Shown here: positions 1 through 64,000 of the stretch, one piece after another | How the letters are laid out: each line of letters starts with the position of its first letter | How positions within the stretch are numbered: position 1 is the first letter of the stretch | Source: Halorubrum saccharovorum DSM 1137 | Lineage (GTDB): Archaea > Halobacteriota > Halobacteria > Halobacteriales > Haloferacaceae | Length of the DNA stretch: 64,000 bases | Direction of reading: 5' to 3' | NCBI RefSeq assembly: GCF_000337915.1 | Contig: NZ_AOJE01000070.1 | Location: 1-64,000 of the forward strand | Position numbers and translations under genes: made by a program | Notes under the pieces: generated by a model | What the model was told of the DNA's origin: nothing | Databases searched by the model: none | What the model saw: only the letters and a program-made list of their open reading frames with translations

Positions 1-111
1 GGTGACGGTGGCGACGGCGGCTCTGAAGACGGGACGCCCGGCTTCGGTGCCCTCGTCGCTCTCGTCGCCCTCATCGCGGCTGCGCTCCTCGCTACGCGGC
101 GTACCGAGTAA
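1..111 (+). CDS. C-terminal end of a PGF-CTERM surface protein (partial)
   Basis: Only the last 36 codons are in the window, ending in TAA. They read as a Gly/Asp/Ser-rich linker, then the tripeptide PGF, a hydrophobic stretch of about 18 residues (FGALVALVALIAAALLA) and a short basic tail (TRRTE). This is the PGF-CTERM sorting signal, which in haloarchaea is recognised by an archaeosortase (ArtA), removed, and replaced by a lipid anchor at the cell surface. The S-layer glycoprotein is the best-known carrier. The glycosylation island next door makes an S-layer or other glycosylated surface protein a reasonable inference, but the body of the protein lies outside the window. Confidence 0.8.
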   Translation, partial: GDGGDGGSEDGTPGFGALVALVALIAAALLATRRTE

Positions 112-180
112 CGCAGCAGCGATTCACCACTAACCAACCATCGGCCCTCGCGGGCCGACCCCTTGCGGTTTTCTTTATGA

Positions 181-519
181 CGCCACGCCTCGACCCCTGA
201 GCGATCGCTGTCGGCGTCGCTTCGCGTCTATGCACTACCTCCTGCAAAAGATCGAGACTGCTACGCGTCGAGGAACACGTCGTGCCCGGCCAACACGGGA
301 CACCATCGTCTCGGGCGGGACGCCCGTGAGAGCGGACACACGCTGCGCCGGCTGGTGTCGGCCGGCGGCATCGAGTGTGGCGACGTAATTAACGTGAGCG
401 TCGGCGAGCCGCTGATCGCGGACGGCTACCTGCGGCTGTTCGGGTACCACGTGGCAAACGAGAAGAGGCAGTCGATCGACGAGCTGCGGAATCTGGCGGA
501 GAATGTGACTGCGGAGTGA
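181..519 (+). pseudogene. Possible decayed coding remnant, unrecognised
   Basis: This stretch stays open after a stop at 178-180 and ends in TGA at 517-519, with no ATG. The last 55 or so residues look protein-like (for example VINVSVGEPLIADGYLRLF and an acidic amphipathic tail ELRNLAENVTAE). A second frame from an ATG at 230 looks protein-like over its first residues (MHYLLQKIETA), which would fit a frameshifted gene. I do not recognise a family. It fills the interval between the PGF-CTERM protein and the SWIM protein, in which I see nothing else. Confidence 0.25.
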
Positions 520-571
520 GACTGCGCCGTCAGCTGCCTGGTCCCGATCGGGGTGGCCGTGTCGAGTTCAC

Positions 572-1387
572 TCAGCCCCCAGATCCTCTCGCCAGCCTTT
601 CTCGCAGTTCGGACGCCGCTCGCTCGAACTGGTCGGCGAGATACGACGTTCCCGACTCCGCGCGCTCCTCGAGGAAGGCGACAGCGTCTGTGGCTCCGTG
701 GTCCTCGCGGTCCGCGGCACATTCGACGTAGCCGTCGAGGGCTCGCGCGAACGCCTGCGAGAAATGGTCGTACGCGCCGTCGACACGCTCCATGTTGTCA
801 TCGAGTGACTCGACGAGCGCCCGATACACCACGGCCGCCGACCCGTTCCGACCCTGCTCGCGGTACTCGTCGGCGAGATCGAACCACTCCGCAAAGTCGA
901 TCGGCTCGAAAACGACGTAGTACTCGGGGTTCGTCTCCTCGAACCGCCGATCGATCGCGGTGCGCAGCTCCTCGACCGACCGCGTCGACGACTCGCCGAA
1001 GCGAGCGAAAAACCGCTCGCGGAGCGTGGCGTCGGTCGCCAACGTGTCGCGAAGGAACGCCCGCAGGTCGTCGGGGTCCGCAGCGTCGAGCTCGACATCG
1101 AGCCGATCTCCCTCGTCCGGCGGCGCGTCGTCAAGACAGCGGAGCAGCACGGCGACGACGTGCTTGCACGCGCCGGGTCCGTCGTACGGGCAGTCGCACC
1201 ACGGATCGAACTCGTCGGCCGCGAGATCGACGCGCACGTCGTACTGGCGGCTCCCACTTACGACGGCGCTCACGGTGGCGCCGACGCGGTGGATCTCGCG
1301 GATACGGCCCTCGGCGAGGTAGCCCTCGCCGCGCTCGAAAACCGCGTCCGTACAGATGTTTCGGACCCCCTCCTCGGTCACGCTCAT
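572..1387 (-). CDS. SWIM zinc-finger protein
   Basis: A 271-residue protein with a SWIM-type zinc finger in its N-terminal third: C64-x-C66-x7-C74-x-H76 (CDCPYDGPGACKH), the spacing of that family. SWIM fingers bind nucleic acid or protein and occur in SWI2/SNF2-associated and stand-alone haloarchaeal proteins. The remaining 190 residues are acidic and probably helical, with no enzyme motif I can see, although the repeat-like helices (AEWFDLADEYREQGRNGSAAVVYRALVE) suggest a TPR-like scaffold. The ATG at 1387 is the first Met and the finger lies well inside it. The gene stands alone. Precise role unknown. Confidence 0.85.
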   Translation of the reverse strand: MSVTEEGVRNICTDAVFERGEGYLAEGRIREIHRVGATVSAVVSGSRQYDVRVDLAADEFDPWCDCPYDGPGACKHVVAVLLRCLDDAPPDEGDRLDVELDAADPDDLRAFLRDTLATDATLRERFFARFGESSTRSVEELRTAIDRRFEETNPEYYVVFEPIDFAEWFDLADEYREQGRNGSAAVVYRALVESLDDNMERVDGAYDHFSQAFARALDGYVECAADREDHGATDAVAFLEERAESGTSYLADQFERAASELRERLARGSGG

Positions 1388-1841
1388 GATCGGGAGTAGT
1401 GTTCCGTCGCTATCGAGAAAAATTTGCGCTCGGAGCGACAGAGCCCGTGAGGATCAGTGTCGTTGCGAAACTTCGGGACAGCCGGCAGCGGCTCGACGAC
1501 CAACAGGCGTGTACACCGGAGCGATCGCTCGTGCACAGCGGGTATCGATCCTGACGGCGAACGTCGATCAATTTGAGCGTTTCGAGAACGTGTGAGCGAC
1601 GAGTGGACTACGTTGTGACGCGTGGCAGCCGGGAGTGAGGAGGTACATTTCGTCTGACTTTGTCGAGTGTCACGGAGCGATATCTGTGTCAGCTTCGTGG
1701 CGTAGTCCGAGGGTGATCTCCCGATCGATGTCGAGTTAGTACTTGCATATCCACACGATCTTTATCGTGAATAAGCCTGCTTGCCCGCAGTTCTGTGGTC
1801 CTCGGACACCTCTCGTTTCGCCTGTTCTTCGGTTCATCTGA

Positions 1842-2030
1842 CTACGGCTGCTTCTCGATCGATTTCCGTGTCTCTACGATCATTTCGGGGTTCAACGCGA
1901 GCTCGTACCGATAGTGGACACCGCCTGCACGCCCCTCGTCCGTTCAATCGTTCGAGAAACCCGAGCATCGTGAGATCCGCGGGATGGTTCTGGATACCCT
2001 TTAGCGTGGTCAGCAGAAACAGACGAAACG
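1842..2030 (-). pseudogene. Frameshifted short coding remnant downstream of the nucleotidyltransferase
   Basis: Between the SWIM gene and the nucleotidyltransferase (1388-2060) no intact gene is visible. On the minus strand one frame reads FRLFLLTTLKGIQNHPADL and continues to FLERLNG at about 1930-2030. A neighbouring frame then reads HYRYELALNPEMIVETRKSI and stops at 1842. The two pieces abut as if one small protein had been broken by a frameshift. The family is not recognised; a winged-helix or transposase-related fragment is possible. The rest of the interval (1388-1840) shows nothing I can support. Confidence 0.3.
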
Positions 2031-2060
2031 AGGGGTGTGTCTCGGACGGCTGTCGACTAC

Positions 2061-2825
2061 TCAGTCGTCGACCACGGCTTCGTCGACTTCCGCTTCCGCG
2101 TCGTCCTCCTCGGCCCGCTCGTCGAGTCGCTCCTCGGCGCGGTCGCGGTCTTCGGGGTAGCCCACGTCGATACGCCACCCATCGAGGCGAATCGCGTCGA
2201 TGGTGCGGCCAGACTGGATGAGCAGATCGATCGCGTCGGGGAGTTCGTACTCGCCGCGGTCGGAGGGCTGGACGAGGTGACACGCGTGGAAGATGGCGGG
2301 CGTGAACGTGTAGAAGCCGGTCATCACGAGGTTGCTCGGCGGGTCGTCGGGTTTCTCGACGACCTCGACGACCTCGCCGTACTCGTTGGTGTCAAGCACA
2401 CCGTAGCGTGAGGCCTCCTCGTAGGGGACTTCCTCGACGAGGAAGGCGGCGTCGGCGCGATCCTCCTGCTGGCGGCTAGCCACGTCGTCGAGGTTCCCGC
2501 GGAACACGTTGTCGCCCAGCATCAGCATGAAGTCGCCGTCGATGTGCGGTTCGGCTTGGAGAATGGCGTGGGCGAGCCCGAGCTGCTCGCGCTGGTGCGT
2601 GTACGTGATCGGCACGTCGCGGTACTCGTCGCCGTAGCGATCGATGATCTGCTCGGCCTTGTAGCCCACTACGACGATCAGCTCCGTCGCGCCAGCATCG
2701 ATCAGGTTGTCGAAGACGTCCTCGATCAGCGGCGTCCCGTTGACCTCGACGAGCACCTTCGGCTTGTCGTCCGTCAGCGGTTGGAGGCGTGTGCCCTTTC
2801 CCGCGGCAAGTACGACTGCTTGCAT
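2061..2825 (-). CDS. aglF: Sugar-1-phosphate nucleotidyltransferase (AglF/RmlA/UGP type)
   Basis: A 254-residue NTP transferase that makes a nucleotide-activated sugar from a sugar 1-phosphate and UTP or dTTP. The N-terminus carries the family signature AVVLAAGKGTRLQPLT followed by KPKVLVEVNGTPLIE. Further markers are GLAHAIL, the metal-binding LGDNVF and the product-site VEKPDDPPSN. The closest functional match I know is Haloferax AglF, a glucose-1-phosphate uridylyltransferase in the N-glycosylation pathway. The last 25 residues are an acidic tail (DERAEEDDAEAEVDEAVVDD). It is the first gene of the glycan island, and its GC-rich composition differs from the AT-rich flippase upstream. The exact sugar is not determined. 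Confidence 0.88.
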   Translation of the reverse strand: MQAVVLAAGKGTRLQPLTDDKPKVLVEVNGTPLIEDVFDNLIDAGATELIVVVGYKAEQIIDRYGDEYRDVPITYTHQREQLGLAHAILQAEPHIDGDFMLMLGDNVFRGNLDDVASRQQEDRADAAFLVEEVPYEEASRYGVLDTNEYGEVVEVVEKPDDPPSNLVMTGFYTFTPAIFHACHLVQPSDRGEYELPDAIDLLIQSGRTIDAIRLDGWRIDVGYPEDRDRAEERLDERAEEDDAEAEVDEAVVDD

Positions 2826-3010
2826 AGGTGGGTGGTGTCGGTGGGGTGGGAAATACTTTGTGAGCAGAATATCTGCTTGAAGAAGTCGGTTAGAGATGAG
2901 TTAGCCGCCGTCTCAGTTCTAGTAGTTTTCAGCCCTTCTAACGACTTCAACATTCTAATATGAATGTTATCGGGTCCGTGGTTCGGGACTCACAGATCAA
3001 ACAATCGAAT

Positions 3011-4462
3011 TTAGAACGGATCCAAAGGAATATTCCGTCTGACTGTTCCCCGGAATCCCGAGGACATACCAAGTAACAGGGCAAAGTAAAGTCCGGCACT
3101 AACTGCTACTAATATTATAACGATCAAAAAATTGTTTTGAATTATATCAGCCGTCTCAATAGCCCATTGTAACGCGATCGTGACACCTGCCATGACAAGC
3201 GCTGCTATTCCCTGTTTAACGACTTCTCTTAGAGGAAGGGTGAAGACTATTATTCGTTTTAATAACACATACGAGATGACTAGTCCAATACCTGATGATA
3301 TCGCGCTCGCTATTGCCGCACCGACCCAGCTCAGTTGCCAAATCAAAACGACATTCAAAATCACATTTGCAGCGATAAATACAAAGTTGGCACGAAATGC
3401 GAGATCAGGACGATTGAGTGCATTGAGTGCGTTAAGACACTGTTTGAGGTATCCGTAAAAAAGAATAGAAAGTAGTAATATCCATAGAACTTCAGTTCCT
3501 TGGATGAACTCTCCGCTGTATATACGCATTAGACGCTCGTCGAGTATAAATCCTCCAATAAATCCAGGTATTGCGATGATTCCAGTATAAGCAAACGAGT
3601 CCTCAATAAGTCCGGCAGCTTTTTGTTTTGAATCTTGGCTCGAGATATTGCTAATTTCGGGGAACATCGCCTGACTGACCGCGACGCTAAACATATCGAT
3701 AAACCTCGAGAGACTCCATGCTACGGCATACACACCGACAAGTGACTGTGAGACGAACGCTCCGAGAATCAGAATATCTACGTCATTGAAGGCTTGTGAC
3801 TTGAGATCGCCGAACCACGCATACTTAGCATAATTATAGATGCTACGGAAATGATGAACTTTTGGAAGTTGCGGTCGGACAGTAACAAAAAGAACCCCGA
3901 TAGCAGTAACAACAATAATTCCGGCAGCGTATCCTATCACCATTCCCGCGAGACTATATCCGAGGAATACTAGTCCAATCTGGAAGAGGCTCTTTAAGAT
4001 AACCTCAATCGGATTAAGGATACCCGCTATGTGTACTTTCCCCTCTCCGTGGAGCGTTGATTTGATAGGTATATAAGCGATGTAGAGAGCCAGCATTGGC
4101 ACAAGAAACCAGATGACTGAAACAGATGAATATTCTCCAAAACCGGAGAGATAGGCTTCAAAGTAGCTATTTAATATAAAAATTAGGAGTATAACACCTG
4201 TTATCAAAGTAGTAATCAAGAAAATTCCTGCGGTTAAATACTGTCCCTGTTCTTTACCTTCACTGATTCTCTTTATTATACCTGCGTTGATTCCAACTCT
4301 TCCTCCCACTTTTAGCCATGCAAGGACAGCAATGAATACCGCGTAGACACCATATATCTCTGCACCTAACTCACGGGCAAAATAAACGGTAGCAGTAAAC
4401 CCAAGTATTGAGCCAAACAATTTCGATATGAAGACAATCAAAGAAGTCTGGGCGACTTTCAT
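3011..4462 (-). CDS. Polysaccharide/oligosaccharide flippase (MATE/Wzx-like, AglR type)
   Basis: A 483-residue membrane protein that is almost entirely hydrophobic, with about 12-14 predicted membrane segments. The N-terminal signature (SLIVFISKLFGSILGFTAT, then YFARELGAEIYGVYAVF) is typical of the polysaccharide biosynthesis / Wzx family of the MOP superfamily. It would move a lipid-linked sugar (dolichol phosphate-linked in haloarchaea, as proposed for AglR) across the membrane for AglB. The gene is very AT-rich compared with the 65-70% GC of aglF and aglB, which points to recent transfer. A 190-bp gap separates it from aglF on the same strand. Confidence 0.87.
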   Translation of the reverse strand: MKVAQTSLIVFISKLFGSILGFTATVYFARELGAEIYGVYAVFIAVLAWLKVGGRVGINAGIIKRISEGKEQGQYLTAGIFLITTLITGVILLIFILNSYFEAYLSGFGEYSSVSVIWFLVPMLALYIAYIPIKSTLHGEGKVHIAGILNPIEVILKSLFQIGLVFLGYSLAGMVIGYAAGIIVVTAIGVLFVTVRPQLPKVHHFRSIYNYAKYAWFGDLKSQAFNDVDILILGAFVSQSLVGVYAVAWSLSRFIDMFSVAVSQAMFPEISNISSQDSKQKAAGLIEDSFAYTGIIAIPGFIGGFILDERLMRIYSGEFIQGTEVLWILLLSILFYGYLKQCLNALNALNRPDLAFRANFVFIAANVILNVVLIWQLSWVGAAIASAISSGIGLVISYVLLKRIIVFTLPLREVVKQGIAALVMAGVTIALQWAIETADIIQNNFLIVIILVAVSAGLYFALLLGMSSGFRGTVRRNIPLDPF

Positions 4463-4541
4463 TATTCCAAATAAATCGTCATGAGTGCATGAATTTGATG
4501 GTTCAAAGTCACACTCAATTTTCTAACTCTCTGCCTCAGTC

Positions 4542-4868
4542 GGCTCTGTTGAAATCCTCAAGAAGTGATATATTCTGATCCGGTTGCGATCGATATACCG
4601 ATCACAGTATCCTCACGACTACTTGACCAACTGTAGTAGAAACTGCTAAGAGAAGTCCCATTTTCACGGAGATACGGTCGGTGAGAAAGCTAGCAGAGAG
4701 GCCCATGATAGCAGACGCGACAAAGCTGTAGGCGATAGTTGCTGACAGAGAGGGTCATAGTGGATTCTAACCCGACGAGTTCATGAATTTCTTATGGTCA
4801 ATACGTACGTTCAGCGACCAACTGTTTCAGACAAGAACCTGTCTGAAGAATAGGATTTCAACAGAGCC
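4542..4868. mobile_element. 327-bp MITE (non-autonomous IS, IS6-family-like ends)
   Basis: Perfect 17-bp terminal inverted repeats GGCTCTGTTGAAATCCT lie at 4542-4558 and, inverted, at 4852-4868. They are flanked on both sides by the same 8 bases, CCTCAGTC (4534-4541 and 4869-4876), an intact target-site duplication. No transposase is encoded. The ends begin GGCTCTGTTGAAA, which resembles IS6/IS26-family ends (GGCACTGTTGCAAA), and 8-bp duplications also fit that family. It fills most of the intergenic space between the flippase (to 4462) and the sulfatase-like gene (from 4972). Family assignment is inference; the element structure is directly visible. Confidence 0.9.
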
Positions 4869-4971
4869 CCTCAGTCCTATATTTCTACTTCGACAGTAAC
4901 CCTCGGTGCAGGAATATTATGCCAGGCGCTGTGATCACGTTTGTAATAGGCTTCTCGGGCAAATACAATCA

Positions 4972-5934
4972 CTAGATATAGCCTAGATCTTCCAAATGAT
5001 CTTCCAGGGTATCCTGATTTGTTACAGTGTTTGGCTTTATCGTGGGGCTGTAAGTCTCCTGATCAATTGCGCTTGTTTCTACCCAAGGAACTTTCCGAAC
5101 TACGGGCAAAGGACATCCAATCTGATGTGCATAGAACCCAAATTCACCAAATGCCTCTCCGTGGTCTGCGGTTATTACTGCTTTTTCAGCATTAACATTT
5201 TCCAATAGAACTTCAAGCTCGTCAAGAACGAGTCTAAGATTTTCTATGTAGGATGCCCATGCTTCTTCTTTTGTTATTTTCTTTTCCCGAAGAGAAGTAA
5301 AAACATTCTGTCCGAGACCCTTCTCTTCCCCAATGTGGGGTTCGTGCGGTTGCATATAATGAACAATAAGACGATCTGGGTTCCTTGATCTAGCAACATC
5401 AACTGCACGATCGGTCATAGTTCGAGGTAGTATACAATTCTTCTTTGAGTCTATCCCGTATTTTCTCACTTCATCTAGGTATAGGAAGTCACTTGGATCG
5501 ACGACATCGTAATCTTTTGGACCAAAGGGAAGTGATTGTTTAACTGGTGGTTCTTTCTTTTCTCTAAAAACTGGAGTAATATAGGGGTTCCCACTCACAT
5601 AAGCAGTATCTTGGATCTTATGTCGATATCTTTGTTGAAATGTGAGTGGCATCCACTCAAACGATGTACTACCAACCGAACGGATTGAATTTATTTTATT
5701 TATATACGAATATTCATCTGCAACCTCCTGAATTGCATCAACTCTACACCCGTCGAGAATAATAAGTAGATCCCAGTCACAATCGAAAATATTGGTTCCC
5801 CAAGACTTCCGATTCGTTACAGTTAGTAAAGCACCTACGTAAGCATAATATGCACTTCGAGGTATTCCCATTTTTGGATCATTCTTAGTTCTTCTAACAC
5901 TTTCAGATACCCACTTTCGAAAATTAACTGGCAT
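4972..5934 (-). CDS. Sulfatase / alkaline-phosphatase superfamily protein
   Basis: A 320-residue protein of the alkaline phosphatase-like fold. The metal-site strand is DLLIILDGCRVDAI at about residues 55-68, where the Cys-Arg after the metal Asp may act as the nucleophile position. The second half holds the diagnostic ADHGEAFGE with a following H (FYAHQ). It lacks a canonical CxPxR sulfatase motif, so sulfate ester hydrolysis is not assured; phosphate or phosphoglycerol transfer onto glycans is equally possible. There is no signal peptide, so it should be cytoplasmic. The gene is strongly AT-rich like the flippase and lies in the same island and orientation, next to the MITE. Confidence 0.8.
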   Translation of the reverse strand: MPVNFRKWVSESVRRTKNDPKMGIPRSAYYAYVGALLTVTNRKSWGTNIFDCDWDLLIILDGCRVDAIQEVADEYSYINKINSIRSVGSTSFEWMPLTFQQRYRHKIQDTAYVSGNPYITPVFREKKEPPVKQSLPFGPKDYDVVDPSDFLYLDEVRKYGIDSKKNCILPRTMTDRAVDVARSRNPDRLIVHYMQPHEPHIGEEKGLGQNVFTSLREKKITKEEAWASYIENLRLVLDELEVLLENVNAEKAVITADHGEAFGEFGFYAHQIGCPLPVVRKVPWVETSAIDQETYSPTIKPNTVTNQDTLEDHLEDLGYI

Positions 5935-6176
5935 TAAGCGCTTGTAGACAGTTCTCTAGTATTACTTTTCCTTTTCGCATCCTACATTTCTCAAGATGTA
6001 GTGGAATTAGTTTTGATACCAGAATCAATCATTGTTCAAATAATTATAGATATGATATTTTCTAACCGATCATAACGGTGACGTAGATAACACTTACAAG
6101 TACTTTAACTCTCTCGATATTTCTAGGAACAGTTTCTCCAACCACTATCCAAGCTTCATCGAAGGTTTGTTTACAC

Positions 6177-7304
6177 ATGTTGTCTACTGATTACTTCAAA
6201 ATGAATATGGCATGGACGTACTCCGGTCATAGTGTTTCCCTACTCCAGTTTGTCGACGAAACAAACAGACAGTATGATTTCATACCGACTGTCTACCGAA
6301 CAGCACCGAAACAAGACCCTGATACTAAGTGCCGAACAAAAACTACCGACCTCCCCTCAATTCCCCGACTATCGTGGGTAAATCAAGAACTTACCAACTG
6401 GCGGTGGAAACGCTTCTTGGAAACCGAATTCGATCACACCCACGATGTTCTTCTCACAGAGAACATTTTGGGACCGTCGTCGATCGCAGTAGCCAACCGT
6501 TACGATGTCCCATCGATTTTCTTTGTTCGCTCGATTCTAGTTCTCGGTCTTGGAGTATACGATCGGAACAGAGGACTCGTAGCGAACTATTTCCATACCG
6601 ATATCGGTGGTAAGATTCAGTTCCCCTTTTTGTATGCTACCAGCCAACGTTACGCCACCGCTATGGAGGCTGCAGATGTCATCGTTGCAAATAGTGAGTT
6701 CACCGCCAACTGCCTGTCTGATCAGTTCAATGTAGAGACAGAGATCATTTATCCTCCAATTTCACTTGAAGAGTATCAGGTACCTTACAACCCGGGAGGA
6801 AAGATAACGATGGTGAACCCCCGAACGAAATACAAAGGGGCAGATATCTTCTTGGATATTGCTGAACGCCTTCCCGAAGAGGAATTTCTGGTCGCTGGCT
6901 CCACAAACGATCCCTCCATTGAGCAGCGAATTGAAGAGCTCGACAATGTCACATATCTCGGCTGGCAAGATGATATGAGCCACGTATATCAACAGGCGAA
7001 ACTCGTCGTCGTTCCGTCTCGTATACAAGAAGCGTTCGGTCGCGTCGCCGCGGAAGCAATGGCGAGCGGGATTCCGTGCGTCGTCAGCGACCGTGGCGGC
7101 TTACCCGAGGTAGTCGGTGATCTCGGTCAGACAGTCACAGATATCGAATCCGTTGAGGCGTGGGTTGATGCCATTCAAACGGCCCTCAACGAGGATTCTG
7201 CTGCCGACCGGTCGGACCGGAAGCAGCATGTAGAAAAGTTCTCTATGGACCGGCAGGTGACGAAACTCTTTGACCTCATCGACGCTGTCGTCGCTGATGA
7301 GTGA
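6177..7304 (+). CDS. GT4-family glycosyltransferase
   Basis: A 375-residue GT-B glycosyltransferase. The C-terminal nucleotide-sugar domain is clear: a VNPRTKYKGADIFLDIAERL loop, VVVPSRIQEAFGRVAAEAMA with the E-x7-E retaining GT4 motif, then ASGIPCVVSDRGGLPEVVGD. The N-terminal acceptor domain is short and starts abruptly (MLSTDYFKMNMAW). It lacks the usual first beta strand, and although the frame stays open upstream to about 6087 no better start exists, so slight 5' loss is possible. Composition is AT-rich at the 5' end and richer in GC toward the 3' end. It should add one sugar to the lipid-linked glycan; donor and acceptor are unknown. Confidence 0.85.
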   Translation: MLSTDYFKMNMAWTYSGHSVSLLQFVDETNRQYDFIPTVYRTAPKQDPDTKCRTKTTDLPSIPRLSWVNQELTNWRWKRFLETEFDHTHDVLLTENILGPSSIAVANRYDVPSIFFVRSILVLGLGVYDRNRGLVANYFHTDIGGKIQFPFLYATSQRYATAMEAADVIVANSEFTANCLSDQFNVETEIIYPPISLEEYQVPYNPGGKITMVNPRTKYKGADIFLDIAERLPEEEFLVAGSTNDPSIEQRIEELDNVTYLGWQDDMSHVYQQAKLVVVPSRIQEAFGRVAAEAMASGIPCVVSDRGGLPEVVGDLGQTVTDIESVEAWVDAIQTALNEDSAADRSDRKQHVEKFSMDRQVTKLFDLIDAVVADE

Positions 7305-7327
7305 ATCGTAGTTACCCGTTGAGCTTC

Positions 7328-8080
7328 TCAAACAAACGGAAGACGTTCGAAAAGACGTCGATGGCCTTTCCTGTTGAGGTGATAGCCGTCCGAAAGCGTA
7401 TTCTCTTCGATCACCGCTTTCTCGGCAGTTGGATCGTCCGCGAGCGGCCGGAGTGTCTCTGCGTTGCTGAACTGGTCGGCAACGTCTTCAATAATAGCGT
7501 TATAGCTGCTGATACTCTCTTCAATCCGTGGATTTTTTTCGGAGTACGTCGTTCCCGGCTGTAGTATTTTCACCAGCACAATACGGTCCACACCCGATTT
7601 TTCGGCGCGGTGGCAGTAAGACTCTAAGTTCGCTCTAAATGTGGGCCTGTCCACATACGACCGTCTCTCCGACCGACTTCGAAGATGCTTTGCGAGGAAA
7701 AAGAGTCCGTCTGAGACAGTATGGACAGGAATGAGGTCGAGCAACTGTTTTTCCCATTTCCTGAAATATCGCGGGGCACAGTCAACGATGCCAACCTGTA
7801 CGACTACTATCTGTGGTTCGTAGTATTCTAGCTCTCTCTTCTGATGTACGTTTAACCTTCCCGAAAAGTCGGCAGTAGTTTTCTCGCTTTGTCCAACGTT
7901 CACAACGTGGAACTCGTCAAGATCTCGTTGTAACAGACCTGGCCATGTGTAGAGATATGGTACTGAATCATGAGGTAACGTGAGAGAATCACCTTGGACT
8001 AGCACTACTTCTTTCTCATCAGAAACCATCGCGTAGTTTACGACATCTATACTGAAATAGACTTCTCTTTGAGTTGGCAT
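7328..8080 (-). CDS. SGNH/GDSL-type hydrolase or O-acyl-handling protein
   Basis: A 250-residue protein with the SGNH hydrolase blocks: GDSLTLP (catalytic Ser) at about residue 30, a block III-like VVQVGIVD (Gly/Asn position altered to IVD) near residue 97, and DGYHLNRKGHRRL (Asp and His of the triad) near the C-terminus. No signal peptide is visible. In surface-glycan clusters such proteins remove or transfer O-acetyl groups. The block III change makes the activity less certain. It converges with the preceding glycosyltransferase with a 23-bp gap, and its start is divergent from the carbamoyltransferase at 8191. Confidence 0.75.
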   Translation of the reverse strand: MPTQREVYFSIDVVNYAMVSDEKEVVLVQGDSLTLPHDSVPYLYTWPGLLQRDLDEFHVVNVGQSEKTTADFSGRLNVHQKRELEYYEPQIVVVQVGIVDCAPRYFRKWEKQLLDLIPVHTVSDGLFFLAKHLRSRSERRSYVDRPTFRANLESYCHRAEKSGVDRIVLVKILQPGTTYSEKNPRIEESISSYNAIIEDVADQFSNAETLRPLADDPTAEKAVIEENTLSDGYHLNRKGHRRLFERLPFV

Positions 8081-8190
8081 GATAAATGAGCCTCAGAATG
8101 GGAAAGTGGTGATGTTATAATATGTCTCTAAGAATCAAGAAGTAGAGTTATTCATAAGTTTTAAAATGAAGAATTTCAAGCAACCACACG

Positions 8191-9909
8191 ATGGAAAAGT
8201 ATGTGCTTTCGTTCAAGCCTGCTATTGGCGAGTTTGGGGTTCACGACCCCAGTGCAGCAATTTTCAGAAATGGTGAAATACTCTACGCGGTAGAGGAAGA
8301 GCGACTAAATCGACAAAAACACGCTGCAGGCGACTTCCCACATCGTGCAATTCAGGCCTGCTTGGAGTACCCGGATATCGATCTAAGTGATGTCGATAAA
8401 ATTATACTTCCATACAACCCGAAACTACAGACAAAAATCACCGGACAGAAGCTACGTGAAGCAGCTTCTTGGGGGGACTCTACTGTTGAAAAGGCATATC
8501 AGCTTTCGGAGTCGATAAAGCGGCTCGCGATTGCTCGTTTTTACCCTACAGTCGAAGTCGAACAAGAGTTGCGGTCTCACTTTGACGGGCCTCTTCCGCC
8601 GATTGGACTGCGTGCCCATCACGCCTGTCATGCTGCGAGCGCGTTTCATCCGTCAGATTTCGATCAGGCACTCGTCCTCACTATCGACGGAAGGGGTGAA
8701 TATGATTCGACTGTCGTTTGGGAAGGCACACATAATGGCCTTCAACGAATCAAAACGTTCGAGTTTCCAAACAGCCTCGGATACTTCTACGGGATCGTCA
8801 CAGAATTTCTGGGCTACCGCGTGTCCAATGGAGAAGGAAAGATCATGGGGCTCGCACCTTATGGTAGTGAGAACCCCGAAATCGAATCGACGCTCCGTGA
8901 CCTTATCGATGTCCAAGCCGAGTACGATGTGACTCCACTGACGAAGTCTGGAAGTATCCGTACAGGTGTCGAGGTGCTCGAAGAAGCATTAGGCCGTGAG
9001 CGGAAATCGGACACTGAACAGTTTACTGACTGGGAGAAAGATCTCGCCTTCGTAACTCAGAAACTCCTCGAAGAGATTGTAGTCGACATCCCCCGCCAGT
9101 ACACCGCTGAACTCGATACTTCGAACGTCGCTCTCTCTGGTGGTGTGGCGCTTAATTGCAAAATGAACAAGGAGATTATGGAGTTGGACTGTGTTGACAA
9201 TCTCTTCATACAGCCGGTTGCGAGCGATGCAGGGCTGGCAGTTGGTGGTGGAATGATTGATCAGTCACCTCAGTCCGTTCCGGAAATGTCCACCGTTTAT
9301 TGGGGGCCGGAGTACTCGAACGATGAAATCGAGGCTCTGTTACAAAAAAACAAAGTCGAATACACCGAGCCGGCTGAACTCTCGGAGTTCGTCGCGTCAC
9401 GGATTGTGGACGGCAAACTGGTCGGGTGGTTCCAAGGTCGGCTCGAAATGGGGCCACGAGCGCTTGGTAACCGCAGTATTATTGCCGATCCGCGAACTGT
9501 CGAGTCGCGCGATCGTGTTAACAAATACGTCAAACACCGCGAAGAATGGCGTCCGTTCGCCCCGTCGATGTTGGAAGAGAAAGCCGATCAGTTCCTCGTG
9601 AATCAGGAAGAATCTCCGTATATGATCAAGACGTTCGATACGGATGCAGAGTCACGAGACGATATCACGGCAGTACTTCATCCCGGAGACAATACGACAC
9701 GACCCCAGACAGTTCGTCGTGACCAGAACGAACGGTATTACGATCTGATCTCAGCGTTCGAGGAAATTACCGATGTTCCCGTTCTCCTGAATACGTCGTT
9801 CAACGATCACGGAGAACCGATCGTAACCACGCCCGCGGAAGCACTCAAGGACTTCTATGGGATGGGTCTCGACGTCCTCGTACTGAACGACTTTGTGGTA
9901 GAAAAATAA
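8191..9909 (+). CDS. Carbamoyltransferase (NodU/CmcH/TobZ family)
   Basis: A 572-residue enzyme of the NodU/CmcH family, which forms carbamoyl-adenylate from carbamoyl phosphate and ATP and transfers the carbamoyl group to a sugar hydroxyl. The N-terminal Kae1-like domain shows HDPSAAIF, EEERLNRQKH, HHACHAASAF (metal/ligand His) and the phosphate loop TIDGRGEYDS. NGEGKIMGLAPYG and LSGGVALNCKMN follow. The C-terminal YrdC-like domain begins near WFQGRLEMGPRALGNRSI and includes EEWRPFAPS and NTSFNDHGEPI. Length is typical. In this cluster it most likely O-carbamoylates a sugar of the surface glycan, as nodU does on Nod factors. The substrate is inferred from context only. Confidence 0.93.
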   Translation: MEKYVLSFKPAIGEFGVHDPSAAIFRNGEILYAVEEERLNRQKHAAGDFPHRAIQACLEYPDIDLSDVDKIILPYNPKLQTKITGQKLREAASWGDSTVEKAYQLSESIKRLAIARFYPTVEVEQELRSHFDGPLPPIGLRAHHACHAASAFHPSDFDQALVLTIDGRGEYDSTVVWEGTHNGLQRIKTFEFPNSLGYFYGIVTEFLGYRVSNGEGKIMGLAPYGSENPEIESTLRDLIDVQAEYDVTPLTKSGSIRTGVEVLEEALGRERKSDTEQFTDWEKDLAFVTQKLLEEIVVDIPRQYTAELDTSNVALSGGVALNCKMNKEIMELDCVDNLFIQPVASDAGLAVGGGMIDQSPQSVPEMSTVYWGPEYSNDEIEALLQKNKVEYTEPAELSEFVASRIVDGKLVGWFQGRLEMGPRALGNRSIIADPRTVESRDRVNKYVKHREEWRPFAPSMLEEKADQFLVNQEESPYMIKTFDTDAESRDDITAVLHPGDNTTRPQTVRRDQNERYYDLISAFEEITDVPVLLNTSFNDHGEPIVTTPAEALKDFYGMGLDVLVLNDFVVEK

Positions 9910-9938
9910 CCGTCTCAGCCCGAACCTCAGAGAGTGTT

Positions 9939-11087
9939 CTACGGCAGTAGCGTAGCGAGATACTTGTCTGCGACCCTTTCAACGGAGAATTCCTTAGCGC
10001 GTTCGATAAGCGGATCGGGGGCCGGCGGTTCGGCAAGAGTGGCTTGAACCGCTGCTGCGAGCGCTTCGGGATCGCCTGTCCGCACGAGCTGTCCATACTT
10101 CCCGTTCTGCAGGATCTCCGCAGGGCCGCTCGGACAGTTGGTCGATACGATAGGAGTTCCACAGGCCATCGCCTCTACGATAACGTTCCCGAAGCCCTCC
10201 CATCTTGAAGAGAGGACAAACACGTCCGCCTGTTTCATGTACTTAAACGGATTATCAACGAATCCAGGGAGGTCAACGCTATCGCCGATTCCGTACCGCT
10301 GAATAAGCGATTCAAGCTCCTCACGTCGGTCGCCCTCACCGAGGATAACGAGGCGGGCATCCTGTTGAGAGCGAAGTCGGTTGAACGCGCGAACAAGCGT
10401 GGGAAAGTCTTTCTGCGGTGTGAGGCTCCCGACTCCGAGAATAACTGGCGGTTCATCCGACTGGAACCACGGGTGAGACACGCGCTCTGTTGCCTTCTCG
10501 GAGATCCCTTTGGAGTAGGCGGGATTGTGGATCACCGTCATCTCCGATGTCGGAATTCCGCTGATCGTACTGAGATCGTCCGCAACTCCGTGAGAGATAG
10601 GAACGATTCCGTCTGCCCACGGATAGGTTCGCCTGACCAACGACGGGAGCACTCGCTTACCGACGCGACCGTACTGATCCAACACACTCGACAGGTGATT
10701 GCGTTCGCTCACGACGACATTTGTGTCGCTCCTCACTAACCGGCGTGTAAGGAGAGATACAACGTTGACGCGCGTGAGAACGGCGAGTAATGCAGTGGGT
10801 CGATGGCGTCGAAGATAACTCCCAAGTGCAGGAAGAGATCCGAGTGCAGCGTATCCGGGGAGAGTGGGGGCGTCTAAATCAACGATATTCACGTCTTGAG
10901 ACACATCAGTCATGTACGGACCTGACGTTTTCGAGAGAACGAGATCCACATCGTACCCACGTGCAGCAAACTCTCCGGTGAGATTAACGACCATCCGCTC
11001 TGCCCCTCCGCCACTGAGATCAGGTAGGTGAACCGCAATATCGGTCGACATTGGCAGAGACTGTTTATTTCTGTAAAACACGACCAA
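9939..11087 (-). CDS. GT4-family glycosyltransferase (WbpH/GalNAc-transferase-like)
   Basis: A 382-residue GT-B enzyme with both domains complete. The N-terminus has LPDLSGGGAERMVVNL, the glycine-rich acceptor-domain loop typical of the GT4 enzymes that extend lipid-linked oligosaccharides. The C-terminus has ILGVGSLTPQKDFPTLVRAF, then VFVLSSRWEGFGNVIVEAMA with the E-x7-E motif, and CGTPIVSTNCPSGPAEIL (many relatives transfer GalNAc-type sugars). It overlaps nothing and is convergent with the carbamoyltransferase (29-bp gap). Upstream, 11088-11372 is an AT-richer spacer. Together with the epimerase and C6-dehydrogenase, a HexNAc or HexNAcA donor is plausible. Confidence 0.9.
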   Translation of the reverse strand: MVVFYRNKQSLPMSTDIAVHLPDLSGGGAERMVVNLTGEFAARGYDVDLVLSKTSGPYMTDVSQDVNIVDLDAPTLPGYAALGSLPALGSYLRRHRPTALLAVLTRVNVVSLLTRRLVRSDTNVVVSERNHLSSVLDQYGRVGKRVLPSLVRRTYPWADGIVPISHGVADDLSTISGIPTSEMTVIHNPAYSKGISEKATERVSHPWFQSDEPPVILGVGSLTPQKDFPTLVRAFNRLRSQQDARLVILGEGDRREELESLIQRYGIGDSVDLPGFVDNPFKYMKQADVFVLSSRWEGFGNVIVEAMACGTPIVSTNCPSGPAEILQNGKYGQLVRTGDPEALAAAVQATLAEPPAPDPLIERAKEFSVERVADKYLATLLP

Positions 11088-11289
11088 TCATTGGCTCTCT
11101 ACGTCGTTCGGTTGAGCGTTTCGTTGTATAGTTCTTTTTGATTCTACTCCAGTAGTCCACTCGAATCGTTCGACCCTGTCAGAGACTGCTGTAAAGCTGT
11201 ATCCTACATCGGATCACGACCGTTACCAAGAGTCTGATCGATGTTATCCGAGTCGAAAATATCGAGGAGAACGGCTAACAGCTACCTCG

Positions 11290-11312
11290 GTTGGATTCTA
11301 TCTGCATCCAAC
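11290..11312. other. Hairpin in the 285-bp spacer between glycosyltransferase and epimerase genes
   Basis: The spacer 11088-11372 contains no gene I can support. It holds a short inverted repeat, GTTGGAT (11290-11296) and ATCCAAC (11306-11312), 60 bp beyond the stop codon of the epimerase gene. It could be a transcription-end or RNA-stabilising hairpin for that gene, but there is no T-tract to support a terminator call. Confidence 0.35.
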
Positions 11313-11372
11313 TCCTCCGTCGTAGCCGACATCCGCTACGCTGGAGATTGGTCAATTATTCGTTCGTCTTAT

Positions 11373-12308
11373 CTATGCGTTCTTGAAATAGCTCACCGTG
11401 CGTTCTAATCCCTCTTGGAAATCCACCTTCGGTTCGTATTCAATCTCTTCACGAGCCGATTTCAGATCCGCATGTGAGTGACGGACATCCCCCGGACGAG
11501 GACTATCATGAATGGGCTCGATATCAGTACCCAAGATATCGTTGATATGGCCGACAAGTTCGTTGATCGTCACTTGGCCACCACAGCCAACGTTCACAGC
11601 TACGCCAGTCGCACTACCCTCCGCAGCCTGTATGTTCGCTTGGATAACATTATCGACGAATGTAAAGTCCCGCGATTGTTCCCCGTCACCGTAAATAGTA
11701 GGCCGATCCCCATCCAACATCAGCTGAACAAATTTCGGAATCACAGCGGCGTACTCTCCGTTAGGGTCCTGTCCCGGCCCGAAGACATTGAAGTAGCGCA
11801 GTGCAACCGTGTTGATATCGTACAGGTCGCTGAATTGTATGGCCAGTTTCTCCGTGTAGTACTTCGAAAGTGCGTACGGAGACTCAGGGTCGGGAGTCAT
11901 CGACTCCACTTTCGGTAGTCCCGTCGACGAGCCATAGACAGACGACGATGAAGCGGCCACTACGGTGTCGACATCCGCACGACGAGCTGCATCAAGGACT
12001 GTCGCGGTTCCAGTACAGTTGGCATCCGTCGTCGTTATTGGATCGTCGACGCTTCGCGGTACGGACGGAACTGCGGCTTGGTGAAACACATATTCGACAC
12101 CCTCAACCAAATCGTTCATAGCCGATTTGTCACGGATGTCGACTTCGTGAAATTCGAACTCATCTCGGTTCTTAAGTGATCGAAGATTCGTCCTTCGTCC
12201 TGTCGTGAGATTATCGACTCCGCGGACACGATATCCTCGGTCAAGAAGTGCTTCCGAGAGGCTAGAGCCGATGAATCCTGCAGCACCGGTTACGACTGCG
12301 ATGGACAT
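11373..12308 (-). CDS. NAD-dependent UDP-sugar 4-epimerase (WbpP/GalE-like)
   Basis: A 311-residue extended short-chain dehydrogenase. The Rossmann motif GAAGFIGSSL is at the N-terminus and the catalytic set is SSSSVYG plus YALSKYYTEK (Ser, Tyr-x3-Lys). HQAAVPSVPRSVDDP is characteristic of the subgroup that contains UDP-GlcNAc 4-epimerase WbpP, and RYFNVFGPGQDP binds the UDP part. It likely interconverts UDP-GlcNAc and UDP-GalNAc (or the glucose pair) and feeds the C6-dehydrogenase at 16147, as WbpP/WbpA do in UDP-GalNAcA synthesis. A 39-bp gap to the upstream glycosyltransferase on the same strand suggests one operon. Confidence 0.9.
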   Translation of the reverse strand: MSIAVVTGAAGFIGSSLSEALLDRGYRVRGVDNLTTGRRTNLRSLKNRDEFEFHEVDIRDKSAMNDLVEGVEYVFHQAAVPSVPRSVDDPITTTDANCTGTATVLDAARRADVDTVVAASSSSVYGSSTGLPKVESMTPDPESPYALSKYYTEKLAIQFSDLYDINTVALRYFNVFGPGQDPNGEYAAVIPKFVQLMLDGDRPTIYGDGEQSRDFTFVDNVIQANIQAAEGSATGVAVNVGCGGQVTINELVGHINDILGTDIEPIHDSPRPGDVRHSHADLKSAREEIEYEPKVDFQEGLERTVSYFKNA

Positions 12309-12347
12309 ATCCTCAATGAAACCGACAGGGGATTCAATCTATCGGAG

Positions 12348-13475
12348 CTAGTCAGGTTGCTCAATATGCGACAGGATCTGTTCGTACCGGTCTACCGCCG
12401 CGTCAAACCCGTATTCGTCCTCTGCGACCCTTCGCGCATTTGTACTGATCTCCGCTAAGTGATCTCGTTCGAGAATTTCCGCGATTTCGTTCGCCATCAC
12501 TCTGCTATCGACCTTATCGATCAAGAAGCCGGTCTCGCTCTCTACTACCACGTCCGGAACACCGGAAACTCGTGTGGCATACACAGGGGTTCCGCAGCCG
12601 AATGCCTCCAATATCACCGTCGGCAGCCCTTCCATCTCGGAGGGCAAAAGGAGCAAACGAAAGCGATTCAAAACGGCCGGCACGTCTTCGCGATCGACCC
12701 AACCGAGCATTTCGACTGATCCCGACTCAATCTCCGCGGAGAGCTCGTCTGCCAACCAATCGCGAAGTGGTCCGTCACCCGCGAACACGAAAGTGATGTC
12801 ATCGGGGAGTTGTTTCGCGACGCTCGCGAGCTCGTGAATTCGCTTCTCCTCGTCAAGACGACCTAAGAAACCGATGACGTTCTCACGCTCTTCGTAGGCG
12901 CCTTGCGGGGTAAATCTCTTGAGATCCACGTAGCGTGCGCCGTTTGTGTAAAGTTTGGATTCGTATCTATTTAATCCGAGCTCCGCAGCCATTGACGGCG
13001 TGTACGCCACAATCGCGTCGGAAATCCAATACCCGGTGTTTTCCAAGGCTCGAACACTTCCGGCGAGGAAACGAGCTATCGGTACTGGAACGCGCTCTTC
13101 CCACTGGATCCGTAGTGTACGCGGGACATCACCGCGGGGATGGAGAACCACTGTCTTCCCGAGTAGCTTAGAGAATAGTATTGGAAGAAGATACGACGTG
13201 GCCCCAAAGAACCAAATTATTTCTTCATCTCGCTCAGCGATCACCTGACACATTCGAAATTGATTTAATAGAAACCGGACTCCAGAAATGAAAATGGTGC
13301 TACCCGTCCCCGAAGCCGAAACTTCGATGACCTCGTGATCGTCACGTATCTCGGAACTGCCGCTGACGTTAGCTGAGACCAAAGAAACGGGAGTGAGTTC
13401 CGACAGGATGTCGAGAAGACCGGACGTTGCGGTCGCGGTTGGCCCAACTGGATGAGTCACGACGCAAATTGCCAT
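12348..13475 (-). CDS. GT4-family glycosyltransferase
   Basis: A 375-residue GT-B glycosyltransferase. The C-terminal half shows IGFLGRLDEEKRIHELASVA, FVFAGDGPLRDWL, LLLLPSEMEGLPTVILEAFG with the E-x7-E pair, and CGTPVYATRVSGVPDVV. The N-terminal domain begins CVVTHPVGPTATATSG, which replaces the common GG loop, so the acceptor site is divergent. It has no convincing membrane anchor and should act at the inner face of the membrane. It lies just upstream of the epimerase on the same strand and is preceded by a 196-bp AT-rich spacer (13476-13671) in which I see no gene. Confidence 0.88.
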   Translation of the reverse strand: MAICVVTHPVGPTATATSGLLDILSELTPVSLVSANVSGSSEIRDDHEVIEVSASGTGSTIFISGVRFLLNQFRMCQVIAERDEEIIWFFGATSYLLPILFSKLLGKTVVLHPRGDVPRTLRIQWEERVPVPIARFLAGSVRALENTGYWISDAIVAYTPSMAAELGLNRYESKLYTNGARYVDLKRFTPQGAYEERENVIGFLGRLDEEKRIHELASVAKQLPDDITFVFAGDGPLRDWLADELSAEIESGSVEMLGWVDREDVPAVLNRFRLLLLPSEMEGLPTVILEAFGCGTPVYATRVSGVPDVVVESETGFLIDKVDSRVMANEIAEILERDHLAEISTNARRVAEDEYGFDAAVDRYEQILSHIEQPD

Positions 13476-13671
13476 ACTACTTACGCGATATTCATGTGAT
13501 AATGTTCTTTCGCTCTATTCACCTGAATATAAGAAATATGACAGTACTCCGTTTCACGACGATCGACACAGAAAATCATCGGACACTGGTTATGCCACGA
13601 TTATCTCAAGAGATAGCAAGAATTCATACGTGAATTAGAACAAACACACATAACCAAATAAGTCAATCGAA

Positions 13672-14484
13672 TCACGAAATATTTCTACATATACGTTTCA
13701 ATTTCTGCCGTAAGTACAGCAACGTTTCACGATTAGTGGGAATTGTGTACAGACTACCCTGTTTGGGATCCGTCTCTAGGTCTCCACTCACGCAATTCTT
13801 TACGCCGCTCAGTAATAGTTCGTCTGAGATACCGTACAGTCGAGAGAGCACTTCAGGCCATGAGGTGGCGTCAGAGATATCGACCTCTTTGAAGGCAGCA
13901 ATATCACCACCATCAAGTGATTCGTTGAGCCGCTGTACGGTGACCCCGACCGACCTTTCTCCCCGGGCAAACTCGTGGAATCCTGCCGGCCGACCACGGT
14001 ACTGTCTGAGATCTCCGTGATGATAACTTAACATCCCGTATTTCGGTGCGGTTAGGGCGTCACCCATAACGATCCCGAAACCAAACCGGATCGCGATATC
14101 CGTTTTTTCAAGGTGATCAACGGCCTCCCCAGAAAGTTCGATACCGAGTCCTTCGCGTGGTAGTCGTCGAGAAGTGATTTTTTTCACACCGTCAAAAGCA
14201 TCGATATCACGGATAGCCGTACGCTTTTTATACCAAGGAGGGCCGGTTACGTGGTTTTTTATTAAATGAAAACTCCGAATAACTTTCCACAACGATAGTT
14301 CGGAAAGGTGGGTTCGAACTGAGTCGAGCCTTGATCGATTGCGGGGGTCGGAGTCGACCACGAGCAACGATGGCTCCGCTTGGATATCACTATCGTCAAA
14401 AAGTACCTCTAAGGCCCGGCGCTGCCACTCGTTAACCGATTCGGAGTTGAGCAGTACTGCGACTTGGATTGGTACTTCAGTCAT
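13672..14484 (-). CDS. Sugar N-formyltransferase-like protein
   Basis: A 270-residue protein whose middle matches the formyl-THF-dependent formyltransferase core: IRFGFGIVMGDALTAPKYGMLSYHHGDLRQYRGRPAGFHEF contains the H-G-D-L-x2-YRG version of the HxSLLPxYRG motif. GVTVQRLNESLDGGDI then supplies the catalytic Asp region. Methionyl-tRNA formyltransferase is unlikely because archaea do not formylate the initiator. In glycan islands relatives formylate amino sugars (as WbkC-type enzymes do). The N-terminal 100 residues are divergent. It overlaps the upstream deacetylase by 8 bp, so the two are co-transcribed. No sugar aminotransferase that would make a classic substrate is in the window. Confidence 0.8.
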   Translation of the reverse strand: MTEVPIQVAVLLNSESVNEWQRRALEVLFDDSDIQAEPSLLVVDSDPRNRSRLDSVRTHLSELSLWKVIRSFHLIKNHVTGPPWYKKRTAIRDIDAFDGVKKITSRRLPREGLGIELSGEAVDHLEKTDIAIRFGFGIVMGDALTAPKYGMLSYHHGDLRQYRGRPAGFHEFARGERSVGVTVQRLNESLDGGDIAAFKEVDISDATSWPEVLSRLYGISDELLLSGVKNCVSGDLETDPKQGSLYTIPTNRETLLYLRQKLKRICRNIS

Positions 14485-15415
14485 CTCTTATCGCCGTGGA
14501 TAGATCACACATTCGATCGATGGTGACTTCGCCCGCATCCCGCTTTTCAGCCAAGTACTGTAGGCCCGATTCAATTGGTGCGAGATGCTCGTCGTTAGCT
14601 ATGTTGAATAGATGCGTCCACAGGTGGACGTGACCATCCTCTTCTACGGCCCGATCAACAGCTGACTTGATGTAATGGCGGAGAATTCGCTGTCTGATCG
14701 GCTGTGGAATCCCCCGCAATACGGGATGTAAGTCGGCTTGGCCCGTCTGAAGAAAGCCACTGCTTAATGAAGGATGTGGGGTACACAGTGTCTCAACAAG
14801 ACCTTCCTCGCGCTGTAGTTCAGTGACGGGATGTGTCCTCGTCACTCCCCAAAAGAATTTTTTCGGCAGATTTTCTGGAACGTGATAATCGTCGATCGGC
14901 CGGCGCACTACTTCGATACCGAGATCACTAAAGACATCGTATGGAGGCGTTTGATGACGTGGAAACACGACTGAACGGGGAGGTTCAAGACCGAACTCCT
15001 GATGGACTTCGCTTGCCCGCTGTAACTCGTGCCGTATGGTCTCCGACGGGACATCGTCACAGAGGATATGCGAGTAGGTGTGCGTTCCAATCTCGTGTGA
15101 AACGTTGGTGTTGTCGATCCGTCGCACGAACTCCGGAGCGTAAAATAGTGGATCCGTCTCCGAATCGGTACCGGGATCCTCGCTCCACCAGTTGTCCGGA
15201 TAGGGACCGCTGTGTGTACCGTTACAGGATTCTTCCATCAGGTGTCCGACGACATCAAACGTCACCGGAATTCCGTACTTATCACATACTCGGAGAAACG
15301 AATTCAGAGTCTCAGATTCTCTCTCCCCATCCGGGGAAAAATACTCGTATTCCCCCCTATCGTGGGTTCCCCAGCCAAGTTCGACTTCCATGCTGATAGT
15401 AAGTGAGCCACTCAT
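14477..15415 (-). CDS. Polysaccharide deacetylase family protein (CE4-like)
   Basis: A 312-residue NodB-fold protein. After the start MSGSLTISMEVELGWGTHD come VTFDVVGHLME, HEIGTHTYSHILCD (metal-binding H-x3-H with the surrounding signature), PRSVVFPRHQTPPYDV and, near the end, HVHLWTHLFNIANDE. It likely removes N- or O-acetyl groups from a sugar of the island's glycan. I chose the ATG at 15415, because homology begins right after it; an upstream ATG at 15484 would add 23 residues without pattern. No signal peptide is seen, so action is probably on a cytoplasmic lipid-linked intermediate. It overlaps the formyltransferase, which suggests coupled deacetylation then formylation of an amino sugar. 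Confidence 0.85.
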   Translation of the reverse strand: MSGSLTISMEVELGWGTHDRGEYEYFSPDGERESETLNSFLRVCDKYGIPVTFDVVGHLMEESCNGTHSGPYPDNWWSEDPGTDSETDPLFYAPEFVRRIDNTNVSHEIGTHTYSHILCDDVPSETIRHELQRASEVHQEFGLEPPRSVVFPRHQTPPYDVFSDLGIEVVRRPIDDYHVPENLPKKFFWGVTRTHPVTELQREEGLVETLCTPHPSLSSGFLQTGQADLHPVLRGIPQPIRQRILRHYIKSAVDRAVEEDGHVHLWTHLFNIANDEHLAPIESGLQYLAEKRDAGEVTIDRMCDLSTAIRDD

Positions 15416-15667
15416 CAGGTGTGAAATATGGGTTAAGGTATTATACGTTTGGGATGAGACGGGTGGTCGGTCTCGAAACGGCACCGCGAGAATATCTCGA
15501 CACCAAATATAGACACTGTGTAATTAGGACGATATTAAACCGATCTACAGTTACCATGAGATGTAGAATATACTGCAGACCGTCTGTTTAGTTTGCGAGC
15601 AATTTGTTTGAATGCTATCTCGAACGGAGCCCTAATTTATAATACCGTCCTGCGCAGATGCGGTGAT

Positions 15668-16120
15668 ATGGAACTGCTCAGGAGATTTCTGGTCCGGCTC
15701 CGTTCTGACGGACTCTTAATGACGGTCCATTTAAGTATAAAATTTTTGACCGGCATAAATATCATTAATTTTTATAATGCAATTATTTTCCGAGAACACA
15801 CGATAGCGACATCGTGTGATATCTCCACGTGTTTGCCCCGCAGTACAGAACTACCACATCCCGTCGGGATCGTGGTTGGCCATGACGTCGAGATCGGGTC
15901 AAACGTTCGAATCCGTCAAAGTGTAACGATCGGTCGGTCCGAACCGGATCCTGATGCGGGCTATCCGACGATAGCTGACGATGTGTCGATCGGCGCCGGA
16001 ACCGTTATTCTGGGAGACATCGATTTGGGCGAGGGATGCACCACTGGCGCGAACTCTGTTGTCGTTGACGATGTCCCTCCCCATTCAACGGTGGTGGGAG
16101 TGCCCGCTGAGGAGAAGTAA
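15668..16120 (+). CDS. Hexapeptide-repeat acetyltransferase (serine O-acetyltransferase-like)
   Basis: About 150 residues. The C-terminal half is a left-handed beta helix built of hexapeptide repeats (IGSNVRIRQSVTIG, IADDVSIGAGTVILGDIDLGEGCTTGANSVVVDDVPPHSTVVGVPA), most like the CysE/WcaF-type acyltransferases. These add acetyl groups from acetyl-CoA to sugars or serine. The start is uncertain: ATG at 15668 (MELLRRF) is preferred because it begins a plausible amphipathic helix, but an in-frame ATG at 15593 exists. The 5' part is AT-rich. It is the only plus-strand gene in this part of the island and converges with the C6-dehydrogenase. Confidence 0.78.
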   Translation: MELLRRFLVRLRSDGLLMTVHLSIKFLTGINIINFYNAIIFREHTIATSCDISTCLPRSTELPHPVGIVVGHDVEIGSNVRIRQSVTIGRSEPDPDAGYPTIADDVSIGAGTVILGDIDLGEGCTTGANSVVVDDVPPHSTVVGVPAEEK

Positions 16121-16146
16121 TATTTCGTTCTAAGAACGGATGGGGT

Positions 16147-17427
16147 TCAGAGACGCACTATGGACTCGCTCTTGATGCCATCTGTGGCGTTCCGCGTGTC
16201 GAATACCAATGAGGATTCGTCCACGAGCCGAGCGAAATCAATATTATCGTGGTCGGTCAGAACCAACACTAAGTCCGTCTCATCCAGTCTCTCTCTTGTC
16301 AGTTCGACCGATTCATACGATTCTTCCTCAACCTCGAAGGTTGGAACGTACGGGTCATGGTACGAGATCGATGCCCCCCGTTCGTCTAAGAGTCCGATCA
16401 CGTCGTATGCCGGCGACTCGCGGACATCAGAAATGTTCGATTTATACGCCACACCCACGACCAAGATCGACGACTGCGACACTGCCAATCCTTCTTCGTT
16501 GAGAAGTTCGTTCACTTGTCGAACGACGTGGACGGGCATCTCCCGGTTCACCTCGTCTGCTAAGTCAATGAAACGCGTCTCGATCCCCTGCTGGCCTGCC
16601 TTCCACGAGAGGTACAACGGATCAATCGGAATACAGTGTCCACCGAGTCCCGGGCCCGGATAAAATGGCATGAAACCGTAGGGCTTCGTCGAAGCCGCCT
16701 CCACGACCTGCCAGACATCGACATCGAGATCATTCGCGATCATCGCGATCTCGTTGATCAGCCCGATGTTGACCGCGCGGAACGTGTTCTCCAATAGTTT
16801 CACCAGCTCGGCCTCCGTCGACGATTCGACACGTACCACCTTATCGAACACGCCCTCGTACAGCGCCATTGCATGATCGCCACACGATGGTGTCACGCCG
16901 CCGAGAACCTTCGGAATCTCTGTAAGCGCGTAGTCTTCTCGTCCCGGATCGATGCGCTCGGGAGAAAAAGCGACATGCACGTCTTCACCCACGACTTTTC
17001 CGTTCTCAGACAGCGTCGGCGCGACCAAATCTTCCGTCGCACCTGGATACACGGTGCTTTCGAGTATGACGGTGCACCCGTCGGGAAGCACCTCGGCGAG
17101 CCGCTCCGTCGCGTCTGCGACGTACGAAAGGTTCGGCTGTCCCGTTTTCCGAAGCGGCGTCGGTACGCAGATCGACACGCCGTCGACATCACTCAACGTC
17201 TCGTACTCGGTCGTTGGAGTGAACCCTTCTGCGAGGGCGATTTCCACATCTTCATCAGAGATGTCAGTTACATACGACCGCCCGTCTCGAAGCGTATCGA
17301 CACGATCTGCGTCGATGTCGACACCGACGACCTCGTAGCCTGCTTGCGTGAACGCCAACGCGAGCGGCAGTCCGACGTAGCCGAGTCCAACGACGCCGAC
17401 ACGCGGCGTGTCGTCACCAGTATGCAT
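16147..17427 (-). CDS. UDP-N-acetyl-hexosamine / UDP-glucose 6-dehydrogenase (WbpA/AglM-like)
   Basis: A 426-residue nucleotide-sugar dehydrogenase that oxidises C6 of a UDP-sugar to the uronic acid with two NAD+. The N-terminal Rossmann motif is VGVVGLGYVGLPLALAF, and SPERIDPG and KLLENTFRAVNIGLINE mark the central domain. The active-site Cys is in GPGLGGHCIPIDPLYL, and VAYKSNISDVRESPAYDV belongs to the C-terminal domain. The SPERIDPG/YGFMPFYPGPGLGG pattern is that of UDP-HexNAc dehydrogenases such as WbpA. With the 4-epimerase it would yield a UDP-hexosaminuronic acid, a normal building block of haloarchaeal glycans. It is followed 47 bp later by the AglG-like gene on the same strand. Confidence 0.92.
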   Translation of the reverse strand: MHTGDDTPRVGVVGLGYVGLPLALAFTQAGYEVVGVDIDADRVDTLRDGRSYVTDISDEDVEIALAEGFTPTTEYETLSDVDGVSICVPTPLRKTGQPNLSYVADATERLAEVLPDGCTVILESTVYPGATEDLVAPTLSENGKVVGEDVHVAFSPERIDPGREDYALTEIPKVLGGVTPSCGDHAMALYEGVFDKVVRVESSTEAELVKLLENTFRAVNIGLINEIAMIANDLDVDVWQVVEAASTKPYGFMPFYPGPGLGGHCIPIDPLYLSWKAGQQGIETRFIDLADEVNREMPVHVVRQVNELLNEEGLAVSQSSILVVGVAYKSNISDVRESPAYDVIGLLDERGASISYHDPYVPTFEVEEESYESVELTRERLDETDLVLVLTDHDNIDFARLVDESSLVFDTRNATDGIKSESIVRL

Positions 17428-17474
17428 TACCCCGCTATAGCTCGATCCGACAGATAAGCCTTGTTGAGTACGTG

Positions 17475-18392
17475 TCAGCGGTACGTCGCGAGCCCGTAGA
17501 GATAGCCGATCCCAACGACAGCTGTGAAGACGAATATCGAGAGCAGCTGTGTGAGCCTCGGGACTGTCGGATTGCGTAGAAGGCTCCGAATTCGGTGTGG
17601 AACATATCGCGTTACCAGATCGCGTAGGTACGCCCCTTCATTGCCTTCGTCTTCGGGATGCCGTAGATTCATCACCCGTTTCGAGTACCCCTGCCAGAAC
17701 GCACGCCCCACTAACCAGCGGAACTCCGTTCTGTACTCGAAGATTTTGTGATAGACGATCGCCTCCTCGTTGTACACGACGCCACGCCCGTACTGCTCAC
17801 GCATCCGGATACAGGCCGGTGCTTCGTGTGCCTGTACGTGGCTGTCGCCTTTTCGCCCCGTCTCTTCGTCGTATCCACCGACGTCGAGGAACACCTCACG
17901 GTTGAAGGCGATATTCGATCCGTAGGTGTTTCTGACCTCTTCCAGATGGTCGGCGAATCCTCGCTCGGTACAGCCAATCAACCAGTAGAACTCTTCCGGA
18001 AGGAACGACGGCTGTCCCACGAGCCAGTGGGGATCTAAGCGACCGCCGACTGCGTACGCGTCGGTCGATTCGTACGTCTCGACCAATGTTTCGATCCAGT
18101 CGTGGGTCGCGATCGCGTCGTCGTCGAGAAACGCGACGAGGTCTCCGGTAGCCAGTTCAGCGCCTCTGGTCCGGCTGTAGGAGATTCCCCGATTCTCGTC
18201 GGTACAATGTACGCGAACAGAATCGAAGTGACCGAAGTCCTCCGACATCCGGTCAGCGACTTCCGCGTTTCCGTCACTCACAAGGACAATTTCGATGGGA
18301 TCGTAGGTCTGCCGGAGAACGCTGTCGACGGCCTCAGCGAAGTCGTCGTACCGATCCATCGTGTACGTGCAGACGACTACGGAGACCTTCAT
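17475..18392 (-). CDS. aglG: GT2 glycosyltransferase, AglG-like, with C-terminal membrane segment
   Basis: A 305-residue GT-A glycosyltransferase. The N-terminus VSVVVCTYTMDRYDDFAEAVDSVLRQ is a classic GT2 start, AFLDDDAIATHDWIE has the metal-binding DDD triad, and the C-terminus has one hydrophobic helix (IFVFTAVVGIGYLYGLATY) that would hold it at the membrane. Length and layout match Haloferax AglG, a dolichol-phosphate hexuronosyltransferase that adds the second sugar of the N-linked pentasaccharide. The neighbouring C6-dehydrogenase would supply a uronic-acid donor. The gene is GC-rich like the conserved right end of the island. The symbol is by resemblance and context. Confidence 0.85.
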   Translation of the reverse strand: MKVSVVVCTYTMDRYDDFAEAVDSVLRQTYDPIEIVLVSDGNAEVADRMSEDFGHFDSVRVHCTDENRGISYSRTRGAELATGDLVAFLDDDAIATHDWIETLVETYESTDAYAVGGRLDPHWLVGQPSFLPEEFYWLIGCTERGFADHLEEVRNTYGSNIAFNREVFLDVGGYDEETGRKGDSHVQAHEAPACIRMREQYGRGVVYNEEAIVYHKIFEYRTEFRWLVGRAFWQGYSKRVMNLRHPEDEGNEGAYLRDLVTRYVPHRIRSLLRNPTVPRLTQLLSIFVFTAVVGIGYLYGLATYR

Positions 18393-18469
18393 ACCCGAAA
18401 GATGACGTATACGGCGAATAAGAATTGTGTTTTAAATTCGGACGCGGTCCGAGGCCCTCACACGGTCAC

Positions 18470-18489
18470 CCCACTAGTTCCGCTGTTAG
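18470..18489 (+). repeat. Origin recognition box-like repeat, copy 1
   Basis: The 20-mer CCCACTAGTTCCGCTGTTAG lies 17 bp past the stop codon of the orc1/cdc6 gene. An exact inverted copy is at 19865-19884 on the other side of that gene. The bases before both cores also agree (CCTCACAC). Inverted, G/C-ended repeats flanking a cdc6 gene are what haloarchaeal ORBs look like. Binding by this Orc is inference. Confidence 0.7.
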
Positions 18490-18506
18490 CGAGGGCTTCG
18501 GGCAGG

Positions 18507-19685
18507 TCAGTCAAGCAGGTCGGTCAATCCTCGTCGAACGCTCTCGGTCGATTGCGCCAGCGAGTGAAGCTTATATTTGCCACCACCTTTGCCCTTGTTT
18601 TGTTCAGTAGCGGAGACGATTCCCAATGTCTCCAGCTCGGAGAGATACTCTCTGATCGCCCGATTGGAGATTGAATCGGTTCCCTCCTGAGTACAGATGT
18701 CTTCGTAGGCCGGACGTACGTCTCGCGTTCGGACCGGTGTCTGGTCGTGTTCGGCCAGAATAGTAAGTGCCAACAACACAAGTTTCCCATGTGTTGGGTA
18801 GTTCGCAATCCCCTGAACGACCTGATCGGTTTGGAGCCGTTTGCGTGCCTCCTGAACATGGTCTTCGACCACTTGTTCCGCGTTCTCCTCACGGGCGATG
18901 TCGCCGCTCTCAAGTAAGAGATCCAGCGCCTGTCGAGCGTCCCCAGAGTCTTTTGCTCCGTACGCGGCACACGCGTGGAGAACTCCCTCATCGACGACAT
19001 CATCGTGAAACGCGACCGCTTCGCGCTGTTGGAGGACTTTTCGAAGCTCGTCAGCGTTGTACGCAGCGAACGAAACTTCTTTTTCACACAGACTAGAGCG
19101 CACCTTCGAACTCAACTGATTCCGGAATCGAAGATCGTTTGAGATCCCGATCACACCTAAGCGAACGGTTTCGACATCTCCGTTCGACCGTGCCCGGGGA
19201 AGTTTATAGAGAAGACTGTCATCCTCTATGTGATCGACTTCATCGAGTACGATCAACACCGTTCCGCCGAGTTCGTCGAGTTCACGAAATAGGAAGTTAT
19301 AGACTGACGATTGCGGGTATCCAGTATTAGAAATCTGTGACTCGGGCGGGCGAAGTTCGTTTACCAGCCTGACTGCAGTTTGATAGCTCGTATTGAGTCC
19401 ATCACAGTTCACTTCGATCGTGTGGAGATTGACGCCGTCGACATTTTTCGCGTCTTGGGTGAGTTGCTGGAGGAGGAAGCGAGTTGCAGCAGTCTTTCCA
19501 ACACCACTTTTCCCATAGAGGAAGATATTCGACGGTGTTTCGCCTTCGATAACCGGTTGGAGCGCTGCGTGATACGCGTGAAGCTCAGTGTCCCGTCCGA
19601 CGAGTTGATCCGGAGTCCACTCTTCGAGAAGTGCCTCCCGTTCAGTGAATATTCGTCCGGTCGGACAGAACGAAAATTCGCTCAT
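18507..19685 (-). CDS. orc1/cdc6: Orc1/Cdc6 replication initiator
   Basis: A 392-residue initiator that binds origin repeats and loads the MCM helicase. The AAA+ module has Walker A GKSGVGKTAATRF (about residue 58), Walker B VLIVLDEVDH (about 145) and a sensor-like GISNDLRFRNQL. A C-terminal winged helix starts near LVLLALTILAEHDQ and includes ISNRAIREYLSELETLGIV. It is shorter in its N-terminus than chromosomal Orc7-type proteins but has all ATPase motifs. Divergence from aglB with an AT-rich 346-bp spacer bearing repeats, plus a further repeat behind the stop codon, makes this a probable origin-linked cdc6. It may be a secondary or island-borne origin rather than the main one. Confidence 0.92.
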   Translation of the reverse strand: MSEFSFCPTGRIFTEREALLEEWTPDQLVGRDTELHAYHAALQPVIEGETPSNIFLYGKSGVGKTAATRFLLQQLTQDAKNVDGVNLHTIEVNCDGLNTSYQTAVRLVNELRPPESQISNTGYPQSSVYNFLFRELDELGGTVLIVLDEVDHIEDDSLLYKLPRARSNGDVETVRLGVIGISNDLRFRNQLSSKVRSSLCEKEVSFAAYNADELRKVLQQREAVAFHDDVVDEGVLHACAAYGAKDSGDARQALDLLLESGDIAREENAEQVVEDHVQEARKRLQTDQVVQGIANYPTHGKLVLLALTILAEHDQTPVRTRDVRPAYEDICTQEGTDSISNRAIREYLSELETLGIVSATEQNKGKGGGKYKLHSLAQSTESVRRGLTDLLD

Positions 19686-20031
19686 TATCTCTCGGTTACA
19701 CTCAACTCACTTAACCATTGGTTCTTATGTTTCCGCTGTTAGTGTGTTTTTATATAACATCGACCCCACCCGTTCCGGTGTTAGGTTTCATCTCGTGTGC
19801 TGCGAGGTAGATTCCTCACTCTGTAGCGACTAACGTGTGTACTCCAGGGCAGCATCGAAACGTTCTAACAGCGGAACTAGTGGGGTGTGAGGGTTCGATT
19901 AGAAATATCGAATAACGGATGTAGGTGTCATACAAATAAATAAACTCAATCATCAACTGAGTCCGTACACTACCGCAAGTACGTCGCATATATAACAAGC
20001 CTTAAGCGCGTTTTGTGAGTCACATCGTACA
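19686..20031. other. Candidate replication origin / aglB-orc divergent promoter region
   Basis: This 346-bp spacer between the divergent orc1/cdc6 and aglB genes is markedly AT-rich from about 19905 to 20020 (AAATAAATAAACTC, CATATATAACAAG), which could serve as a duplex-unwinding element. Three ORB-like sequences lie inside: a partial core TTCCGCTGTTAG at 19731-19742, a degenerate copy CCCCACCCGTTCCGGTGTTAG at 19764-19784 on the plus strand, and a full inverted copy at 19865-19884. The TATATAA near 19989 probably also serves aglB. Origin function is inferred from layout. Confidence 0.65.
19865..19884 (-). repeat. Origin recognition box-like repeat, copy 2 (inverted)
   Basis: CTAACAGCGGAACTAGTGGG is the exact reverse complement of the 20-mer at 18470-18489. 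The two face each other across orc1/cdc6 with 1.4 kb between them. This copy sits on the boundary of the AT-rich stretch upstream of aglB. Confidence 0.7.
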
Positions 20032-23000
20032 ATGAGCCAGCAAACCGACTCCACCACGGGGAACGAGGCGTCGCCGCTCGATCTCCTCGAACGGTGGTAC
20101 CATATTCCGGCCCTCCTCGGAATACTGATGTTCATGCTGTGGGCGCGGGTCCAATCGTACGGGAACTTCGTTCAGAACGGCCAGGTGTACTTCCGCGGGA
20201 ACGACCCGTGGTATCACCTCCGCGAGACGACCTACATCATGGAGAACTGGCCGAACAACATGCCGTTCGACGTGTGGTCTGGGTTCCCATACGGCGCGCA
20301 AGCCGGGCAGTTCGGGACCCTGTGGGACCACATCATGGCGGTTAGCATCTGGATCGCCCGCCCCATCATGGGCAGCGCCGAGGAGGTCATGCTGATCATG
20401 GCCCCGCTTGCGGGAACGCTCGTTGCAATCCCGACGTACTTCATCGCGCGTCGGTTCGTCGATCGATTTGCAGCGCTCGCCGCGGTCGGCGTGCTCGCAC
20501 TCTTCTCAGGTACGTTCTTCAGCTACAGTCTCGTCGGCTTCCCCGATCACAGCGCGGCCGAGGTGCTCTTCCAAAGTCTCGCCGTCCTCGCATTCCTCGC
20601 CGCGTTCGCGGTCGCCGAGCGCGAAGCTCCTGTCTGGGAACTCCTCGTCGATCAGGATTGGACCGCTCTCAAGCGTCCCGCCGCGTACGCGGTCGCCGCG
20701 GGCGTCGCGCTCGGCCTCTACATGTGGACATGGCAGCCAGGCGTGCTCATGGTTGGGTTCACTGGCATCTTCCTCGCTATCAAGATCACCAGCGACGTGT
20801 CTCACGGACAAAGCCCGGAACCCATCGCCTTCGCCGGAGCGGTCTCGATGACTGTTGCGGGACTCATGCAGGTAATTCCGCTTACGGAGTTCACATTCGC
20901 CGTAACCGGATACTCCTTCCTCCAGATCGTCCTCCCGCTCGGTGTCGCGCTCGGCGCAGTCTTCCTCGCGTGGCTCGCCCGTCAGTGGGAAAGTCGCGAA
21001 CTCGACGCCACGACCTACCCACCCGCGGTCGGCGGCCTCATCCTTGCGTCTGCGGGCATCATCTGGATCGTAATTCCCTCGCTATGGTCGACGCTCACGG
21101 GGAGTCTCCTCAACACCGTCGGCTTCTCGGCCAGCGCCGGCGCCCGCACCATCGGTGAGGCGCAACCCCCCCTCCAGGAGGCCTCATTCACTAACTTCGT
21201 CCTCTCCCAGTATGGTCTCGCGTTCTTCCTCGCGCTCGCTGCGGTCCTCTACATCGTCGCGCGCCCCCTCTACCGCTCGGACGACGCAAACCACACCCTC
21301 TACATCCCGGCCGCGCTCGCCGTGGTCGGCTCCGTCTACGCGGTCCCCCAACTGTACAGCGCTATCGGCGGCGTCGTCGGCGTGAGCTGGCAGGTGGTCG
21401 GGCTTGTCATCGCCGCCGGCTTCCTCGTCGGCGCGACGTTCCTCGTCGAGTACGACGCCGAGGAGCTCTACTTCGTCGTGTGGGCGGCGTTCATCGGGAG
21501 CGCCGCGTTCACGCAGCTCCGCTTCAACTACTACCTCGCGGTGATCGTCGCGGTCGGCACGGCGTACTTCGGCCAACTGGCCGTCAACTTCCTCCGGCTG
21601 CACACGCTCGACGACGCCCGCGACATCGAGGGGTGGCAGGCGATGGGGACGCTCGTTCTCGTCGTCGTCATCCTCGTCCCGCTGGTCGCGATGGCCACTC
21701 CCGTCTGGGCCGCGGGCGCGAACACCGGTCCCGGAAGCGTCACGCAGTGGGACGGCAGCCTCCAGTGGATGAACGACGAGACGCCCACCCCCGGAGAGCT
21801 GGAGGGCGCCGACAACCCGATGGAGCTGTACGGCACCTACGAACGCCCGGCTGACGGCGACTTCGAGTATCCCGAGGGCGCCTACGGCGTGCAGTCGTGG
21901 TGGGACTACGGCCACTGGATCACCACGCGCGCGGAGCGTATCCCGAACGCGAACCCGTTCCAGCAGAACGCGGGCGAGGCCGCCGACTACCTGCTCGCGC
22001 CCAGCGAGGAGGCGTCTCGCGAGGTACTCGCCAGCCAGAGCACTGAAGGCGAGAATACCCGCTACGTGATGGTCGACTGGCAGATGGCGTCGCCGAACTC
22101 CAAGTTCGGTGCGCCTGTTACGTACTCCTCATACAACGAGACGCGGTCTGACTTCAACCGCGTGCTCTACCAACAGACGGAGCAGGGCGGGTTCCGGCAG
22201 GTGATGCAGGTGAACACCCAGCGGTACCACGAGAGCCAGATGATCCGGCTGTACGAGCATTACGGCAGCGCGGTCGACCCCGAGCCGGTCGTCGTCGACT
22301 GGGAGGCGCAGGCCGCTCAGACCACGAGCGGCGAGCAGGTCGAGGTGAACGCGCTCCCGAGCGACCCGCGAGCGACGATCCGACAGTTCGACAACGTCTC
22401 CGCGGCCCGGGCGTACGTCGAAGAAGACGGGAGCGCGCAACTCGGCGGCGTCGGCGATCTCCCCTCGGAGCGCGTCGAGGCCTTAGAGCACCACCGTCTC
22501 GTTCACGCCTCGCAGGCGCGGGGGCGGTCGCCCTCGCTGCGGCAGGTGCAGATCCTCCAGGAGCTCGGCGTCGACGTCGAGAGCGTCCTCGGGGAGTCCG
22601 GCTTCGCGGCCTTCCAGGACGACTTCGTGAAGACGTTCGAGCGCGTCCCCGGGGCGACGATCGAAGGCTCGGGTGCCGCGCCCGGCCAGGAGGTCGAAGC
22701 GACCGTCGAACTCGAAAAGCCCACGGGGCAGACGTTCGAGTACACCCAGTACGCCGAGGCAGACGCGGACGGGAACTTCGAGCTCACGGTGCCGTACTCG
22801 ACGACGGGCTACGACGAGTTCGGCCCCGAGAACGGCTACACGAACACGAGCGTTCGCGCGACCGGCCCCTACAACATCACCACTGAGGCGACCACCGGCG
22901 ACGATCTGTACACGACCCAACACGTCGGACAGGTCGCGGTGACCGAGGGGCAGGTCGTCGGCGCGGACGACGCGGCGGCGGCGGTCGAACTCGAAGAGGA

Positions 23001-23160
23001 GATCATCGACTGCCCGAGCGGCGACCCCGAGTGTCCGATCGACCAGAACGGCGACAGTGACGGAAGCGACGATAGCGGCGCCGGCAACGAGACCGCCTCG
23101 CTGACGGCCGCCGACCCGGTCGTCGAGGAATCGATCGCTCTCGCCGACGCGAGCGCGTAA
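20032..23160 (+). CDS. aglB: Oligosaccharyltransferase AglB (STT3 family)
   Basis: A 1042-residue membrane enzyme that transfers the dolichol phosphate-linked glycan to Asn in N-x-S/T sequons outside the cell. The first external-loop acidic motif is GNDPWYH at residues 57-61, and about 13 membrane helices fill residues 25-560. The STT3 signature WWDYG is at residues 623-627. The globular C-terminal half ends in an acidic linker (DQNGDSDGSDDSGAG). ATG at 20032 gives the expected short cytoplasmic N-terminus. It is the core enzyme of the adjacent glycosylation island and is followed 6 bp later by the DUF368 gene, so the two are very likely co-transcribed. Length is typical for haloarchaeal AglB. 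Confidence 0.97.
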   Translation: MSQQTDSTTGNEASPLDLLERWYHIPALLGILMFMLWARVQSYGNFVQNGQVYFRGNDPWYHLRETTYIMENWPNNMPFDVWSGFPYGAQAGQFGTLWDHIMAVSIWIARPIMGSAEEVMLIMAPLAGTLVAIPTYFIARRFVDRFAALAAVGVLALFSGTFFSYSLVGFPDHSAAEVLFQSLAVLAFLAAFAVAEREAPVWELLVDQDWTALKRPAAYAVAAGVALGLYMWTWQPGVLMVGFTGIFLAIKITSDVSHGQSPEPIAFAGAVSMTVAGLMQVIPLTEFTFAVTGYSFLQIVLPLGVALGAVFLAWLARQWESRELDATTYPPAVGGLILASAGIIWIVIPSLWSTLTGSLLNTVGFSASAGARTIGEAQPPLQEASFTNFVLSQYGLAFFLALAAVLYIVARPLYRSDDANHTLYIPAALAVVGSVYAVPQLYSAIGGVVGVSWQVVGLVIAAGFLVGATFLVEYDAEELYFVVWAAFIGSAAFTQLRFNYYLAVIVAVGTAYFGQLAVNFLRLHTLDDARDIEGWQAMGTLVLVVVILVPLVAMATPVWAAGANTGPGSVTQWDGSLQWMNDETPTPGELEGADNPMELYGTYERPADGDFEYPEGAYGVQSWWDYGHWITTRAERIPNANPFQQNAGEAADYLLAPSEEASREVLASQSTEGENTRYVMVDWQMASPNSKFGAPVTYSSYNETRSDFNRVLYQQTEQGGFRQVMQVNTQRYHESQMIRLYEHYGSAVDPEPVVVDWEAQAAQTTSGEQVEVNALPSDPRATIRQFDNVSAARAYVEEDGSAQLGGVGDLPSERVEALEHHRLVHASQARGRSPSLRQVQILQELGVDVESVLGESGFAAFQDDFVKTFERVPGATIEGSGAAPGQEVEATVELEKPTGQTFEYTQYAEADADGNFELTVPYSTTGYDEFGPENGYTNTSVRATGPYNITTEATTGDDLYTTQHVGQVAVTEGQVVGADDAAAAVELEEEIIDCPSGDPECPIDQNGDSDGSDDSGAGNETASLTAADPVVEESIALADASA

Positions 23161-23166
23161 CTCGCC

Positions 23167-24111
23167 ATGGCCGGCCTCCGGGACTGGGCGACGCTGTATC
23201 TGAAGGGCGTCGCGATGGGGAGCGCGGACGCGGTCCCCGGCGTCTCCGGCGGCACCATCGCGCTCATCGTCGGCATCTACGAGCGGCTGATCGCGGCGGT
23301 CACCGCGATCGATCCCGCGCGGATCCGACGGTTGCTCGCGGGGGTGCGCCCGGCCAACGTCCCGGACGCGCGCGCCGCGTTTCACGAGATCGACGGTGCC
23401 TTCCTGTTCGTGCTCGGTGCGGGGATCGGAACGGCCGTTATCGTCGTCTTGAGCGGAGTCAACTACCTCTTGTCGGCCCGTCCGGTCGCGACCTACGGAT
23501 TCTTCTTCGGGCTGATCGCGGCGAGCGCGGGCGTGTTGCTCGGTGGGGTCGAGCTCGATACGCCGCGTCGGAAGGCGGCGGCGGTCGCCGGCTTTCTCCT
23601 CGCGTTTCTCGCGTCGGGGTTCGCGTCGACCGGCCTCGGCAGTTCGCTGCCGGTCGTCTTCGTCGCCGGCGCGGTCGCGGTCAGCGCGATGGTGCTGCCG
23701 GGGATCTCCGGGTCGCTGCTGCTCGTCGTGCTCGGCCAGTACGAGTACATGTCGGGGACCGTGGGCCGGGCGGTCGACGGGCTCGTCGCGGTCGCGAACG
23801 GGAACGGGAGCGACGCGCTCGTCGCAACGCTCCCGCCGGTGGCGACGTTCCTCGTCGGGGGCGTCGTCGGCCTGTTCACGATCGCCCACACGGTTCGATA
23901 CGCGCTCGCCCGCGCCCGGGCCGCGACGCTGGCGTTTCTCGTGAGTCTCGTCGTGGGCGCGCTCCGGGCGCCCATCGCCGAGGTCTCCATCCGGTTGGCG
24001 GAGAGCGGCGAGTCGTGGCGGGCCGCCGCGCCGCGGTTCGCGCTGGCGGCGGTCGCCGGCGCGGCGTTCGTGCTCGTGTTGGACCGCTACTCCGCGGCGA
24101 TCGAGTACTGA
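23167..24111 (+). CDS. DUF368 family membrane protein (probable polyprenyl-phosphate translocase)
   Basis: A 314-residue integral membrane protein with 8-9 hydrophobic segments and the DUF368 hallmark GVAMGSADAVPGVSGGTIALIVGIYERLI at residues 15-43. The motif is repeated in the second half as VLPGISGSLLLVVLGQYEYM, an inverted-repeat fold. Members of DUF368 have been shown in bacteria to recycle undecaprenyl phosphate across the membrane. AglB releases dolichol (pyro)phosphate on the outer face, so a role in dolichol-phosphate recycling is an attractive inference, strengthened by the 6-bp spacing to aglB. No direct evidence of substrate here. Confidence 0.9.
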   Translation: MAGLRDWATLYLKGVAMGSADAVPGVSGGTIALIVGIYERLIAAVTAIDPARIRRLLAGVRPANVPDARAAFHEIDGAFLFVLGAGIGTAVIVVLSGVNYLLSARPVATYGFFFGLIAASAGVLLGGVELDTPRRKAAAVAGFLLAFLASGFASTGLGSSLPVVFVAGAVAVSAMVLPGISGSLLLVVLGQYEYMSGTVGRAVDGLVAVANGNGSDALVATLPPVATFLVGGVVGLFTIAHTVRYALARARAATLAFLVSLVVGALRAPIAEVSIRLAESGESWRAAAPRFALAAVAGAAFVLVLDRYSAAIEY

Positions 24112-24201
24112 TCGCGATCGACGGTCATCGGGGACCGCTTCGAGGCGACTCAGCCATCGCGTACAGCAGGTTAAAGTCGGCGCTCGTCGAACCCGAGACC
24201 G

Positions 24202-25383
24202 ATGCGAACGCGCCGGACACTACTGGCGTCGGGCGTCGCCGGACTCGTCGGACTCGCCGGGTGCGCCGGCGAACCAGCGAACCCGGACGACGGGGATCGA
24301 GGATCGACCGGCGAGGCCGAATCGGGAGATGGTGGCTCGGGCGCGAGCGACGATGACTCGGACGGGGCCGACGAGCGCGACGCGACCCGGATCGGGTTCG
24401 TCGGCGACCTGATGCTCGGCCGGAGCGTCAACGAGCGGTGGGCAGACGCGGACGGGGGGGCCGAGAAGGTCTGGGGGTCGACGCTCTCGCGGCTCGAAGA
24501 ACTCGACGGGCTGGTCGGCAACTTGGAGTGCTGCGTCTCCGACCGCGGGACGCGCTGGCCGGACAAGGGGTACTACTTCCGATCGGATCCCGACTTCGCC
24601 GTGCCGGCCCTCGAAGCGGCGGGCGCCTCGTTCGTCTCGCTCGCGAACAACCACGTCCTCGACTACAGCGAGCCGGCGCTCCGGGACACCGACTCGCACC
24701 TCACCGACGCGGGGATCGCGCATGCCGGCGCCGGCACCGACCGCGACGCAGCTCTCGAACCCGCCGCCTTCGAAGCGGGCGATCTCACCGTCGCGGCGTT
24801 CGGGCTCACCGACCAGGCCAAGGAGTTCGCCGCCTCCGAATCAGGCCCGGGCACCGCGTTCGCGACGCTCGATCCGTCCGTTTCTGCGACGCGCTCGCTG
24901 GTCGAAGAGATCCTCGACCGCGCCGAGGCCCACGACCCCGACCTCGTCGTCGCGTCGCTCCACTGGGGGCCGAACTGGGAGACCGAACCCGGGGCGGTCC
25001 ACGAGCGGTTCGGCCGATGGCTCGTCGAGCAGGGCGTCGACGTCGTCCACGGCCACAGCGCGCACGTGCTCCAGGGTGTTGAGGTGTACCAGGGGCGCCC
25101 GATCATCTACGACGCGGCGGACTTCGTCGACGACTACATCAGCTATCAGGACCGCGAGGGCGTCCGCAACAAGCGGAGCGCGCTCTTCGAGCTCGTCGTG
25201 CGCGACGGCGCCCTCGACGAGCTGGTCGTCGAGCCGATCGAAATCGTCGACGAGACCGCGACGCTGGCGGACGACGAGGTTGCCGAGTGGGTGCGTAATA
25301 CGCTCGCGGAGCGTTCCGCGGCGTTCGACACCGCGATCGAGCGCGACGACGATCGGTTGGCGTTCCCGCTGGGCGCGGAATGA
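24202..25383 (+). CDS. CapA-family metallophosphatase-like lipoprotein
   Basis: A 393-residue protein with a haloarchaeal Tat lipoprotein signal (RRTLLASGVAGLVGLAGCAG, lipobox LAGC at about residue 20) and an acidic linker. A PGA_cap/CapA calcineurin-like domain follows: GFVGDLMLGRSVNERW (first metal Asp), VGNLECCVSD, SLANNHVLDY (Asn-His pair), SLHWGPNWE and HGHSAHVLQGVEVYQGRPIIYDAADF. CapA proteins are linked to poly-gamma-glutamate or other surface polymer synthesis, and biochemically their role is unsettled. It should sit on the outer face of the membrane, consistent with the surface-glycan neighbourhood. Confidence 0.9.
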   Translation: MRTRRTLLASGVAGLVGLAGCAGEPANPDDGDRGSTGEAESGDGGSGASDDDSDGADERDATRIGFVGDLMLGRSVNERWADADGGAEKVWGSTLSRLEELDGLVGNLECCVSDRGTRWPDKGYYFRSDPDFAVPALEAAGASFVSLANNHVLDYSEPALRDTDSHLTDAGIAHAGAGTDRDAALEPAAFEAGDLTVAAFGLTDQAKEFAASESGPGTAFATLDPSVSATRSLVEEILDRAEAHDPDLVVASLHWGPNWETEPGAVHERFGRWLVEQGVDVVHGHSAHVLQGVEVYQGRPIIYDAADFVDDYISYQDREGVRNKRSALFELVVRDGALDELVVEPIEIVDETATLADDEVAEWVRNTLAERSAAFDTAIERDDDRLAFPLGAE

Positions 25384-25476
25384 GGCTCAGCATGACTAGG
25401 GATCGACGACTGATCGTTTCTCCACACACCCACATGCGGCGCAACATGTATGGTATACGAACGTGTACTGCCGGGT

Positions 25477-25746
25477 ATGGCAACTGAAGAGGCTCCCGAG
25501 GAAACCACGGTCAGCGATCGAGGGATGGTCACGATCCCGGCTGAGCTTCGACGACGGCTTGACATCGAGCCGGGCGACAAACTCCGGTGGACTACCGACG
25601 ACGAAGGGAACCTCTCTGTGGAGGTCGTCAAGCAGCGCTACGGCGCGTTCGACGACTTCGAGCCAGTCTCGATGGGAGGCGGTGGCTCTGAAACCCACGA
25701 CCTCGCAGGCCACGAGGACGATCCCACCTTCTCGGAGAGCAACTGA
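25477..25746 (+). CDS. AbrB/SpoVT-type antitoxin (VapB-like)
   Basis: An 89-residue protein with an AbrB swapped-hairpin DNA-binding domain at residues 8-47: TTVSDRGMVTIPAELRRRLDIEPGDKLRW. The acidic C-terminal tail (FDDFEPVSM to DDPTFSES) would cover the toxin. It stops at 25746 exactly where the PIN gene starts (ATGA overlap), the usual arrangement of a VapBC operon. I chose ATG 25477; an in-frame ATG at 25450 would add nine residues but lies in the promoter-like TATGGTATAC. It probably represses its own promoter. Confidence 0.85.
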   Translation: MATEEAPEETTVSDRGMVTIPAELRRRLDIEPGDKLRWTTDDEGNLSVEVVKQRYGAFDDFEPVSMGGGGSETHDLAGHEDDPTFSESN

Positions 25747-26174
25747 TGACTGTCGCAGTGATCGACACAGGCGTTCTAGTTGGGATGGCCGATGCTGACG
25801 ACGAACACCACGATGTCGCGATGGAGATCGTCCATGGAATGGACCACGGTGACCTCCCGACAGCCCGAGTGACGAACTACGTCGTCCTCGAAACACTCAA
25901 CTGGATACATAATCGGAAGCGACACGAGAAGGCCGTAGAGACGTTTGAGCGGCTGAACCAGTCAGCCGGTTTTGAAGTGCTCCACGCGGCCCAGAAGGAC
26001 TTCACCAACGCTGTGAATCTCTTCCAGATCTATGAGGGCCTGTCCTTCGGGGACGCGACCATTGCTGCATACATGGATCGGGAAGGGATCGAATACCTCT
26101 ATTCGTTTGATGACGACTTCGACACGATCCAAGGTATCACTCGGCTGGAGACGCCCGACAACCCGTTCACCTGA
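25746..26174 (+). CDS. PIN-domain toxin ribonuclease (VapC-like)
   Basis: A 142-residue PIN-domain protein. Acidic metal-binding positions are visible: Asp in VIDTGVLVGMAD at the N-terminus, Glu in VVLETLNW, Asp in LSFGDATIAAYM, and a final acidic run in YSFDDDFDTI. Partnered with the AbrB antitoxin it would act as an endoribonuclease (many VapCs cut tRNA). Start overlaps the antitoxin stop by one base, so translation is coupled. The pair sits at the boundary between the glycosylation region and the catabolic cluster, a typical place for a maintenance module. Confidence 0.88.
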   Translation: MTVAVIDTGVLVGMADADDEHHDVAMEIVHGMDHGDLPTARVTNYVVLETLNWIHNRKRHEKAVETFERLNQSAGFEVLHAAQKDFTNAVNLFQIYEGLSFGDATIAAYMDREGIEYLYSFDDDFDTIQGITRLETPDNPFT

Positions 26175-26246
26175 TCGCCCACAGAATTCGACCCCGCTCC
26201 CTGCTGGCGTCCAAACCCTATTGGGTCGCATCCCCCAACGACGCCC

Positions 26247-27269
26247 GTGACGAACACCAACCGCGAGTGGCTGCTCGCCGAGCGCCCCGACGGCGAGCCC
26301 GATCAGGACTGCTTCGAGTTGCGCGAGACGGACGTTCCCGTCCCCGCTCCCGGCGAACTCCTCGTCCGCACCCGGTTCCTCTCGGTCGACCCGTACATGC
26401 GCGGGCGGATGCGCGACGCCGAGTCGTATGCCGAGCCGTGGGACGTGGGCGACGCGCTCAAAGGCGGGATCGTCGGCGAAGTGGTCGAGAGCGAAAGCGA
26501 CGCGTACGCCGAAGGCGACCTCGTGACCGGCGAGGGGCTGTGGGCCGACTACGCGACGCTCCACGCCGACGACGTGGCCCCGGTCGATCCGACCGTCGCC
26601 GACCCCGAAGCCTACCTCGGCGTGCTCGGGATGCCCGGCCGGACCGCCTACTTCGGACTGTTGGAGGTCGGCGAGCCCAAGCCCGGCGACACCGTGGTCG
26701 TCTCCGGCGCCGCGGGCGCTGTCGGGTCGGTCGTCGGCCAGATCGCGAAGCGCGCCGGCTGTCGCGTGGTCGGGTTCGCCGGGAGCGACGAGAAGACGGC
26801 GTGGCTCACGGAGGACCTCGGCTTCGACGCCGCGATCAACTACAAGGCGACCGACGACTACCGCGCCGCGCTCGACGAGGCCGCGCCCGACGGCGTCGAC
26901 GTGTACTTCGACAACGTCGGCGGCCCCATCACGGACGCCGTCTTCACCAAGCTGGACCTCGACGCGCGGGTCGCGGTCTGCGGGCAGATCGCTCACTACA
27001 ACGACGAGGAGGTCCCCACCGGGCCGCGAAAGCTCCCGGGGATCATCGCGGTGCGAGCGCGCGTTGAGGGGCTGCTCGTCGGCGACTTCGCGACCCGGTT
27101 CGGCGAGGCGAGCGAGCGGCTCGGCCAGTGGGTCGCGAGCGGCGAGCTCGAACACCGAGAGACGGTCGTCAAGGGGGTAGAGAACGCGCCCGACGCCTTC
27201 CTCGGGCTCTTCGCGGGCGACAACATCGGCAAGCAGGTGGTGCGGGTGTCGGCCGCGGACGAGGAGTAG
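26247..27269 (+). CDS. NADP-dependent medium-chain oxidoreductase (CurA/leukotriene B4 dehydrogenase-like)
   Basis: A 340-residue zinc-free MDR enzyme that reduces activated double bonds or quinones. The N-terminal domain contains LSVDPYMRGRM, typical of the PTGR/CurA subgroup. The cofactor domain has VVSGAAGAVGSVVGQIAKRAG (Gly-rich loop) and YFDNVGGPITDAVF, followed by ICGQIAHYN-like VCGQIAHYND. The start is a GTG at 26247, whose product begins TNTNREWLLAERPDG, the usual N-terminus of this family. It stands between VapBC and the M20 hydrolase. Physiological substrate unknown. Confidence 0.88.
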   Translation: MTNTNREWLLAERPDGEPDQDCFELRETDVPVPAPGELLVRTRFLSVDPYMRGRMRDAESYAEPWDVGDALKGGIVGEVVESESDAYAEGDLVTGEGLWADYATLHADDVAPVDPTVADPEAYLGVLGMPGRTAYFGLLEVGEPKPGDTVVVSGAAGAVGSVVGQIAKRAGCRVVGFAGSDEKTAWLTEDLGFDAAINYKATDDYRAALDEAAPDGVDVYFDNVGGPITDAVFTKLDLDARVAVCGQIAHYNDEEVPTGPRKLPGIIAVRARVEGLLVGDFATRFGEASERLGQWVASGELEHRETVVKGVENAPDAFLGLFAGDNIGKQVVRVSAADEE

Positions 27270-27382
27270 GGAGGCGGCGCTCGCGCTGGTCAGCATCGAC
27301 CGACAGCGGCGCTCCCGACACGGCAAGCGGGAGTGAGCCACCGGCTACCGTTAAGTACTCGCATCGCTTTCTCTTCGGACAG

Positions 27383-28663
27383 ATGTCCCACGACGCGCGA
27401 GCCAGACTGAGCGATCTCCGGCGGGCGTTCCACCGCCATCCGGAGCCCGGGTGGCGCGAGTTTCAGACGACCGCTCGCGTCGTCGCGGAGCTCGAACGCA
27501 TCGGCGTCGACGAGATCGCGGTCGGCCGCGACGCGCTCGCCACCGACGCGCGGATGGCCGTGCCCGACGACGAGGAGATCCGGCCGTGGCTCGACCGCGC
27601 CCGCGAGGCGGGGGTCAGCGACGACCTGCTCGAACGCACCGCGGGCGGCCACACGGGCGTCGTCGCGACGCTGACGCAGGGCGAGGGGCCGTGTATCGGC
27701 CTGCGCGTCGATCTCGACGCGATCTCGATCCACGAGTCGGACGCTCCCGACCACCGGCCGGCGGCGGAGGGGTTCCGGTCCGAACACGACGGGTACATGC
27801 ACGCCTGCGGGCACGACGCGCACCTCGCGATCGCGCTCGGCACGCTGGCGGCGGTCAAGGAGAGCGACTTCCGGGGGACGCTCAAGGTGCTCTTCCAGCC
27901 GGCAGAGGAGATATCGGGGGGCGGCAAGGCGATGGCCGAGAGCGGCCACCTCGACGGCGTCGACTACCTGTTCGCGCTCCACGTCGGGCTCGACCACCCC
28001 ACGGGCGAGATCGTCGCCGGCGTCGAGAGCCCGCTGGCGATGGCCCACTTGACGGCCACCTTCGAGGGCGCGAGCGCACACGCCGGCAAGGCGCCGAACG
28101 AGGGGGCAAACGCCATGCAGGCCGCCGCGAGCGCGATCCAGAACGCGTACGGTATCGCGCGCCACCGCGACGGCGCGACCCGGGTGAACGTCGGCCGGAT
28201 CGAGGGCGGCTCCGCGAGCAACGTCATCGCCGAGGAGGTGACGATCGACGCCGAGGTGCGCGGCGAGACGACCGCGCTGATGACGTACGCGCGCACCGAG
28301 CTCGAACGGATCCTGTACGCCGCCGCCGAGCTCCACGACTGCGACGTGACGCCGCGCGTGATCAGCGAATCGCCGTGCGTCGACAGCCACCCGGCGCTGC
28401 GAGAGCTCATCGGGAACGTGGCGTGGGAGGTCGACGGCGTCGATCGGGTGATCCCGTCCGAGGAGTTCGGCGTCAGCGAGGACGGTACGTATCTGATGCA
28501 GCGGGTCCAGGACGCCGGCGGACTGGCCTCGTACGTGCTCATCGGCACCGACCACCCGACGAGCCACCACACGCCCACCTTCGACGTCGACGAAGCGAGC
28601 CTCGAGATCGGCGTCGACCTGCTGTCGGACGCGTTCGTCGAGCTGTCGCGGCGGCGGCCGTAG
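27383..28663 (+). CDS. M20 amidohydrolase (AbgA / N-acyl amino acid hydrolase type), copy 1
   Basis: A 426-residue metallo-aminoacylase-type enzyme. Metal ligands and catalytic residues are visible in HACGHDAHLAIALG, FQPAEEISGGGKAM (Glu-Glu) and, near the C-terminus, TDHPTSHHTPTFDVDE. The N-terminal segment HRHPEPGWREFQTTARVV is followed by the AbgA-like insertion (VPDDEEIRPWLDRAREAG). ATG at 27383 is chosen because similarity starts at once and a long upstream open frame is shadow. The paralogue at 34713 is alike throughout. In the ectoine context it could deacetylate N-acetyl-diaminobutyrate; that substrate is inferred. Confidence 0.9.
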   Translation: MSHDARARLSDLRRAFHRHPEPGWREFQTTARVVAELERIGVDEIAVGRDALATDARMAVPDDEEIRPWLDRAREAGVSDDLLERTAGGHTGVVATLTQGEGPCIGLRVDLDAISIHESDAPDHRPAAEGFRSEHDGYMHACGHDAHLAIALGTLAAVKESDFRGTLKVLFQPAEEISGGGKAMAESGHLDGVDYLFALHVGLDHPTGEIVAGVESPLAMAHLTATFEGASAHAGKAPNEGANAMQAAASAIQNAYGIARHRDGATRVNVGRIEGGSASNVIAEEVTIDAEVRGETTALMTYARTELERILYAAAELHDCDVTPRVISESPCVDSHPALRELIGNVAWEVDGVDRVIPSEEFGVSEDGTYLMQRVQDAGGLASYVLIGTDHPTSHHTPTFDVDEASLEIGVDLLSDAFVELSRRRP

Positions 28664-28753
28664 GAGGGCGCGAGCCGGTGAATTGCACCACAACCGGCGG
28701 CGGTGGTCCGCCTGATCAATACTGTTAATCCGGTGGCACCCGCTATATTACCC

Positions 28754-29401
28754 ATGAGCCAGAACGACGTGCCGGAGTCGCTGGAGGCGGCGGCCGACTC
28801 GGACCGGCCTCGCGGGATCCTCACGCCCTCCGACCGTGACTTTCTGCTCGGACGCAAGACGGATTACACGGACCACTCCCGGAAACAGAAGCGCAACCGG
28901 ATCCGGCGCCGCGTCCGGAACGCGATCCTGGACTTCAGCATCCTCTTCGAGTGCCTGGAGGAGCGCGACCGGAAGACGGTGTTCGATCCGGACGACGAGG
29001 ACCGGGAGGCGTACACGCAGGGGATCACCGACATGCTCGCGTTCCTCCACCTCGGCACGATGGGGTACCACACGCCGTTCAAGGACATGCTCTCGGAGGG
29101 CGTCGGCAAGGCGGAACAGCAGCTCGCGGGGTCGAACTACCGCATGGTCAACGTGGAGTTCAACGTCGAGCCGGTCGGCCAGATCGACGTCGACGAGGTG
29201 GTCGCCAAGCTCGAAGACGACGAGTTCGCCGAGCTCACCGACGAGGAGCTCCGCGCGTTCGTCCGCCTGCTGACCATGTCGGAGTCGTTCTCGCCGGAGG
29301 AGGCGGGCGAGGAGATCAAAGACCGCGTCGACGAGTTCGCCGAGAAGCTGACGGAGAGCGCGACCTCTCACGAGCGCACGCTCGAAGAGCTGACGAACTG
29401 A
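28754..29401 (+). CDS. Conserved haloarchaeal protein of unknown function
   Basis: A 215-residue soluble, acidic protein. The N-terminal 60 residues contain a basic patch (LGRKTDYTDHSRKQKRNRIRRRVRNAILDF) that could bind nucleic acid, followed by predicted helices and an Asp/Glu-rich C-terminus with a coiled-coil-like end (EEIKDRVDEFAEKLTESATSHERTLEEL). I have seen this general layout in haloarchaeal hypothetical proteins but cannot name a domain. ATG 28754 follows a TATATTA stretch by few bases, so the message is probably leaderless. Confidence 0.75.
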   Translation: MSQNDVPESLEAAADSDRPRGILTPSDRDFLLGRKTDYTDHSRKQKRNRIRRRVRNAILDFSILFECLEERDRKTVFDPDDEDREAYTQGITDMLAFLHLGTMGYHTPFKDMLSEGVGKAEQQLAGSNYRMVNVEFNVEPVGQIDVDEVVAKLEDDEFAELTDEELRAFVRLLTMSESFSPEEAGEEIKDRVDEFAEKLTESATSHERTLEELTN

Positions 29402-29789
29402 CCGGCGGAGACGCGCCGTGCGGTAACAGATACTGGTCACGATCGACCTCCCGGCGACCGGCCGCTTGGGACGGTGCCGGCGCGGTGTCGAGCCGGTGCC
29501 GCTCGATCTTCGGCGGCTTTTGATACGGAATGTGTGGCTGTTTCGGTTGATTCCCGCTGATCGTCCAGTGTATCGCGTTGATCGCTGACGATCCCGCCCC
29601 GTTAGCTGTTTGGTACGAATATCGTTGAACATATATACAGAATACATAAATCGGATAGATAGTCGCACCTTGAGAAACACTTATTGTGTACACTTCCGAT
29701 CGACCGACCATGCCATCACGTGGCATGGTACTCGACCGGCGGAGGCACCGTGGACCCAGTAGTCGTCGCCGTCGCGGGGGTGTCACCTG
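29402..29789. promoter_or_regulatory. Long leader/promoter region upstream of the BCCT transporter
   Basis: A 388-bp spacer without a normal gene. It has an AT-rich stretch with ATATATACAG and ATACATAAATC (29631-29651), the self-complementary octamer GTGTACAC at 29687-29694, and a perfect palindrome ACCATGCCA-N5-TGGCATGGT at 29707-29729. A 26-codon open frame from ATG 29710 ends in TGATG overlapping the transporter start at 29790 and might be a coupled leader peptide. The two palindromes are candidate operators. Confidence 0.5.
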
Positions 29790-31487
29790 ATGAGTGGCTC
29801 TGAACCGGGAGTGATAGAGGAGTTCCGCGACGAGATCGACCCGATCGTCTTCGCGTTCGGCGCCCTGCTGACGCTGGGCGTTATCGCCGCGTTCTTCATC
29901 AGCCCGTCCACCGTCGAGAACGGCATCGAGTCGCTGAACAATCAGCTGCTCGGCGCGTTCAACTGGGCGCTGATGCTGATCGTCTTCCTGATCGTGTTGT
30001 TCCTACTCTTCCTGATCGTGGGGCCGTGGGGAGGGATCAAGCTCGGCGACGAGCCGCCGGAGTACAGCTTCCTCTCGTTTTTCGCGATGCTGTACTCCGC
30101 GGGGTTCGCGGCCGGGGTCGTGTTCTGGGGACCGACCGAGGCGCTGTTCTACTACAACAACCCCTCGCCGCTGTTCAGTAACGTCGAGGGGAGCACGGCC
30201 GAGGCGATGACCGTCGCGGTCCAACAGACGCTGTTCCACTGGGCGCTGCCGCAGCTCGCGGTGTTCACCATCATGGGTATCGCGATCGGCTACTTCGCGT
30301 ACAACTACGAGAACGTCCCGCTGCGCGTCTCCTCGGCGCTCATGCCGATCCTCGGCGCCGACAATCTCGACGGCCCGGCCGCGAAGGTCGTCGACATTCT
30401 GGCCGTCTTCGCGACCATCGGCGGCGTCGCCACGTCGCTCGGGTTCATCGGGAGCCAGTTCGTCACCGGGCTCGACTACCAGTGGGGGATCAACATGGGC
30501 GATCTCGGGATCCTGCTCGTCGTCACCATGATGACCCTCCTCTTTACCACCTCGATGGTGCTCGGGGTCGACAAGGGGATCCGCCGGCTCTCGAACTTCA
30601 ACATGATCCTCTTCGTCGTGCTCATGTTCGCGACGTTCATCGTGGGCCCGACGCTGTTCCTCGTGCTGCTCGGCACGCAGGCGTTCGGCGGCATGATAAG
30701 CGAGTTCGTCTCGATGAGCCTCTTCACCGGCGCCGGGCCGATGGGTGGCGGCGACGCGAGCGCGACCGGCTGGATCAACGCGTGGACGGTGTTCTACTGG
30801 GCGTGGGCGCTCTCGTGGTCGCCGTTCGCGGGGCTGTTCATCGCGCGGATCTCCAAGGGACGGACCGTCCGCGAGGTCGCGTTCACGGGGATCGTCGCGA
30901 CCTCCGGCGCCACCATCCCGTGGTTCACGTTCGTCGGCGGCACCGCGGTGTGGGCACAGCACAACGGGATCGCCGACTTCGGCGCGGTGATCGCCGGCGA
31001 CGCGGGGCCGGAGGTGTCCGGGTTCATCCTCTTCGAGGCGCTGAACTTCACGCTGAACCTCGGTGGAGCGTCGATGACGATCCCGATCGGGTCCGTGCTG
31101 ATCTACGCGTTCATGATCCTCGTGACGACGTTCTTCATCACGTCGGCGGACTCCTCGACGCTGGCCGTCTCGATGATGACCACCGGCGGGAAGGCCAGGC
31201 CGTCGAACATCAACCGCATCTTCTGGGGCGTCGTCCTCGGGATGACCGCGGCGATCCTGATGATCCTCGGCGGCAGCGGCAGCGCGAACACGCTCCAGCA
31301 GGCGGCGATCATCACCGGCACGCCGTTCGCGTTGGTCTGTTTCCTCGCGATGTTAGCGCTGATCAAAGACTTCGGCAAGCACTACGACCAAGTGCTCTTG
31401 CAGGACGACACGGTGCTGTACGGAGCGGGGAAAGACGTCGACGCCCGGTCCGAGTCGGTCGAGTCCGCCGGGTCGGACGACGACTGA
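29790..31487 (+). CDS. BCCT-family osmolyte transporter
   Basis: A 565-residue secondary transporter with 12 membrane helices, taking up betaine, choline, carnitine or ectoine with Na+ or H+. Family signs are EYSFLSFFAMLYSAGFAAGVVFWGPTEALFYY (helix 3), the Trp-rich helix 8 segment WAWALSWSPFAGLFIARISKGRTVREV, and TSADSSTLAVSMMTTGG. The C-terminal tail is short and acidic. Adjacent to ectoine hydrolase, aminotransferase and deacetylase-like genes, its most likely cargo is ectoine or hydroxyectoine. The upstream spacer carries a GTGTACAC element shared in form with other promoters of the cluster. Confidence 0.93.
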   Translation: MSGSEPGVIEEFRDEIDPIVFAFGALLTLGVIAAFFISPSTVENGIESLNNQLLGAFNWALMLIVFLIVLFLLFLIVGPWGGIKLGDEPPEYSFLSFFAMLYSAGFAAGVVFWGPTEALFYYNNPSPLFSNVEGSTAEAMTVAVQQTLFHWALPQLAVFTIMGIAIGYFAYNYENVPLRVSSALMPILGADNLDGPAAKVVDILAVFATIGGVATSLGFIGSQFVTGLDYQWGINMGDLGILLVVTMMTLLFTTSMVLGVDKGIRRLSNFNMILFVVLMFATFIVGPTLFLVLLGTQAFGGMISEFVSMSLFTGAGPMGGGDASATGWINAWTVFYWAWALSWSPFAGLFIARISKGRTVREVAFTGIVATSGATIPWFTFVGGTAVWAQHNGIADFGAVIAGDAGPEVSGFILFEALNFTLNLGGASMTIPIGSVLIYAFMILVTTFFITSADSSTLAVSMMTTGGKARPSNINRIFWGVVLGMTAAILMILGGSGSANTLQQAAIITGTPFALVCFLAMLALIKDFGKHYDQVLLQDDTVLYGAGKDVDARSESVESAGSDDD

Positions 31488-31529
31488 CGCTCACCTGACC
31501 CGCTTTTGGGCTTCCATACCAAGTTTTAA

Positions 31530-31544
31530 TGTATAACGTATACA
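31530..31544. promoter_or_regulatory. Inverted repeat at the aminotransferase promoter
   Basis: TGTATA-ACG-TATACA, a perfect 15-bp inverted repeat 10 bp before the ATG at 31555, followed by TGTGTATGG that includes the start. It resembles the TGTACAC-N7-GTGTACA site upstream of the second M20 gene. It overlaps what would be the TATA box or transcription start of a leaderless message. Confidence 0.5.
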
Positions 31545-31554
31545 TAATCTGTGT

Positions 31555-32916
31555 ATGGATAGGGATACGGCGGAACCAAGCGCGGACGCGCTCCCCGGCC
31601 CGAACGCGCAGCGCTGGGTCGACTTCCACCAGTCGCACTCCGCGCCCAGCGAATACTCGCACGAGTTCGTCTGGGACGTGACCCGCGAGGCCGACGGGCC
31701 CTTCGTCACCGACGTCGACGGCAACGTTCTGTTGGATTTCACCTGTCACATCGGCGCGGCTCCGCTCGGCTACAACAACGAGAAGGTGCTCTCGAAGCTC
31801 CGGGAGTTCGACCTCGTCGAGCCGATGAAGATCGCCGGTCAGGACATGTACTTCGGGTCGGGCCCCACCCCCGAGGAGGCCGACTTCCCCGGGTCGAGTC
31901 ACCTCATGGACCGGCTGACCGACGTGTCCGGTCACTACGGGATGGACACCGTCTTCCTCTCGAACTCCGGCGCCGAGGCGATGGAGAACGCGATGAAGAT
32001 CACCCACGACTACCGCGCCCCCGCGAAGTACGGCGTGGCGTTCGACGGGAGCTTCCACGGGCGCACGCTCGGCACGCTCTCGCTGACGAAGTCGAAGGAC
32101 GTGTACACGCGCCAGTACCCCGAGATCAGCGGCGTCGAGACGGTACCCTTCTGTGCGGATCGAGGCTGTGACGCGGCGAGCTGCGACTGCGGCTTCTTCG
32201 CGGGCGGCGGCTCGCAGCTGCGGAACATGCTCGCGCCCGAGGGCGGCCACGTCGACCCGGCGGAGATCGCCTTCCTGACGCTCGAACCGATCCAGGGCGT
32301 CGGCGGCTACCGCTTCCCCAGCGAGGCGTTCATGGACGAGGTGGCGGCCGTCACCGACGAGTACGACATCCCGCTCGTCGTCGACGAGATCCAGTCGGGC
32401 GTCGGACGCACCGGCGAGATGTGGGCGGCGGACCACTACGCCATCGAGCCGGACGTGATCGCGAGCGCGAAGGCGCTGCGCGTCGGCGCGACGATCTCCC
32501 GGTCGGAGGTGTTCCCCACCGAGAAGAACCGCCTCGGCTCGACGTTCGGCGGCGGCGACGTCCTCGGCTCGATGATGGGGACGTTCACGCTGGAGGCGAT
32601 CGATGAGCACGACCTGCTGGCCAACGCGACCCGGCGCGGTCGGCAGGCGTGCGAGATCCTCCGCGACGACGCGCCCGACACCGTCGTCGATGTCCGCGGC
32701 AAGGGGCTAATGCTCGCGGTGGAGTTCGACACGCCCGAGCGGCGCTCCGCCGTCGTCGAGGCCGCGCTCGACCGCGGCCTCCTCACGCTCGGCTGCGGCA
32801 AGAAGACGATCCGGCTACTCCCCCCGCTGGACTCGACCGAACGCGAGATCGCGCTCGGGACCGGGATCTTCCTCGACGCGATCGACGCCGTCAGCGCGAG
32901 CGCGGCGGCGAACTGA
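31555..32916 (+). CDS. Class-III PLP aminotransferase (diaminobutyrate/lysine/GABA type), copy 1
   Basis: A 453-residue fold-type I aminotransferase. SNSGAEAMENAMKITHDY binds the cofactor phosphate, AFDGSFHGRTLGTLSLT and EPIQGVGGYRFP are family blocks, VVDEIQSGVGRTGEMWA has the PLP-ring Asp, and the Schiff-base Lys is in VIASAKALRVG. A Cys-rich insert (CADRGCDAASCDCGF) around residue 200 is unusual and could bind metal. In the ectoine route a class-III enzyme (DoeD) converts 2,4-diaminobutyrate to aspartate semialdehyde, and this gene sits immediately after the BCCT transporter. Substrate assignment is by context. Confidence 0.9.
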   Translation: MDRDTAEPSADALPGPNAQRWVDFHQSHSAPSEYSHEFVWDVTREADGPFVTDVDGNVLLDFTCHIGAAPLGYNNEKVLSKLREFDLVEPMKIAGQDMYFGSGPTPEEADFPGSSHLMDRLTDVSGHYGMDTVFLSNSGAEAMENAMKITHDYRAPAKYGVAFDGSFHGRTLGTLSLTKSKDVYTRQYPEISGVETVPFCADRGCDAASCDCGFFAGGGSQLRNMLAPEGGHVDPAEIAFLTLEPIQGVGGYRFPSEAFMDEVAAVTDEYDIPLVVDEIQSGVGRTGEMWAADHYAIEPDVIASAKALRVGATISRSEVFPTEKNRLGSTFGGGDVLGSMMGTFTLEAIDEHDLLANATRRGRQACEILRDDAPDTVVDVRGKGLMLAVEFDTPERRSAVVEAALDRGLLTLGCGKKTIRLLPPLDSTEREIALGTGIFLDAIDAVSASAAAN

Positions 32917-33020
32917 GCAGCCGCGCCCGGCGGCGCGTGAGCCGGCCGGGTTCGGGCGCAGGACGGCGGGAGGCTGAAGTGGGCCGTGGCCCTATCGGGG
33001 ACCGTACAACCGAACCGATC

Positions 33021-33299
33021 ATGAATCGAACAGCCCTCCTCGGCGGCGCGTTGCTCGTCGTCGGAGTCGGTATCGCCCTCGCGGAACTGGTCTCCTTCCC
33101 CGGAATGCTGTTCGGCGGCTGTACCGACGTCGGCGTCTCGGAGGGACGGGGGACCGGCGTCGGCGTTCTCGGCGTACAGGGGGCAGACCTCCTGTACACG
33201 CCCGACGGAGTGAACGAGTGTAGTATCCCGCTTCCTGCGGTCCTCGCTCCGCTCGGACTGGTCGCTGTCGGGGGCGGATTGGTTCTGTCCGCCCGGTGA
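33021..33299 (+). CDS. Small membrane protein, unknown
   Basis: A 92-residue protein with two hydrophobic helices (ALLGGALLVVGVGIALAELV at the N-terminus, LPAVLAPLGLVAVGGGLVLSA at the C-terminus). These enclose a short external loop with two Cys (GGCTDVGV and VNECSIP) that could form a disulfide. No family recognised. ATG at 33021 is the only sensible start. It lies between the first aminotransferase and the convergent threonine-dehydratase-like gene. Confidence 0.65.
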   Translation: MNRTALLGGALLVVGVGIALAELVSFPGMLFGGCTDVGVSEGRGTGVGVLGVQGADLLYTPDGVNECSIPLPAVLAPLGLVAVGGGLVLSAR

Positions 33300-33417
33300 T
33301 CGCCGTCGAGCAACTCACACGTGACACCGGACCGGGATTAGTATCCTCCCACCACGACACCAAAAAATGAAGTGAGGGGATCCGAGAGCCGCAGTGCGAA
33401 CTTCGTTGCCGACCCGC

Positions 33418-34716
33418 TCAGTTCTCCTCAGCGACCGACCGCTCGACGACCGACACGCCGTCGAGCGCCGACACCGCCGCCAGCACCGCATCCAGGTGGT
33501 CGGCGTCGCGTCCTTCGATCCCGACCGTCACGGGGGTGCGGTTGGGGTGGTCGGTCCCCGTTCGACGCGCGCGTTCGAGGGCGTCGAGCTCGGCGCCCGC
33601 GTCGGTCACCGCCTCGACCACTTCGCTAACCTGCGTCGGCCACGCCGCGAGCGCGAGCCGCGCCTCGGCGTAGCGTCCGAGTTCGAACAGGCCGATCCGG
33701 GTGAGCTCGGCGTGGCCGGTGAGGTTCACGTTGCCGCCCGAGACGACGACGGCGGGGTTGGCGTCCGCGAGGTCCAGCCGGTCCGAGAGCGCGGCGGCGA
33801 GCGGCGCGGCGCCGGCGCCCTCGGCGACCGTCTTCTGCCGCTCGGCCAGCAGCGTCACGGCGGCGGCGATCTCGCGGTCGGAGACGGTCACCACGTCGTC
33901 GACGACCTCGCTCGCGACTTCGAAGGTGGTCCCCAGCATCCGGGTGTCGGCGACCCCCTCGGCGACGGTGTCCACGTCGTCGAGCTGGCGGATCTCGCCG
34001 GCCTCCAGCGACGGCTTCGCGTGTGCCGCCCCCTCCGGCTGGACGCCGATAACTCGAACGTCGCGGTCCGCGGCCGCCACCGCGGTGCCGATCCCCGAGA
34101 TGAGCCCGCCGCCGCCGATGGCAACGAGGACGGCGTCCATCGCGGGGTACTGCTCTATCAGTTCGAGGCCGATCGTCCCCTGGCCCGCGACGACGGCGGC
34201 GTCGTCGAACGGGTGGACGAACGTCTCACCGGTCTCGTCGGCGCGCGCCACGGCGTGCTCGTAGGAGCGCTCGTAGATGTCGCCCTCCACGAGCACGGTC
34301 GCGCCGTACTCCCTTGTCGCCGCGACCTTCGCCGCCGGCGTCACCTCGGGGACGACGATCGTCGTGTCGATCCCGAGCAGGTCGCCCGCGAGGGCCACCC
34401 CTTGCGCGTGGTTGCCCGCGCTGGCGGCGATCACGCCGGCCTCGCGCTCGTCCGGGGAGAGCCGCGCCATCGCGTTGTAAGCCCCGCGGATCTTGAACGA
34501 GCCGGTCCGCTGGAAGGACTCGAGCTTGAGCCCCAGCGACGCGGCCCCGCTCATCTCGGCGAACGTGCGCGAGGTGTCGAGCGGCGTTCGGTGCGCAACG
34601 TCCGCGAGCCGGCGGCGGGCGTCCTCGATCGCGGCGCGCGTGACGGACGGCGGGGAGTTCTCCCCGCCGTCGCCCCGCTCGTCGGCGTCGCGGTCGTCGG
34701 GCTCGTCCTCTGTCAT
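33418..34716 (-). CDS. ilvA: Threonine dehydratase-like PLP enzyme with C-terminal ACT domain
   Basis: A 432-residue fold-type II PLP enzyme. The PLP Lys is in ESFQRTGSFKIRGAYNAM, SAGNHAQGVALAG is the substrate/cofactor Asn loop, GGGGLISGIGTA binds phosphate, and a C-terminal ACT-like domain (TPVTVGIEGRDADHLDAVL) suggests allosteric control. Catabolic threonine/serine dehydratase is the direct reading. The bacterial hydroxyectoine-use protein EutB belongs to the same family, so a cluster-specific role is possible. ATG at 34716 overlaps the stop of the upstream M20 gene (ATGA), which makes them one operon. Confidence 0.88.
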   Translation of the reverse strand: MTEDEPDDRDADERGDGGENSPPSVTRAAIEDARRRLADVAHRTPLDTSRTFAEMSGAASLGLKLESFQRTGSFKIRGAYNAMARLSPDEREAGVIAASAGNHAQGVALAGDLLGIDTTIVVPEVTPAAKVAATREYGATVLVEGDIYERSYEHAVARADETGETFVHPFDDAAVVAGQGTIGLELIEQYPAMDAVLVAIGGGGLISGIGTAVAAADRDVRVIGVQPEGAAHAKPSLEAGEIRQLDDVDTVAEGVADTRMLGTTFEVASEVVDDVVTVSDREIAAAVTLLAERQKTVAEGAGAAPLAAALSDRLDLADANPAVVVSGGNVNLTGHAELTRIGLFELGRYAEARLALAAWPTQVSEVVEAVTDAGAELDALERARRTGTDHPNRTPVTVGIEGRDADHLDAVLAAVSALDGVSVVERSVAEEN

Positions 34717-36035
34717 TCGAGGCCGGGGTGGGCGTCCTCGGGGGCGTCCGCCTGCGGCACGGGATGGCGCCGTTCGAGGTCGCGGATCGCGCCGACCAAG
34801 ACGTCCACGCCGTGCCGGAGGCTTCGCTCGTCGACGTCGAAGGTGGGCGTGTGGTGGCTCGTCGGATGGTCGGTGCCGACGATGAGGTACGTCGCGAGTC
34901 CGCCGTCCTCTTGGACGCGCTCCATCAGGAACGTCGCGTCCTCGCTCGCGCCGAAGTCCGCCGCCGGGAGCACAGTCTCGATCCCGTCGACACCCTCGGC
35001 GACCCCGGCCACCAGCGCCTGTAGCTCCGGATCGCTGTCCGCGCGCGGACACTCGCTCACCACGTCGACGGTCGCGCGACAGCCGTGCATCGTCGCGGCG
35101 CCGCGCACGGTGCGCTCGAACCGGCGTTTCATGAACTCCATCAGCTCGGTCGTCTCGCCGCGCACCTCGGCCTCCATGTGCGCGCGCTCGGCGATGACGT
35201 TGCTCGCGGTGCCGGCCTCGGCCTTCCCGACGTTGACCCGCGTCATCCCGTCGGCGTGACGGGCGATCCCGTAGGCGTTCACGATCGCCGCCCCCATCGC
35301 CTGCATCGCGTTGTCGCCCTCGTTGGGGGCTTTGCCGGCGTGCGCCGACGTGCCCTCGATCGTCGCGTCGAGGTGCGCCATCGCCAGCGGCTTCTCGATC
35401 CCGGCGACCACCTCGCCGGTCGGGTGGTCCAAGCCGACGTGAGCCGCGAGCAGGTAGTCGAGGTCGTCCGCGAACCGGCTCTCGGCCATCGGCCGGCCGC
35501 CGCCCCCCGTCTCCTCGGCCGGCTGGAAGAAGACGACCAGCCGCCCGGCGAAGTCGCTCTCGGCGATGGCTTCGAGGACGGCGAGCCCCCACGTCATGTG
35601 GGCGTCGTGGCCGCAGGCGTGCATCGTGCCGTCGATCTCCGAGCGGAACCCCTCGTCGACGGGGTCGTGGTCGGGCTCGGTCGACTCCCCGATGAACAGC
35701 CCGTCGACGTCGACGCGGAGCCCGATCGCGGGCCCGTCGCCGCGGTCGAGCACGGCGACGGCGCCGGTGTTGCCGCCGGCCATGCGATCGAGCAGCTCCG
35801 CGTCCGCGCCGCGGTCGCGGGCGCGCTCCAGCCACGGATCGAGGTCGGCATCGGGAACGGCCATGCGGTCGGCCGAGTCGTACGCGTCCGGCCCGATCGC
35901 GAGCTCGTCGACGCCGATCGCCCGGATCTCCTCGACGAGCCTCGCAGTCGTGAGGAACTCGCGCCACGCGGGCTCCGGATGGCGGTGGAGTCGGCGGCGA
36001 ACGCTGGCGAGCCGGTCCCGGATCGGTTCGTTCAT
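34713..36035 (-). CDS. M20 amidohydrolase (AbgA type), copy 2
   Basis: A 440-residue paralogue of the gene at 27383. Both share HRHPEPxWREFxTTAR at the N-terminus, the AbgA-type insertion, HACGHDAHMTWGLAVL, FQPAEETGGGGRPMAES and TDHPTSHHTPTFDVDE with the metal ligands conserved. ATG at 36035 is chosen since homology begins there. It is translationally coupled to the downstream dehydratase and lies divergently from the 2-hydroxyacid dehydrogenase across a 125-bp region with a strong inverted repeat. A deacetylase role in ectoine breakdown (in place of the bacterial DoeB family) is a testable inference. Confidence 0.9.
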   Translation of the reverse strand: MNEPIRDRLASVRRRLHRHPEPAWREFLTTARLVEEIRAIGVDELAIGPDAYDSADRMAVPDADLDPWLERARDRGADAELLDRMAGGNTGAVAVLDRGDGPAIGLRVDVDGLFIGESTEPDHDPVDEGFRSEIDGTMHACGHDAHMTWGLAVLEAIAESDFAGRLVVFFQPAEETGGGGRPMAESRFADDLDYLLAAHVGLDHPTGEVVAGIEKPLAMAHLDATIEGTSAHAGKAPNEGDNAMQAMGAAIVNAYGIARHADGMTRVNVGKAEAGTASNVIAERAHMEAEVRGETTELMEFMKRRFERTVRGAATMHGCRATVDVVSECPRADSDPELQALVAGVAEGVDGIETVLPAADFGASEDATFLMERVQEDGGLATYLIVGTDHPTSHHTPTFDVDERSLRHGVDVLVGAIRDLERRHPVPQADAPEDAHPGLE

Positions 36036-36066
36036 GAGTGTCACCCTCTCGCTCGATCGCCTTAAC

Positions 36067-36087
36067 TGTACACAATTGTCGTGTACA
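36067..36087. promoter_or_regulatory. Operator-like inverted repeat between divergent M20 and dehydrogenase genes
   Basis: TGTACAC (36067-36073), seven bases, GTGTACA (36081-36087): a perfect 7-bp-arm inverted repeat 32 bp before the M20 start and 74 bp before the dehydrogenase start, with a further GATACACA at 36091-36098. The spacing suits a dimeric winged-helix regulator of the Lrp/TrmB kind controlling both directions. Confidence 0.65.
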
Positions 36088-36160
36088 AGAGATACACAAA
36101 AGGCTAAGAACCACCCTCGTGATGATCCGCCAACGCGTCGTTTCGACGCGTCAACTACCC

Positions 36161-37147
36161 ATGAGTGCACACCAGACCGCTGATCCCGATATCGTCGTGC
36201 TACGGGAGGGAACGGAGGGCCTGTCGATGGCGTCGTACGCGGACGCGCTCCGCGAGCGACTCCCGGACCGGACGGTCGCGCTCGCCCGGACGCCCGCCGA
36301 GGAGCGCGACCTCGTGCCGACGGCCCGCGCCGTGACCGGCATCACGATCGACGCCGACCTCCTCGACCGCGCCGACCGGCTGGAGCTGTTCGCGTGCACC
36401 TTCGCCGGCACCGACCACGTCCCGACCGACGCGCTGCGCGAGCACGGCGTGAGCGTGACGAACGCCGGGGGGATCCACGCGCCGGGCATCGCCGAGCAGG
36501 CGATCGCCAACATGCTCGTGTTCGCGCGCAATCTCCACGAGGGGTTCCGCCGGAAGTCGAACGGCGAGTGGCGCCACTTCCAGTCGCGCGAGTTCACCGA
36601 CAGCACGGTCACCGTCGTGGGGCTCGGATCGATCGGCCAGGCGGTCGTCCAGCGGCTCGCGGGGTTCGAGGTGGAGACGATCGGGATCCGCTACACGCCC
36701 GAGAAGGGCGGCCCCACCGACGAGGTGCTCGGCTTCGACGACGACGACGTCCACGCGGCGCTCGCGCGGAGCGACTACGTCGTGCTCGCGTGCCCGCTCA
36801 ACGACCTGACCCGAGGCCTGATCGGGGCGGCGGAGCTGGCGACGCTCCCGCCCGAGGCGGTCGTCGTCAACGCGGCCCGCGGCGGGCTCGTCGACACCGA
36901 CGCCCTGGTGTCGGCGCTGCAGACCGAGGGGATCCGCGGCGCCGCGCTCGACGTCACGGACCCCGAGCCGCTCCCGCCGGACCACGTGCTCTGGGACTTA
37001 GAGAACTGCCTCATCACCCCGCACACCGGCGGCCACACGCCCAAACACTGGGACCGGCTGGCCGACATCGTCGCGAGCAACGTCGCGGCGCTCGACGGGG
37101 ACGGCGAGTTGGAGAACGCGGTCGTCACCCCGGACGCGGACGGCTGA
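36161..37147 (+). CDS. D-2-hydroxyacid dehydrogenase family protein
   Basis: A 328-residue NAD(P)-dependent enzyme. The NAD-binding motif is VTVVGLGSIGQAVVQRLAGFEV at mid-protein. The catalytic Arg is in VVVNAARGGLVDTDAL, the Glu in ALDVTDPEPLPPDHVLW, and the His in ITPHTGGHTPKHW. The N-terminal half supplies the substrate domain (FACTFAGTDHVPTDAL, AGGIHAPGIAEQAIANMLVF). ATG 36161 is the obvious start. It probably reduces or oxidises a 2-keto/2-hydroxy acid; in this cluster it may act on a keto acid from the dehydratase or aminotransferase. It shares its promoter region with the M20 operon. Confidence 0.9.
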   Translation: MSAHQTADPDIVVLREGTEGLSMASYADALRERLPDRTVALARTPAEERDLVPTARAVTGITIDADLLDRADRLELFACTFAGTDHVPTDALREHGVSVTNAGGIHAPGIAEQAIANMLVFARNLHEGFRRKSNGEWRHFQSREFTDSTVTVVGLGSIGQAVVQRLAGFEVETIGIRYTPEKGGPTDEVLGFDDDDVHAALARSDYVVLACPLNDLTRGLIGAAELATLPPEAVVVNAARGGLVDTDALVSALQTEGIRGAALDVTDPEPLPPDHVLWDLENCLITPHTGGHTPKHWDRLADIVASNVAALDGDGELENAVVTPDADG

Positions 37148-37180
37148 TCGGAGGGGCGCGGTCGCCCGGGGAGGGCCCGC

Positions 37181-38362
37181 TCAGGCCGTGAACAGCTCGC
37201 GGGGGAACTCGGCCAGCGTCTCCGCGCCGGTCGAGGTGACTCGGAACGTCTCGCTGATCTCCATCCCGATCTCGTCGGTCCAGATGCCCGGGATCATGTG
37301 GAACGTCATGTTCTCCTGGAGGACGGTCTCGTCACCGGGGCGGATGCTCGCGGTGTGTTCGCCCCAGTCCGGCGGGTAGCCGAGTCCCATCGAGTAGCCG
37401 ATTCGGTCCTCCTTTTCGAGCCCGTACCGCTCGATAGTGGTCCGCCACGCCTTCTCGACGGTCTCGCATTTGACGCCGGGCTCCGCGGCGTCGAGCGCCG
37501 CCTCCAGTCCCTCGACGACGATGTCCGCGGTCTCCCGCAGCTCGGCCGGCGGGTCGCCGACGAACGTCGTCCGCGCCAGCGGCGAGTGGTAGCGGTGCCG
37601 ACAGCCGGAGAGCTCGATGATCACCGGGTCGCCGTCCTCGTACTCCCGGTCCGTCCACGTGAGGTGCGGGGTTCCGGTGTGGTCGCCCGACGGCATCAGC
37701 GGGACGATCGCCGGGTAGTCGCCGCCGAACTCGTCGGTCCCGTCGATCAGCTGCTGGTAGACGGCGGACGCGACCTCGTACTCCGGGATCCCCTCCCCGA
37801 CGGCGTCGAGGCCGGCCCGCATCGCGTTCTCGGAGATCCGCGCGGCCTGCTCCATATACTCCAGCTCCCGGTCGGATTTCTTGATCCGGATCCAGCCGAC
37901 GAGCAGCGTCGCGTCCGCGAACTCGGCGTCCGGGAGGTTCCCCTGCAGTCGGGTGTACGACTTCGCGGTGAAGTAGGCGGCGTCCATCTCCAAGCCGACG
38001 CGCCCGTCCGCGACCCCCAGCTCTTCGAGGACGCCGGCGACGTAGTCCATCGGATGGAGGTCGCGCGGCGACTGCACGTGGTCGTCGCTGTACGCGCGGA
38101 TGCTCTCCTCGGCGAGGTGGGTCGTCGCCTGCGCGCCGTCGCCGTCCATGTCGCGGCCGATCCAGATCGGCTCGTCGCGGTCGGGCGTGACCACGACCGC
38201 CTGGTGGACGTAGAACGACCAGCCGTCGTAGCCGGTCAGGTAGTTCATGTTCGCCGGGTCGCTGACCACGATCGCGTCGAGGTTCCGCTCGCGCAACCGC
38301 TCTTTCGTCCGCGCCACCCGTCGCTCGTACTCGGTCTCGTCGAAGATATGTTCCCGTGGCAT
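37181..38362 (-). CDS. doeA: Ectoine hydrolase (DoeA/EutD, M24 peptidase family)
   Basis: A 393-residue pita-bread-fold hydrolase that opens the ectoine ring to N-acetyl-2,4-diaminobutyrate. By memory of the bacterial enzymes the match is close along the whole length. Examples are DPANMNYLTGYDGWSFYVHQ, the VQSPRDLHPMDY region, GRVGLEMDAAYFTAKSY, GGDYPAIVPLMPSGDHT-GTPHLTW, LSGCRHRYHSPLARTTFVG, YPPDWGEHTASIRPGDET and NMTFHMIPGIWTDEIGMEISE. These blocks separate it from ordinary Xaa-Pro peptidases. ATG 38362 (MPREHIFDE) is chosen; a longer frame to 38539 has no similarity. Convergent with the dehydrogenase, divergent from the AOR gene. Confidence 0.85.
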   Translation of the reverse strand: MPREHIFDETEYERRVARTKERLRERNLDAIVVSDPANMNYLTGYDGWSFYVHQAVVVTPDRDEPIWIGRDMDGDGAQATTHLAEESIRAYSDDHVQSPRDLHPMDYVAGVLEELGVADGRVGLEMDAAYFTAKSYTRLQGNLPDAEFADATLLVGWIRIKKSDRELEYMEQAARISENAMRAGLDAVGEGIPEYEVASAVYQQLIDGTDEFGGDYPAIVPLMPSGDHTGTPHLTWTDREYEDGDPVIIELSGCRHRYHSPLARTTFVGDPPAELRETADIVVEGLEAALDAAEPGVKCETVEKAWRTTIERYGLEKEDRIGYSMGLGYPPDWGEHTASIRPGDETVLQENMTFHMIPGIWTDEIGMEISETFRVTSTGAETLAEFPRELFTA

Positions 38363-38413
38363 GGTAACAGGGCGTCTACAGAAGCGATCAGCCAGCAACA
38401 GCATAAAATTACC

Positions 38414-38441
38414 GTGTATATTAAAAACAGATACTGTGTAC
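38414..38441. promoter_or_regulatory. GTGTA repeats in the doeA/AOR divergent promoter
   Basis: GTGTATA (38414-38420) and TGTGTAC (38435-38441) lie about 50-80 bp upstream of the ectoine hydrolase start in an AT-rich block (TATTAAAAACAG) of the 228-bp divergent region. The same GTGTA core occurs in the promoters of the BCCT, aminotransferase and M20/dehydrogenase genes. Part of it may simply be a TATA box. Confidence 0.45.
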
Positions 38442-38590
38442 GATTTACGGCGCGGATCCGGAGAATCAGCGCGGTAGCGCTCCGTTACACAGCGGGGAGA
38501 TACCTCGTAGGAGGCGTCGACAGGGCCCGAAAGCCTCAATCAGTTCCTCTTGGATCGGGGTTTTTGTATCGGGTCCGCGGATACGTACGC

Positions 38591-40258
38591 ATGCTACACA
38601 GTGCCGGGCCGCTGCTGTCGATCGACGTCGGCGAGCGGACGACGACGGAAACCGACATCAGCGAGGTGCAGGAGCGATACATCGGCGGGCGAGGCGTAGG
38701 GACGCGGCTGGCGCACGAGCGGGTCCCGTTCGACGCGGACCCGCTCGGTCCAGAGAACCGCGCCGTGTTCACCACCGGGCCGATGCAGGCGTCCCAGATG
38801 AGCTTCACGGGGCGGACGAACTGCACCGCGCTCTCGCCGCTGACGGACGGCCTGCTCTCGTCGAACGCGGGCGGGTTCATGTCCCGTCACCTCGCGGCGA
38901 CGGGGTACGGGGCGGTCGAGTTGGCCAGCGCGAGCGACGAACTGATCGCCGTCCACGTGCGCGACGACGGCGTCGAGTTCGAAGCCGTACCGGAGCTCGC
39001 GGGGGCGACCGTCTCGGAGACGACCGGCTACCTCGACGACGAACGCGCCATCTCCAGCGACCGGACGGCGGTGATCGGGCCGGCGGGCGAGAACGAGGTC
39101 CGGTTCGCGTCGATCATGACGACCGAGGAGCGCGCGTTCGGCCGCGGCGGGCTGGGGGCGGTCCTCGGCTCGAAGAACGTCAAGGCCCTAACCTTCGGCG
39201 GCGACTCGGCGCCCGAGATCGAGATCTCGGCGACCGCCAACGAGATCCACCGGGACGCCGCCACGGACGACCACATCATGAAAGAGCAGGGGACGGTGGC
39301 GGTGATGGACCTCGCCAACGAGATGGACGGGCTGCCGTCGTACTACTTCTCCGAGCGATCCTTCGAGGGCGTCGAGGGGATCAACGGCGCCGCCGTCGCG
39401 GAGAAGAAGTATAAGAAGGGGACCTGCTCTAGCTGCGCGTTCGCCTGCAAGCTCCCGACCCGCGACGAGGAGCGGGGCGTCGAGACAGAGGGCCCCGAGT
39501 TCGAGGTGGCGATGGCGTTCGGCTCGAACTCCGGGATCGACGACATCGTCGACGTGATGGAGTCGAACCGGCGCTGCGACGAGTACGGACTCGACGCCAT
39601 CTCCACGGGGAACACGATCGCCGCGTACCTGGAGGCCGAAGACGAGTTCGGCAACCGCGAACTCATCTGGGACCTCGTCGACAAGATCGCCGAGCGCGAC
39701 GGCGTGGGCGACCGGCTCGCGGAGGGGATCGGCCGGATCCACGACGACCTCGGCGTGGGGAACTGGTCGGTGAAGAACATGGACTTCGCGGCCCACGAGG
39801 GCCGGCTCCTCCACGGGCAGGCGCTCTCGTACGCGGTCGCGAACCGCGGCGCCGACCACATGTACGCGACCTTCTACTCGGTCGAGTATCCCCTCGTCGA
39901 GGAGGAAGAGGCGATGGAGCCCGCGGGGTTCGAGGGGAAGGCCGAGCGCCTCGTCCAGCGCGAGAACCTGATGGCGCTCAACGACAGCGGCGTCGTCTGC
40001 AAGTTCTCCCGCGACTTCATGACGCCCGAGCGCTACGAGCTCCTCTTCGACGCCGAGTTCGAGGAGCTGCTCGCGGCGGGCGCGCGGACCGTGACTCTGG
40101 AGCGGCACTTCAACAACCGGCGCGGCATCGACGGCGACGACGACCGCCTCCCCTACGAGGACGAACTCCCCGGCCTCGACGACGCCATCGACTCCTACTA
40201 CGAGATCCGCGGGTGGGACGACGACGGCACGGTCCCCGACTCGGCGCTGCCGGCGTGA
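38591..40258 (+). CDS. Aldehyde:ferredoxin oxidoreductase family (tungsten enzyme)
   Basis: A 555-residue AOR-family enzyme that oxidises aldehydes to acids with ferredoxin. YIGGRGVGTRLAHE and FTTGPMQASQMSFTGRTNCTALSPLTDGLLSS are the pterin-binding blocks, RGGLGAVLGSKNVKAL is the family signature, and the [4Fe-4S] ligands are C279-x2-C282-x3-C286 with C470 as the distal ligand. Length is slightly below the 600 of AOR proper. ATG 38591 is chosen, since the long upstream frame is shadow. Beside doeA and aminotransferases, it is a candidate for the aspartate-semialdehyde oxidation step that DoeC performs in bacteria; this is inference. Confidence 0.9.
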   Translation: MLHSAGPLLSIDVGERTTTETDISEVQERYIGGRGVGTRLAHERVPFDADPLGPENRAVFTTGPMQASQMSFTGRTNCTALSPLTDGLLSSNAGGFMSRHLAATGYGAVELASASDELIAVHVRDDGVEFEAVPELAGATVSETTGYLDDERAISSDRTAVIGPAGENEVRFASIMTTEERAFGRGGLGAVLGSKNVKALTFGGDSAPEIEISATANEIHRDAATDDHIMKEQGTVAVMDLANEMDGLPSYYFSERSFEGVEGINGAAVAEKKYKKGTCSSCAFACKLPTRDEERGVETEGPEFEVAMAFGSNSGIDDIVDVMESNRRCDEYGLDAISTGNTIAAYLEAEDEFGNRELIWDLVDKIAERDGVGDRLAEGIGRIHDDLGVGNWSVKNMDFAAHEGRLLHGQALSYAVANRGADHMYATFYSVEYPLVEEEEAMEPAGFEGKAERLVQRENLMALNDSGVVCKFSRDFMTPERYELLFDAEFEELLAAGARTVTLERHFNNRRGIDGDDDRLPYEDELPGLDDAIDSYYEIRGWDDDGTVPDSALPA

Positions 40259-40311
40259 GGCAAACGCGCCGCTCGAACTCGGTGCAGTGACGCCCGTCGA
40301 ACTCCCGTCGT

Positions 40312-41034
40312 TCAGTTCACTGCCTTGGAGAGCTCGGCACCCGCCTTGAACCTGACCACGTTCTTCGCCGCGGCCTGGATCTTCTTCCCGGTCTGGGGGT
40401 TGCGTCCGGTCCGGGCGGACCGCTTCGAGATACTGAACGTGCCGAACGCCTCATCTCCTCCCTCCTCGCCCAACGACAACCGATCACCCTTCTTCAGGGC
40501 TTTCGTCGTCGTGTCGATGAACGCCTCGAGCGCCCGCTTCGCGTCCCTCTCGGATAATCCCTCGTCCGAGTCGCCTCGCGTTTCACGCGCGACGTACGCC
40601 GCGTCGATCACCACGTCGGCGTCCCGACACTTGGCGCTGGCCTCGTCGCCCCGACCGGGGTTGAGATCGAGCGCGGCCGCGAACTCCGGACACCAGTCGA
40701 ACGTCACCGGCGAGTCGTCCGCAGGTCCGTTGACGGACCGCGGATTCCGCCCCGTTCGCGCGGAGCGCTTCGAGATGCTGAACGAGCCGAACCCGATCAG
40801 TGCGGCGCTGTCGCCACTCTTCAGGGCCTCCGTCGCCGCGCCGGTGAACGCGTCCAGCGCCGCCTTCGCGTCCGACTTGCTCAGTTCGGCCTCGCTCGCC
40901 ATGGACTCGATGAGCTCCGCTTTGTTCATCGCCGCCGCCTGCCCCGTCGTCGTCAGCAGGGCCAGTCCGAGCGACGTCGAGAGGATAGCGCTCCTCCGCA
41001 GTACGATTCGCCGCGAGAGTTCATTTTGAGACAT
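40312..41034 (-). CDS. Tandem HU-domain protein with Tat-type signal sequence
   Basis: A 240-residue protein with two bacterial-type HU domains. Residues 1-35 form a twin-arginine-like signal (SRRIVLRRSAILSTSLGLALL then QAAA). HU domain 1 starts MNKAELIESMASEAELSKSDA and carries FGSFSISKRSARTGRNPRS. HU domain 2 (about 150-240) has the same FGTFSISKRSARTGRNPQTG followed by the normal arm KKIQAAAKNVVRFKAGAELSKAV. Domain 1 has lost the second half of the arm. The protein would bind DNA non-specifically; if exported, extracellular or envelope DNA is the target. An internal ATG at 40929 could give a cytoplasmic form. A TATA-like GATATAAACC precedes it. Confidence 0.88.
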   Translation of the reverse strand: MSQNELSRRIVLRRSAILSTSLGLALLTTTGQAAAMNKAELIESMASEAELSKSDAKAALDAFTGAATEALKSGDSAALIGFGSFSISKRSARTGRNPRSVNGPADDSPVTFDWCPEFAAALDLNPGRGDEASAKCRDADVVIDAAYVARETRGDSDEGLSERDAKRALEAFIDTTTKALKKGDRLSLGEEGGDEAFGTFSISKRSARTGRNPQTGKKIQAAAKNVVRFKAGAELSKAVN

Positions 41035-41195
41035 GATACCTTTACTTACAGTCTTCTATCGCTCGGTGAAGATATAAACCTACTGTAAATTCTGCTTCGT
41101 ATATATTTTCGGGCGTGGGTTCTGACCGAAAGCGCCCGCGGACCGCGATCGAAACGGAGATGCCGATATCGGTGGTTGAGCGGCACCGAGCGGGG

Positions 41196-42557
41196 TTACT
41201 CGGCGGTCGCGTCGATCGCGTCCGCGATGACCTCGGTCCCGACCTCCGCCTGCCGCTGGGTCAGGACGAGCGGCGGGAGCAGTCGGATGACGTTGCCGTA
41301 CTGGCCGGCCGTCCAGACGAGGACGCCGCGCTCGTAGCAGTACTGCTGGATCGCCTCGACGCGGTCGTCGTCCGGGTCGCCGCTCGCGTCGACGAACTCG
41401 GCGCCGACGAACAGCCCCTTCCCGCGGACCTGGCCGAGCCCCGGGTCGCCCTCGCCCGCGTCGCGGAGGCGGGCGCGGATCCACGCGCCGACCTCGGTCG
41501 CGTGGTCGAGTAAGTCGTGCGACTGGATGTACTCGATCGCGCGCAGCCCGCCGACCATCGCGGGAACGTGTCCGCGGTAGGTCCCGGCGTGGTCGCCCGA
41601 CCCCCACGTGTCCAGGTCCTCGTGATACAGCGTTCCCGACAGCGGCTGACCGTTGCCGCCGAGCGCCTTCGCGGTCGTCATCACGTCCGGCGTCACGTCG
41701 TAGTGATCGGACGCCCACCACTCGCCGGTGCGCCCCATCCCGACCTGGATCTCGTCGAACACCAGCGGGAGGTCGTTCTCGTCGGCGATCTCGCGCAGCC
41801 CCGAGAGGAACCCCTCGGGCGGGACGACGACGCCACCCTCGCCCTGGATGGGCTCGACGAAGATACCGGCCGGGTCCGTGAGACCGCCGTACGGCTCCTC
41901 GACGATCGCCCTGACCTCTTCGAGCGCGCGGTCGACCGACTCCTCGGGGCTACGACCCTCCCGAAACGGGTACGGGAAGGGCGCGTGGACCACGTCGGGC
42001 AAGAGCGGCGCGTACGGCTTCTTGAACTTCTTGTTCGACGTGATGCTCATCGCCCCGGTCGTCGCTCCGTGGTAGGAGTTCCGAAACGCGAGCAGCCCGT
42101 TCCCGCCCGTGTTGTACTTCGCGAGCTTGATCGACGCCTCGATCGCGTCGCTGCCGGTGGGGCCGCCGAAGACGAACCGGCTGTTGCCGGCGAGGCTCCC
42201 GGGGGCGATCTCGTCGAGCTTGTCGATGAGGTCGAGCCGGGGCTCCGTCGGGAAGTCGACCGAGTGCGTGAGCTTGTCGATCTGTTCGTGGACGCCCTCG
42301 TTGACGTACGGGTTCGCGTGGCCGACGTTGTACACGCCGATGCCGGCGAAAAAGTCGAGAAACAGGTTCCCGTCGGCGTCTTTGAGGGTCGCACCGCGCC
42401 CCTCCTCGAACGCGAGCGGGATGTCGTTCGGGTACGCGACCGCGCTGCTGTCGATCGCCTCCTGTCTGTCGAGGAGGCGCCGCGAGTTCGGACCGGGGAC
42501 TTGGTCGACGCTCGGCTCCTCCGCGAAGTGCAATTCGTGGATCGGCGGTCCAGCCAT
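41196..42557 (-). CDS. Class-III PLP aminotransferase, copy 2
   Basis: A 453-residue aminotransferase. The blocks are GGPTGSDAIEASIKLAKY (phosphate site), FRNSYHGATTGAMSIT, EPIQGEGGVVVPPEGF, VFDEIQVGMGRTGEWWA and the Schiff-base Lys in VMTTAKALGGNGQPLSG. The N-terminal VPGPNSRRLLDRQEAIDSSAVAYPNDIPLAFEEG is typical of the archaeal ornithine/diaminobutyrate-type subgroup. ATG 42557 (MAGPPIHELHF) is chosen over an in-frame ATG at 42608. It is a better family fit to diaminobutyrate:2-oxoglutarate transaminase than copy 1, so either could be the DoeD of this organism. An inverted repeat lies just upstream. Confidence 0.88.
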   Translation of the reverse strand: MAGPPIHELHFAEEPSVDQVPGPNSRRLLDRQEAIDSSAVAYPNDIPLAFEEGRGATLKDADGNLFLDFFAGIGVYNVGHANPYVNEGVHEQIDKLTHSVDFPTEPRLDLIDKLDEIAPGSLAGNSRFVFGGPTGSDAIEASIKLAKYNTGGNGLLAFRNSYHGATTGAMSITSNKKFKKPYAPLLPDVVHAPFPYPFREGRSPEESVDRALEEVRAIVEEPYGGLTDPAGIFVEPIQGEGGVVVPPEGFLSGLREIADENDLPLVFDEIQVGMGRTGEWWASDHYDVTPDVMTTAKALGGNGQPLSGTLYHEDLDTWGSGDHAGTYRGHVPAMVGGLRAIEYIQSHDLLDHATEVGAWIRARLRDAGEGDPGLGQVRGKGLFVGAEFVDASGDPDDDRVEAIQQYCYERGVLVWTAGQYGNVIRLLPPLVLTQRQAEVGTEVIADAIDATAE

Positions 42558-42585
42558 AGCCCAACCGATACGACACGCCCACATA

Positions 42586-42600
42586 TGGTTGGTGCAACCA
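42586..42600. promoter_or_regulatory. Inverted repeat upstream of aminotransferase copy 2
   Basis: TGGTTG-GTG-CAACCA, perfect 6-bp arms with a 3-bp centre, 29 bp before the ATG at 42557 and preceded (on the gene's strand) by an AT-rich block. Position and symmetry fit an operator overlapping the core promoter. It is a different motif from the GTGTAC sites nearby. Confidence 0.45.
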
Positions 42601-42677
42601 GCAATCAATGACGTGATATACGGAATCCGTTTCCGAACTGGCGTGAGTTCGGCCTTCAGTATCGGGATCGATTCGAG

Positions 42678-43274
42678 TCAGATCGCGGGCCCGAGCGACC
42701 CGAGCGCCTCCGACTCGTCGATCGCGGCCGCCAGATCGACGGTCGCCTCGCCGAGCAGTTCGAGTCGCTCGCGGAGGTCGGCGTCGACGAGCTCGCCGTC
42801 GTCGAAGTCGTCGCCGCTCGCGTACGTCGCGCCCCCCACGGCGTGAGCCCCGAAGAACGCGAACGCCGGGCGGAGCTCCTGATCGACCGCGAGGAAGTGG
42901 TGGTCCGTCGCGCCGGTCGCGACGAGTCCGACCGCCGCGTTCTCGAAGGGGGCCACGTCCCCCTGCCACTGGTCGCGCGGCACCATGTCGAGGAGGTTCT
43001 TGAGCGCGCCCGAGTACGACCCGCGATAGACCGGGGTGCCGACGACGTAGGCGTCGGCCTCGACGATCAGGTCGAGCGCGGCGGCGGTGTCGCCCTCGTA
43101 GTTGTCGATCCCGCGACCGTCAGCCGTGTCCAGGTCGTAGTCGGCGAGGTGGAGCACGTCGGTCTCGACGCCGTCTCGGTCGGCCGCCGCGTCCAGCGCG
43201 ACCTCGACCGCGGTCCGCGTCCGGGAGTCGGCGGAGACGCTGCCGACGATCCCGAGAAGCGTTCTGTCGGTCAT
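42678..43274 (-). CDS. NADPH-dependent FMN reductase (SsuE/ArsH-like)
   Basis: A 198-residue flavodoxin-fold reductase. GIVGSVSADSRTRTAVEVAL binds the FMN phosphate, YVVGTPVYRGSYSGALKNLLDMVP is the family's isoalloxazine loop, and AVGLVATGATDHH follows. It would supply reduced FMN to the monooxygenase encoded directly upstream. Its ATG abuts the stop codon of that gene with no spacing (43275-43277 then 43274), so both are translated from one message. Two-component flavin monooxygenase partners are normally arranged like this. Confidence 0.9.
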   Translation of the reverse strand: MTDRTLLGIVGSVSADSRTRTAVEVALDAAADRDGVETDVLHLADYDLDTADGRGIDNYEGDTAAALDLIVEADAYVVGTPVYRGSYSGALKNLLDMVPRDQWQGDVAPFENAAVGLVATGATDHHFLAVDQELRPAFAFFGAHAVGGATYASGDDFDDGELVDADLRERLELLGEATVDLAAAIDESEALGSLGPAI

Positions 43275-44423
43275 CTACCGGGCCACCTTCGCGCCGCCGA
43301 TCTCCTCGATCTCGTCGACCGCGTCGACCGCCTCGGGGTCGAGCGGGTCCGCCTCGTCGATCGCCGGGATGATCGTCTCGCCGAAGCGTTCGAGCTCCTT
43401 CTCGAAGTCGAGGAACCCCGCGAGGACGATGTCGATCCCGATCGCGTCCAGCTTCCGGATCCGCTCGACGATCTGGTCGTCGGTCCCGATGAGTCCGGTC
43501 TTGAACCCGTCGTTGTACTGGACGAGATCCTCGAAGTCCGAGTCGGCCCACATCCCCTCGCCTTCCTCGGACGACTGGCCGGCCTCCTTCACCTGGTCTT
43601 TGAACGCATCGACCGCCTCGTCGGTGGCGTTCTCGATGATCCCCTCCAAGACCTCCTTGGCCTCCGCTTCGGTGTCGCGCTGGATGACGAACGCGTTCGC
43701 GGCGAACCGCGGCGGCTCCGTGCCGAACTCCGCGGCGTACTCCTCGACGTCGTCGATGACGGCGCGGATCTCCTGGAGGCTGCCCCCGTTGATGAACAGC
43801 ACGTCCGCGTGTCTCGCGGCCATCTCGCGGGCCGCCTGCGAGTTCCCGCCCTGGAACACCTGCGGGTACGGATCTTGGATCGGTTTGGGCTCCATCGGCG
43901 CGCCCTCGAACCCCTCGATGTCCTTCCCGATCGTGTAGAACCGCCCGTCGTAGGTCGCGCGCTCCTCGGTCCACAGCGCCTGCAGCACCTCGATGAACTC
44001 CGACGAGCGGGCGTACCGCTCGTCGTGTTCGAGCCACGGCTGGCCGAACCCGGTGAACTCGCCTTTGAACCAGCCGGAGACGACGTTGATCGAAAACCGC
44101 CCGTCGCTGATGCGGTCGGCCGTCGAGATGAAGTTCGCCAGCGGGCCGGGCTCCCACAGCCCGGGGTGGACCGCGCCGATCACGTGCAGCTCGTCGGTCT
44201 GCGCGGCGAGCGCGTTGGCGATCGACAGCGCCTCCAACTGCTTGTCCGCGCCGTAGCTCCCGAAGAAGCGCGCCTGCGCGAGCGCGTAGTCGAACCCGAC
44301 CGACTCCGCCGTGCGGGCGAGATCGAGGTTGTAGTCGTACGTCCAGTCCGTCTCCGTCTCCCAGTCCGAGACGACCAGCCCGCCGCTGACGTTCGGCACC
44401 CAGTACGCGAATTCGGTGTCCAT
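43275..44423 (-). CDS. sfnG: FMNH2-dependent monooxygenase, dimethylsulfone monooxygenase-like (SfnG)
   Basis: A 382-residue luciferase-like (LLM class) monooxygenase. The N-terminus FAYWVPNVSGGLVVSDWE, then SVGFDYALAQARFFGSYGAD, VIGAVHPGLWEPGPLANF, STADRISDGRFSINVVSGWFKGEFTGFG and PWLEHDERYARSSEF agree well with bacterial SfnG, which converts dimethylsulfone to methanesulfinate. Alkanesulfonate monooxygenase SsuD is a more distant option. The C-terminal tail is acidic. It is in an operon with the flavin reductase. Organosulfur use is the inferred role. Confidence 0.85.
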   Translation of the reverse strand: MDTEFAYWVPNVSGGLVVSDWETETDWTYDYNLDLARTAESVGFDYALAQARFFGSYGADKQLEALSIANALAAQTDELHVIGAVHPGLWEPGPLANFISTADRISDGRFSINVVSGWFKGEFTGFGQPWLEHDERYARSSEFIEVLQALWTEERATYDGRFYTIGKDIEGFEGAPMEPKPIQDPYPQVFQGGNSQAAREMAARHADVLFINGGSLQEIRAVIDDVEEYAAEFGTEPPRFAANAFVIQRDTEAEAKEVLEGIIENATDEAVDAFKDQVKEAGQSSEEGEGMWADSDFEDLVQYNDGFKTGLIGTDDQIVERIRKLDAIGIDIVLAGFLDFEKELERFGETIIPAIDEADPLDPEAVDAVDEIEEIGGAKVAR

Positions 44424-44592
44424 ACCCGCTCATCCACCCGGATCGACTTAATCAGGCCCGCTACGGCCAACTCTGTCGGGGTTCTCCGATAGCGGTCGTG
44501 TTTGTGCGGGAACCTCGGAAGCGGCAAGTGTTGTGCGAGTGGCGCGGATCGATCCGGGGAACCGTCGCCTTCCATCGCCGCCTGCAGAAGCA

Positions 44593-44784
44593 TGCGCGGG
44601 ACCGGATTCGAACCGGAACCAGACGTGCTCGCTTCGCTGCGCGCGTCTGGTAGGGTTCGAATCCTCGTCGAAATGCCTCTCCTCGCGAATTGCTCGGAGA
44701 GATATGCGCGGGACCGGATTCGAACCGGAGGAAGACGTGCTCACTCGCTCCGCTCGTCGCGCGCGACTTCCAGGATTCAAATCC
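44593..44784 (-). repeat. Two hairpin elements repeating the tRNA-Leu 3' end
   Basis: The 24-bp 3' end of the tRNA-Leu gene (44826-44849 on the plus strand) recurs exactly at 44705-44728 and 44593-44616. Each copy is one arm of a large inverted repeat. In the distal element GGATTCGAACC (44604-44614) and CCAGACG (44619-44625) pair with CGTCTGG (44644-44650) and GGTTCGAATCC (44654-44664). In the proximal element GGATTCGAACC (44716) and GGAAG (44730) face CTTCC (44767) and GGATTCAAATCC (44773-44784). The loops share a GC-rich core of the type ACGTGCTCGCTTCGCTGCGCG. They lie directly downstream of the tRNA in its own direction. No gene is visible in 44424-44825. Confidence 0.8.
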
Positions 44785-44825
44785 GCACCTGCTCTCTCGC
44801 TCAGTCGCTACGCTCCTTCGCTCAG

Positions 44826-44910
44826 TGCGCGGGACCGGATTCGAACCGGCGGACCCCTACGGGATAGCGTCCTAAGCGCTACGCCTTTGGCCTGGCTCGG
44901 CAACCCGCGC
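44826..44910 (-). tRNA. tRNA-Leu (anticodon TAG)
   Basis: An 85-nt class II tRNA. The acceptor GCGCGGG pairs with CCCGCGC plus discriminator A, the D arm GCCGAGCCAGGCCAAAGGC follows, the anticodon stem GTAGCG/CGCTAT holds loop CTTAGGA with anticodon TAG, the long variable arm is CCCGTAGGGG, and the T arm is CCGGTTCGAATCCGG. CCA is not encoded. The long variable arm and discriminator A fit leucine; it reads CUA codons. Confidence 0.93.
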
Positions 44911-44979
44911 GCGACCGAGCGTAGGCGAAACCGACTCAAGAACCTGACGAACCGACGACGGCGACCGTGCGATAACTGC

Positions 44980-45300
44980 GGCGGCGCGTGCCGCCGAGCG
45001 CCCGAAGGGCACGAGGTGCACGCGCGAGGGAGTCGGCCGGCGCTTGTAAGCGCCGGCCGACGAGGCTGGGGAGGCGTGAGGCTGTGCGGTGCGGGGCGGG
45101 ACTCAAAGGGGCAGTCGCGAGGGCGAAGCACGGCGACGTAAGTACCGCAGCGAGTGAGCGGAGCGAACGAGTGAGGAACGCCACGAGCCGCGCGAGTCCT
45201 CGCGACTGGGGCTTTGGAGGTCTTCGCCGTCGATCCACAGTTACCAATTACGCACTGCCGAGTGGGTGGGGCTTTGAAGATGTACGTCGCCGATCCCACG
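44980..45300. repeat. GC-rich palindromic intergenic repeat region
   Basis: The 392-bp spacer 44911-45302 has no gene. At 45033-45060 lies a perfect hairpin with 13-bp arms, TCGGCCGGCGCTT / AAGCGCCGGCCGA, around GT. Further on, AGTCGCGAGG (45113-45122) is mirrored by CCTCGCGACT (45199-45208). Two imperfect direct copies of GGGGCTTTG-AGAT-like sequence (about 45208 and 45268) precede the endonuclease III stop. The layout looks like a dispersed structured element, perhaps transcribed; copies elsewhere in the genome cannot be tested here. Confidence 0.5.
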
Positions 45301-45302
45301 TC

Positions 45303-46001
45303 TCAACAGTACTCGCAGTCGCAGTACGCCTCACACACCGGGTTGTCGCAGTCGGCGCCGCGGGCCGAGCAGTGCTCGCGACCGTGCCGGATCAACAGGA
45401 CGTGGAGCGGGTAGGTTAGCTCGTCGGGGACCAGCGCGTCGAGCGCGTCGTGCGCCGCCTGATTCGACGCCGACTCCGGCACCAACCCGAACCGCTTGGA
45501 GACGCGCTCGACGTGGGTGTCGACCGCCATCGTCGGCTTCCCGAAGTGGAAGTTCAACACGACGCTGGCGGTCTTCGGCCCCACGCCCTTGATCTCGGTG
45601 AGCCACGCCTTCGCGTCGTCGGTCGCCATCGCGTCGAGGAACGCCAGCGAGTACGCCCCGCCGGTCTCCTCGCGGATGGCGGCCAGCGCGCGCTGGATCC
45701 GGGCGGCCTTCTGGTCGGCGAGCCCCGCCACCCGGATCGTCTCTCTCAGCTCCTCGTGGTCCGCGGCCTCGATCGCCGCGAAGTCGTCGTACCGTTCAAA
45801 GAGCGCCTCCGCGGCCCGGCTCGTGTTCGCGTCGGCGACGTTCTGCGAGAGGATCGTCGTCACCAGCTGGCGGACCCCCTCGCCGGGGTCGGCGGTCGGA
45901 TCGGCGCCGTGCTCGGCGACGCGGTCCACCGGCTCGTACAGCGACACCAGATCGTCGTGGAGCTCGCGGACCCGCGATTCGGTCCACGCGTGCGTCGACA
46001 T
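45303..46001 (-). CDS. nth: Endonuclease III-type DNA glycosylase/AP lyase
   Basis: A 232-residue HhH-GPD base-excision repair enzyme. LVTTILSQNVADANTSRAAEALF opens the domain, the helix-hairpin-helix and catalytic Lys are in LTEIKGVGPKTASVVLNF, and the catalytic Asp is in MAVDTHVERVSKRFGL. A C-terminal Cys cluster (CSARGADCDNPVCEAYCDCEYC, last 22 residues region) supplies the [4Fe-4S] ligands with extra Cys. It removes oxidised pyrimidines. It is monocistronic, on the minus strand, divergent from the TFB-like gene. Confidence 0.93.
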   Translation of the reverse strand: MSTHAWTESRVRELHDDLVSLYEPVDRVAEHGADPTADPGEGVRQLVTTILSQNVADANTSRAAEALFERYDDFAAIEAADHEELRETIRVAGLADQKAARIQRALAAIREETGGAYSLAFLDAMATDDAKAWLTEIKGVGPKTASVVLNFHFGKPTMAVDTHVERVSKRFGLVPESASNQAAHDALDALVPDELTYPLHVLLIRHGREHCSARGADCDNPVCEAYCDCEYC

Positions 46002-46182
46002 ACCCGTCGTACGGACGGCGCGGACTTGAGGGCGACGACCGGGAGGAGGCGTGGCCAGCTCGCGCTCTCCGTCGCCCCGGGATCCCCGACTCGCCTCGTA
46101 TCTCCGATCGCCCCGGGATCCCCGACTCGACTCGCCTCTCCCCCGCGCGATCTTTTTAAACTGGTGCGCCTAACTGCAGGCC

Positions 46183-46491
46183 ATGTACCGCGCGAGCGAT
46201 CGCGTCGACAACGCGGCGTGGATCGACCGGCTCGACGACGCGTGCGCGACGCTCGACCTCGACGAGGAGACGCTGTCGACGGCGACGGATCTCTTCCTGT
46301 CGCGCGCCCCCGACGACGACCGCGGGAAGCGCGTCGTCGCGGCCGCCAGCCTCTACGCCGCCGCGCTGATCCGCGGCCAAGAGCGGTCGCAGTCCGCCGT
46401 CGCCGACGCGATGGACGTCTCCAGGCTCTCGGTGCAGAAGCGCTGGAAGCCGATTCTGGAAGACGCCGGCTTCTCACCGCCGACGTGGTGA
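46183..46491 (+). CDS. Single-cyclin-fold TFIIB-like protein
   Basis: A 102-residue protein made of one cyclin repeat. DEETLSTATDLFLSRAPDDDRGKRVVAAASLYAAALIRGQERSQSAVADAMDVSRLSVQKRWKPIL matches the second half of a TFB core (helices ending in a DNA-binding helix-turn-helix). It lacks the zinc ribbon and one of the two cyclin repeats of a real TFB (about 320 residues). It could bind BRE-like DNA or modulate transcription initiation. A TATA-like TTTTTAAAC stands about 26 bp upstream of ATG 46183, suggesting a very short leader. Confidence 0.82.
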   Translation: MYRASDRVDNAAWIDRLDDACATLDLDEETLSTATDLFLSRAPDDDRGKRVVAAASLYAAALIRGQERSQSAVADAMDVSRLSVQKRWKPILEDAGFSPPTW

Positions 46492-46572
46492 GTCCGCCGA
46501 GAACGCCTCCCGACCGCTTTTAACGCCCTGTTCCGCCCCGATCCGCCATCGGCGATAGATTTATTAGCAAAC

Positions 46573-46627
46573 GTAAAGGATGCTTTACTGTAAAGCGAGC
46601 TTTACAACCAGATCGCGCTCGCTTTAC
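46573..46627. promoter_or_regulatory. Double operator GTAAAG-N4-CTTTAC upstream of DUF2178/XRE operon
   Basis: Two perfect inverted repeats stand in tandem, one base apart: GTAAAG-GATG-CTTTAC (46573-46588) and GTAAAG-CGAG-CTTTAC (46590-46605). A half site CTTTAC follows at 46622-46627 just before ATG 46636. A TTTATTAGCAA box lies upstream. The second gene of the operon encodes an XRE regulator, the natural candidate to bind here and autoregulate. Confidence 0.75.
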
Positions 46628-46635
46628 GCGCAATC

Positions 46636-47052
46636 ATGAGCGAACGCACCACCCCCGCGACGACGCGGCCCTCCACCCGAAAACGGTACAAACGCATCGC
46701 CTACGCACTGCTCGGCGCCGGTATCGCGGCGCTGTTCGTCGCCGTCGCCCTCGATCGGTTCGTCCTCGGCGTCGCCCTCTACTGGGCCGGCGGCCTCGGG
46801 ATGGGGCTCGTCCAGCGATTCAGCCCCGTGGACCTGTACGACGAGCGCGACACCACTATCGAGCGCAAGGCCAGCGAGAGCACGATGAACGTCTTCGCGT
46901 ACGTGTTCATCCTCGGCGCGCCCGGCGGGCTCGTGTTAGAGGAGAGCGGGATCGTCACGCTCCCGGGCGAATTCTACGGCGCGATGTGGACCCTCTTCGC
47001 GGTGTCCGCCGTGTTCGGCGCGTTCGTCCTCTACTACAAGTACCGGACATGA
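46636..47052 (+). CDS. DUF2178-type membrane protein
   Basis: A 138-residue protein with four hydrophobic segments in two hairpins (ALLGAGIAALFVAVALDRFV, GVALYWAGGLGMGLV, VFAYVFILGAPGGLVL, MWTLFAVSAVFGAFVLYYKY). The conserved motif DERDTTIERKAS lies in the middle loop, as in DUF2178/YdbT-like proteins that are regularly paired with a small XRE repressor. Its stop overlaps the repressor start (ATGA). Function of the family is unknown; a membrane stress-sensing or transport role is speculation. Confidence 0.82.
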   Translation: MSERTTPATTRPSTRKRYKRIAYALLGAGIAALFVAVALDRFVLGVALYWAGGLGMGLVQRFSPVDLYDERDTTIERKASESTMNVFAYVFILGAPGGLVLEESGIVTLPGEFYGAMWTLFAVSAVFGAFVLYYKYRT

Positions 47053-47252
47053 GAAACGACATCCCCGACAGACGCGCGGAGACCGGCGAGAGCCAGGCCG
47101 ACCTCGCCGCCGCCGTCGGCGTCACCCGCCAGACGATCAACGCGATCGAACGCGAACGCTACGACCCCTCGCTGGAGCTCGCCTTCGATCTGGCCGCCCA
47201 CTTCGGCTGCCGGATCGAGGACCTGTTCGATCCCACGGCGGAGGACCGCTGA
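47049..47252 (+). CDS. Small XRE/Cro-type HTH transcriptional regulator
   Basis: A 67-residue one-domain regulator: RRAETGESQADLAAAVGVTRQTINAIERERYDPSLELAFDLAAHFGCRIEDLF is a full five-helix HTH_3 domain, with the recognition helix around GVTRQTINAIE. It is of the YgzD/HrtR-like type that accompanies DUF2178 membrane proteins. ATG 47049 overlaps the preceding stop by four bases, so translation is coupled. Likely binds the paired GTAAAG-N4-CTTTAC sites upstream of the operon. Confidence 0.9.
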   Translation: MRNDIPDRRAETGESQADLAAAVGVTRQTINAIERERYDPSLELAFDLAAHFGCRIEDLFDPTAEDR

Positions 47253-47293
47253 GGGATCTCGGAGGCGCGCCGCCGCGTCCGCGGTACTTCTCT

Positions 47294-47977
47294 TTATAAT
47301 GGAATAACGTACGATTCGACGAAGTCGATGAGCTTCTCTTCCAGCTCGTCTCGATCGACGAAATACCGGAAACGCAGACTGTAGGCGTCGTCCATCTCGT
47401 CGATCGACGCGCTGCTGAATTTCGGCTCGTACGTCTTTCGCCCCCCGCCGCTTCGTTCGGCTTCAGAGAAGATGCAGAACGTCCGCGGGTCTCGTCTGGC
47501 TGCGTCGGTGTCTCGTAGGCTGAAGTGCTCCGGAACTGCGCCCGCTTCGGCACCTGCACCGGTCGTGAGCCCCGCTTTCGTGAAGACGAACGCGTTCCCG
47601 TCACTCGCCGTCGCGAACGCGACCGACTGGTCGATCACCGCCATGCCGGGTTCCGCGAGCTCTTCGGTTGTGACCTCTTGCTTCGTCGGAATCTCAACGT
47701 CGCTCGCGATGAAAAGCGCTGCTTGCGTCTCTGCCGAGACCGCCCGACAGATCGATCTGAGTGTGGCCTGAATCGCATCCGGAGCCGCGTCGTCACTCTC
47801 GGGAGCGAGCGGATCCGGTGGCAACGGGTACTCGTCGTCGGGATAGAGATACGACGGGTCCAGCAGCCGATACGGACCCATCAGGAAGACGAGTGCGTCG
47901 GAGGCGTCCGCCCACGGAACGGATCCGACGATGATCTCTCGGATCGGCGTGTCCTGGTACGTTCGAAGGCCGGTCAT
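47294..47977 (-). CDS. Haloarchaeal conserved protein (DUF7509-like)
   Basis: A 227-residue soluble acidic protein. Features are an early FLMGPYRLLDPSYLYP segment reminiscent of nucleotide-handling 'FxxMGPYR' proteins of haloarchaea, a central VIDQSVAFATASDGNAFVFTKAGLTTG with AVPEHFSLR, and a C-terminal RFRYFVDRDELEEKLIDFVESYV. I associate the pattern with DUF7509, but no biochemical role is known to me. The start could be ATG 47977 (used here) or an in-frame ATG at 48010. It is divergent from the ArsR-type regulator with a short AT-rich promoter between them. Confidence 0.72.
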   Translation of the reverse strand: MTGLRTYQDTPIREIIVGSVPWADASDALVFLMGPYRLLDPSYLYPDDEYPLPPDPLAPESDDAAPDAIQATLRSICRAVSAETQAALFIASDVEIPTKQEVTTEELAEPGMAVIDQSVAFATASDGNAFVFTKAGLTTGAGAEAGAVPEHFSLRDTDAARRDPRTFCIFSEAERSGGGRKTYEPKFSSASIDEMDDAYSLRFRYFVDRDELEEKLIDFVESYVIPL

Positions 47978-48073
47978 CGTGTCCGGTCTCGGTGCCGCTT
48001 CGATTATCAATACTGCCCACCGTTCTTCTTAACGACGATTAAGTATATCCGTCTCGCCGACGAACACACGCGT

Positions 48074-48460
48074 ATGAGCGAACGGGAAGCGGAAGTCACC
48101 GACCGGAGCGAAGCCGCGAACGCCCGTCCGGAGGGGTACAGGCGAGTAGAATCGGAGCTGCTCGACGGGTCGCTCGACCTCGATCGGGAGAGCGAGCGAC
48201 TCAAGGCGATGGGCGAGCCGACCAGATTCACGCTCTTGTACCTCCTCTCCCGGGAGGGTCAGATCGAGAGCGGCGAGCTCGCAGACGCCCTCGATCGCCG
48301 TCAAAACGACCTGTACCATCACCTCAACACCCTCGAAGACGCGGGCCTCGTCGGGAAATTCCGGGACGGAAAGGCTCGGGTGTACGAGCTGTCGCCGCTC
48401 GCGGAGGCGTTCGTGCCGCAGCTGTTCGAGGCGATCGGCGAGCGAGCCGAAGCGGTATAA
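48074..48460 (+). CDS. ArsR-type winged-helix transcriptional regulator
   Basis: A 128-residue regulator: LKAMGEPTRFTLLYLLSREGQIESGELADALDRRQNDLYHHLNTLEDAGLVGKFRDGKARVYELSPLA is a winged helix of the ArsR/HTH_20 kind, preceded by a 40-residue acidic N-terminus and followed by a short dimerisation helix. No metal-binding Cys are present, so it is not a metal sensor of the classic type. ATG 48074 lies about 20 bp after TTAAGTATATCC, a TATA-like box, giving a near-leaderless message. It may regulate the divergent DUF7509-like gene. Confidence 0.87.
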   Translation: MSEREAEVTDRSEAANARPEGYRRVESELLDGSLDLDRESERLKAMGEPTRFTLLYLLSREGQIESGELADALDRRQNDLYHHLNTLEDAGLVGKFRDGKARVYELSPLAEAFVPQLFEAIGERAEAV

Positions 48461-48528
48461 GGTCGAGCCGCGTTGACACTCCCCGACGTACTCACCCCGC
48501 CGCCGCGACGCCTCCGCTACCGCGCACC

Positions 48529-49167
48529 CTATCGCGGCGTCGCCACGACGCCGAGGTGGTCCTCGTGGAACCGGTCGAGCCGCTGCGTCTCCAAGATCTC
48601 GTAGGCCTCCCGGAGCCGATCGAGCGCGCTCTCGAACACGGTTTCGGGATCCGCCGTCACGTCCTCGCTGCGCGCCTTGATCGCGAGCAGCAGCCGCCCG
48701 TCGTCAGCGAGGAACTGGCGGTTCCGGACCGCGACCTCCGCCTGCCCGCGCGTCGCCACGTCCTGGACGATGGCGTCCACGTCGCTCTCGACGACGTGCG
48801 CGTACCGGTTCGGCGTCCGGGCGTCCTTCAACAGCGGGAACAGCCGGTCGCGGGGCTCGGCCGCCTCGACGAGGTCCCGTGCCGGGCGCGGCGCGAACTC
48901 CACCGCGTACGTCGGCCCCGCGAAGTCGGCGACGTGGCTGACCGTCGTCCCGCTGGCGGCGCCGAGGTACAGCACCGTCTCGCCGCCCGAGAGCCCCGTC
49001 TCGACCCCGAGCTCGAACATCCCGCCGAGCTTCGAGCGACCGGCGTCCCACGCGCGCCACCCGTCCGCGGTCGGCTCGCCGTACACCGGCGGACCGCGGG
49101 TCGCCAGCCGGGTCTCCCCGTTTATCTCGCGGCGCTCGACGCCCGCCGGTAGGTCGGGAGCGCTCAT
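48529..49167 (-). CDS. flpA: Fibrillarin-like rRNA/tRNA 2'-O-methyltransferase
   Basis: A 212-residue fibrillarin, the SAM-dependent catalytic subunit of the box C/D sRNP. SAM motif I is ETVLYLGAASGTTVSHVADF, followed by YAVEFAPRPARDLVE, VESDVDAIVQDVATRGQAEVAVRN and LLLAIKARSEDVTADPE (catalytic Lys). It overlaps the NOP5 gene by four bases (ATGA), the conserved archaeal gene pair. It directs 2'-O-methylation at guide RNA-selected sites in rRNA and tRNA. Confidence 0.95.
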   Translation of the reverse strand: MSAPDLPAGVERREINGETRLATRGPPVYGEPTADGWRAWDAGRSKLGGMFELGVETGLSGGETVLYLGAASGTTVSHVADFAGPTYAVEFAPRPARDLVEAAEPRDRLFPLLKDARTPNRYAHVVESDVDAIVQDVATRGQAEVAVRNRQFLADDGRLLLAIKARSEDVTADPETVFESALDRLREAYEILETQRLDRFHEDHLGVVATPR

Positions 49168-50093
49168 GCGTCGCCCTCCGCGTCGGTGTCGCTGCCCCCG
49201 CCATCGCTCCCGCTACCGTCGCCCCCCTCTTCCGCCCGCGCCCGGATCGTCGCCATTCGCTCGCGGAGCTCCTCGTGGAGCGTCTCGCGGCGTTCGCCCG
49301 AGTAGTGGTCCACCCGGGCCGCGAGCGTGAGCTTGCCCGCGAGCGCTCGCGCGGCCGATCCGCGATCCTCCGGGCGGGTGTTCCGCACGTACTCGTGCGT
49401 GTAGATGATCCCGTGTTTCGGCGAGGGAGCGCGCCCGGCGAGGTGGGCGAACAACGCCTCTTCGGCGCCGAGCACCTGCACGGTCCCGGAGGGCTTCTTC
49501 GCGAGCGACTCCAGCCCCCCCGCGAGCGCGATCAGCCGAGCCGCGAGCTCCGGGCCGGCCATCTCGGTGAGATTCGGCGCCACCGCCGGCGCGGTCCGCT
49601 CGATCGTCTCGGCGAGCGCGTCGCGCTCCGCGGCGAGGTCGGCGACGCGCGCCGCGAGCGAGACGGCGCGCCGCTCCAGTTCGCCGTCCGGCTCGCGCTC
49701 TGCCACGGCGCGAGCGCCCTCGATCCCCGGTTCGGCGTCGTCGAAGAGGCTCCCCGCCCACTCGGCGGCGCGCTCGGCCAGCTCGTTGGCGGTGCGCTCG
49801 CAGTCGTCCATCGCCCGCACCGCGTGGACGAGCTGTCTGTCGTCGGCGCGCTCGCGCTCGCGGACCGCCTCGCGGGTCGCCGCAACGGACGCGTCGTGGA
49901 GCCGGTCGTAGTAGTCGTCGCGCGAGTCGGCGAAGCCGGACTCGACCGCGAGGCCGGGCCAGTCGTCCGGCTCGTCGGCCTCGCCGTCGACGATTCGGAC
50001 GCGGAGCGTCCCCTCGTCGCCCGTCGCCTCGGAGCCGGGGGGCGAACCGCCCGCGAACCAGCCCGCGCCCGCGTTGTCGTCGGTGTCGGTCAT
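49164..50093 (-). CDS. nop5: NOP5/NOP56 box C/D sRNP core protein
   Basis: A 309-residue scaffold that bridges L7Ae-bound guide RNA and fibrillarin. A variable N-terminal domain (about 1-110) contacts fibrillarin, a coiled coil covers about 110-180 (AVAEREPDGELERRAVSLAARVADLAAERDALAETI), and the Nop domain shows VQVLGAEEALFAHLAG and PKHGIIYTHEYVRNTRPEDRGSAARALAGKLTLAARVDHYSG. The lysine-rich tail of eukaryotic NOP56 is replaced by an Asp/Gly-rich end (GSGSDGGGSDTDAEGDA). It is translationally coupled to flpA. Confidence 0.94.
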   Translation of the reverse strand: MTDTDDNAGAGWFAGGSPPGSEATGDEGTLRVRIVDGEADEPDDWPGLAVESGFADSRDDYYDRLHDASVAATREAVRERERADDRQLVHAVRAMDDCERTANELAERAAEWAGSLFDDAEPGIEGARAVAEREPDGELERRAVSLAARVADLAAERDALAETIERTAPAVAPNLTEMAGPELAARLIALAGGLESLAKKPSGTVQVLGAEEALFAHLAGRAPSPKHGIIYTHEYVRNTRPEDRGSAARALAGKLTLAARVDHYSGERRETLHEELRERMATIRARAEEGGDGSGSDGGGSDTDAEGDA

Positions 50094-50176
50094 TGCCCGT
50101 GGCTACTCCGGCCGGTCGTATAGGCGTTCCCGAAACGGCTTCGGGACGCTCCGCGCGAAAAGGGGAACCGCTGCGG

Positions 50177-50440
50177 CTACTCGTCGGCCAGTTCGATCGT
50201 CGCGCCCGCGTCGTCGGATTCGTCGGATCCGTCCGCGTCGTCCGATCCCGAGCGGAACTCCGCGAAGACGCCGTCGGCGCCGCTTCGCAGGTCCGCGAGC
50301 GTCGCGCCCGCGAGCCCGCCGAGCGCACCGCCGGTACTCGCCGCGTTTCGGCTGACCAATCCACCGACTGCGGCGCCGACCGCCGCCCCGACCGCCGCGT
50401 ACTTCGCTCGGGACAGCGCGCCCTTGATCTTGGATCGCAT
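50177..50440 (-). CDS. Small glycine-zipper protein, unknown
   Basis: An 87-residue protein. A basic N-terminus (MRSKIKGALSRAKY) leads into a glycine/alanine zipper (AAVGAAVGAAVGGLVSRNAASTGGALGGLAGATLADL) that could insert in or lie on the membrane, and an acidic tail follows (DDADGSDESDDAG). No family recognised. ATG 50440 is chosen; a longer frame to 50467 adds only nine residues. It stands alone between nop5 and the CBS gene. Confidence 0.65.
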   Translation of the reverse strand: MRSKIKGALSRAKYAAVGAAVGAAVGGLVSRNAASTGGALGGLAGATLADLRSGADGVFAEFRSGSDDADGSDESDDAGATIELADE

Positions 50441-50533
50441 ACACGTCACTTCGCTGCGAGCTCTCAAAAACCTGTCGTCGCCGTGAGGACGGAAGATGAC
50501 GGCCGAAGAGAAAGCTCGGGGCCGCGGGCGCGG

Positions 50534-51316
50534 TCACTGCAGTCGCTTCGTGGTCTCCACGAGGGGATGGCGCGCGTAGTCGACGATCTCGATATCGGTG
50601 ATATCGTCGAGCCCCTCCTTCTCGGCGGTTTTGGCCATCCCGAGGTCGACGGGACGGTCGGTGACGATCACGTACGCGTCCATCTCATCGATCCCGGCCT
50701 CGTGGGCCGCCATCACACGGTGGTGACCGTCGGCGAGGTGGAGCTCCCCGCCGTTGTCGATGACGACGAGTGGCTCCGCTAGCCCGCGCTCCAGCTCGTA
50801 CTTCCGCCCCTCTAGTTCGTCGGCGTAGACTCGGGCCTGCGTCGGCGTGAGATTGGTGAGCTCCACCTCGCGGCGCTCCTCCGAGAGCCCGACGCCGTGG
50901 ATCTGTTCGAGCGTCCGCATCAGCTTTCCCACCTTGCTCGGGGTGGCGCGCTCGATCTGCGAGCGGACCACGTCCGTGTTCGAGATGATCCCCACGAGGT
51001 TGTCGGCGTCGTCGACGACCGGGAGGCGCTGGATCCCGGACCGGAGGATGACGCGCGCGGCGTCGGTCACCTTCATGTCCGGGTGCGCCACGATGAGGTC
51101 GTCGGACATCACGGTGAAGACGGGGGCCTCGTCGCCCGCGAGCAGGAGGTCGGCCGCCGAGACGAACCCCTCGACCGTCCGCCCCTGCGTGACGGGGAAC
51201 CCGTTGTGACCGTCGCTCTCGGCCATGCGTCGCGCGACCGTCTCCACCGTCTCGTCGGGGCTCACGGTCTCGACGTCGCGGGTCATGTACTCGCCGACGG
51301 TCGGTTTTCCGCTCAT
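50534..51316 (-). CDS. CBS-pair protein fused to a ParB-like domain
   Basis: A 260-residue protein. Two CBS motifs (VGEYMTRDVETVSPDETV to GRTVEGFVSAADLLLAG, then VFTVMSDDLIVAHPDMKV to QRLPVVDDADNLVGIISNTDVVR) form an adenine-nucleotide-binding Bateman module over residues 1-130. A ParB/sulfiredoxin-type domain follows (VELTNLTPTQARVYADELEGRKYELERGLAEPLVVIDNGGELHLADGHHRVMAAHEAG) with the GHHR nucleotide-binding motif. The fusion suggests nucleotide-controlled ATP- or CTP-binding activity. The ATG at 51316 follows a 53-bp spacer. Confidence 0.9.
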   Translation of the reverse strand: MSGKPTVGEYMTRDVETVSPDETVETVARRMAESDGHNGFPVTQGRTVEGFVSAADLLLAGDEAPVFTVMSDDLIVAHPDMKVTDAARVILRSGIQRLPVVDDADNLVGIISNTDVVRSQIERATPSKVGKLMRTLEQIHGVGLSEERREVELTNLTPTQARVYADELEGRKYELERGLAEPLVVIDNGGELHLADGHHRVMAAHEAGIDEMDAYVIVTDRPVDLGMAKTAEKEGLDDITDIEIVDYARHPLVETTKRLQ

Positions 51317-51369
51317 CGTCCGTGGTTGACGCCGGCGGAGTAAAAAGGGGCGGGAGGCGGGGGGTTCCG

Positions 51370-52251
51370 TCACCCCGTCTCCGGGGCCGAGGGAACGGCC
51401 CCCGAGCGCTCGTGTGCGACGAACTCCAGCGCGTTGACGACGTAGTGCGCGACGGCGACCGCGAGGAGGCTCCCGGTGGCGACGAACAGGCCCGCGAGCG
51501 CGACCCCGAGCCCCCCGGCGACGACGACGCCGAGCCGCCCCTGCGCGCCGTGTCCGAGCGCGAACGCGACCGACGACGCGGCGACGAGGAACCACGGCTC
51601 GACCGCGAAGCCGACAGACAGTGCGCCGATCAGCGCGCCGCGGAACAGCGCCTCCTCGAAGGCGGCGACGACCGGGAGGACGACGGCGAGCAGTAGCGCC
51701 CACTCGCCGGCGTCGGTCGGGGCCATCGCCTCGCGGAGCCGCGTCGAGGGCGCGGCGCCGGCCCGAGCGCCCAGCCACGCGGCCGCCTCGTTGCCGGCGG
51801 CGAGGACGATTCCCGCGCCGACGCCGAGAGCGAGGTGTCCGGGGAGTTCGAGAGGACCGAGCGTCGACGATCCGAGCGTCGGGTGCCCGCCGATCCCGAA
51901 CGCCGACGCCGGTACCGTGGCCCACCACCCGATCGCGACGAGAACCGCCAGCGCGATCGCCTGCGTGGCGGCCGCGTTGGCCAGCAACAGGCGCGTCGTG
52001 AGGACCGGCTGATCGCGTCGGACCGCGTCGGGCGACGGGGCGGCGTCGCTGTCAGCATCGGCGTTTCCATCGCGGTCGCCGTCATCGACTTCGTCGCGGT
52101 CACCGTCACCGACTTCGTCGCGGTCGGCCACGTCGCTCCGCGCATCGACGAGCCGAGCGCTCTCCAGCGCTCGCCGTGAACGACGGGTGAGAACCAAAAG
52201 CAGCAGCGTCAGGGCGACGGTCGCGGTCGCGAACGTCGCCCAGTCGGGCAT
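51370..52251 (-). CDS. CPBP-family intramembrane metalloprotease
   Basis: A 293-residue membrane protein. After one N-terminal helix comes a charged, Asp-rich cytoplasmic loop (DVADRDEVGDGDRDEVDDGDRD, residues about 40-75) and then 6-7 helices. The CPBP (CAAX protease/bacteriocin-processing) motifs are AAFEEALFRGALIGAL (Glu-Glu-x3-Arg) and FALGHGAQGRLG (His), with a final helix NALEFVAHE. Substrate unknown. The gene precedes lonB in the direction opposite to nadM, on the same strand as lonB, with 23 bp between them. Confidence 0.88.
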   Translation of the reverse strand: MPDWATFATATVALTLLLLVLTRRSRRALESARLVDARSDVADRDEVGDGDRDEVDDGDRDGNADADSDAAPSPDAVRRDQPVLTTRLLLANAAATQAIALAVLVAIGWWATVPASAFGIGGHPTLGSSTLGPLELPGHLALGVGAGIVLAAGNEAAAWLGARAGAAPSTRLREAMAPTDAGEWALLLAVVLPVVAAFEEALFRGALIGALSVGFAVEPWFLVAASSVAFALGHGAQGRLGVVVAGGLGVALAGLFVATGSLLAVAVAHYVVNALEFVAHERSGAVPSAPETG

Positions 52252-52274
52252 CGGTGTTGGTGAGAGTGGCTACC

Positions 52275-54560
52275 CTACTGCGGGCTCGGGCTGGAAGGAC
52301 CGGAGACGCTCCCCTCCTTCAGCGCCGAGCCGGTGATCGACTTGAGCCGGGAGACGAGCGAGTCCTTCTCGGCTTCGCCCTCTAAGGCGATGTCGAGGAC
52401 CTCGCTGATGTGCGAGACCGGGATGACCTCGATCATGTCCTCGTACTCGTCTTCGATCATCACGTCCTGCTCGTTCGCCTGCGGGATGATGACCCGGGTG
52501 CAGCCGGCCTTCGCGGCCGCCTCGATCTTGTGGGTGACGCCGCCGACCGGGAGCACGTCGCCCCGGACCGACAGCGAGCCCGTCATCGCGAGGCTCTGGT
52601 CGACGCCCACGTCCTCTAACGCGGAGATGACGGCGGTCGCGACCGTGATGGACGCGCTATCCCCGTCGACGCCCTGCTGGCCCGCCTGCACGAACTGGAT
52701 GTGGATGTCCATCTCCGAGATGTTCTCGTCGGAGAACTTCTTGATGATGGCGGAGACGTTCGACACCGACTCCTGGGCCATCTCCTTCAGCTGCCCCGTG
52801 GCGATCACTTCGCCGGGGCCCTGCGAGGGCGCGACCTCGGCCATCACCGGGAGCATGATCCCGGAGTCCTCGCCCATCACGGCGAGGCCGTTGACGCGGC
52901 CGACGACGTAGCCGTCGGAGACCTGCAGCTCGTAGTCCTTCCGGCGCTCGATGAAGTCGTCCGCGAGCTGCTGCTCGATGGAGCGCGAGCGCCCCTTCGC
53001 CTGCAGCACGTGGTCGCGGGTGGTCAGCTCGGCGTCCTCGCCGCGGGCGATGTCGCCGGCGACGCGGACGAGCCCGCCGAGGTTCCGGAACAGGAGAGTG
53101 AGGTGGCCCTTCCGGCCCGAGCGGCGCTTGGCCTCGAGGATGACCTCCTCGACGGCCTCGGCCGTGAACTCCGGCAGGCGGCCGTCCTTCGCGACCTCCT
53201 GGGCGATGAACCGGACGTACTTCCGGCGCATCTCCGGGGTGTCCTCGATGGTGTCCTCCATGTACACCTCGTAGCCGTACCCCTTGATACGGGAGCGCAG
53301 CGCCGGGTGCATGTTCTCCATCGCGTCGAGGTTCCCGGCCGCGATCATGACGAAGTCGGTCGGGACGGGCTCGGTCTGGACCATCGCGCCCGAGGAGCGC
53401 TCGGACTGGCCCGTGATCGAGAACTCGCCCTCCTGAATCGCCGTCATGAGGTGCTGCTGGCTGCGGATGTCCAGCGTGTTGATCTCGTCGATGAACAGCA
53501 CGCCCTTGTTCGCCTTGTGGATGGCCCCGGCCTCGACGCGGTCGTGGCTGGGCGTCTCCATCCCGCCGGACTGGAACGGGTCGTGCCGCACGTCGCCGAG
53601 CAGCGCGCCGGCGTGTGCGCCGGTCGCGTCGCGGAACGGCGCCGTCTTCGTGTCGCCGTTGTTCACCAGCAGGTTCGGGATCATCGCGTCCGACCCGCGG
53701 TTCAGGTAGCGGAAGACCAGGTAGACGACCCCGGCGGCGATAATGCCGACGAGGATCTGGCCGACGATGATGAGCGCGTAGCCCAGCACGACGGCGATGA
53801 TGATCCACATCAACAGCGACCGCATCTGGTTGCGCTTGCGCGCCTCCTCGCGGTGCGCGTCGACGATCTGGTCGCCCTTCCCGGCGGGGACCGTCCGGAC
53901 CTTCGGCTTGTTGCCGTCGTCCGGGTTGTGGTAGACGAGCACGTCCTGGAGCTCCTCTTTCGGGAGCAGCTCGGACATCGCCTTCGCCAGCATCGACTTC
54001 CCGGTCCCGGGCGAGCCGATCATCATCACGTGGCGGCGCTGCTTGGCCGCCTTGATGATCACGTCGCGGGCGTGCTCCTGCCCGATGACCTGATCGACGA
54101 GCCGGTCGGGAATCTCGAGTTCGGCCGTCGTGTCGATCTTGAGCCCGCCGAGGAGGTCGTCCTCGTCGGGGTCCTCGTCGATCTCGGCGCCCTCGACCTC
54201 GACGGTGCTGCCGAGCTCGTCGATGCCGCCGCCCTCGTTTGCTTCGGTGACACCCTCGGGGGTGGCGCCGTTCGCTTCCTCGCGGCCCGTGTCGGCGCCG
54301 TCCGGCCCGGGGTCGTCGACGACGACTCCGTCGTCCCAGATCTCGTCGGGCTCGGCGGGCTCGTCGGCGACCGCCTCCTCCTCGGAAGCCGAGTCGCCGG
54401 CGCCGTCGGGCTCGTCGACGCCGTCGTCCGCCGGCGCGCGGGCGCCGTCGTCGCGGGCGTCCTCGCCGTTCCCCGTCGGGTCCGCGGCCCCGACGCCGGA
54501 CTCGTCCGGCTCGTCGGGGTCCTCGGTCGGCGGGTCGTTCGCGTCCTTTTCGTTGCTCAT
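52275..54560 (-). CDS. lonB: Membrane-bound ATP-dependent protease LonB
   Basis: A 761-residue archaeal Lon. Residues 1-125 are an acidic, Asp/Glu/Pro-rich extension without domain, longer than in many relatives. Walker A GSPGTGKS is at 182-189. Two membrane helices (SLLMWIIIAVVLGYALIIVGQILVGIIAAGVVYLVF) are inserted between Walker A and Walker B, and Walker B is GVLFIDEINTL. The C-terminal protease domain has the catalytic Ser in GVDGDSASITVATAVISAL and Lys in GGVTHKIEAAAKAGCTRVI. In haloarchaea LonB is essential and controls phytoene synthase and membrane lipids. A divergent promoter region of 170 bp separates it from nadM. Confidence 0.97.
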   Translation of the reverse strand: MSNEKDANDPPTEDPDEPDESGVGAADPTGNGEDARDDGARAPADDGVDEPDGAGDSASEEEAVADEPAEPDEIWDDGVVVDDPGPDGADTGREEANGATPEGVTEANEGGGIDELGSTVEVEGAEIDEDPDEDDLLGGLKIDTTAELEIPDRLVDQVIGQEHARDVIIKAAKQRRHVMMIGSPGTGKSMLAKAMSELLPKEELQDVLVYHNPDDGNKPKVRTVPAGKGDQIVDAHREEARKRNQMRSLLMWIIIAVVLGYALIIVGQILVGIIAAGVVYLVFRYLNRGSDAMIPNLLVNNGDTKTAPFRDATGAHAGALLGDVRHDPFQSGGMETPSHDRVEAGAIHKANKGVLFIDEINTLDIRSQQHLMTAIQEGEFSITGQSERSSGAMVQTEPVPTDFVMIAAGNLDAMENMHPALRSRIKGYGYEVYMEDTIEDTPEMRRKYVRFIAQEVAKDGRLPEFTAEAVEEVILEAKRRSGRKGHLTLLFRNLGGLVRVAGDIARGEDAELTTRDHVLQAKGRSRSIEQQLADDFIERRKDYELQVSDGYVVGRVNGLAVMGEDSGIMLPVMAEVAPSQGPGEVIATGQLKEMAQESVSNVSAIIKKFSDENISEMDIHIQFVQAGQQGVDGDSASITVATAVISALEDVGVDQSLAMTGSLSVRGDVLPVGGVTHKIEAAAKAGCTRVIIPQANEQDVMIEDEYEDMIEVIPVSHISEVLDIALEGEAEKDSLVSRLKSITGSALKEGSVSGPSSPSPQ

Positions 54561-54730
54561 AGAATCGGGGTTCGCTACGAAAAACGAAGGGTCGGCAACT
54601 GATATACTTTCTCCCCGCGGCCGATCGGTGCAAAATCAGAAAAACGCCCCCGATACGCCCCACAGACGCCGAAATTGTCCGAAAGCGGTTCCCACGAGGT
54701 TTATAAACAAGGCTCCCGCAACGTGGATCC

Positions 54731-55261
54731 ATGCGCGGGTTCTACATCGGGCGGTATCAGCCGTTTCACGACGGCCACCGACACATGGTCGAGGAGATCG
54801 CGGCCGAGGTCGACGAGCTCGTCCTCGGGATCGGATCGGCCGGCGACTCTCACACGACCCGAAACCCGTTCACGGCCGGCGAGCGCGTGATGATGGTGAC
54901 GAAGGCCGTCGAAGAGCTCGACGTGACCACCTACGTCGTCCCGATCGAGGACCTCGAGCGCAACTCCGTGTGGGTGAGCCACGTCCAGAGCATGACCCCG
55001 CGGTTCGACGTGGCGTACTCTAACAACCCCCTCGTCGTCCGGCTGTTCGAAGAGGCCGGCGTCGAGGTCCGCGGCTCCCCGATGTTCCGCCGCGACGTGT
55101 TGGAGGGGACCGAACTCCGCGAGCGTATGATCCACGGCCGCGACTGGGAGGCGCTGGTCCCCGAGACCGTCGTCGACGTGATCGAGGAGATCGACGGCGT
55201 TGAGCGCATCCGCCGGATCGCGGAGACCGACACGAACGGCGACGCGCCCTCCGACGCGTAG
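54731..55261 (+). CDS. nadM: Nicotinamide-nucleotide adenylyltransferase
   Basis: A 176-residue archaeal NMN adenylyltransferase making NAD from NMN and ATP. GFYIGRYQPFHDGHRHMVEEI has the H-x-G-H nucleotidyl-transfer motif, followed by GSAGDSHTTRNPFTAGERVMMV and SPMFRRDVLEGTELRERM with the ISSTxxR-like phosphate site altered to MFRRDVLEGTELR. Length is normal. ATG 54731 closely follows a TTTATAAAC box (about 54700), so the message is likely leaderless. The same-strand DUF62 gene follows 67 bp later. Confidence 0.95.
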   Translation: MRGFYIGRYQPFHDGHRHMVEEIAAEVDELVLGIGSAGDSHTTRNPFTAGERVMMVTKAVEELDVTTYVVPIEDLERNSVWVSHVQSMTPRFDVAYSNNPLVVRLFEEAGVEVRGSPMFRRDVLEGTELRERMIHGRDWEALVPETVVDVIEEIDGVERIRRIAETDTNGDAPSDA

Positions 55262-55328
55262 CCGACAGCCGCCCACCGTCGAGTTCGGCCACCCGCCTTT
55301 TAAGAACGAGCCGCACTGCGGATCGCTC

Positions 55329-56162
55329 ATGATCACGCTGACCTCGGACTTCGGGTCGCCGTACCCCGCCGCGATGAAGGGAGTGATCCGCCGGCACACG
55401 GACGCCGAGATGATCGACGTCGCTCACGACCTCCCCCGGGGGGACCCGCGGGCGGCCGCCTTCTGGCTCCGCTTCGTGCTCTCGGAGTTTCCGCCGGCCG
55501 TCCACTGCGCGGTGATCGATCCGGGCGTCGGCACCGACCGAGACGCCTTGGTCGTCCGGGCCGGATCGCACGTGCTCGTCGCCCCCGACAACGGGCTCGC
55601 GATGCCGCCGGCCCGAGCGCTCGCTGGGGAGGAGGGAGGGGAAGCGATCGAGGCGTTCGTCGTCGACGTCGACGAGCCGGCGAGCGAGACGTTCCACGGC
55701 CGCGACGTATTCGCGCCGGTCGCGGCCCGGATTCGGGCGGCGCTCGACGGCGGTCCGGCGGCGTCGACCCCGGCGGAGGTCTCCGAGGCGCTCGCGTCGA
55801 TGGAGGACGTTTCGCCGGCAACGGACCCGGTCGACCTCGACTTCCCCGAGCCGACCGTGGAGCGCGACGACGGGAGGGACCCGGTCGCCGTCGACGGCGA
55901 GGTGCTCGCGATCGACCGGTTCGGCAACGTGGTCACCAACGTCCCGGGAGGGCTGATCCGCGGCCGCGACTGGGTCCGGATCAACGGGGACCTCACCCCG
56001 GTCGCCGAGACGTTCGGCGCGGTCGACCCGGGCGACCGGCTCGTCACCGTCGGGAGCCACGGCTACGTCGAGTGCGACGTGAACGACGGGCGCGGCGACG
56101 GCGCGTTCGACCTCCGACCCGGTGATGAGGTGCGGATCGTCGCCGACAACGTGAGCTTGTAG
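55329..56162 (+). CDS. SAM hydroxide adenosyltransferase (DUF62 / SalL-fluorinase family)
   Basis: A 277-residue protein of the duf62 family, which hydrolyses S-adenosylmethionine to adenosine and methionine using an activated water. The N-terminal domain is ITLTSDFGSPYPAAMKGVI, DVAHDLPRGDPRAAAFWL, VHCAVIDPGVGTDRDALVV and LVAPDNGLAMPPA. The C-terminal beta-barrel domain begins near EVLAIDRFGNVVTNVP. The Asp-Arg-His triad region is present (D in DFG and the H near FHGRDVFAPVAA). ATG 55329 is used, preceded by TTTTAAGAACG; an upstream frame to 55200 is not supported. Confidence 0.92.
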   Translation: MITLTSDFGSPYPAAMKGVIRRHTDAEMIDVAHDLPRGDPRAAAFWLRFVLSEFPPAVHCAVIDPGVGTDRDALVVRAGSHVLVAPDNGLAMPPARALAGEEGGEAIEAFVVDVDEPASETFHGRDVFAPVAARIRAALDGGPAASTPAEVSEALASMEDVSPATDPVDLDFPEPTVERDDGRDPVAVDGEVLAIDRFGNVVTNVPGGLIRGRDWVRINGDLTPVAETFGAVDPGDRLVTVGSHGYVECDVNDGRGDGAFDLRPGDEVRIVADNVSL

Positions 56163-56254
56163 CACGGCGGCTCCGTCGACCCTCCGTCGGGGACCGAGCC
56201 GTTACAGAGACGGCTGTTCGACGATCGATGTCTCCTCCTCCGTAACCGAGGGAC

Positions 56255-56316
56255 GTGACAGAGATTGAGAGATGCGTGACAGAGATTGAGAGATGCGTGA
56301 CAGAGATCGAGAGATA
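56255..56316. repeat. 21-bp tandem repeat, three copies
   Basis: GTGACAGAGATTGAGAGATGC is repeated head to tail at 56255-56275 and 56276-56296, with a third slightly changed copy at 56297-56316. It lies in the 210-bp spacer before the DUF7504-like gene, about 55 bp from its start. Function unknown; a replication-slippage array or a protein-binding cluster. Confidence 0.85.
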
Positions 56317-56371
56317 GACATCGTTTCACCCGCGATCTGTGGTAGCAAAATATAGAATAGACGACAACTTT

Positions 56372-57427
56372 ATGACAGTCAGTTACCGAAAGGCGGCAGT
56401 GACCGATCCGTCTCTCGCGCTCAGCAATCAGATCGGTAGGGCGTCGTCCGTTCTCCTTCTCGCTCCGTTACACGAATCTCCCGACGACAGCGCCTGTATC
56501 GACCTGTTGGCTCGCGATCCGGCCGTCGAGACCAACGTCTTGAGCGTCACTCTCTCGGCGTCACCAACGGAGCGGCTGTCGATCTGGCAGCGCGAGGCCG
56601 GCAGCGAACTCCCGACACGGGCAACGATCGTCGACGCGCGGCAGAGTATGACGAAAGAGCGGCTTCCGGCCTCCGGAGAGGGACCGATCTCCGTACGGCG
56701 GGTTCCCGAGAACGCGACCCTCCACGACATCGGCCTCGTCATCGCCAACCAGCTCGGTGCGTGGAGCGACACCGACGAAACGACGGCCATGTGTCTCCAC
56801 TCGGTGACGGCGCTGCTCGCAACCTACAGCCCCGAGCGAGTGATCGACCTTATCACCTCCCTCAACGACCTCTGCGAGCATCTCGGCGTGATCGCTCACC
56901 ACCATGTCGATCCGGACGAACACGGCGAAGAGACGGTGGCGATGCTTCGGCCGCTGTACGACGCGGTGGTGGAGTACACTCCGGCCGACGGCTGGATCCC
57001 GACGGTGAGTGAGAGAACGGGGACGGCACCGACGTTCCGTTCGACGGTGCCCCCACCCGGCGGAGCGGCAAAGACGGACCCGGCCCGCCCCGAAACGGTA
57101 CCGATGCGGTACTCCTTCGATACGATACTGGACCTACTGTCGTCCGCGCGCCGGCGCACGCTGCTGTACAACTTGAAGAACCGGCCGAGCGAGGAGATTC
57201 CGCTCGATCGGCTGGTCGAGGAAGTCCACGACCTCGATCGAGCACTCCCGATCCGAGACGCATCGCCGCCCGAGGAGATCCGGACCGAACTTGTCCAGAC
57301 GCACCTCCCGAAGCTCCGAGAGGCGGGGATCGTCCGGTATGACGCCGACGCTGGAACGGTCCACTACACGGCGAATCAGGGGCTGGAATCCCTTCTCCGG
57401 TACATCGAGACGATCGAGTTGGGGTGA
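56372..57427 (+). CDS. DUF7504-like protein with C-terminal winged helix (DUF7344-like)
   Basis: A 351-residue haloarchaeal protein. Residues 1-170 form a RecA-like, KaiC-related domain without a Walker A (VLLLAPLHESPDDSACIDLL, SVTLSASPTERLSIWQ, MCLHSVTALLATYSPERVIDLITSLN). After a Pro-rich linker a winged helix follows (FDTILDLLSSARRRTLLYNLKNRPSEEIPLDRLVEEV, LPKLREAGIVRYDADAGTVHYT). It resembles haloarchaeal regulators such as HalX/bat-related phage-sensor proteins of unknown signal. ATG 56372 is used, following an AACTTTATG; 56339 would add 11 residues. Confidence 0.82.
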   Translation: MTVSYRKAAVTDPSLALSNQIGRASSVLLLAPLHESPDDSACIDLLARDPAVETNVLSVTLSASPTERLSIWQREAGSELPTRATIVDARQSMTKERLPASGEGPISVRRVPENATLHDIGLVIANQLGAWSDTDETTAMCLHSVTALLATYSPERVIDLITSLNDLCEHLGVIAHHHVDPDEHGEETVAMLRPLYDAVVEYTPADGWIPTVSERTGTAPTFRSTVPPPGGAAKTDPARPETVPMRYSFDTILDLLSSARRRTLLYNLKNRPSEEIPLDRLVEEVHDLDRALPIRDASPPEEIRTELVQTHLPKLREAGIVRYDADAGTVHYTANQGLESLLRYIETIELG

Positions 57428-57469
57428 CCGACCGCCCTCAAAACAGCGGAATAGACGGCTGACGCGCGG

Positions 57470-57931
57470 TCACAGCTCGACGCCCGACGGGATCAGACTC
57501 TCGTTGCGCAGGAGGTTCCCCTCGTGGTCGTACACGAGGAAGGTGTCTTTGTCGTAGCTGACGAGCCGCTTGCCCTCGACGTCGATCTCGACTCGGTAGT
57601 GGGCGTCCTCGTCGCCCGCCGAGTCGCGCGCGGCGCGGATGAAGGGGAGCACGTCCGTGGCCGTCTCGTTGAGTTCGAGGACGAAATCCCCGGTGTAGCG
57701 GTTCGTCACGCCGACCACGCCCTCCGGGTCGTCCGCGGTCGAGAGGGGTTCGCGGAGTCGGAACGCCACGTCGACGTCGTCGGCGTCGAGGAGGTCGCCG
57801 TCGGTCCCCGAGAGCCGGTCGCGGAGGAGCCCGTCCGGTCCGTGGAAGTCGATACGAACCAGCGGCGTCGCCGGCTGGTCGGGGTCGTCGTCGACGCCCT
57901 CGACGGTCAACTCGAAGTAGTCACGCCGCAT
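57470..57931 (-). CDS. Conserved haloarchaeal protein (DUF5793-like)
   Basis: A 153-residue acidic, beta-rich protein beginning MRRDYFELTVEGVDD. It has alternating strands (VRIDFHGPDGLLRDRL, VDVAFRLREPL, GVVGVTNRYTGDFVLELNE, YRVEIDVEGKRLVSYDKDTFLVYDHEG) and no catalytic motif. The N-terminal MRRDYF pattern matches haloarchaeal DUF5793 proteins; function unknown. It ends convergently with the previous gene and is divergent from the PilB-like gene, leaving a 175-bp promoter region. Confidence 0.72.
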   Translation of the reverse strand: MRRDYFELTVEGVDDDPDQPATPLVRIDFHGPDGLLRDRLSGTDGDLLDADDVDVAFRLREPLSTADDPEGVVGVTNRYTGDFVLELNETATDVLPFIRAARDSAGDEDAHYRVEIDVEGKRLVSYDKDTFLVYDHEGNLLRNESLIPSGVEL

Positions 57932-58106
57932 TGCCTGTCCGGTACTTTGCGGTCGTCCCGTATGAACGTAACGGGCCGACCGGTGACGGAGCCGGCCGAC
58001 GTGGGGGACCGGCCACGGCGACGCGCGCGACGCCTCCCCGATGTCGCCGCTGATAATCGCCGGGGGGATTTTAAACCGTCACGGCGCATACGGCTCCGTA
58101 ACGACG

Positions 58107-59768
58107 ATGGCGAGTGACGCACGCGAGGATGACGCCGAGGACCACATCGAGGCCCTCCGGCGACGGCTCTCGCGGACGTGGGAGGTGCTTCGTGGGTCCG
58201 ACATCGACGTTCGGCCTTTCAGGCCGGGCGCGGACGGCCCGCTTTCCGACTTCGCGATCCCCGACGGCGAACGCGAGGTCGACCGGTACTGGGTGAACGC
58301 GCCGTACGCGTACGTCGTGATCACGTACGACGACGCGGAGAGCGAACACCGGTACTACGCGGTCGAGCCGGACCTCGACCGGTTCGAGCGCGACCTCCTC
58401 GAGCGCGTCGTCGACGACATCCGGGACCCGCTTTTGTACCGCGAGGGGACCGGGCGGACCGACGAGGAGACCCTCAGGGTCGAGCTGGAAGAGCTGTTGG
58501 AGGGATACGGCGTCGACATCGAGATGGACACGTTCCACGCGCTCTCGTACTACCTCTACCGCGACTTCCGCGGTTACGGGAAGGTCGACCCGCTCCTCAA
58601 CGACCGCCACATCGAGGACATCTCCTGTGACGGCTACGACCTCCCGATCTTCGTCTACCACGACGACTACACCGACATCGAGACCAACGTCTCGTTCGGG
58701 GAGTCGGAGCTCGACAACTACGTGATCCGCCTCGCCCAGCAGTCCGGGCGCCACATCTCCGTCGGCGACCCCATGGTGGAGACGACGCTGCCGGACGGGT
58801 CGCGCGCGGAGCTCGCGCTCGGCGAGGAGGTGACGCCGCGCGGCTCCGCGTTCACCATCCGCCAGTACGCCGAGGACCCGTTCACGCCGATCGATCTGGT
58901 GGAGTACGGCACGTTCTCGGTCGAGCAGATGGCGTACTTCTGGCTCTGTATCGAGCACAACAAGAGCCTCATCTTCGCGGGCGGCACCGCCTCCGGGAAG
59001 ACCACCTCGATGAACGCGGTGTCGATGTTCGTCCCGCCGCGCGCGAAGGTGCTCACCATCGAGGACACCCGCGAGCTCTCCTTATACCACGACAACTGGC
59101 TCTCGTCGGTCACCCGCGAGCGCCGCTACGAGGGCGCCGACATCGACATGTACGACCTGCTCCGGTCCGCGCTGCGCCACCGCCCCGAGTACATCGTGGT
59201 CGGCGAGGTCCGCGGCGAGGAGGCGATCACCCTGTTCCAGGCGATGAACACGGGCCACACCACCTTCTCGACGATGCACGCCGACTCGATCGAGACGGTG
59301 ATCAACCGGCTGGAGAACGAGCCGATCAACGTCCCGCGCGCGATGGTCCAGTCGCTCGACATGCTGTCGATCCAGACGCTGACCCGCTCGGGCGACCAGC
59401 GCGTCCGACGCGCGAAGACGATCGGCGAGATCGGCGGGATCGACCAGCGCACCGGGGAGCTCGACTACTCCTCGGCGTTCGAGTGGGACGCCGAGACCGA
59501 CGAGTTCCGCCGGAACGACTCGTCGCTCATGGAGGAGATCGCCGACGAGCGCGGCTGGTCCCGGTCGGAGCTACTTCGCGAGGTCCGGCGGCGCGAGCGC
59601 TTCCTCGAACTGCTCCGCGCGCTCGGCGTCACCGACTACCGGGCGTTCACCGCCCTCGTCAACGAGTACTACGCCGACCCCGAGCGCGTGATGGAACGGC
59701 TCGAAGACCGGAGCGACGGGGCCAAGGGAGAGGGCGACGACGGCCTCGAACCGCAGAGCGACCGATGA
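58107..59768 (+). CDS. Type IV pilus / secretion ATPase (PilB/GspE, archaeal)
   Basis: A 553-residue secretion ATPase powering assembly of archaeal type IV pilins. The N-terminal domain (1-200) includes YYLYRDFRGYGKVDPLLNDRHIEDISCDGY. The ATPase core has Walker A GGTASGKTT at 292-300, the Asp box LTIEDTRELSLYHDNW, Walker B IVVGEVRGEEAITLFQAM, and the His box GHTTFSTMHADS. Pili are used for adhesion and motility regulation in haloarchaea. Its TGA overlaps the ATG of the membrane partner. ATG 58107 is chosen since the 22 residues before it (to 58041) are not family-like. Confidence 0.94.
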   Translation: MASDAREDDAEDHIEALRRRLSRTWEVLRGSDIDVRPFRPGADGPLSDFAIPDGEREVDRYWVNAPYAYVVITYDDAESEHRYYAVEPDLDRFERDLLERVVDDIRDPLLYREGTGRTDEETLRVELEELLEGYGVDIEMDTFHALSYYLYRDFRGYGKVDPLLNDRHIEDISCDGYDLPIFVYHDDYTDIETNVSFGESELDNYVIRLAQQSGRHISVGDPMVETTLPDGSRAELALGEEVTPRGSAFTIRQYAEDPFTPIDLVEYGTFSVEQMAYFWLCIEHNKSLIFAGGTASGKTTSMNAVSMFVPPRAKVLTIEDTRELSLYHDNWLSSVTRERRYEGADIDMYDLLRSALRHRPEYIVVGEVRGEEAITLFQAMNTGHTTFSTMHADSIETVINRLENEPINVPRAMVQSLDMLSIQTLTRSGDQRVRRAKTIGEIGGIDQRTGELDYSSAFEWDAETDEFRRNDSSLMEEIADERGWSRSELLREVRRRERFLELLRALGVTDYRAFTALVNEYYADPERVMERLEDRSDGAKGEGDDGLEPQSDR

Positions 59769-61924
59769 TCGCGTACCTCCCCCTGATCGCCGCGCTCGGG
59801 TGCTGTCTGGCGCTGCTGTTGCCCGCGGTCGTCGACAGGGCGGATCTGGTCGTCACCCGCATCGCACTGTCGCTTTTCGGCAGCTACGTCGGCGAGGAGG
59901 GGCCGCGACGCCGGCGCCAGCGCGACCTGATGCGCGCCGCCCACATCGCGGGCACGCACCGGACGTACGCCGCCAAGACGCTCCTGTACGCCGGCGTGCT
60001 CGGCGTCGCCGGCAGCGTCATCGGCGTGTACGCCGCGGCCGGCCTCCTCTCGGCGCTCGACGTGAGCGAGACGGCCCTGCGAGAGACGCTTCCCGCGTCG
60101 CTCGGATTCGTCGCGGAGGTGACTCGATTCACGGAGGTCGGACTTCCGACGGTGTTCCTCCTGCTGACGTTGGCGTCGGCGACGCTCGGCTCCGCGCTCG
60201 CGATCGGGACGTACTACGGTCGGTGGGAGCTGCTCGACCAGCGCGCCCACGCCCGGGGGACGGAGATCGACGCCACCCTTCCCCGTACCGTCGCGTTCAT
60301 GTACGCGCTCTCGCGGTCGGGGATGCCGTTCCCGCGCGTCATGGACACTCTCGCGGAGAACGAGGCGGTGTACGGCGAGGCGGCGACGGAGCTGTCGGTC
60401 GCCGTCCGCGACATGAACGCCTTCGGGACCGACGCGCTCACCGCGCTTCAGCGCACCTCCCGGCGCACTCCCAGCGACGACCTGGCCGACTTCGCGGAGA
60501 ACCTCGCGTCCGTGCTGGGCACCGGTCAGCCCATCTCGGCGTTCCTCAGCGACCAGTACGAGCTGTATCAGGAGGAGGCCGAGGCGAAACAGCAGCAGTA
60601 CCTCGAACTGCTCTCGACGTTCGCGGAGGCGTACGTCACCGCCTTAGTCGCCGGCCCGCTGTTCTTCATCACCATCCTCGTCGTGATCGGGCTCGTGTTG
60701 GAGGACACCCTTCCCCTGTTGCGCGCCGTGGTCTACCTCGGCGTGCCGCTGGCGACGTTCGGGTTCGTGGTCTACGTCGACAGCGTCACCCAGGGCGTCG
60801 GCGGCACCGAGACCGTCGACCTCTCCGACGCGATCGAAGAGGAGCCGGCGGCGGGAGACGCCGGCGGCACCGGCGTCGCGGGCGACGCGGTGCGGGCCGA
60901 CGGCCGCCCGCAGGCCGACGGCGGCGTGACGCGCGGGCCGTCCGCGCGCGACCGGTGGGCGGCGAGCCGCGAGCGCCTCCGGGCGTACGACCGGGTCCGG
61001 ACGCTGCGGCGGTGGGTCGCGTCGCCGGTCGAGAGCGTGCTCGACCGGCCGTCCACGGTGTTTCTCCTCTCCGTCCCGCTCGCGGTCGTCGGCCTGCTCG
61101 TGACCGCGTTCCCGATCACCCTCGGACCGCCGACCGAGATGGTCGCGCAGGTCGAGACGCCGATCGTCGCCGCGACCGCGCTCGTGCTCGCGAGCTACGC
61201 CGTCGTCTACGAGGCGCGCAAGCGCGGAGTCCGAGCGATCGAGTCGGCGGTCCCCGACCTCCTGGACCGGCTCGCCAGCGTCAACGAGGCGGGCACCTCC
61301 GTGGTCGGGAGCGTCCGGCGCGTCGCGGACTCGAACCTGGAGGCGCTCACGGAGGACCTGAAGCGCACCCGACGCGACATCGACTGGGGGGCAGACGTGG
61401 CCACCGCCCTCCAGCGGCTGGAGAGACGGGTCCGGTCACCGATGACCTCGCGGGCGGTCGCGCTGATCACGAACGCGATGCGCGCCAGCGGCGACATCGG
61501 CCCCGTACTCCGGATCGCGGCCGACGAGGCGCGCGCGACGTGGTCGCTCCGCCGGGAGCGACAGCAAGTAATGTTAACGTATCTTATCGTGATCTACATC
61601 TCCTTCCTCGTGTTCCTGGGCATCATCGCCTCGCTGTCGGCGTCGTTCATCCCCGCGATCGAGGAGGCGGCGATTTCCGGCTCCGGCGCCGCCGGCGACC
61701 TCCCGGGCGCGACGGGCGGTCCCACGGGGATCACCGAGGGGCTCGGGGACATCGACGCGAGCGCCTACGAGCAGCTGTTCTTCCACGCCGCCGCGATACA
61801 GGCGGTCTGCTCCGGGATCGTCGCCGGCCAACTCGGCGAGGGATCGGTCAGGGACGGCGCGAAACACGTCGTCGTCCTGCTCGTGTTGACGCTCGCCGCG
61901 TTCCTCGTCATCGACATGGTGTGA
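59765..61924 (+). CDS. Type IV pilus membrane platform protein (PilC/GspF, TadC-like)
   Basis: A 719-residue polytopic protein carrying two T2SSF domains, as usual for haloarchaeal PilC. The first (about 170-350) has LPRTVAFMYALSRSGMPFPRVMDTLAEN, QYELYQEEAEAKQQQYLELLSTFAEAYV and LFFITILVVIGLV. A central 100-residue loop is Gly/Ala/Arg-rich (AAGDAGGTGVAGDAVRADG). The second domain (about 500-620) has AVPDLLDRLASVNEAGTSVVGSVRRV and LVIYISFLVFLGIIASLSASF. Translational coupling (ATGA) to PilB confirms the pair. Pilin genes are not in the window. Confidence 0.92.
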   Translation: MIAYLPLIAALGCCLALLLPAVVDRADLVVTRIALSLFGSYVGEEGPRRRRQRDLMRAAHIAGTHRTYAAKTLLYAGVLGVAGSVIGVYAAAGLLSALDVSETALRETLPASLGFVAEVTRFTEVGLPTVFLLLTLASATLGSALAIGTYYGRWELLDQRAHARGTEIDATLPRTVAFMYALSRSGMPFPRVMDTLAENEAVYGEAATELSVAVRDMNAFGTDALTALQRTSRRTPSDDLADFAENLASVLGTGQPISAFLSDQYELYQEEAEAKQQQYLELLSTFAEAYVTALVAGPLFFITILVVIGLVLEDTLPLLRAVVYLGVPLATFGFVVYVDSVTQGVGGTETVDLSDAIEEEPAAGDAGGTGVAGDAVRADGRPQADGGVTRGPSARDRWAASRERLRAYDRVRTLRRWVASPVESVLDRPSTVFLLSVPLAVVGLLVTAFPITLGPPTEMVAQVETPIVAATALVLASYAVVYEARKRGVRAIESAVPDLLDRLASVNEAGTSVVGSVRRVADSNLEALTEDLKRTRRDIDWGADVATALQRLERRVRSPMTSRAVALITNAMRASGDIGPVLRIAADEARATWSLRRERQQVMLTYLIVIYISFLVFLGIIASLSASFIPAIEEAAISGSGAAGDLPGATGGPTGITEGLGDIDASAYEQLFFHAAAIQAVCSGIVAGQLGEGSVRDGAKHVVVLLVLTLAAFLVIDMV

Positions 61925-61997
61925 GTTCCCGTCGGGCGAGCGGCGGCGCCGTCGCCGCGGCCACCGGACCTAAATCGGTCCGGAACGACCGGCCGAC

Positions 61998-62666
61998 ATG
62001 AACCCCGAGCCGGGAGGCGACCGCGAGACCGGTGCCGACCCCCAGTCGACGTACGACCGCATCGCCGCGCACTTCTCGAAGACGAGGGAGTACGCGTGGC
62101 CGGAGGTCGAGTCGTTCCTCGACGGGCGCGCTGCGACGCGCGCGCTCGACCTGGGCTGCGGCAACGGCCGCCACGCGGAGCTGCTCGCCGAGCGCGCGGA
62201 CGCGGTCGTCGGCGTCGATCTCAGTCGTGCGCTCCTCCGCGAGGCGGTTTCTCGTGCCCGCGATCGCGGGTTCGACGCGAGCGTCTCGTTCGTCCACGGC
62301 GACGCCGCGAGCCTGCCGATCGCGACCGACGCGGTCGGGATCGCCGTCTACGTCGCCACCCTGCACCACCTCCCGGCGCGCGAGGACCGGATCCGGAGCC
62401 TCGACGAGCTCGCGCGGGTCCTCGCGCCGGGCGGAACCGCGCTGGTGAGCGCGTGGAGCACTGCCCACGACCGGTTCGATCGGGAGGAGGGGTTCGACAC
62501 GACCGTCGACTGGACCCTTCCGGGCGGCGAGACGGTGCCGCGGTACTATCACATCTACTCGCCAGCGGAGTTCGAGGCCGACCTCGCGGGAAGCGATCTC
62601 GAACCCGTCGAGGTCGACGTGTCGAGCGGGAACTGCTACGCGACGGTCACCGCGTCCGGCGACTGA
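61998..62666 (+). CDS. Class I SAM-dependent methyltransferase (Trm9-like)
   Basis: A 222-residue methyltransferase. TYDRIAAHFSKTREYAWPEVESFLDG is the typical N-terminus of Trm9/ABH8-type wobble-uridine methyltransferases, followed by motif I ALDLGCGNGRHAELLAE, VVGVDLSRALLREA, motif IV-like AVYVATLHHLPAREDRIRSLDELARVLAPGG and HIYSPAEFEADLAG. It may act on the carboxymethyl group of wobble uridines, but small-molecule targets are possible. ATG 61998 follows CTAAATCG by a short distance. Single gene. Confidence 0.87.
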   Translation: MNPEPGGDRETGADPQSTYDRIAAHFSKTREYAWPEVESFLDGRAATRALDLGCGNGRHAELLAERADAVVGVDLSRALLREAVSRARDRGFDASVSFVHGDAASLPIATDAVGIAVYVATLHHLPAREDRIRSLDELARVLAPGGTALVSAWSTAHDRFDREEGFDTTVDWTLPGGETVPRYYHIYSPAEFEADLAGSDLEPVEVDVSSGNCYATVTASGD

Positions 62667-62784
62667 GTGCCGCGACCGATCCGGTAGGGGCGGACGAGAC
62701 GGACGCGAGACTCGACGGGCGGTCGGGCGGGACCGCAGAAGAGTAGCCGCGCCGCCTTTCGCGGCGGTCGGGTCTCGGGTCGGC

Positions 62785-63075
62785 TCAGTCGGCGACCGTC
62801 TCGTGGCCGGTCCGCGTGTCGTCGGCGAGCGGAGTCACGATCTTGTAGGCCGCGTAGAGCCCGAGCACCGCGATGCCGGCCAGCACGACCCCGGTGCGGA
62901 GCTGCGGCGAGAACAGCGGGGCCGCGATCACGTCGCCCGCCTCGTTGGTCATCGGAACCGGGCTGTACGGCGCGCCGACGAGGATCTCTAAGAGACCCAT
63001 GCCGACGAGTCCGAGCAGCATCAGTCCCGCGCTCAGCGCCATCGCCGCCTTGTCGATGATGTCCGTGTCAGTCAT
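62785..63075 (-). CDS. Small membrane protein, partner of DoxX
   Basis: A 96-residue protein with two hydrophobic helices (AALSAGLMLLGLVGMGLLEILVG and RTGVVLAGIAVLGLYAAYKIVTPL) separated by a loop rich in Pro (YSPVPMTNEAGDVIAAP). It follows the DoxX gene on the same strand with 13 bp between, and has a good ribosome-binding site (GAGGTGA, 6 bases before the ATG), unusual among the mostly leaderless genes here and consistent with an internal operon cistron. Unknown function; it may stabilise DoxX. Confidence 0.75.
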   Translation of the reverse strand: MTDTDIIDKAAMALSAGLMLLGLVGMGLLEILVGAPYSPVPMTNEAGDVIAAPLFSPQLRTGVVLAGIAVLGLYAAYKIVTPLADDTRTGHETVAD

Positions 63076-63088
63076 TGGATGTCACCTC

Positions 63089-63613
63089 TTAACCGAGCAG
63101 GTAGCGGAGCTTCGGGTGCTGTTCGACCACGTCGAGCTTCTCGATGAGCGCGTCGAGGCCGTAGTACCGGCCGGCCGAGAGCACGATCATCGTCATGAAC
63201 AACAGCAGACCCATGAAGTCGCTGTTGACGAGCCCGTGTCCGAACCCGGCGTTGCCGACCCAGAACAGGACCATGAAGATGACCCCGCCGAACGCGGCGA
63301 ACCGAGTGAACGCCCCGGCGATCAGCGCGAGCCCGATCAGGGTCTCGAACAGGGGGACGCCCGGCTCGATGAGCCACGCGAGGTTGTTCCCCATCCAGAC
63401 GGGGATCCCGCCGAGCGCCGTGTCGGTCATGCCCCGCATGTAGCCCGGGCCGGAGGTGAACGCGAACCCGTTCTCGATCACTTTCGTGATCCCGGCGTGG
63501 AAGAACCACCATCCGGTGGCGACGCGCAGGAAGGCGATCCAGTACGCCGCCCACGGGCCGTCCAGTGCGAACTCGACCTCGTCGACCAGGGGATTGCTCG
63601 ATTGGTATGACAT
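63089..63613 (-). CDS. DoxX family membrane protein
   Basis: A 174-residue four-helix protein of the DoxX/DoxD type. WIAFLRVATGWWFFHAGITKVIENGFAF is the first helix with the family's R-x2-GWWFFHAGITK pattern. FETLIGLALIAGAFTRFAAFGGVIFMVLFWVGN and LLLFMTMIVLSAGRYYGLDALIEK follow. Relatives are subunits of thiosulfate:quinone oxidoreductase or form stress-linked redox complexes. ATG 63613 is preferred over the GTG at 63622 because a GGTGA site lies five bases upstream of it. An inverted repeat is found in the promoter. Confidence 0.9.
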   Translation of the reverse strand: MSYQSSNPLVDEVEFALDGPWAAYWIAFLRVATGWWFFHAGITKVIENGFAFTSGPGYMRGMTDTALGGIPVWMGNNLAWLIEPGVPLFETLIGLALIAGAFTRFAAFGGVIFMVLFWVGNAGFGHGLVNSDFMGLLLFMTMIVLSAGRYYGLDALIEKLDVVEQHPKLRYLLG

Positions 63614-63635
63614 TGTCGTCACCTTACGGGTGTAC

Positions 63636-63652
63636 GTTGGACGCGTACCAAC
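63636..63652. promoter_or_regulatory. Inverted repeat upstream of doxX
   Basis: GTTGG-ACGCGTA-CCAAC with 5-bp arms, 23 bp before the ATG at 63613, followed upstream by ATATGTACC. The symmetry suggests a dimeric regulator. The further 5' region 63660-63847 has no gene that I can support and holds the tRNA-Gly promoter (GTTTATGAG near 63795). Confidence 0.45.
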
Positions 63653-63847
63653 ATATGTACCCAGAACGCTTCTAATCCTCTGAAAATTGTTCTAACTGCG
63701 CGGGAACACCCCTCAATATTGTGGGCCATTAAGTATGAGTGTGGGCGATCGTTGTCGTCGAGGCGGCGTTTCCGTCGTCAGGAACACGGAACGTTTATGA
63801 GAACTGTTCGGCCTAGGTGTAGACGCGTCATCGACGGACGCACTCGC

Positions 63848-63918
63848 GCGCCGGTGGTCTAGTGGTAGGACCTGAGCCTTCCAAGCTCATGGCCCGGGTT
63901 CAAATCCCGGCCGGCGCA
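63848..63918 (+). tRNA. tRNA-Gly (anticodon TCC)
   Basis: A 71-nt tRNA. Acceptor GCGCCGG pairs with CCGGCGC plus discriminator A, the D arm is GGTCTAGTGGTAGGACC, anticodon stem TGAGC/GCTCA holds loop CTTCCAA with anticodon TCC, and the T arm is CCCGGGTTCAAATCCCGG. CCA is not encoded. It reads GGA codons. Confidence 0.93.
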
Positions 63919-63931
63919 TTTTCTCGAACGA

Positions 63932-64000
63932 AGTGAGAGAAATCGCCGCAGAATTTGAACCCTATCAGTCGCGCGCAGCGAGCGAAGCGAGCGAGCACGT
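63932..64000 (+). repeat. Start of a tRNA-linked hairpin repeat after tRNA-Gly (cut by window end)
   Basis: Directly downstream of tRNA-Gly, GAATTTGAACCCTATCAGTC followed by a GC-rich core (GCGCGCAGCGAGCGAAGCGA and GCGAGCACGT) repeats the layout of the elements beside tRNA-Leu: a T-arm complement, a short stem start, and the same core loop. The matching 3' arm, expected to contain GGGTTCAAATCC, would lie just outside the window. Confidence 0.65.

Follow-up and report, generated by a model that had tools for sequence, protein, structure and literature searches.

tRNA genes of haloarchaea can be followed, on the same strand, by short tandem units that end in a copy of the 3′ end of the tRNA in front of them, and the closest known kind of element is the tRNA-linked repeat (TLR) of E. 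coli. As judged from the genome sequences compared, the strict position of these units, their tRNA-specific tail, their covarying complement, their shared families of inner hairpins, their exchange of modules and their distribution are established. We propose, as an evenly balanced judgement drawn from this analysis, that the elements are archaeal TLRs, which would be trailer units read through from the tRNA, each with its 3′ processing end regenerated. The window, by which we mean the whole 64-kb stretch of Halorubrum saccharovorum DSM 1137 DNA that was analysed, contains two units (121 nt and 112 nt) in tandem 3′ of tRNA-Leu(TAG) on the minus strand, and the beginning of a further unit behind a second tRNA. 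The order within a unit is H1, a complement of the T-loop (the anti-arm), the inner hairpin H2 and a copy of the tRNA 3′ tail, and the features are as follows.

44826..44910, minus strand: tRNA-Leu(TAG), host gene of the array (ARAGORN and Rfam RF00005)
44783..44825, minus strand: H1 of unit 1, type b, beginning CTGAGCGAAGGAGCG and abutting the tRNA 3′ end (sequence)
44776..44782, minus strand: anti-arm of unit 1, ATTTGAA, T-loop complement within the 12-bp outer helix of the alignment consensus (sequence)
44727..44775, minus strand: H2 of unit 1, inner stem GGAAG/CTTCC, core GCGCGCGACGAGCGGAGCGAGTGAGCACGT (sequence, alignment)
44705..44726, minus strand: tail copy of unit 1, 22 nt of the tRNA-Leu 3′ tail, 0 mismatches; identity extends to 24 nt, 44705-44728
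44663..44704, minus strand: H1 of unit 2, type d, stem TCTCTCC/GGAGAGG (sequence)
44656..44662, minus strand: anti-arm of unit 2, ATTCGAA, T-loop complement (sequence)
44615..44655, minus strand: H2 of unit 2, stem ACCAGACG/CGTCTGGT, core GCGCGCAGCGAAGCGAGCACGT (sequence; fold z -2.8)
44593..44614, minus strand: tail copy of unit 2, 22 nt of the tRNA-Leu 3′ tail, 0 mismatches; identity extends to 24 nt, 44593-44616
63848..63918, plus strand: tRNA-Gly(TCC), second unit-bearing tRNA of the window (tRNA search)
63919..64000, plus strand: start of the tRNA-Gly unit with H1, TTTGAA anti-arm and H2 core (element 63954-64018 by pattern)

tRNA-Leu(TAG) ends in the discriminator A at 44826, and CCA is not encoded. 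Its terminal 24 nt, CCGGTTCGAATCCGGTCCCGCGCA, recur at 44728-44705 and 44616-44593 with 0 mismatches each, exactly as the initial annotation of this DNA had stated, and in both units the tail copy indeed forms one arm of an inverted repeat, preceded by an inner stem and by sequence complementary to the T-loop region. The loop core that was said to be present in both holds exactly for unit 2 (GCGCGCAGCGAAGCGAGCACGT), and unit 1 has a longer variant of it, GCGCGCGACGAGCGGAGCGAGTGAGCACGT. H1, which is usually a hairpin and follows immediately on the tRNA and on each tail copy, was absent from that description. No further copy of the tRNA-Leu tail with up to 5 mismatches was found in the whole 64 kb except inside tRNA-Gly at about 63895. 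The tail copy of tRNA-Gly(TCC) lies just past the right end of the window, at offset 91 and with 0 mismatches.

Between 44448 and 44867 the array yields several spurious ORFs on both strands, with GTGFEP and AGPDSNR-like stretches that come from antisense T-arms. Protein coding was rejected as a reading; a conserved frame was not seen, elements are not spaced by multiples of three, and the ORFs are purely mechanical. Annotators should be aware that such arrays give spurious ORFs and can pass for integration scars. Upstream of tRNA-Leu, the minus strand at 45100-45230 has an additional stretch rich in CACTCGTTCGCTCCGCTCACTCG-type motifs, which seem to be frequent between haloarchaeal genes, including sites away from tRNAs.

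The T-loop arms alone make up a two-arm pattern, GATTYGAAYC N20-50 GGTTCGAATC, which matches 42 of 59 relatives (48 of 59 with its TTCAAAT version) and 222 of 341 genomes of class Halobacteria, covering 66 of 81 genera. Reversed and control patterns gave 0 matches in every haloarchaeal genome scanned, so the arrays are not a product of chance. Members of the phylum outside Halobacteria presented scattered single matches close to the control level, and by these matches the feature extends throughout Halobacteria and does not occur elsewhere in the phylum. When named species genomes were considered, 58 of 60 haloarchaeal matches were behind a tRNA, and most non-haloarchaeal matches had no nearby tRNA and look like chance. 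Among the unit-bearing relatives are Halorubrum lipolyticum, H. californiense and H. salsamenti, and units also occur in species of Haloferax other than Haloferax volcanii. With a viral or plasmid vehicle under consideration, phage records gave no match to the two-arm elements and one plasmid matched; the two-arm pattern also matches nine viral contigs.

The position of the elements is strict. In the position test, which covered tRNA genes, 141 of 147 pattern-selected elements were located directly 3′ of a tRNA, 139 of them no more than 400 bp from it and first units usually at a distance of 31-79 bp, and 0 of 147 were located 5′ of one, while the remaining 6 were found behind an intron-containing tRNA, behind tRNA 3′ halves displaced by larger integrations, or behind a tail copy. 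A search for the H2 core without its arms led to the same result, with 33 places, 30 of them directly behind a tRNA on the correct strand; 28 of these 30 have the tail of that very tRNA with up to 4 mismatches, and the other 3 places are behind a tRNA 3′-half remnant or tail copies. The initial annotation had asked whether the core occurs free of tRNA genes, and no such occurrence away from tRNA ends was found in the genomes searched. The first 30 loci represented 11 tRNA species, and the larger set represents more than 20. Of the 44 tRNA genes of Halorubrum saccharovorum, about 13-15 (about a third) carry units, and 198 unit-bearing loci had 1 to 4 tandem units each. In the public genome of Halorubrum saccharovorum, one unit of the tRNA-Val(TAC) array includes an N and Nextera/Tn5 adaptor sequence, so that this array is mis-assembled; the tRNA-Gly(GCC) array also has an N inside.

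A direct repeat of a tRNA 3′ end is the textbook sign of tRNA integration, and elements integrating into tRNAs are common in haloarchaea (PMC3119063, PMC8371274), which would suit a reading of the units as ordinary scars, namely attR sites left in truncated form by elements that had at some time entered the tRNA. We regard this as very improbable and as refuted for the elements in general, in agreement with what the initial annotation had claimed, since unit length is nearly constant at about 80-125 nt, the order of hairpins is fixed, and the units contain neither cargo nor integrase. True scars at tRNA-Leu are 54-57 nt copies running from the anticodon loop, and are 15-39 kb away where positions are comparable. 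A tyrosine-integrase scar was rejected for the same kind of reason, the segments being mostly 60-130 nt, structured, without cargo and unlike true tRNA-Leu scars. Several tRNA 3′ halves (L159, L189, L376, L390 and partial Leu matches) are scars of large elements that used the anticodon loop; existing unit arrays have been carried off behind such displaced halves, and some units now follow these scars.

The tail copy comprises 22 nt, from 2 nt before the T-loop to the discriminator base, and it belongs to the tRNA in front of it. Over 284 units, its identity to its own tRNA was 0.91-1.00 per position, compared to 0.31-0.48 for other tRNAs at most of the informative positions, and 114 of 168 copies were perfect over 20 nt. 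The arm thus changes with the neighbouring tRNA, a point on which the initial annotation had made its interpretation depend. The 5′ edge of the copy is sharp, with 0.95 against 0.79 at position -2 before the T-loop and a drop to 0.43 at -3. In arrays of at least two units the first copy was the more faithful to the tRNA in 29 arrays and the last copy in 6 (p 1e-4). The seven-base complement tracks the T-loop as well, with 131 ATTCGAA complements on TTCGAAT loops, 50 ATTTGAA complements on TTCAAAT loops, and AATTGAA on TTCAATT loops. Extension of the complement past the T-loop in a tRNA-specific manner is weak (3.5 against 3.05 of 6 matches).

H1 and H2 behave as exchangeable modules. The inner hairpins H2 fall into a few families common to more than 20 tRNA species (23 for the H2 families), and identical 43-nt H2 modules were found behind Leu(TAA) and Arg(CCT) tRNAs. 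At tRNA-Leu(TAG), 30 Halorubrum genomes carry 0-3 units, in which six H1 types and seven H2 types form at least 19 of 42 combinations. H1 and H2 thus combine almost freely between related species, which indicates fast turnover of the arrays by module exchange. For example, the downstream flanks of the window, H. lipolyticum and a third sister species are 94-95% identical over 700 bp and the units differ; in Halorubrum lipolyticum the H2 of window unit 2 follows another H1, and type b, the H1 of window unit 1, which is found with other H2 modules at tRNA-Leu(TAG) of other Halorubrum, precedes another H2 in the third species. The breakpoints of exchange are at the T-loop and its complement. Two loci (L241, L244) have no H2, their H1 being fused directly to the tail at TTCGAA, and in a Leu(TAA) unit (L009, 116-182) the H2 between two TTCGAA arms is exactly inverted, reading as the reverse complement of its usual form. 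In plasmid NZ_CP119561.1 of Haloarcula halophila, a cluster of more than 20 tRNA genes includes a tRNA-Cys whose T-arm contains H1 and H2 (about 5930-6075), inserted at GG^TTCGAA without a duplicated tail. This interrupted tRNA-Cys may represent either a broken gene or a state resembling an intron. The plasmid tRNA cluster adjoins a TROVE-domain (Ro60-like) gene.

Because the modular exchange is so fast, we keep, as a possible if tentative alternative, an origin of the units as cassettes at the level of DNA, in which H1 plus H2 would be a non-autonomous micro-element placed and exchanged by a recombinase whose sites are the near-palindromic core of the T-loop (TTCGAA) and the complement of this core, so that the arrays would resemble small-scale integrons or att sites in tandem. 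The sharp 22-nt boundary, the decay of copies from proximal to distal, the H2 modules and families passing between tRNA species, their free combination with H1, the exact inversion and the fusions at TTCGAA, and the plasmid tRNA-Cys are all in line with it. However, no recombinase gene is linked to the elements, and known haloarchaeal integrase sites are unlike them, pleolipoviruses such as Humcor2 having a 13-bp tail (PMC7911831) and the integrase scars at tRNA-Leu running from the anticodon loop. Conserved terminal motifs are absent, with TT, CT, TA, TG and TC among the first bases and no common sequence at the unit ends, and a crossover in the T-loop between tRNAs would swap acceptor strands and damage the recipient tRNA.

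Pairing within the units is supported by covariation. In an alignment of 23 rows from one H2 family, representing nine tRNA species, 96.3% of pair cells were paired compared to 16-46% in slid controls, and 34 cells had changed on both sides compared to 11.3 in shuffles. Distinct 5-bp inner stems had on average 4.28 Watson-Crick pairs, and 2.64 with shuffled partners. Minimum free energy favoured the sense strand for both H1 and H2. In a strand-symmetric count of pairs, H1 had no surplus of G-U and H2 had A-C more often than G-T, which does not favour sense RNA; since the energy comparison supports sense RNA and the count does not, we claim no strand. The wobble test at the variable T-loop position gave no asymmetry either, G loops having 15 T-type complements and A loops 10 C-type ones.

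A symmetric test without a strand-specific pairing signal is also what would be seen if the repeats were a neutral by-product, with replication slippage, hairpin-templated correction and gene conversion in polyploid haloarchaea creating and homogenising them without any function or dedicated enzyme. Such processes would explain the polarity of the arrays, the near-palindromic arms and the loss and inversion of H2 at short repeats, as well as the rapid turnover and the absence of units from many tRNAs. We nevertheless consider this explanation rather unlikely. The H2 families are kept class-wide over more than 20 tRNA species and were not found elsewhere in the genomes searched, and a shared H2 repertoire is not what one would expect from a purely mutational origin, and therefore counts against it; the presence of the same anatomy in E. 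coli is a further point against it.

Returning to the units as archaeal TLRs, the analogy with E. coli makes read-through trailers the most likely reading of them. The units would be transcribed as read-through of the pre-tRNA, and the complement would fold the tail copy into a hairpin, lessening its competition with the real 3′ half of the tRNA. A cut by tRNase Z at the regenerated tail, with subsequent addition of CCA, would then yield a two-hairpin RNA of ~85-125 nt with a tRNA-like end, comparable to E. coli RttR. Recombination and gene conversion with the tRNA would keep the copies identical, most strongly beside the gene. The released RNA might, as a guess, be a sponge or decoy for tRNA 3′-end enzymes or RNA-binding proteins. 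The predicted shielding of the tRNA by the complement was significant and very small (own-acceptor pairing of 0.030, against 0.007 with the complement scrambled), and folding of the complement/tRNA pair was thermodynamically nearly isoenergetic in the single case examined; shielding was rejected as an explanation on account of this tiny effect. T-richness was slightly shifted from the tRNA end towards the last copy, and T-runs did not differ between the two positions, so that the T-tract evidence for a shifted terminator behind the last unit is weakly suggestive.

Integron cassette arrays consist of an IntI-type integrase and attC sites with the R box GTTRRRY. The likeness of the units to them is limited to a hairpin with conserved arms and to proximal polarity, by analogy. 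Tyrosine-integrase att sites of the SNJ2/pleolipovirus type share the direct repeat of a tRNA 3′ end, but their 13-bp copies flank kilobase elements with an integrase and are without such hairpins (PMC8371274, PMC7911831). Casposon or CRISPR-type integration also targets the tRNA 3′ end and forms a repeat with each insertion; in contrast to our units, casposons make 14-bp duplications that reach no further into tRNA-Leu than its final 4 bp, and these elements are characterised by cas1 and terminal inverted repeats (PMC6977970). An insertion of this type, from which a target duplication of 14-15 bp is expected, was rejected as judged by the copy and the unit ends, the 22-nt copy lying inside the tRNA.

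The interpretation given in the initial annotation withstood the refuting conditions that were named there and is partly supported; it overlooked a bacterial class that is already described and has this same architecture. In E. coli, knowledge of TLRs goes back to 1978 (Egan and Landy 1978; Rudd 1999; both as cited in PMC8144298), with 22 repeats at ten loci, one to five per locus, in which the last 18-19 bp repeat the 3′ end of the tRNA or rRNA gene in front (PMC8144298). Three TLRs behind 5S genes are transcribed and processed, and apart from binding data for these three no function has been assigned to TLRs (PMC8144298). No description of such repeats in archaea was found in the literature searched, which does not prove that none exists. 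The TLR kind itself is thus already known, and the archaeal version, its class-wide extent, the tRNA-specific complement and the module exchange are new to us.

Two E. coli RNAs are related in their form. RtT/RttR of the tyrT operon (RF00391) is annotated as a 171-nt RNA from the tRNA end to the exact end of the first tail copy, and has a tRNA-like 3′ end as would a haloarchaeal unit, although it belongs to one enterobacterial operon; its covariance model gave no match in the Halorubrum saccharovorum genome at E up to 1, and the E. coli control was matched. 3′ETS-leuZ is a pre-tRNA trailer released as a small RNA with the role of a sponge (Lalaouna et al. 2015, as cited in PMC8144298), but it is produced by RNase E, and no tail copy or tandem array is part of its description as given there.

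We read the E. coli tyrT/V, argV, argZ, argQ and lysV loci directly, and found tail copies of 18-19 nt. Exact complements of the tail were located within the unit in tyrT/V (GGGGAAGGAT), argV (GGGAGGAT) and lysV (GATTCGAAC), and 12-13 tail nucleotides are paired within the unit in argQ and argZ. The lysV TLR also includes GATTCGAACCTGCA, a complement of T-loop and T-stem in the same form as the haloarchaeal one. We found no sequence homology between haloarchaeal units and E. coli TLRs. A bolder idea, which we hold to be doubtful, is that haloarchaeal and enterobacterial TLRs constitute one cross-domain class of tRNA-parasitic cassettes, in which a dedicated activity would add and exchange hairpin modules at tRNA 3′ ends with polarity; each insertion would regenerate the exact 3′ end of the tRNA entered, and cassettes could thus move between tRNA genes harmlessly. 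Haloarchaeal units offer a way to learn the purpose of tRNA-linked repeats. Both kinds are located behind tRNA genes on the same strand, both occur in tandem (1 to 4 units in haloarchaea) and end in the 3′ end of the upstream gene, and loops of the AGCGAAGCGAG kind are present in both. In comparison, the haloarchaeal copy of 22 nt runs from 2 nt before the T-loop to the discriminator, whereas the E. coli copy of 18-19 nt starts inside the T-loop and includes CCA, and the haloarchaeal complement spans the T-loop itself and follows the T-loop of each tRNA, with modules that are common to more than 20 tRNA species throughout the class.
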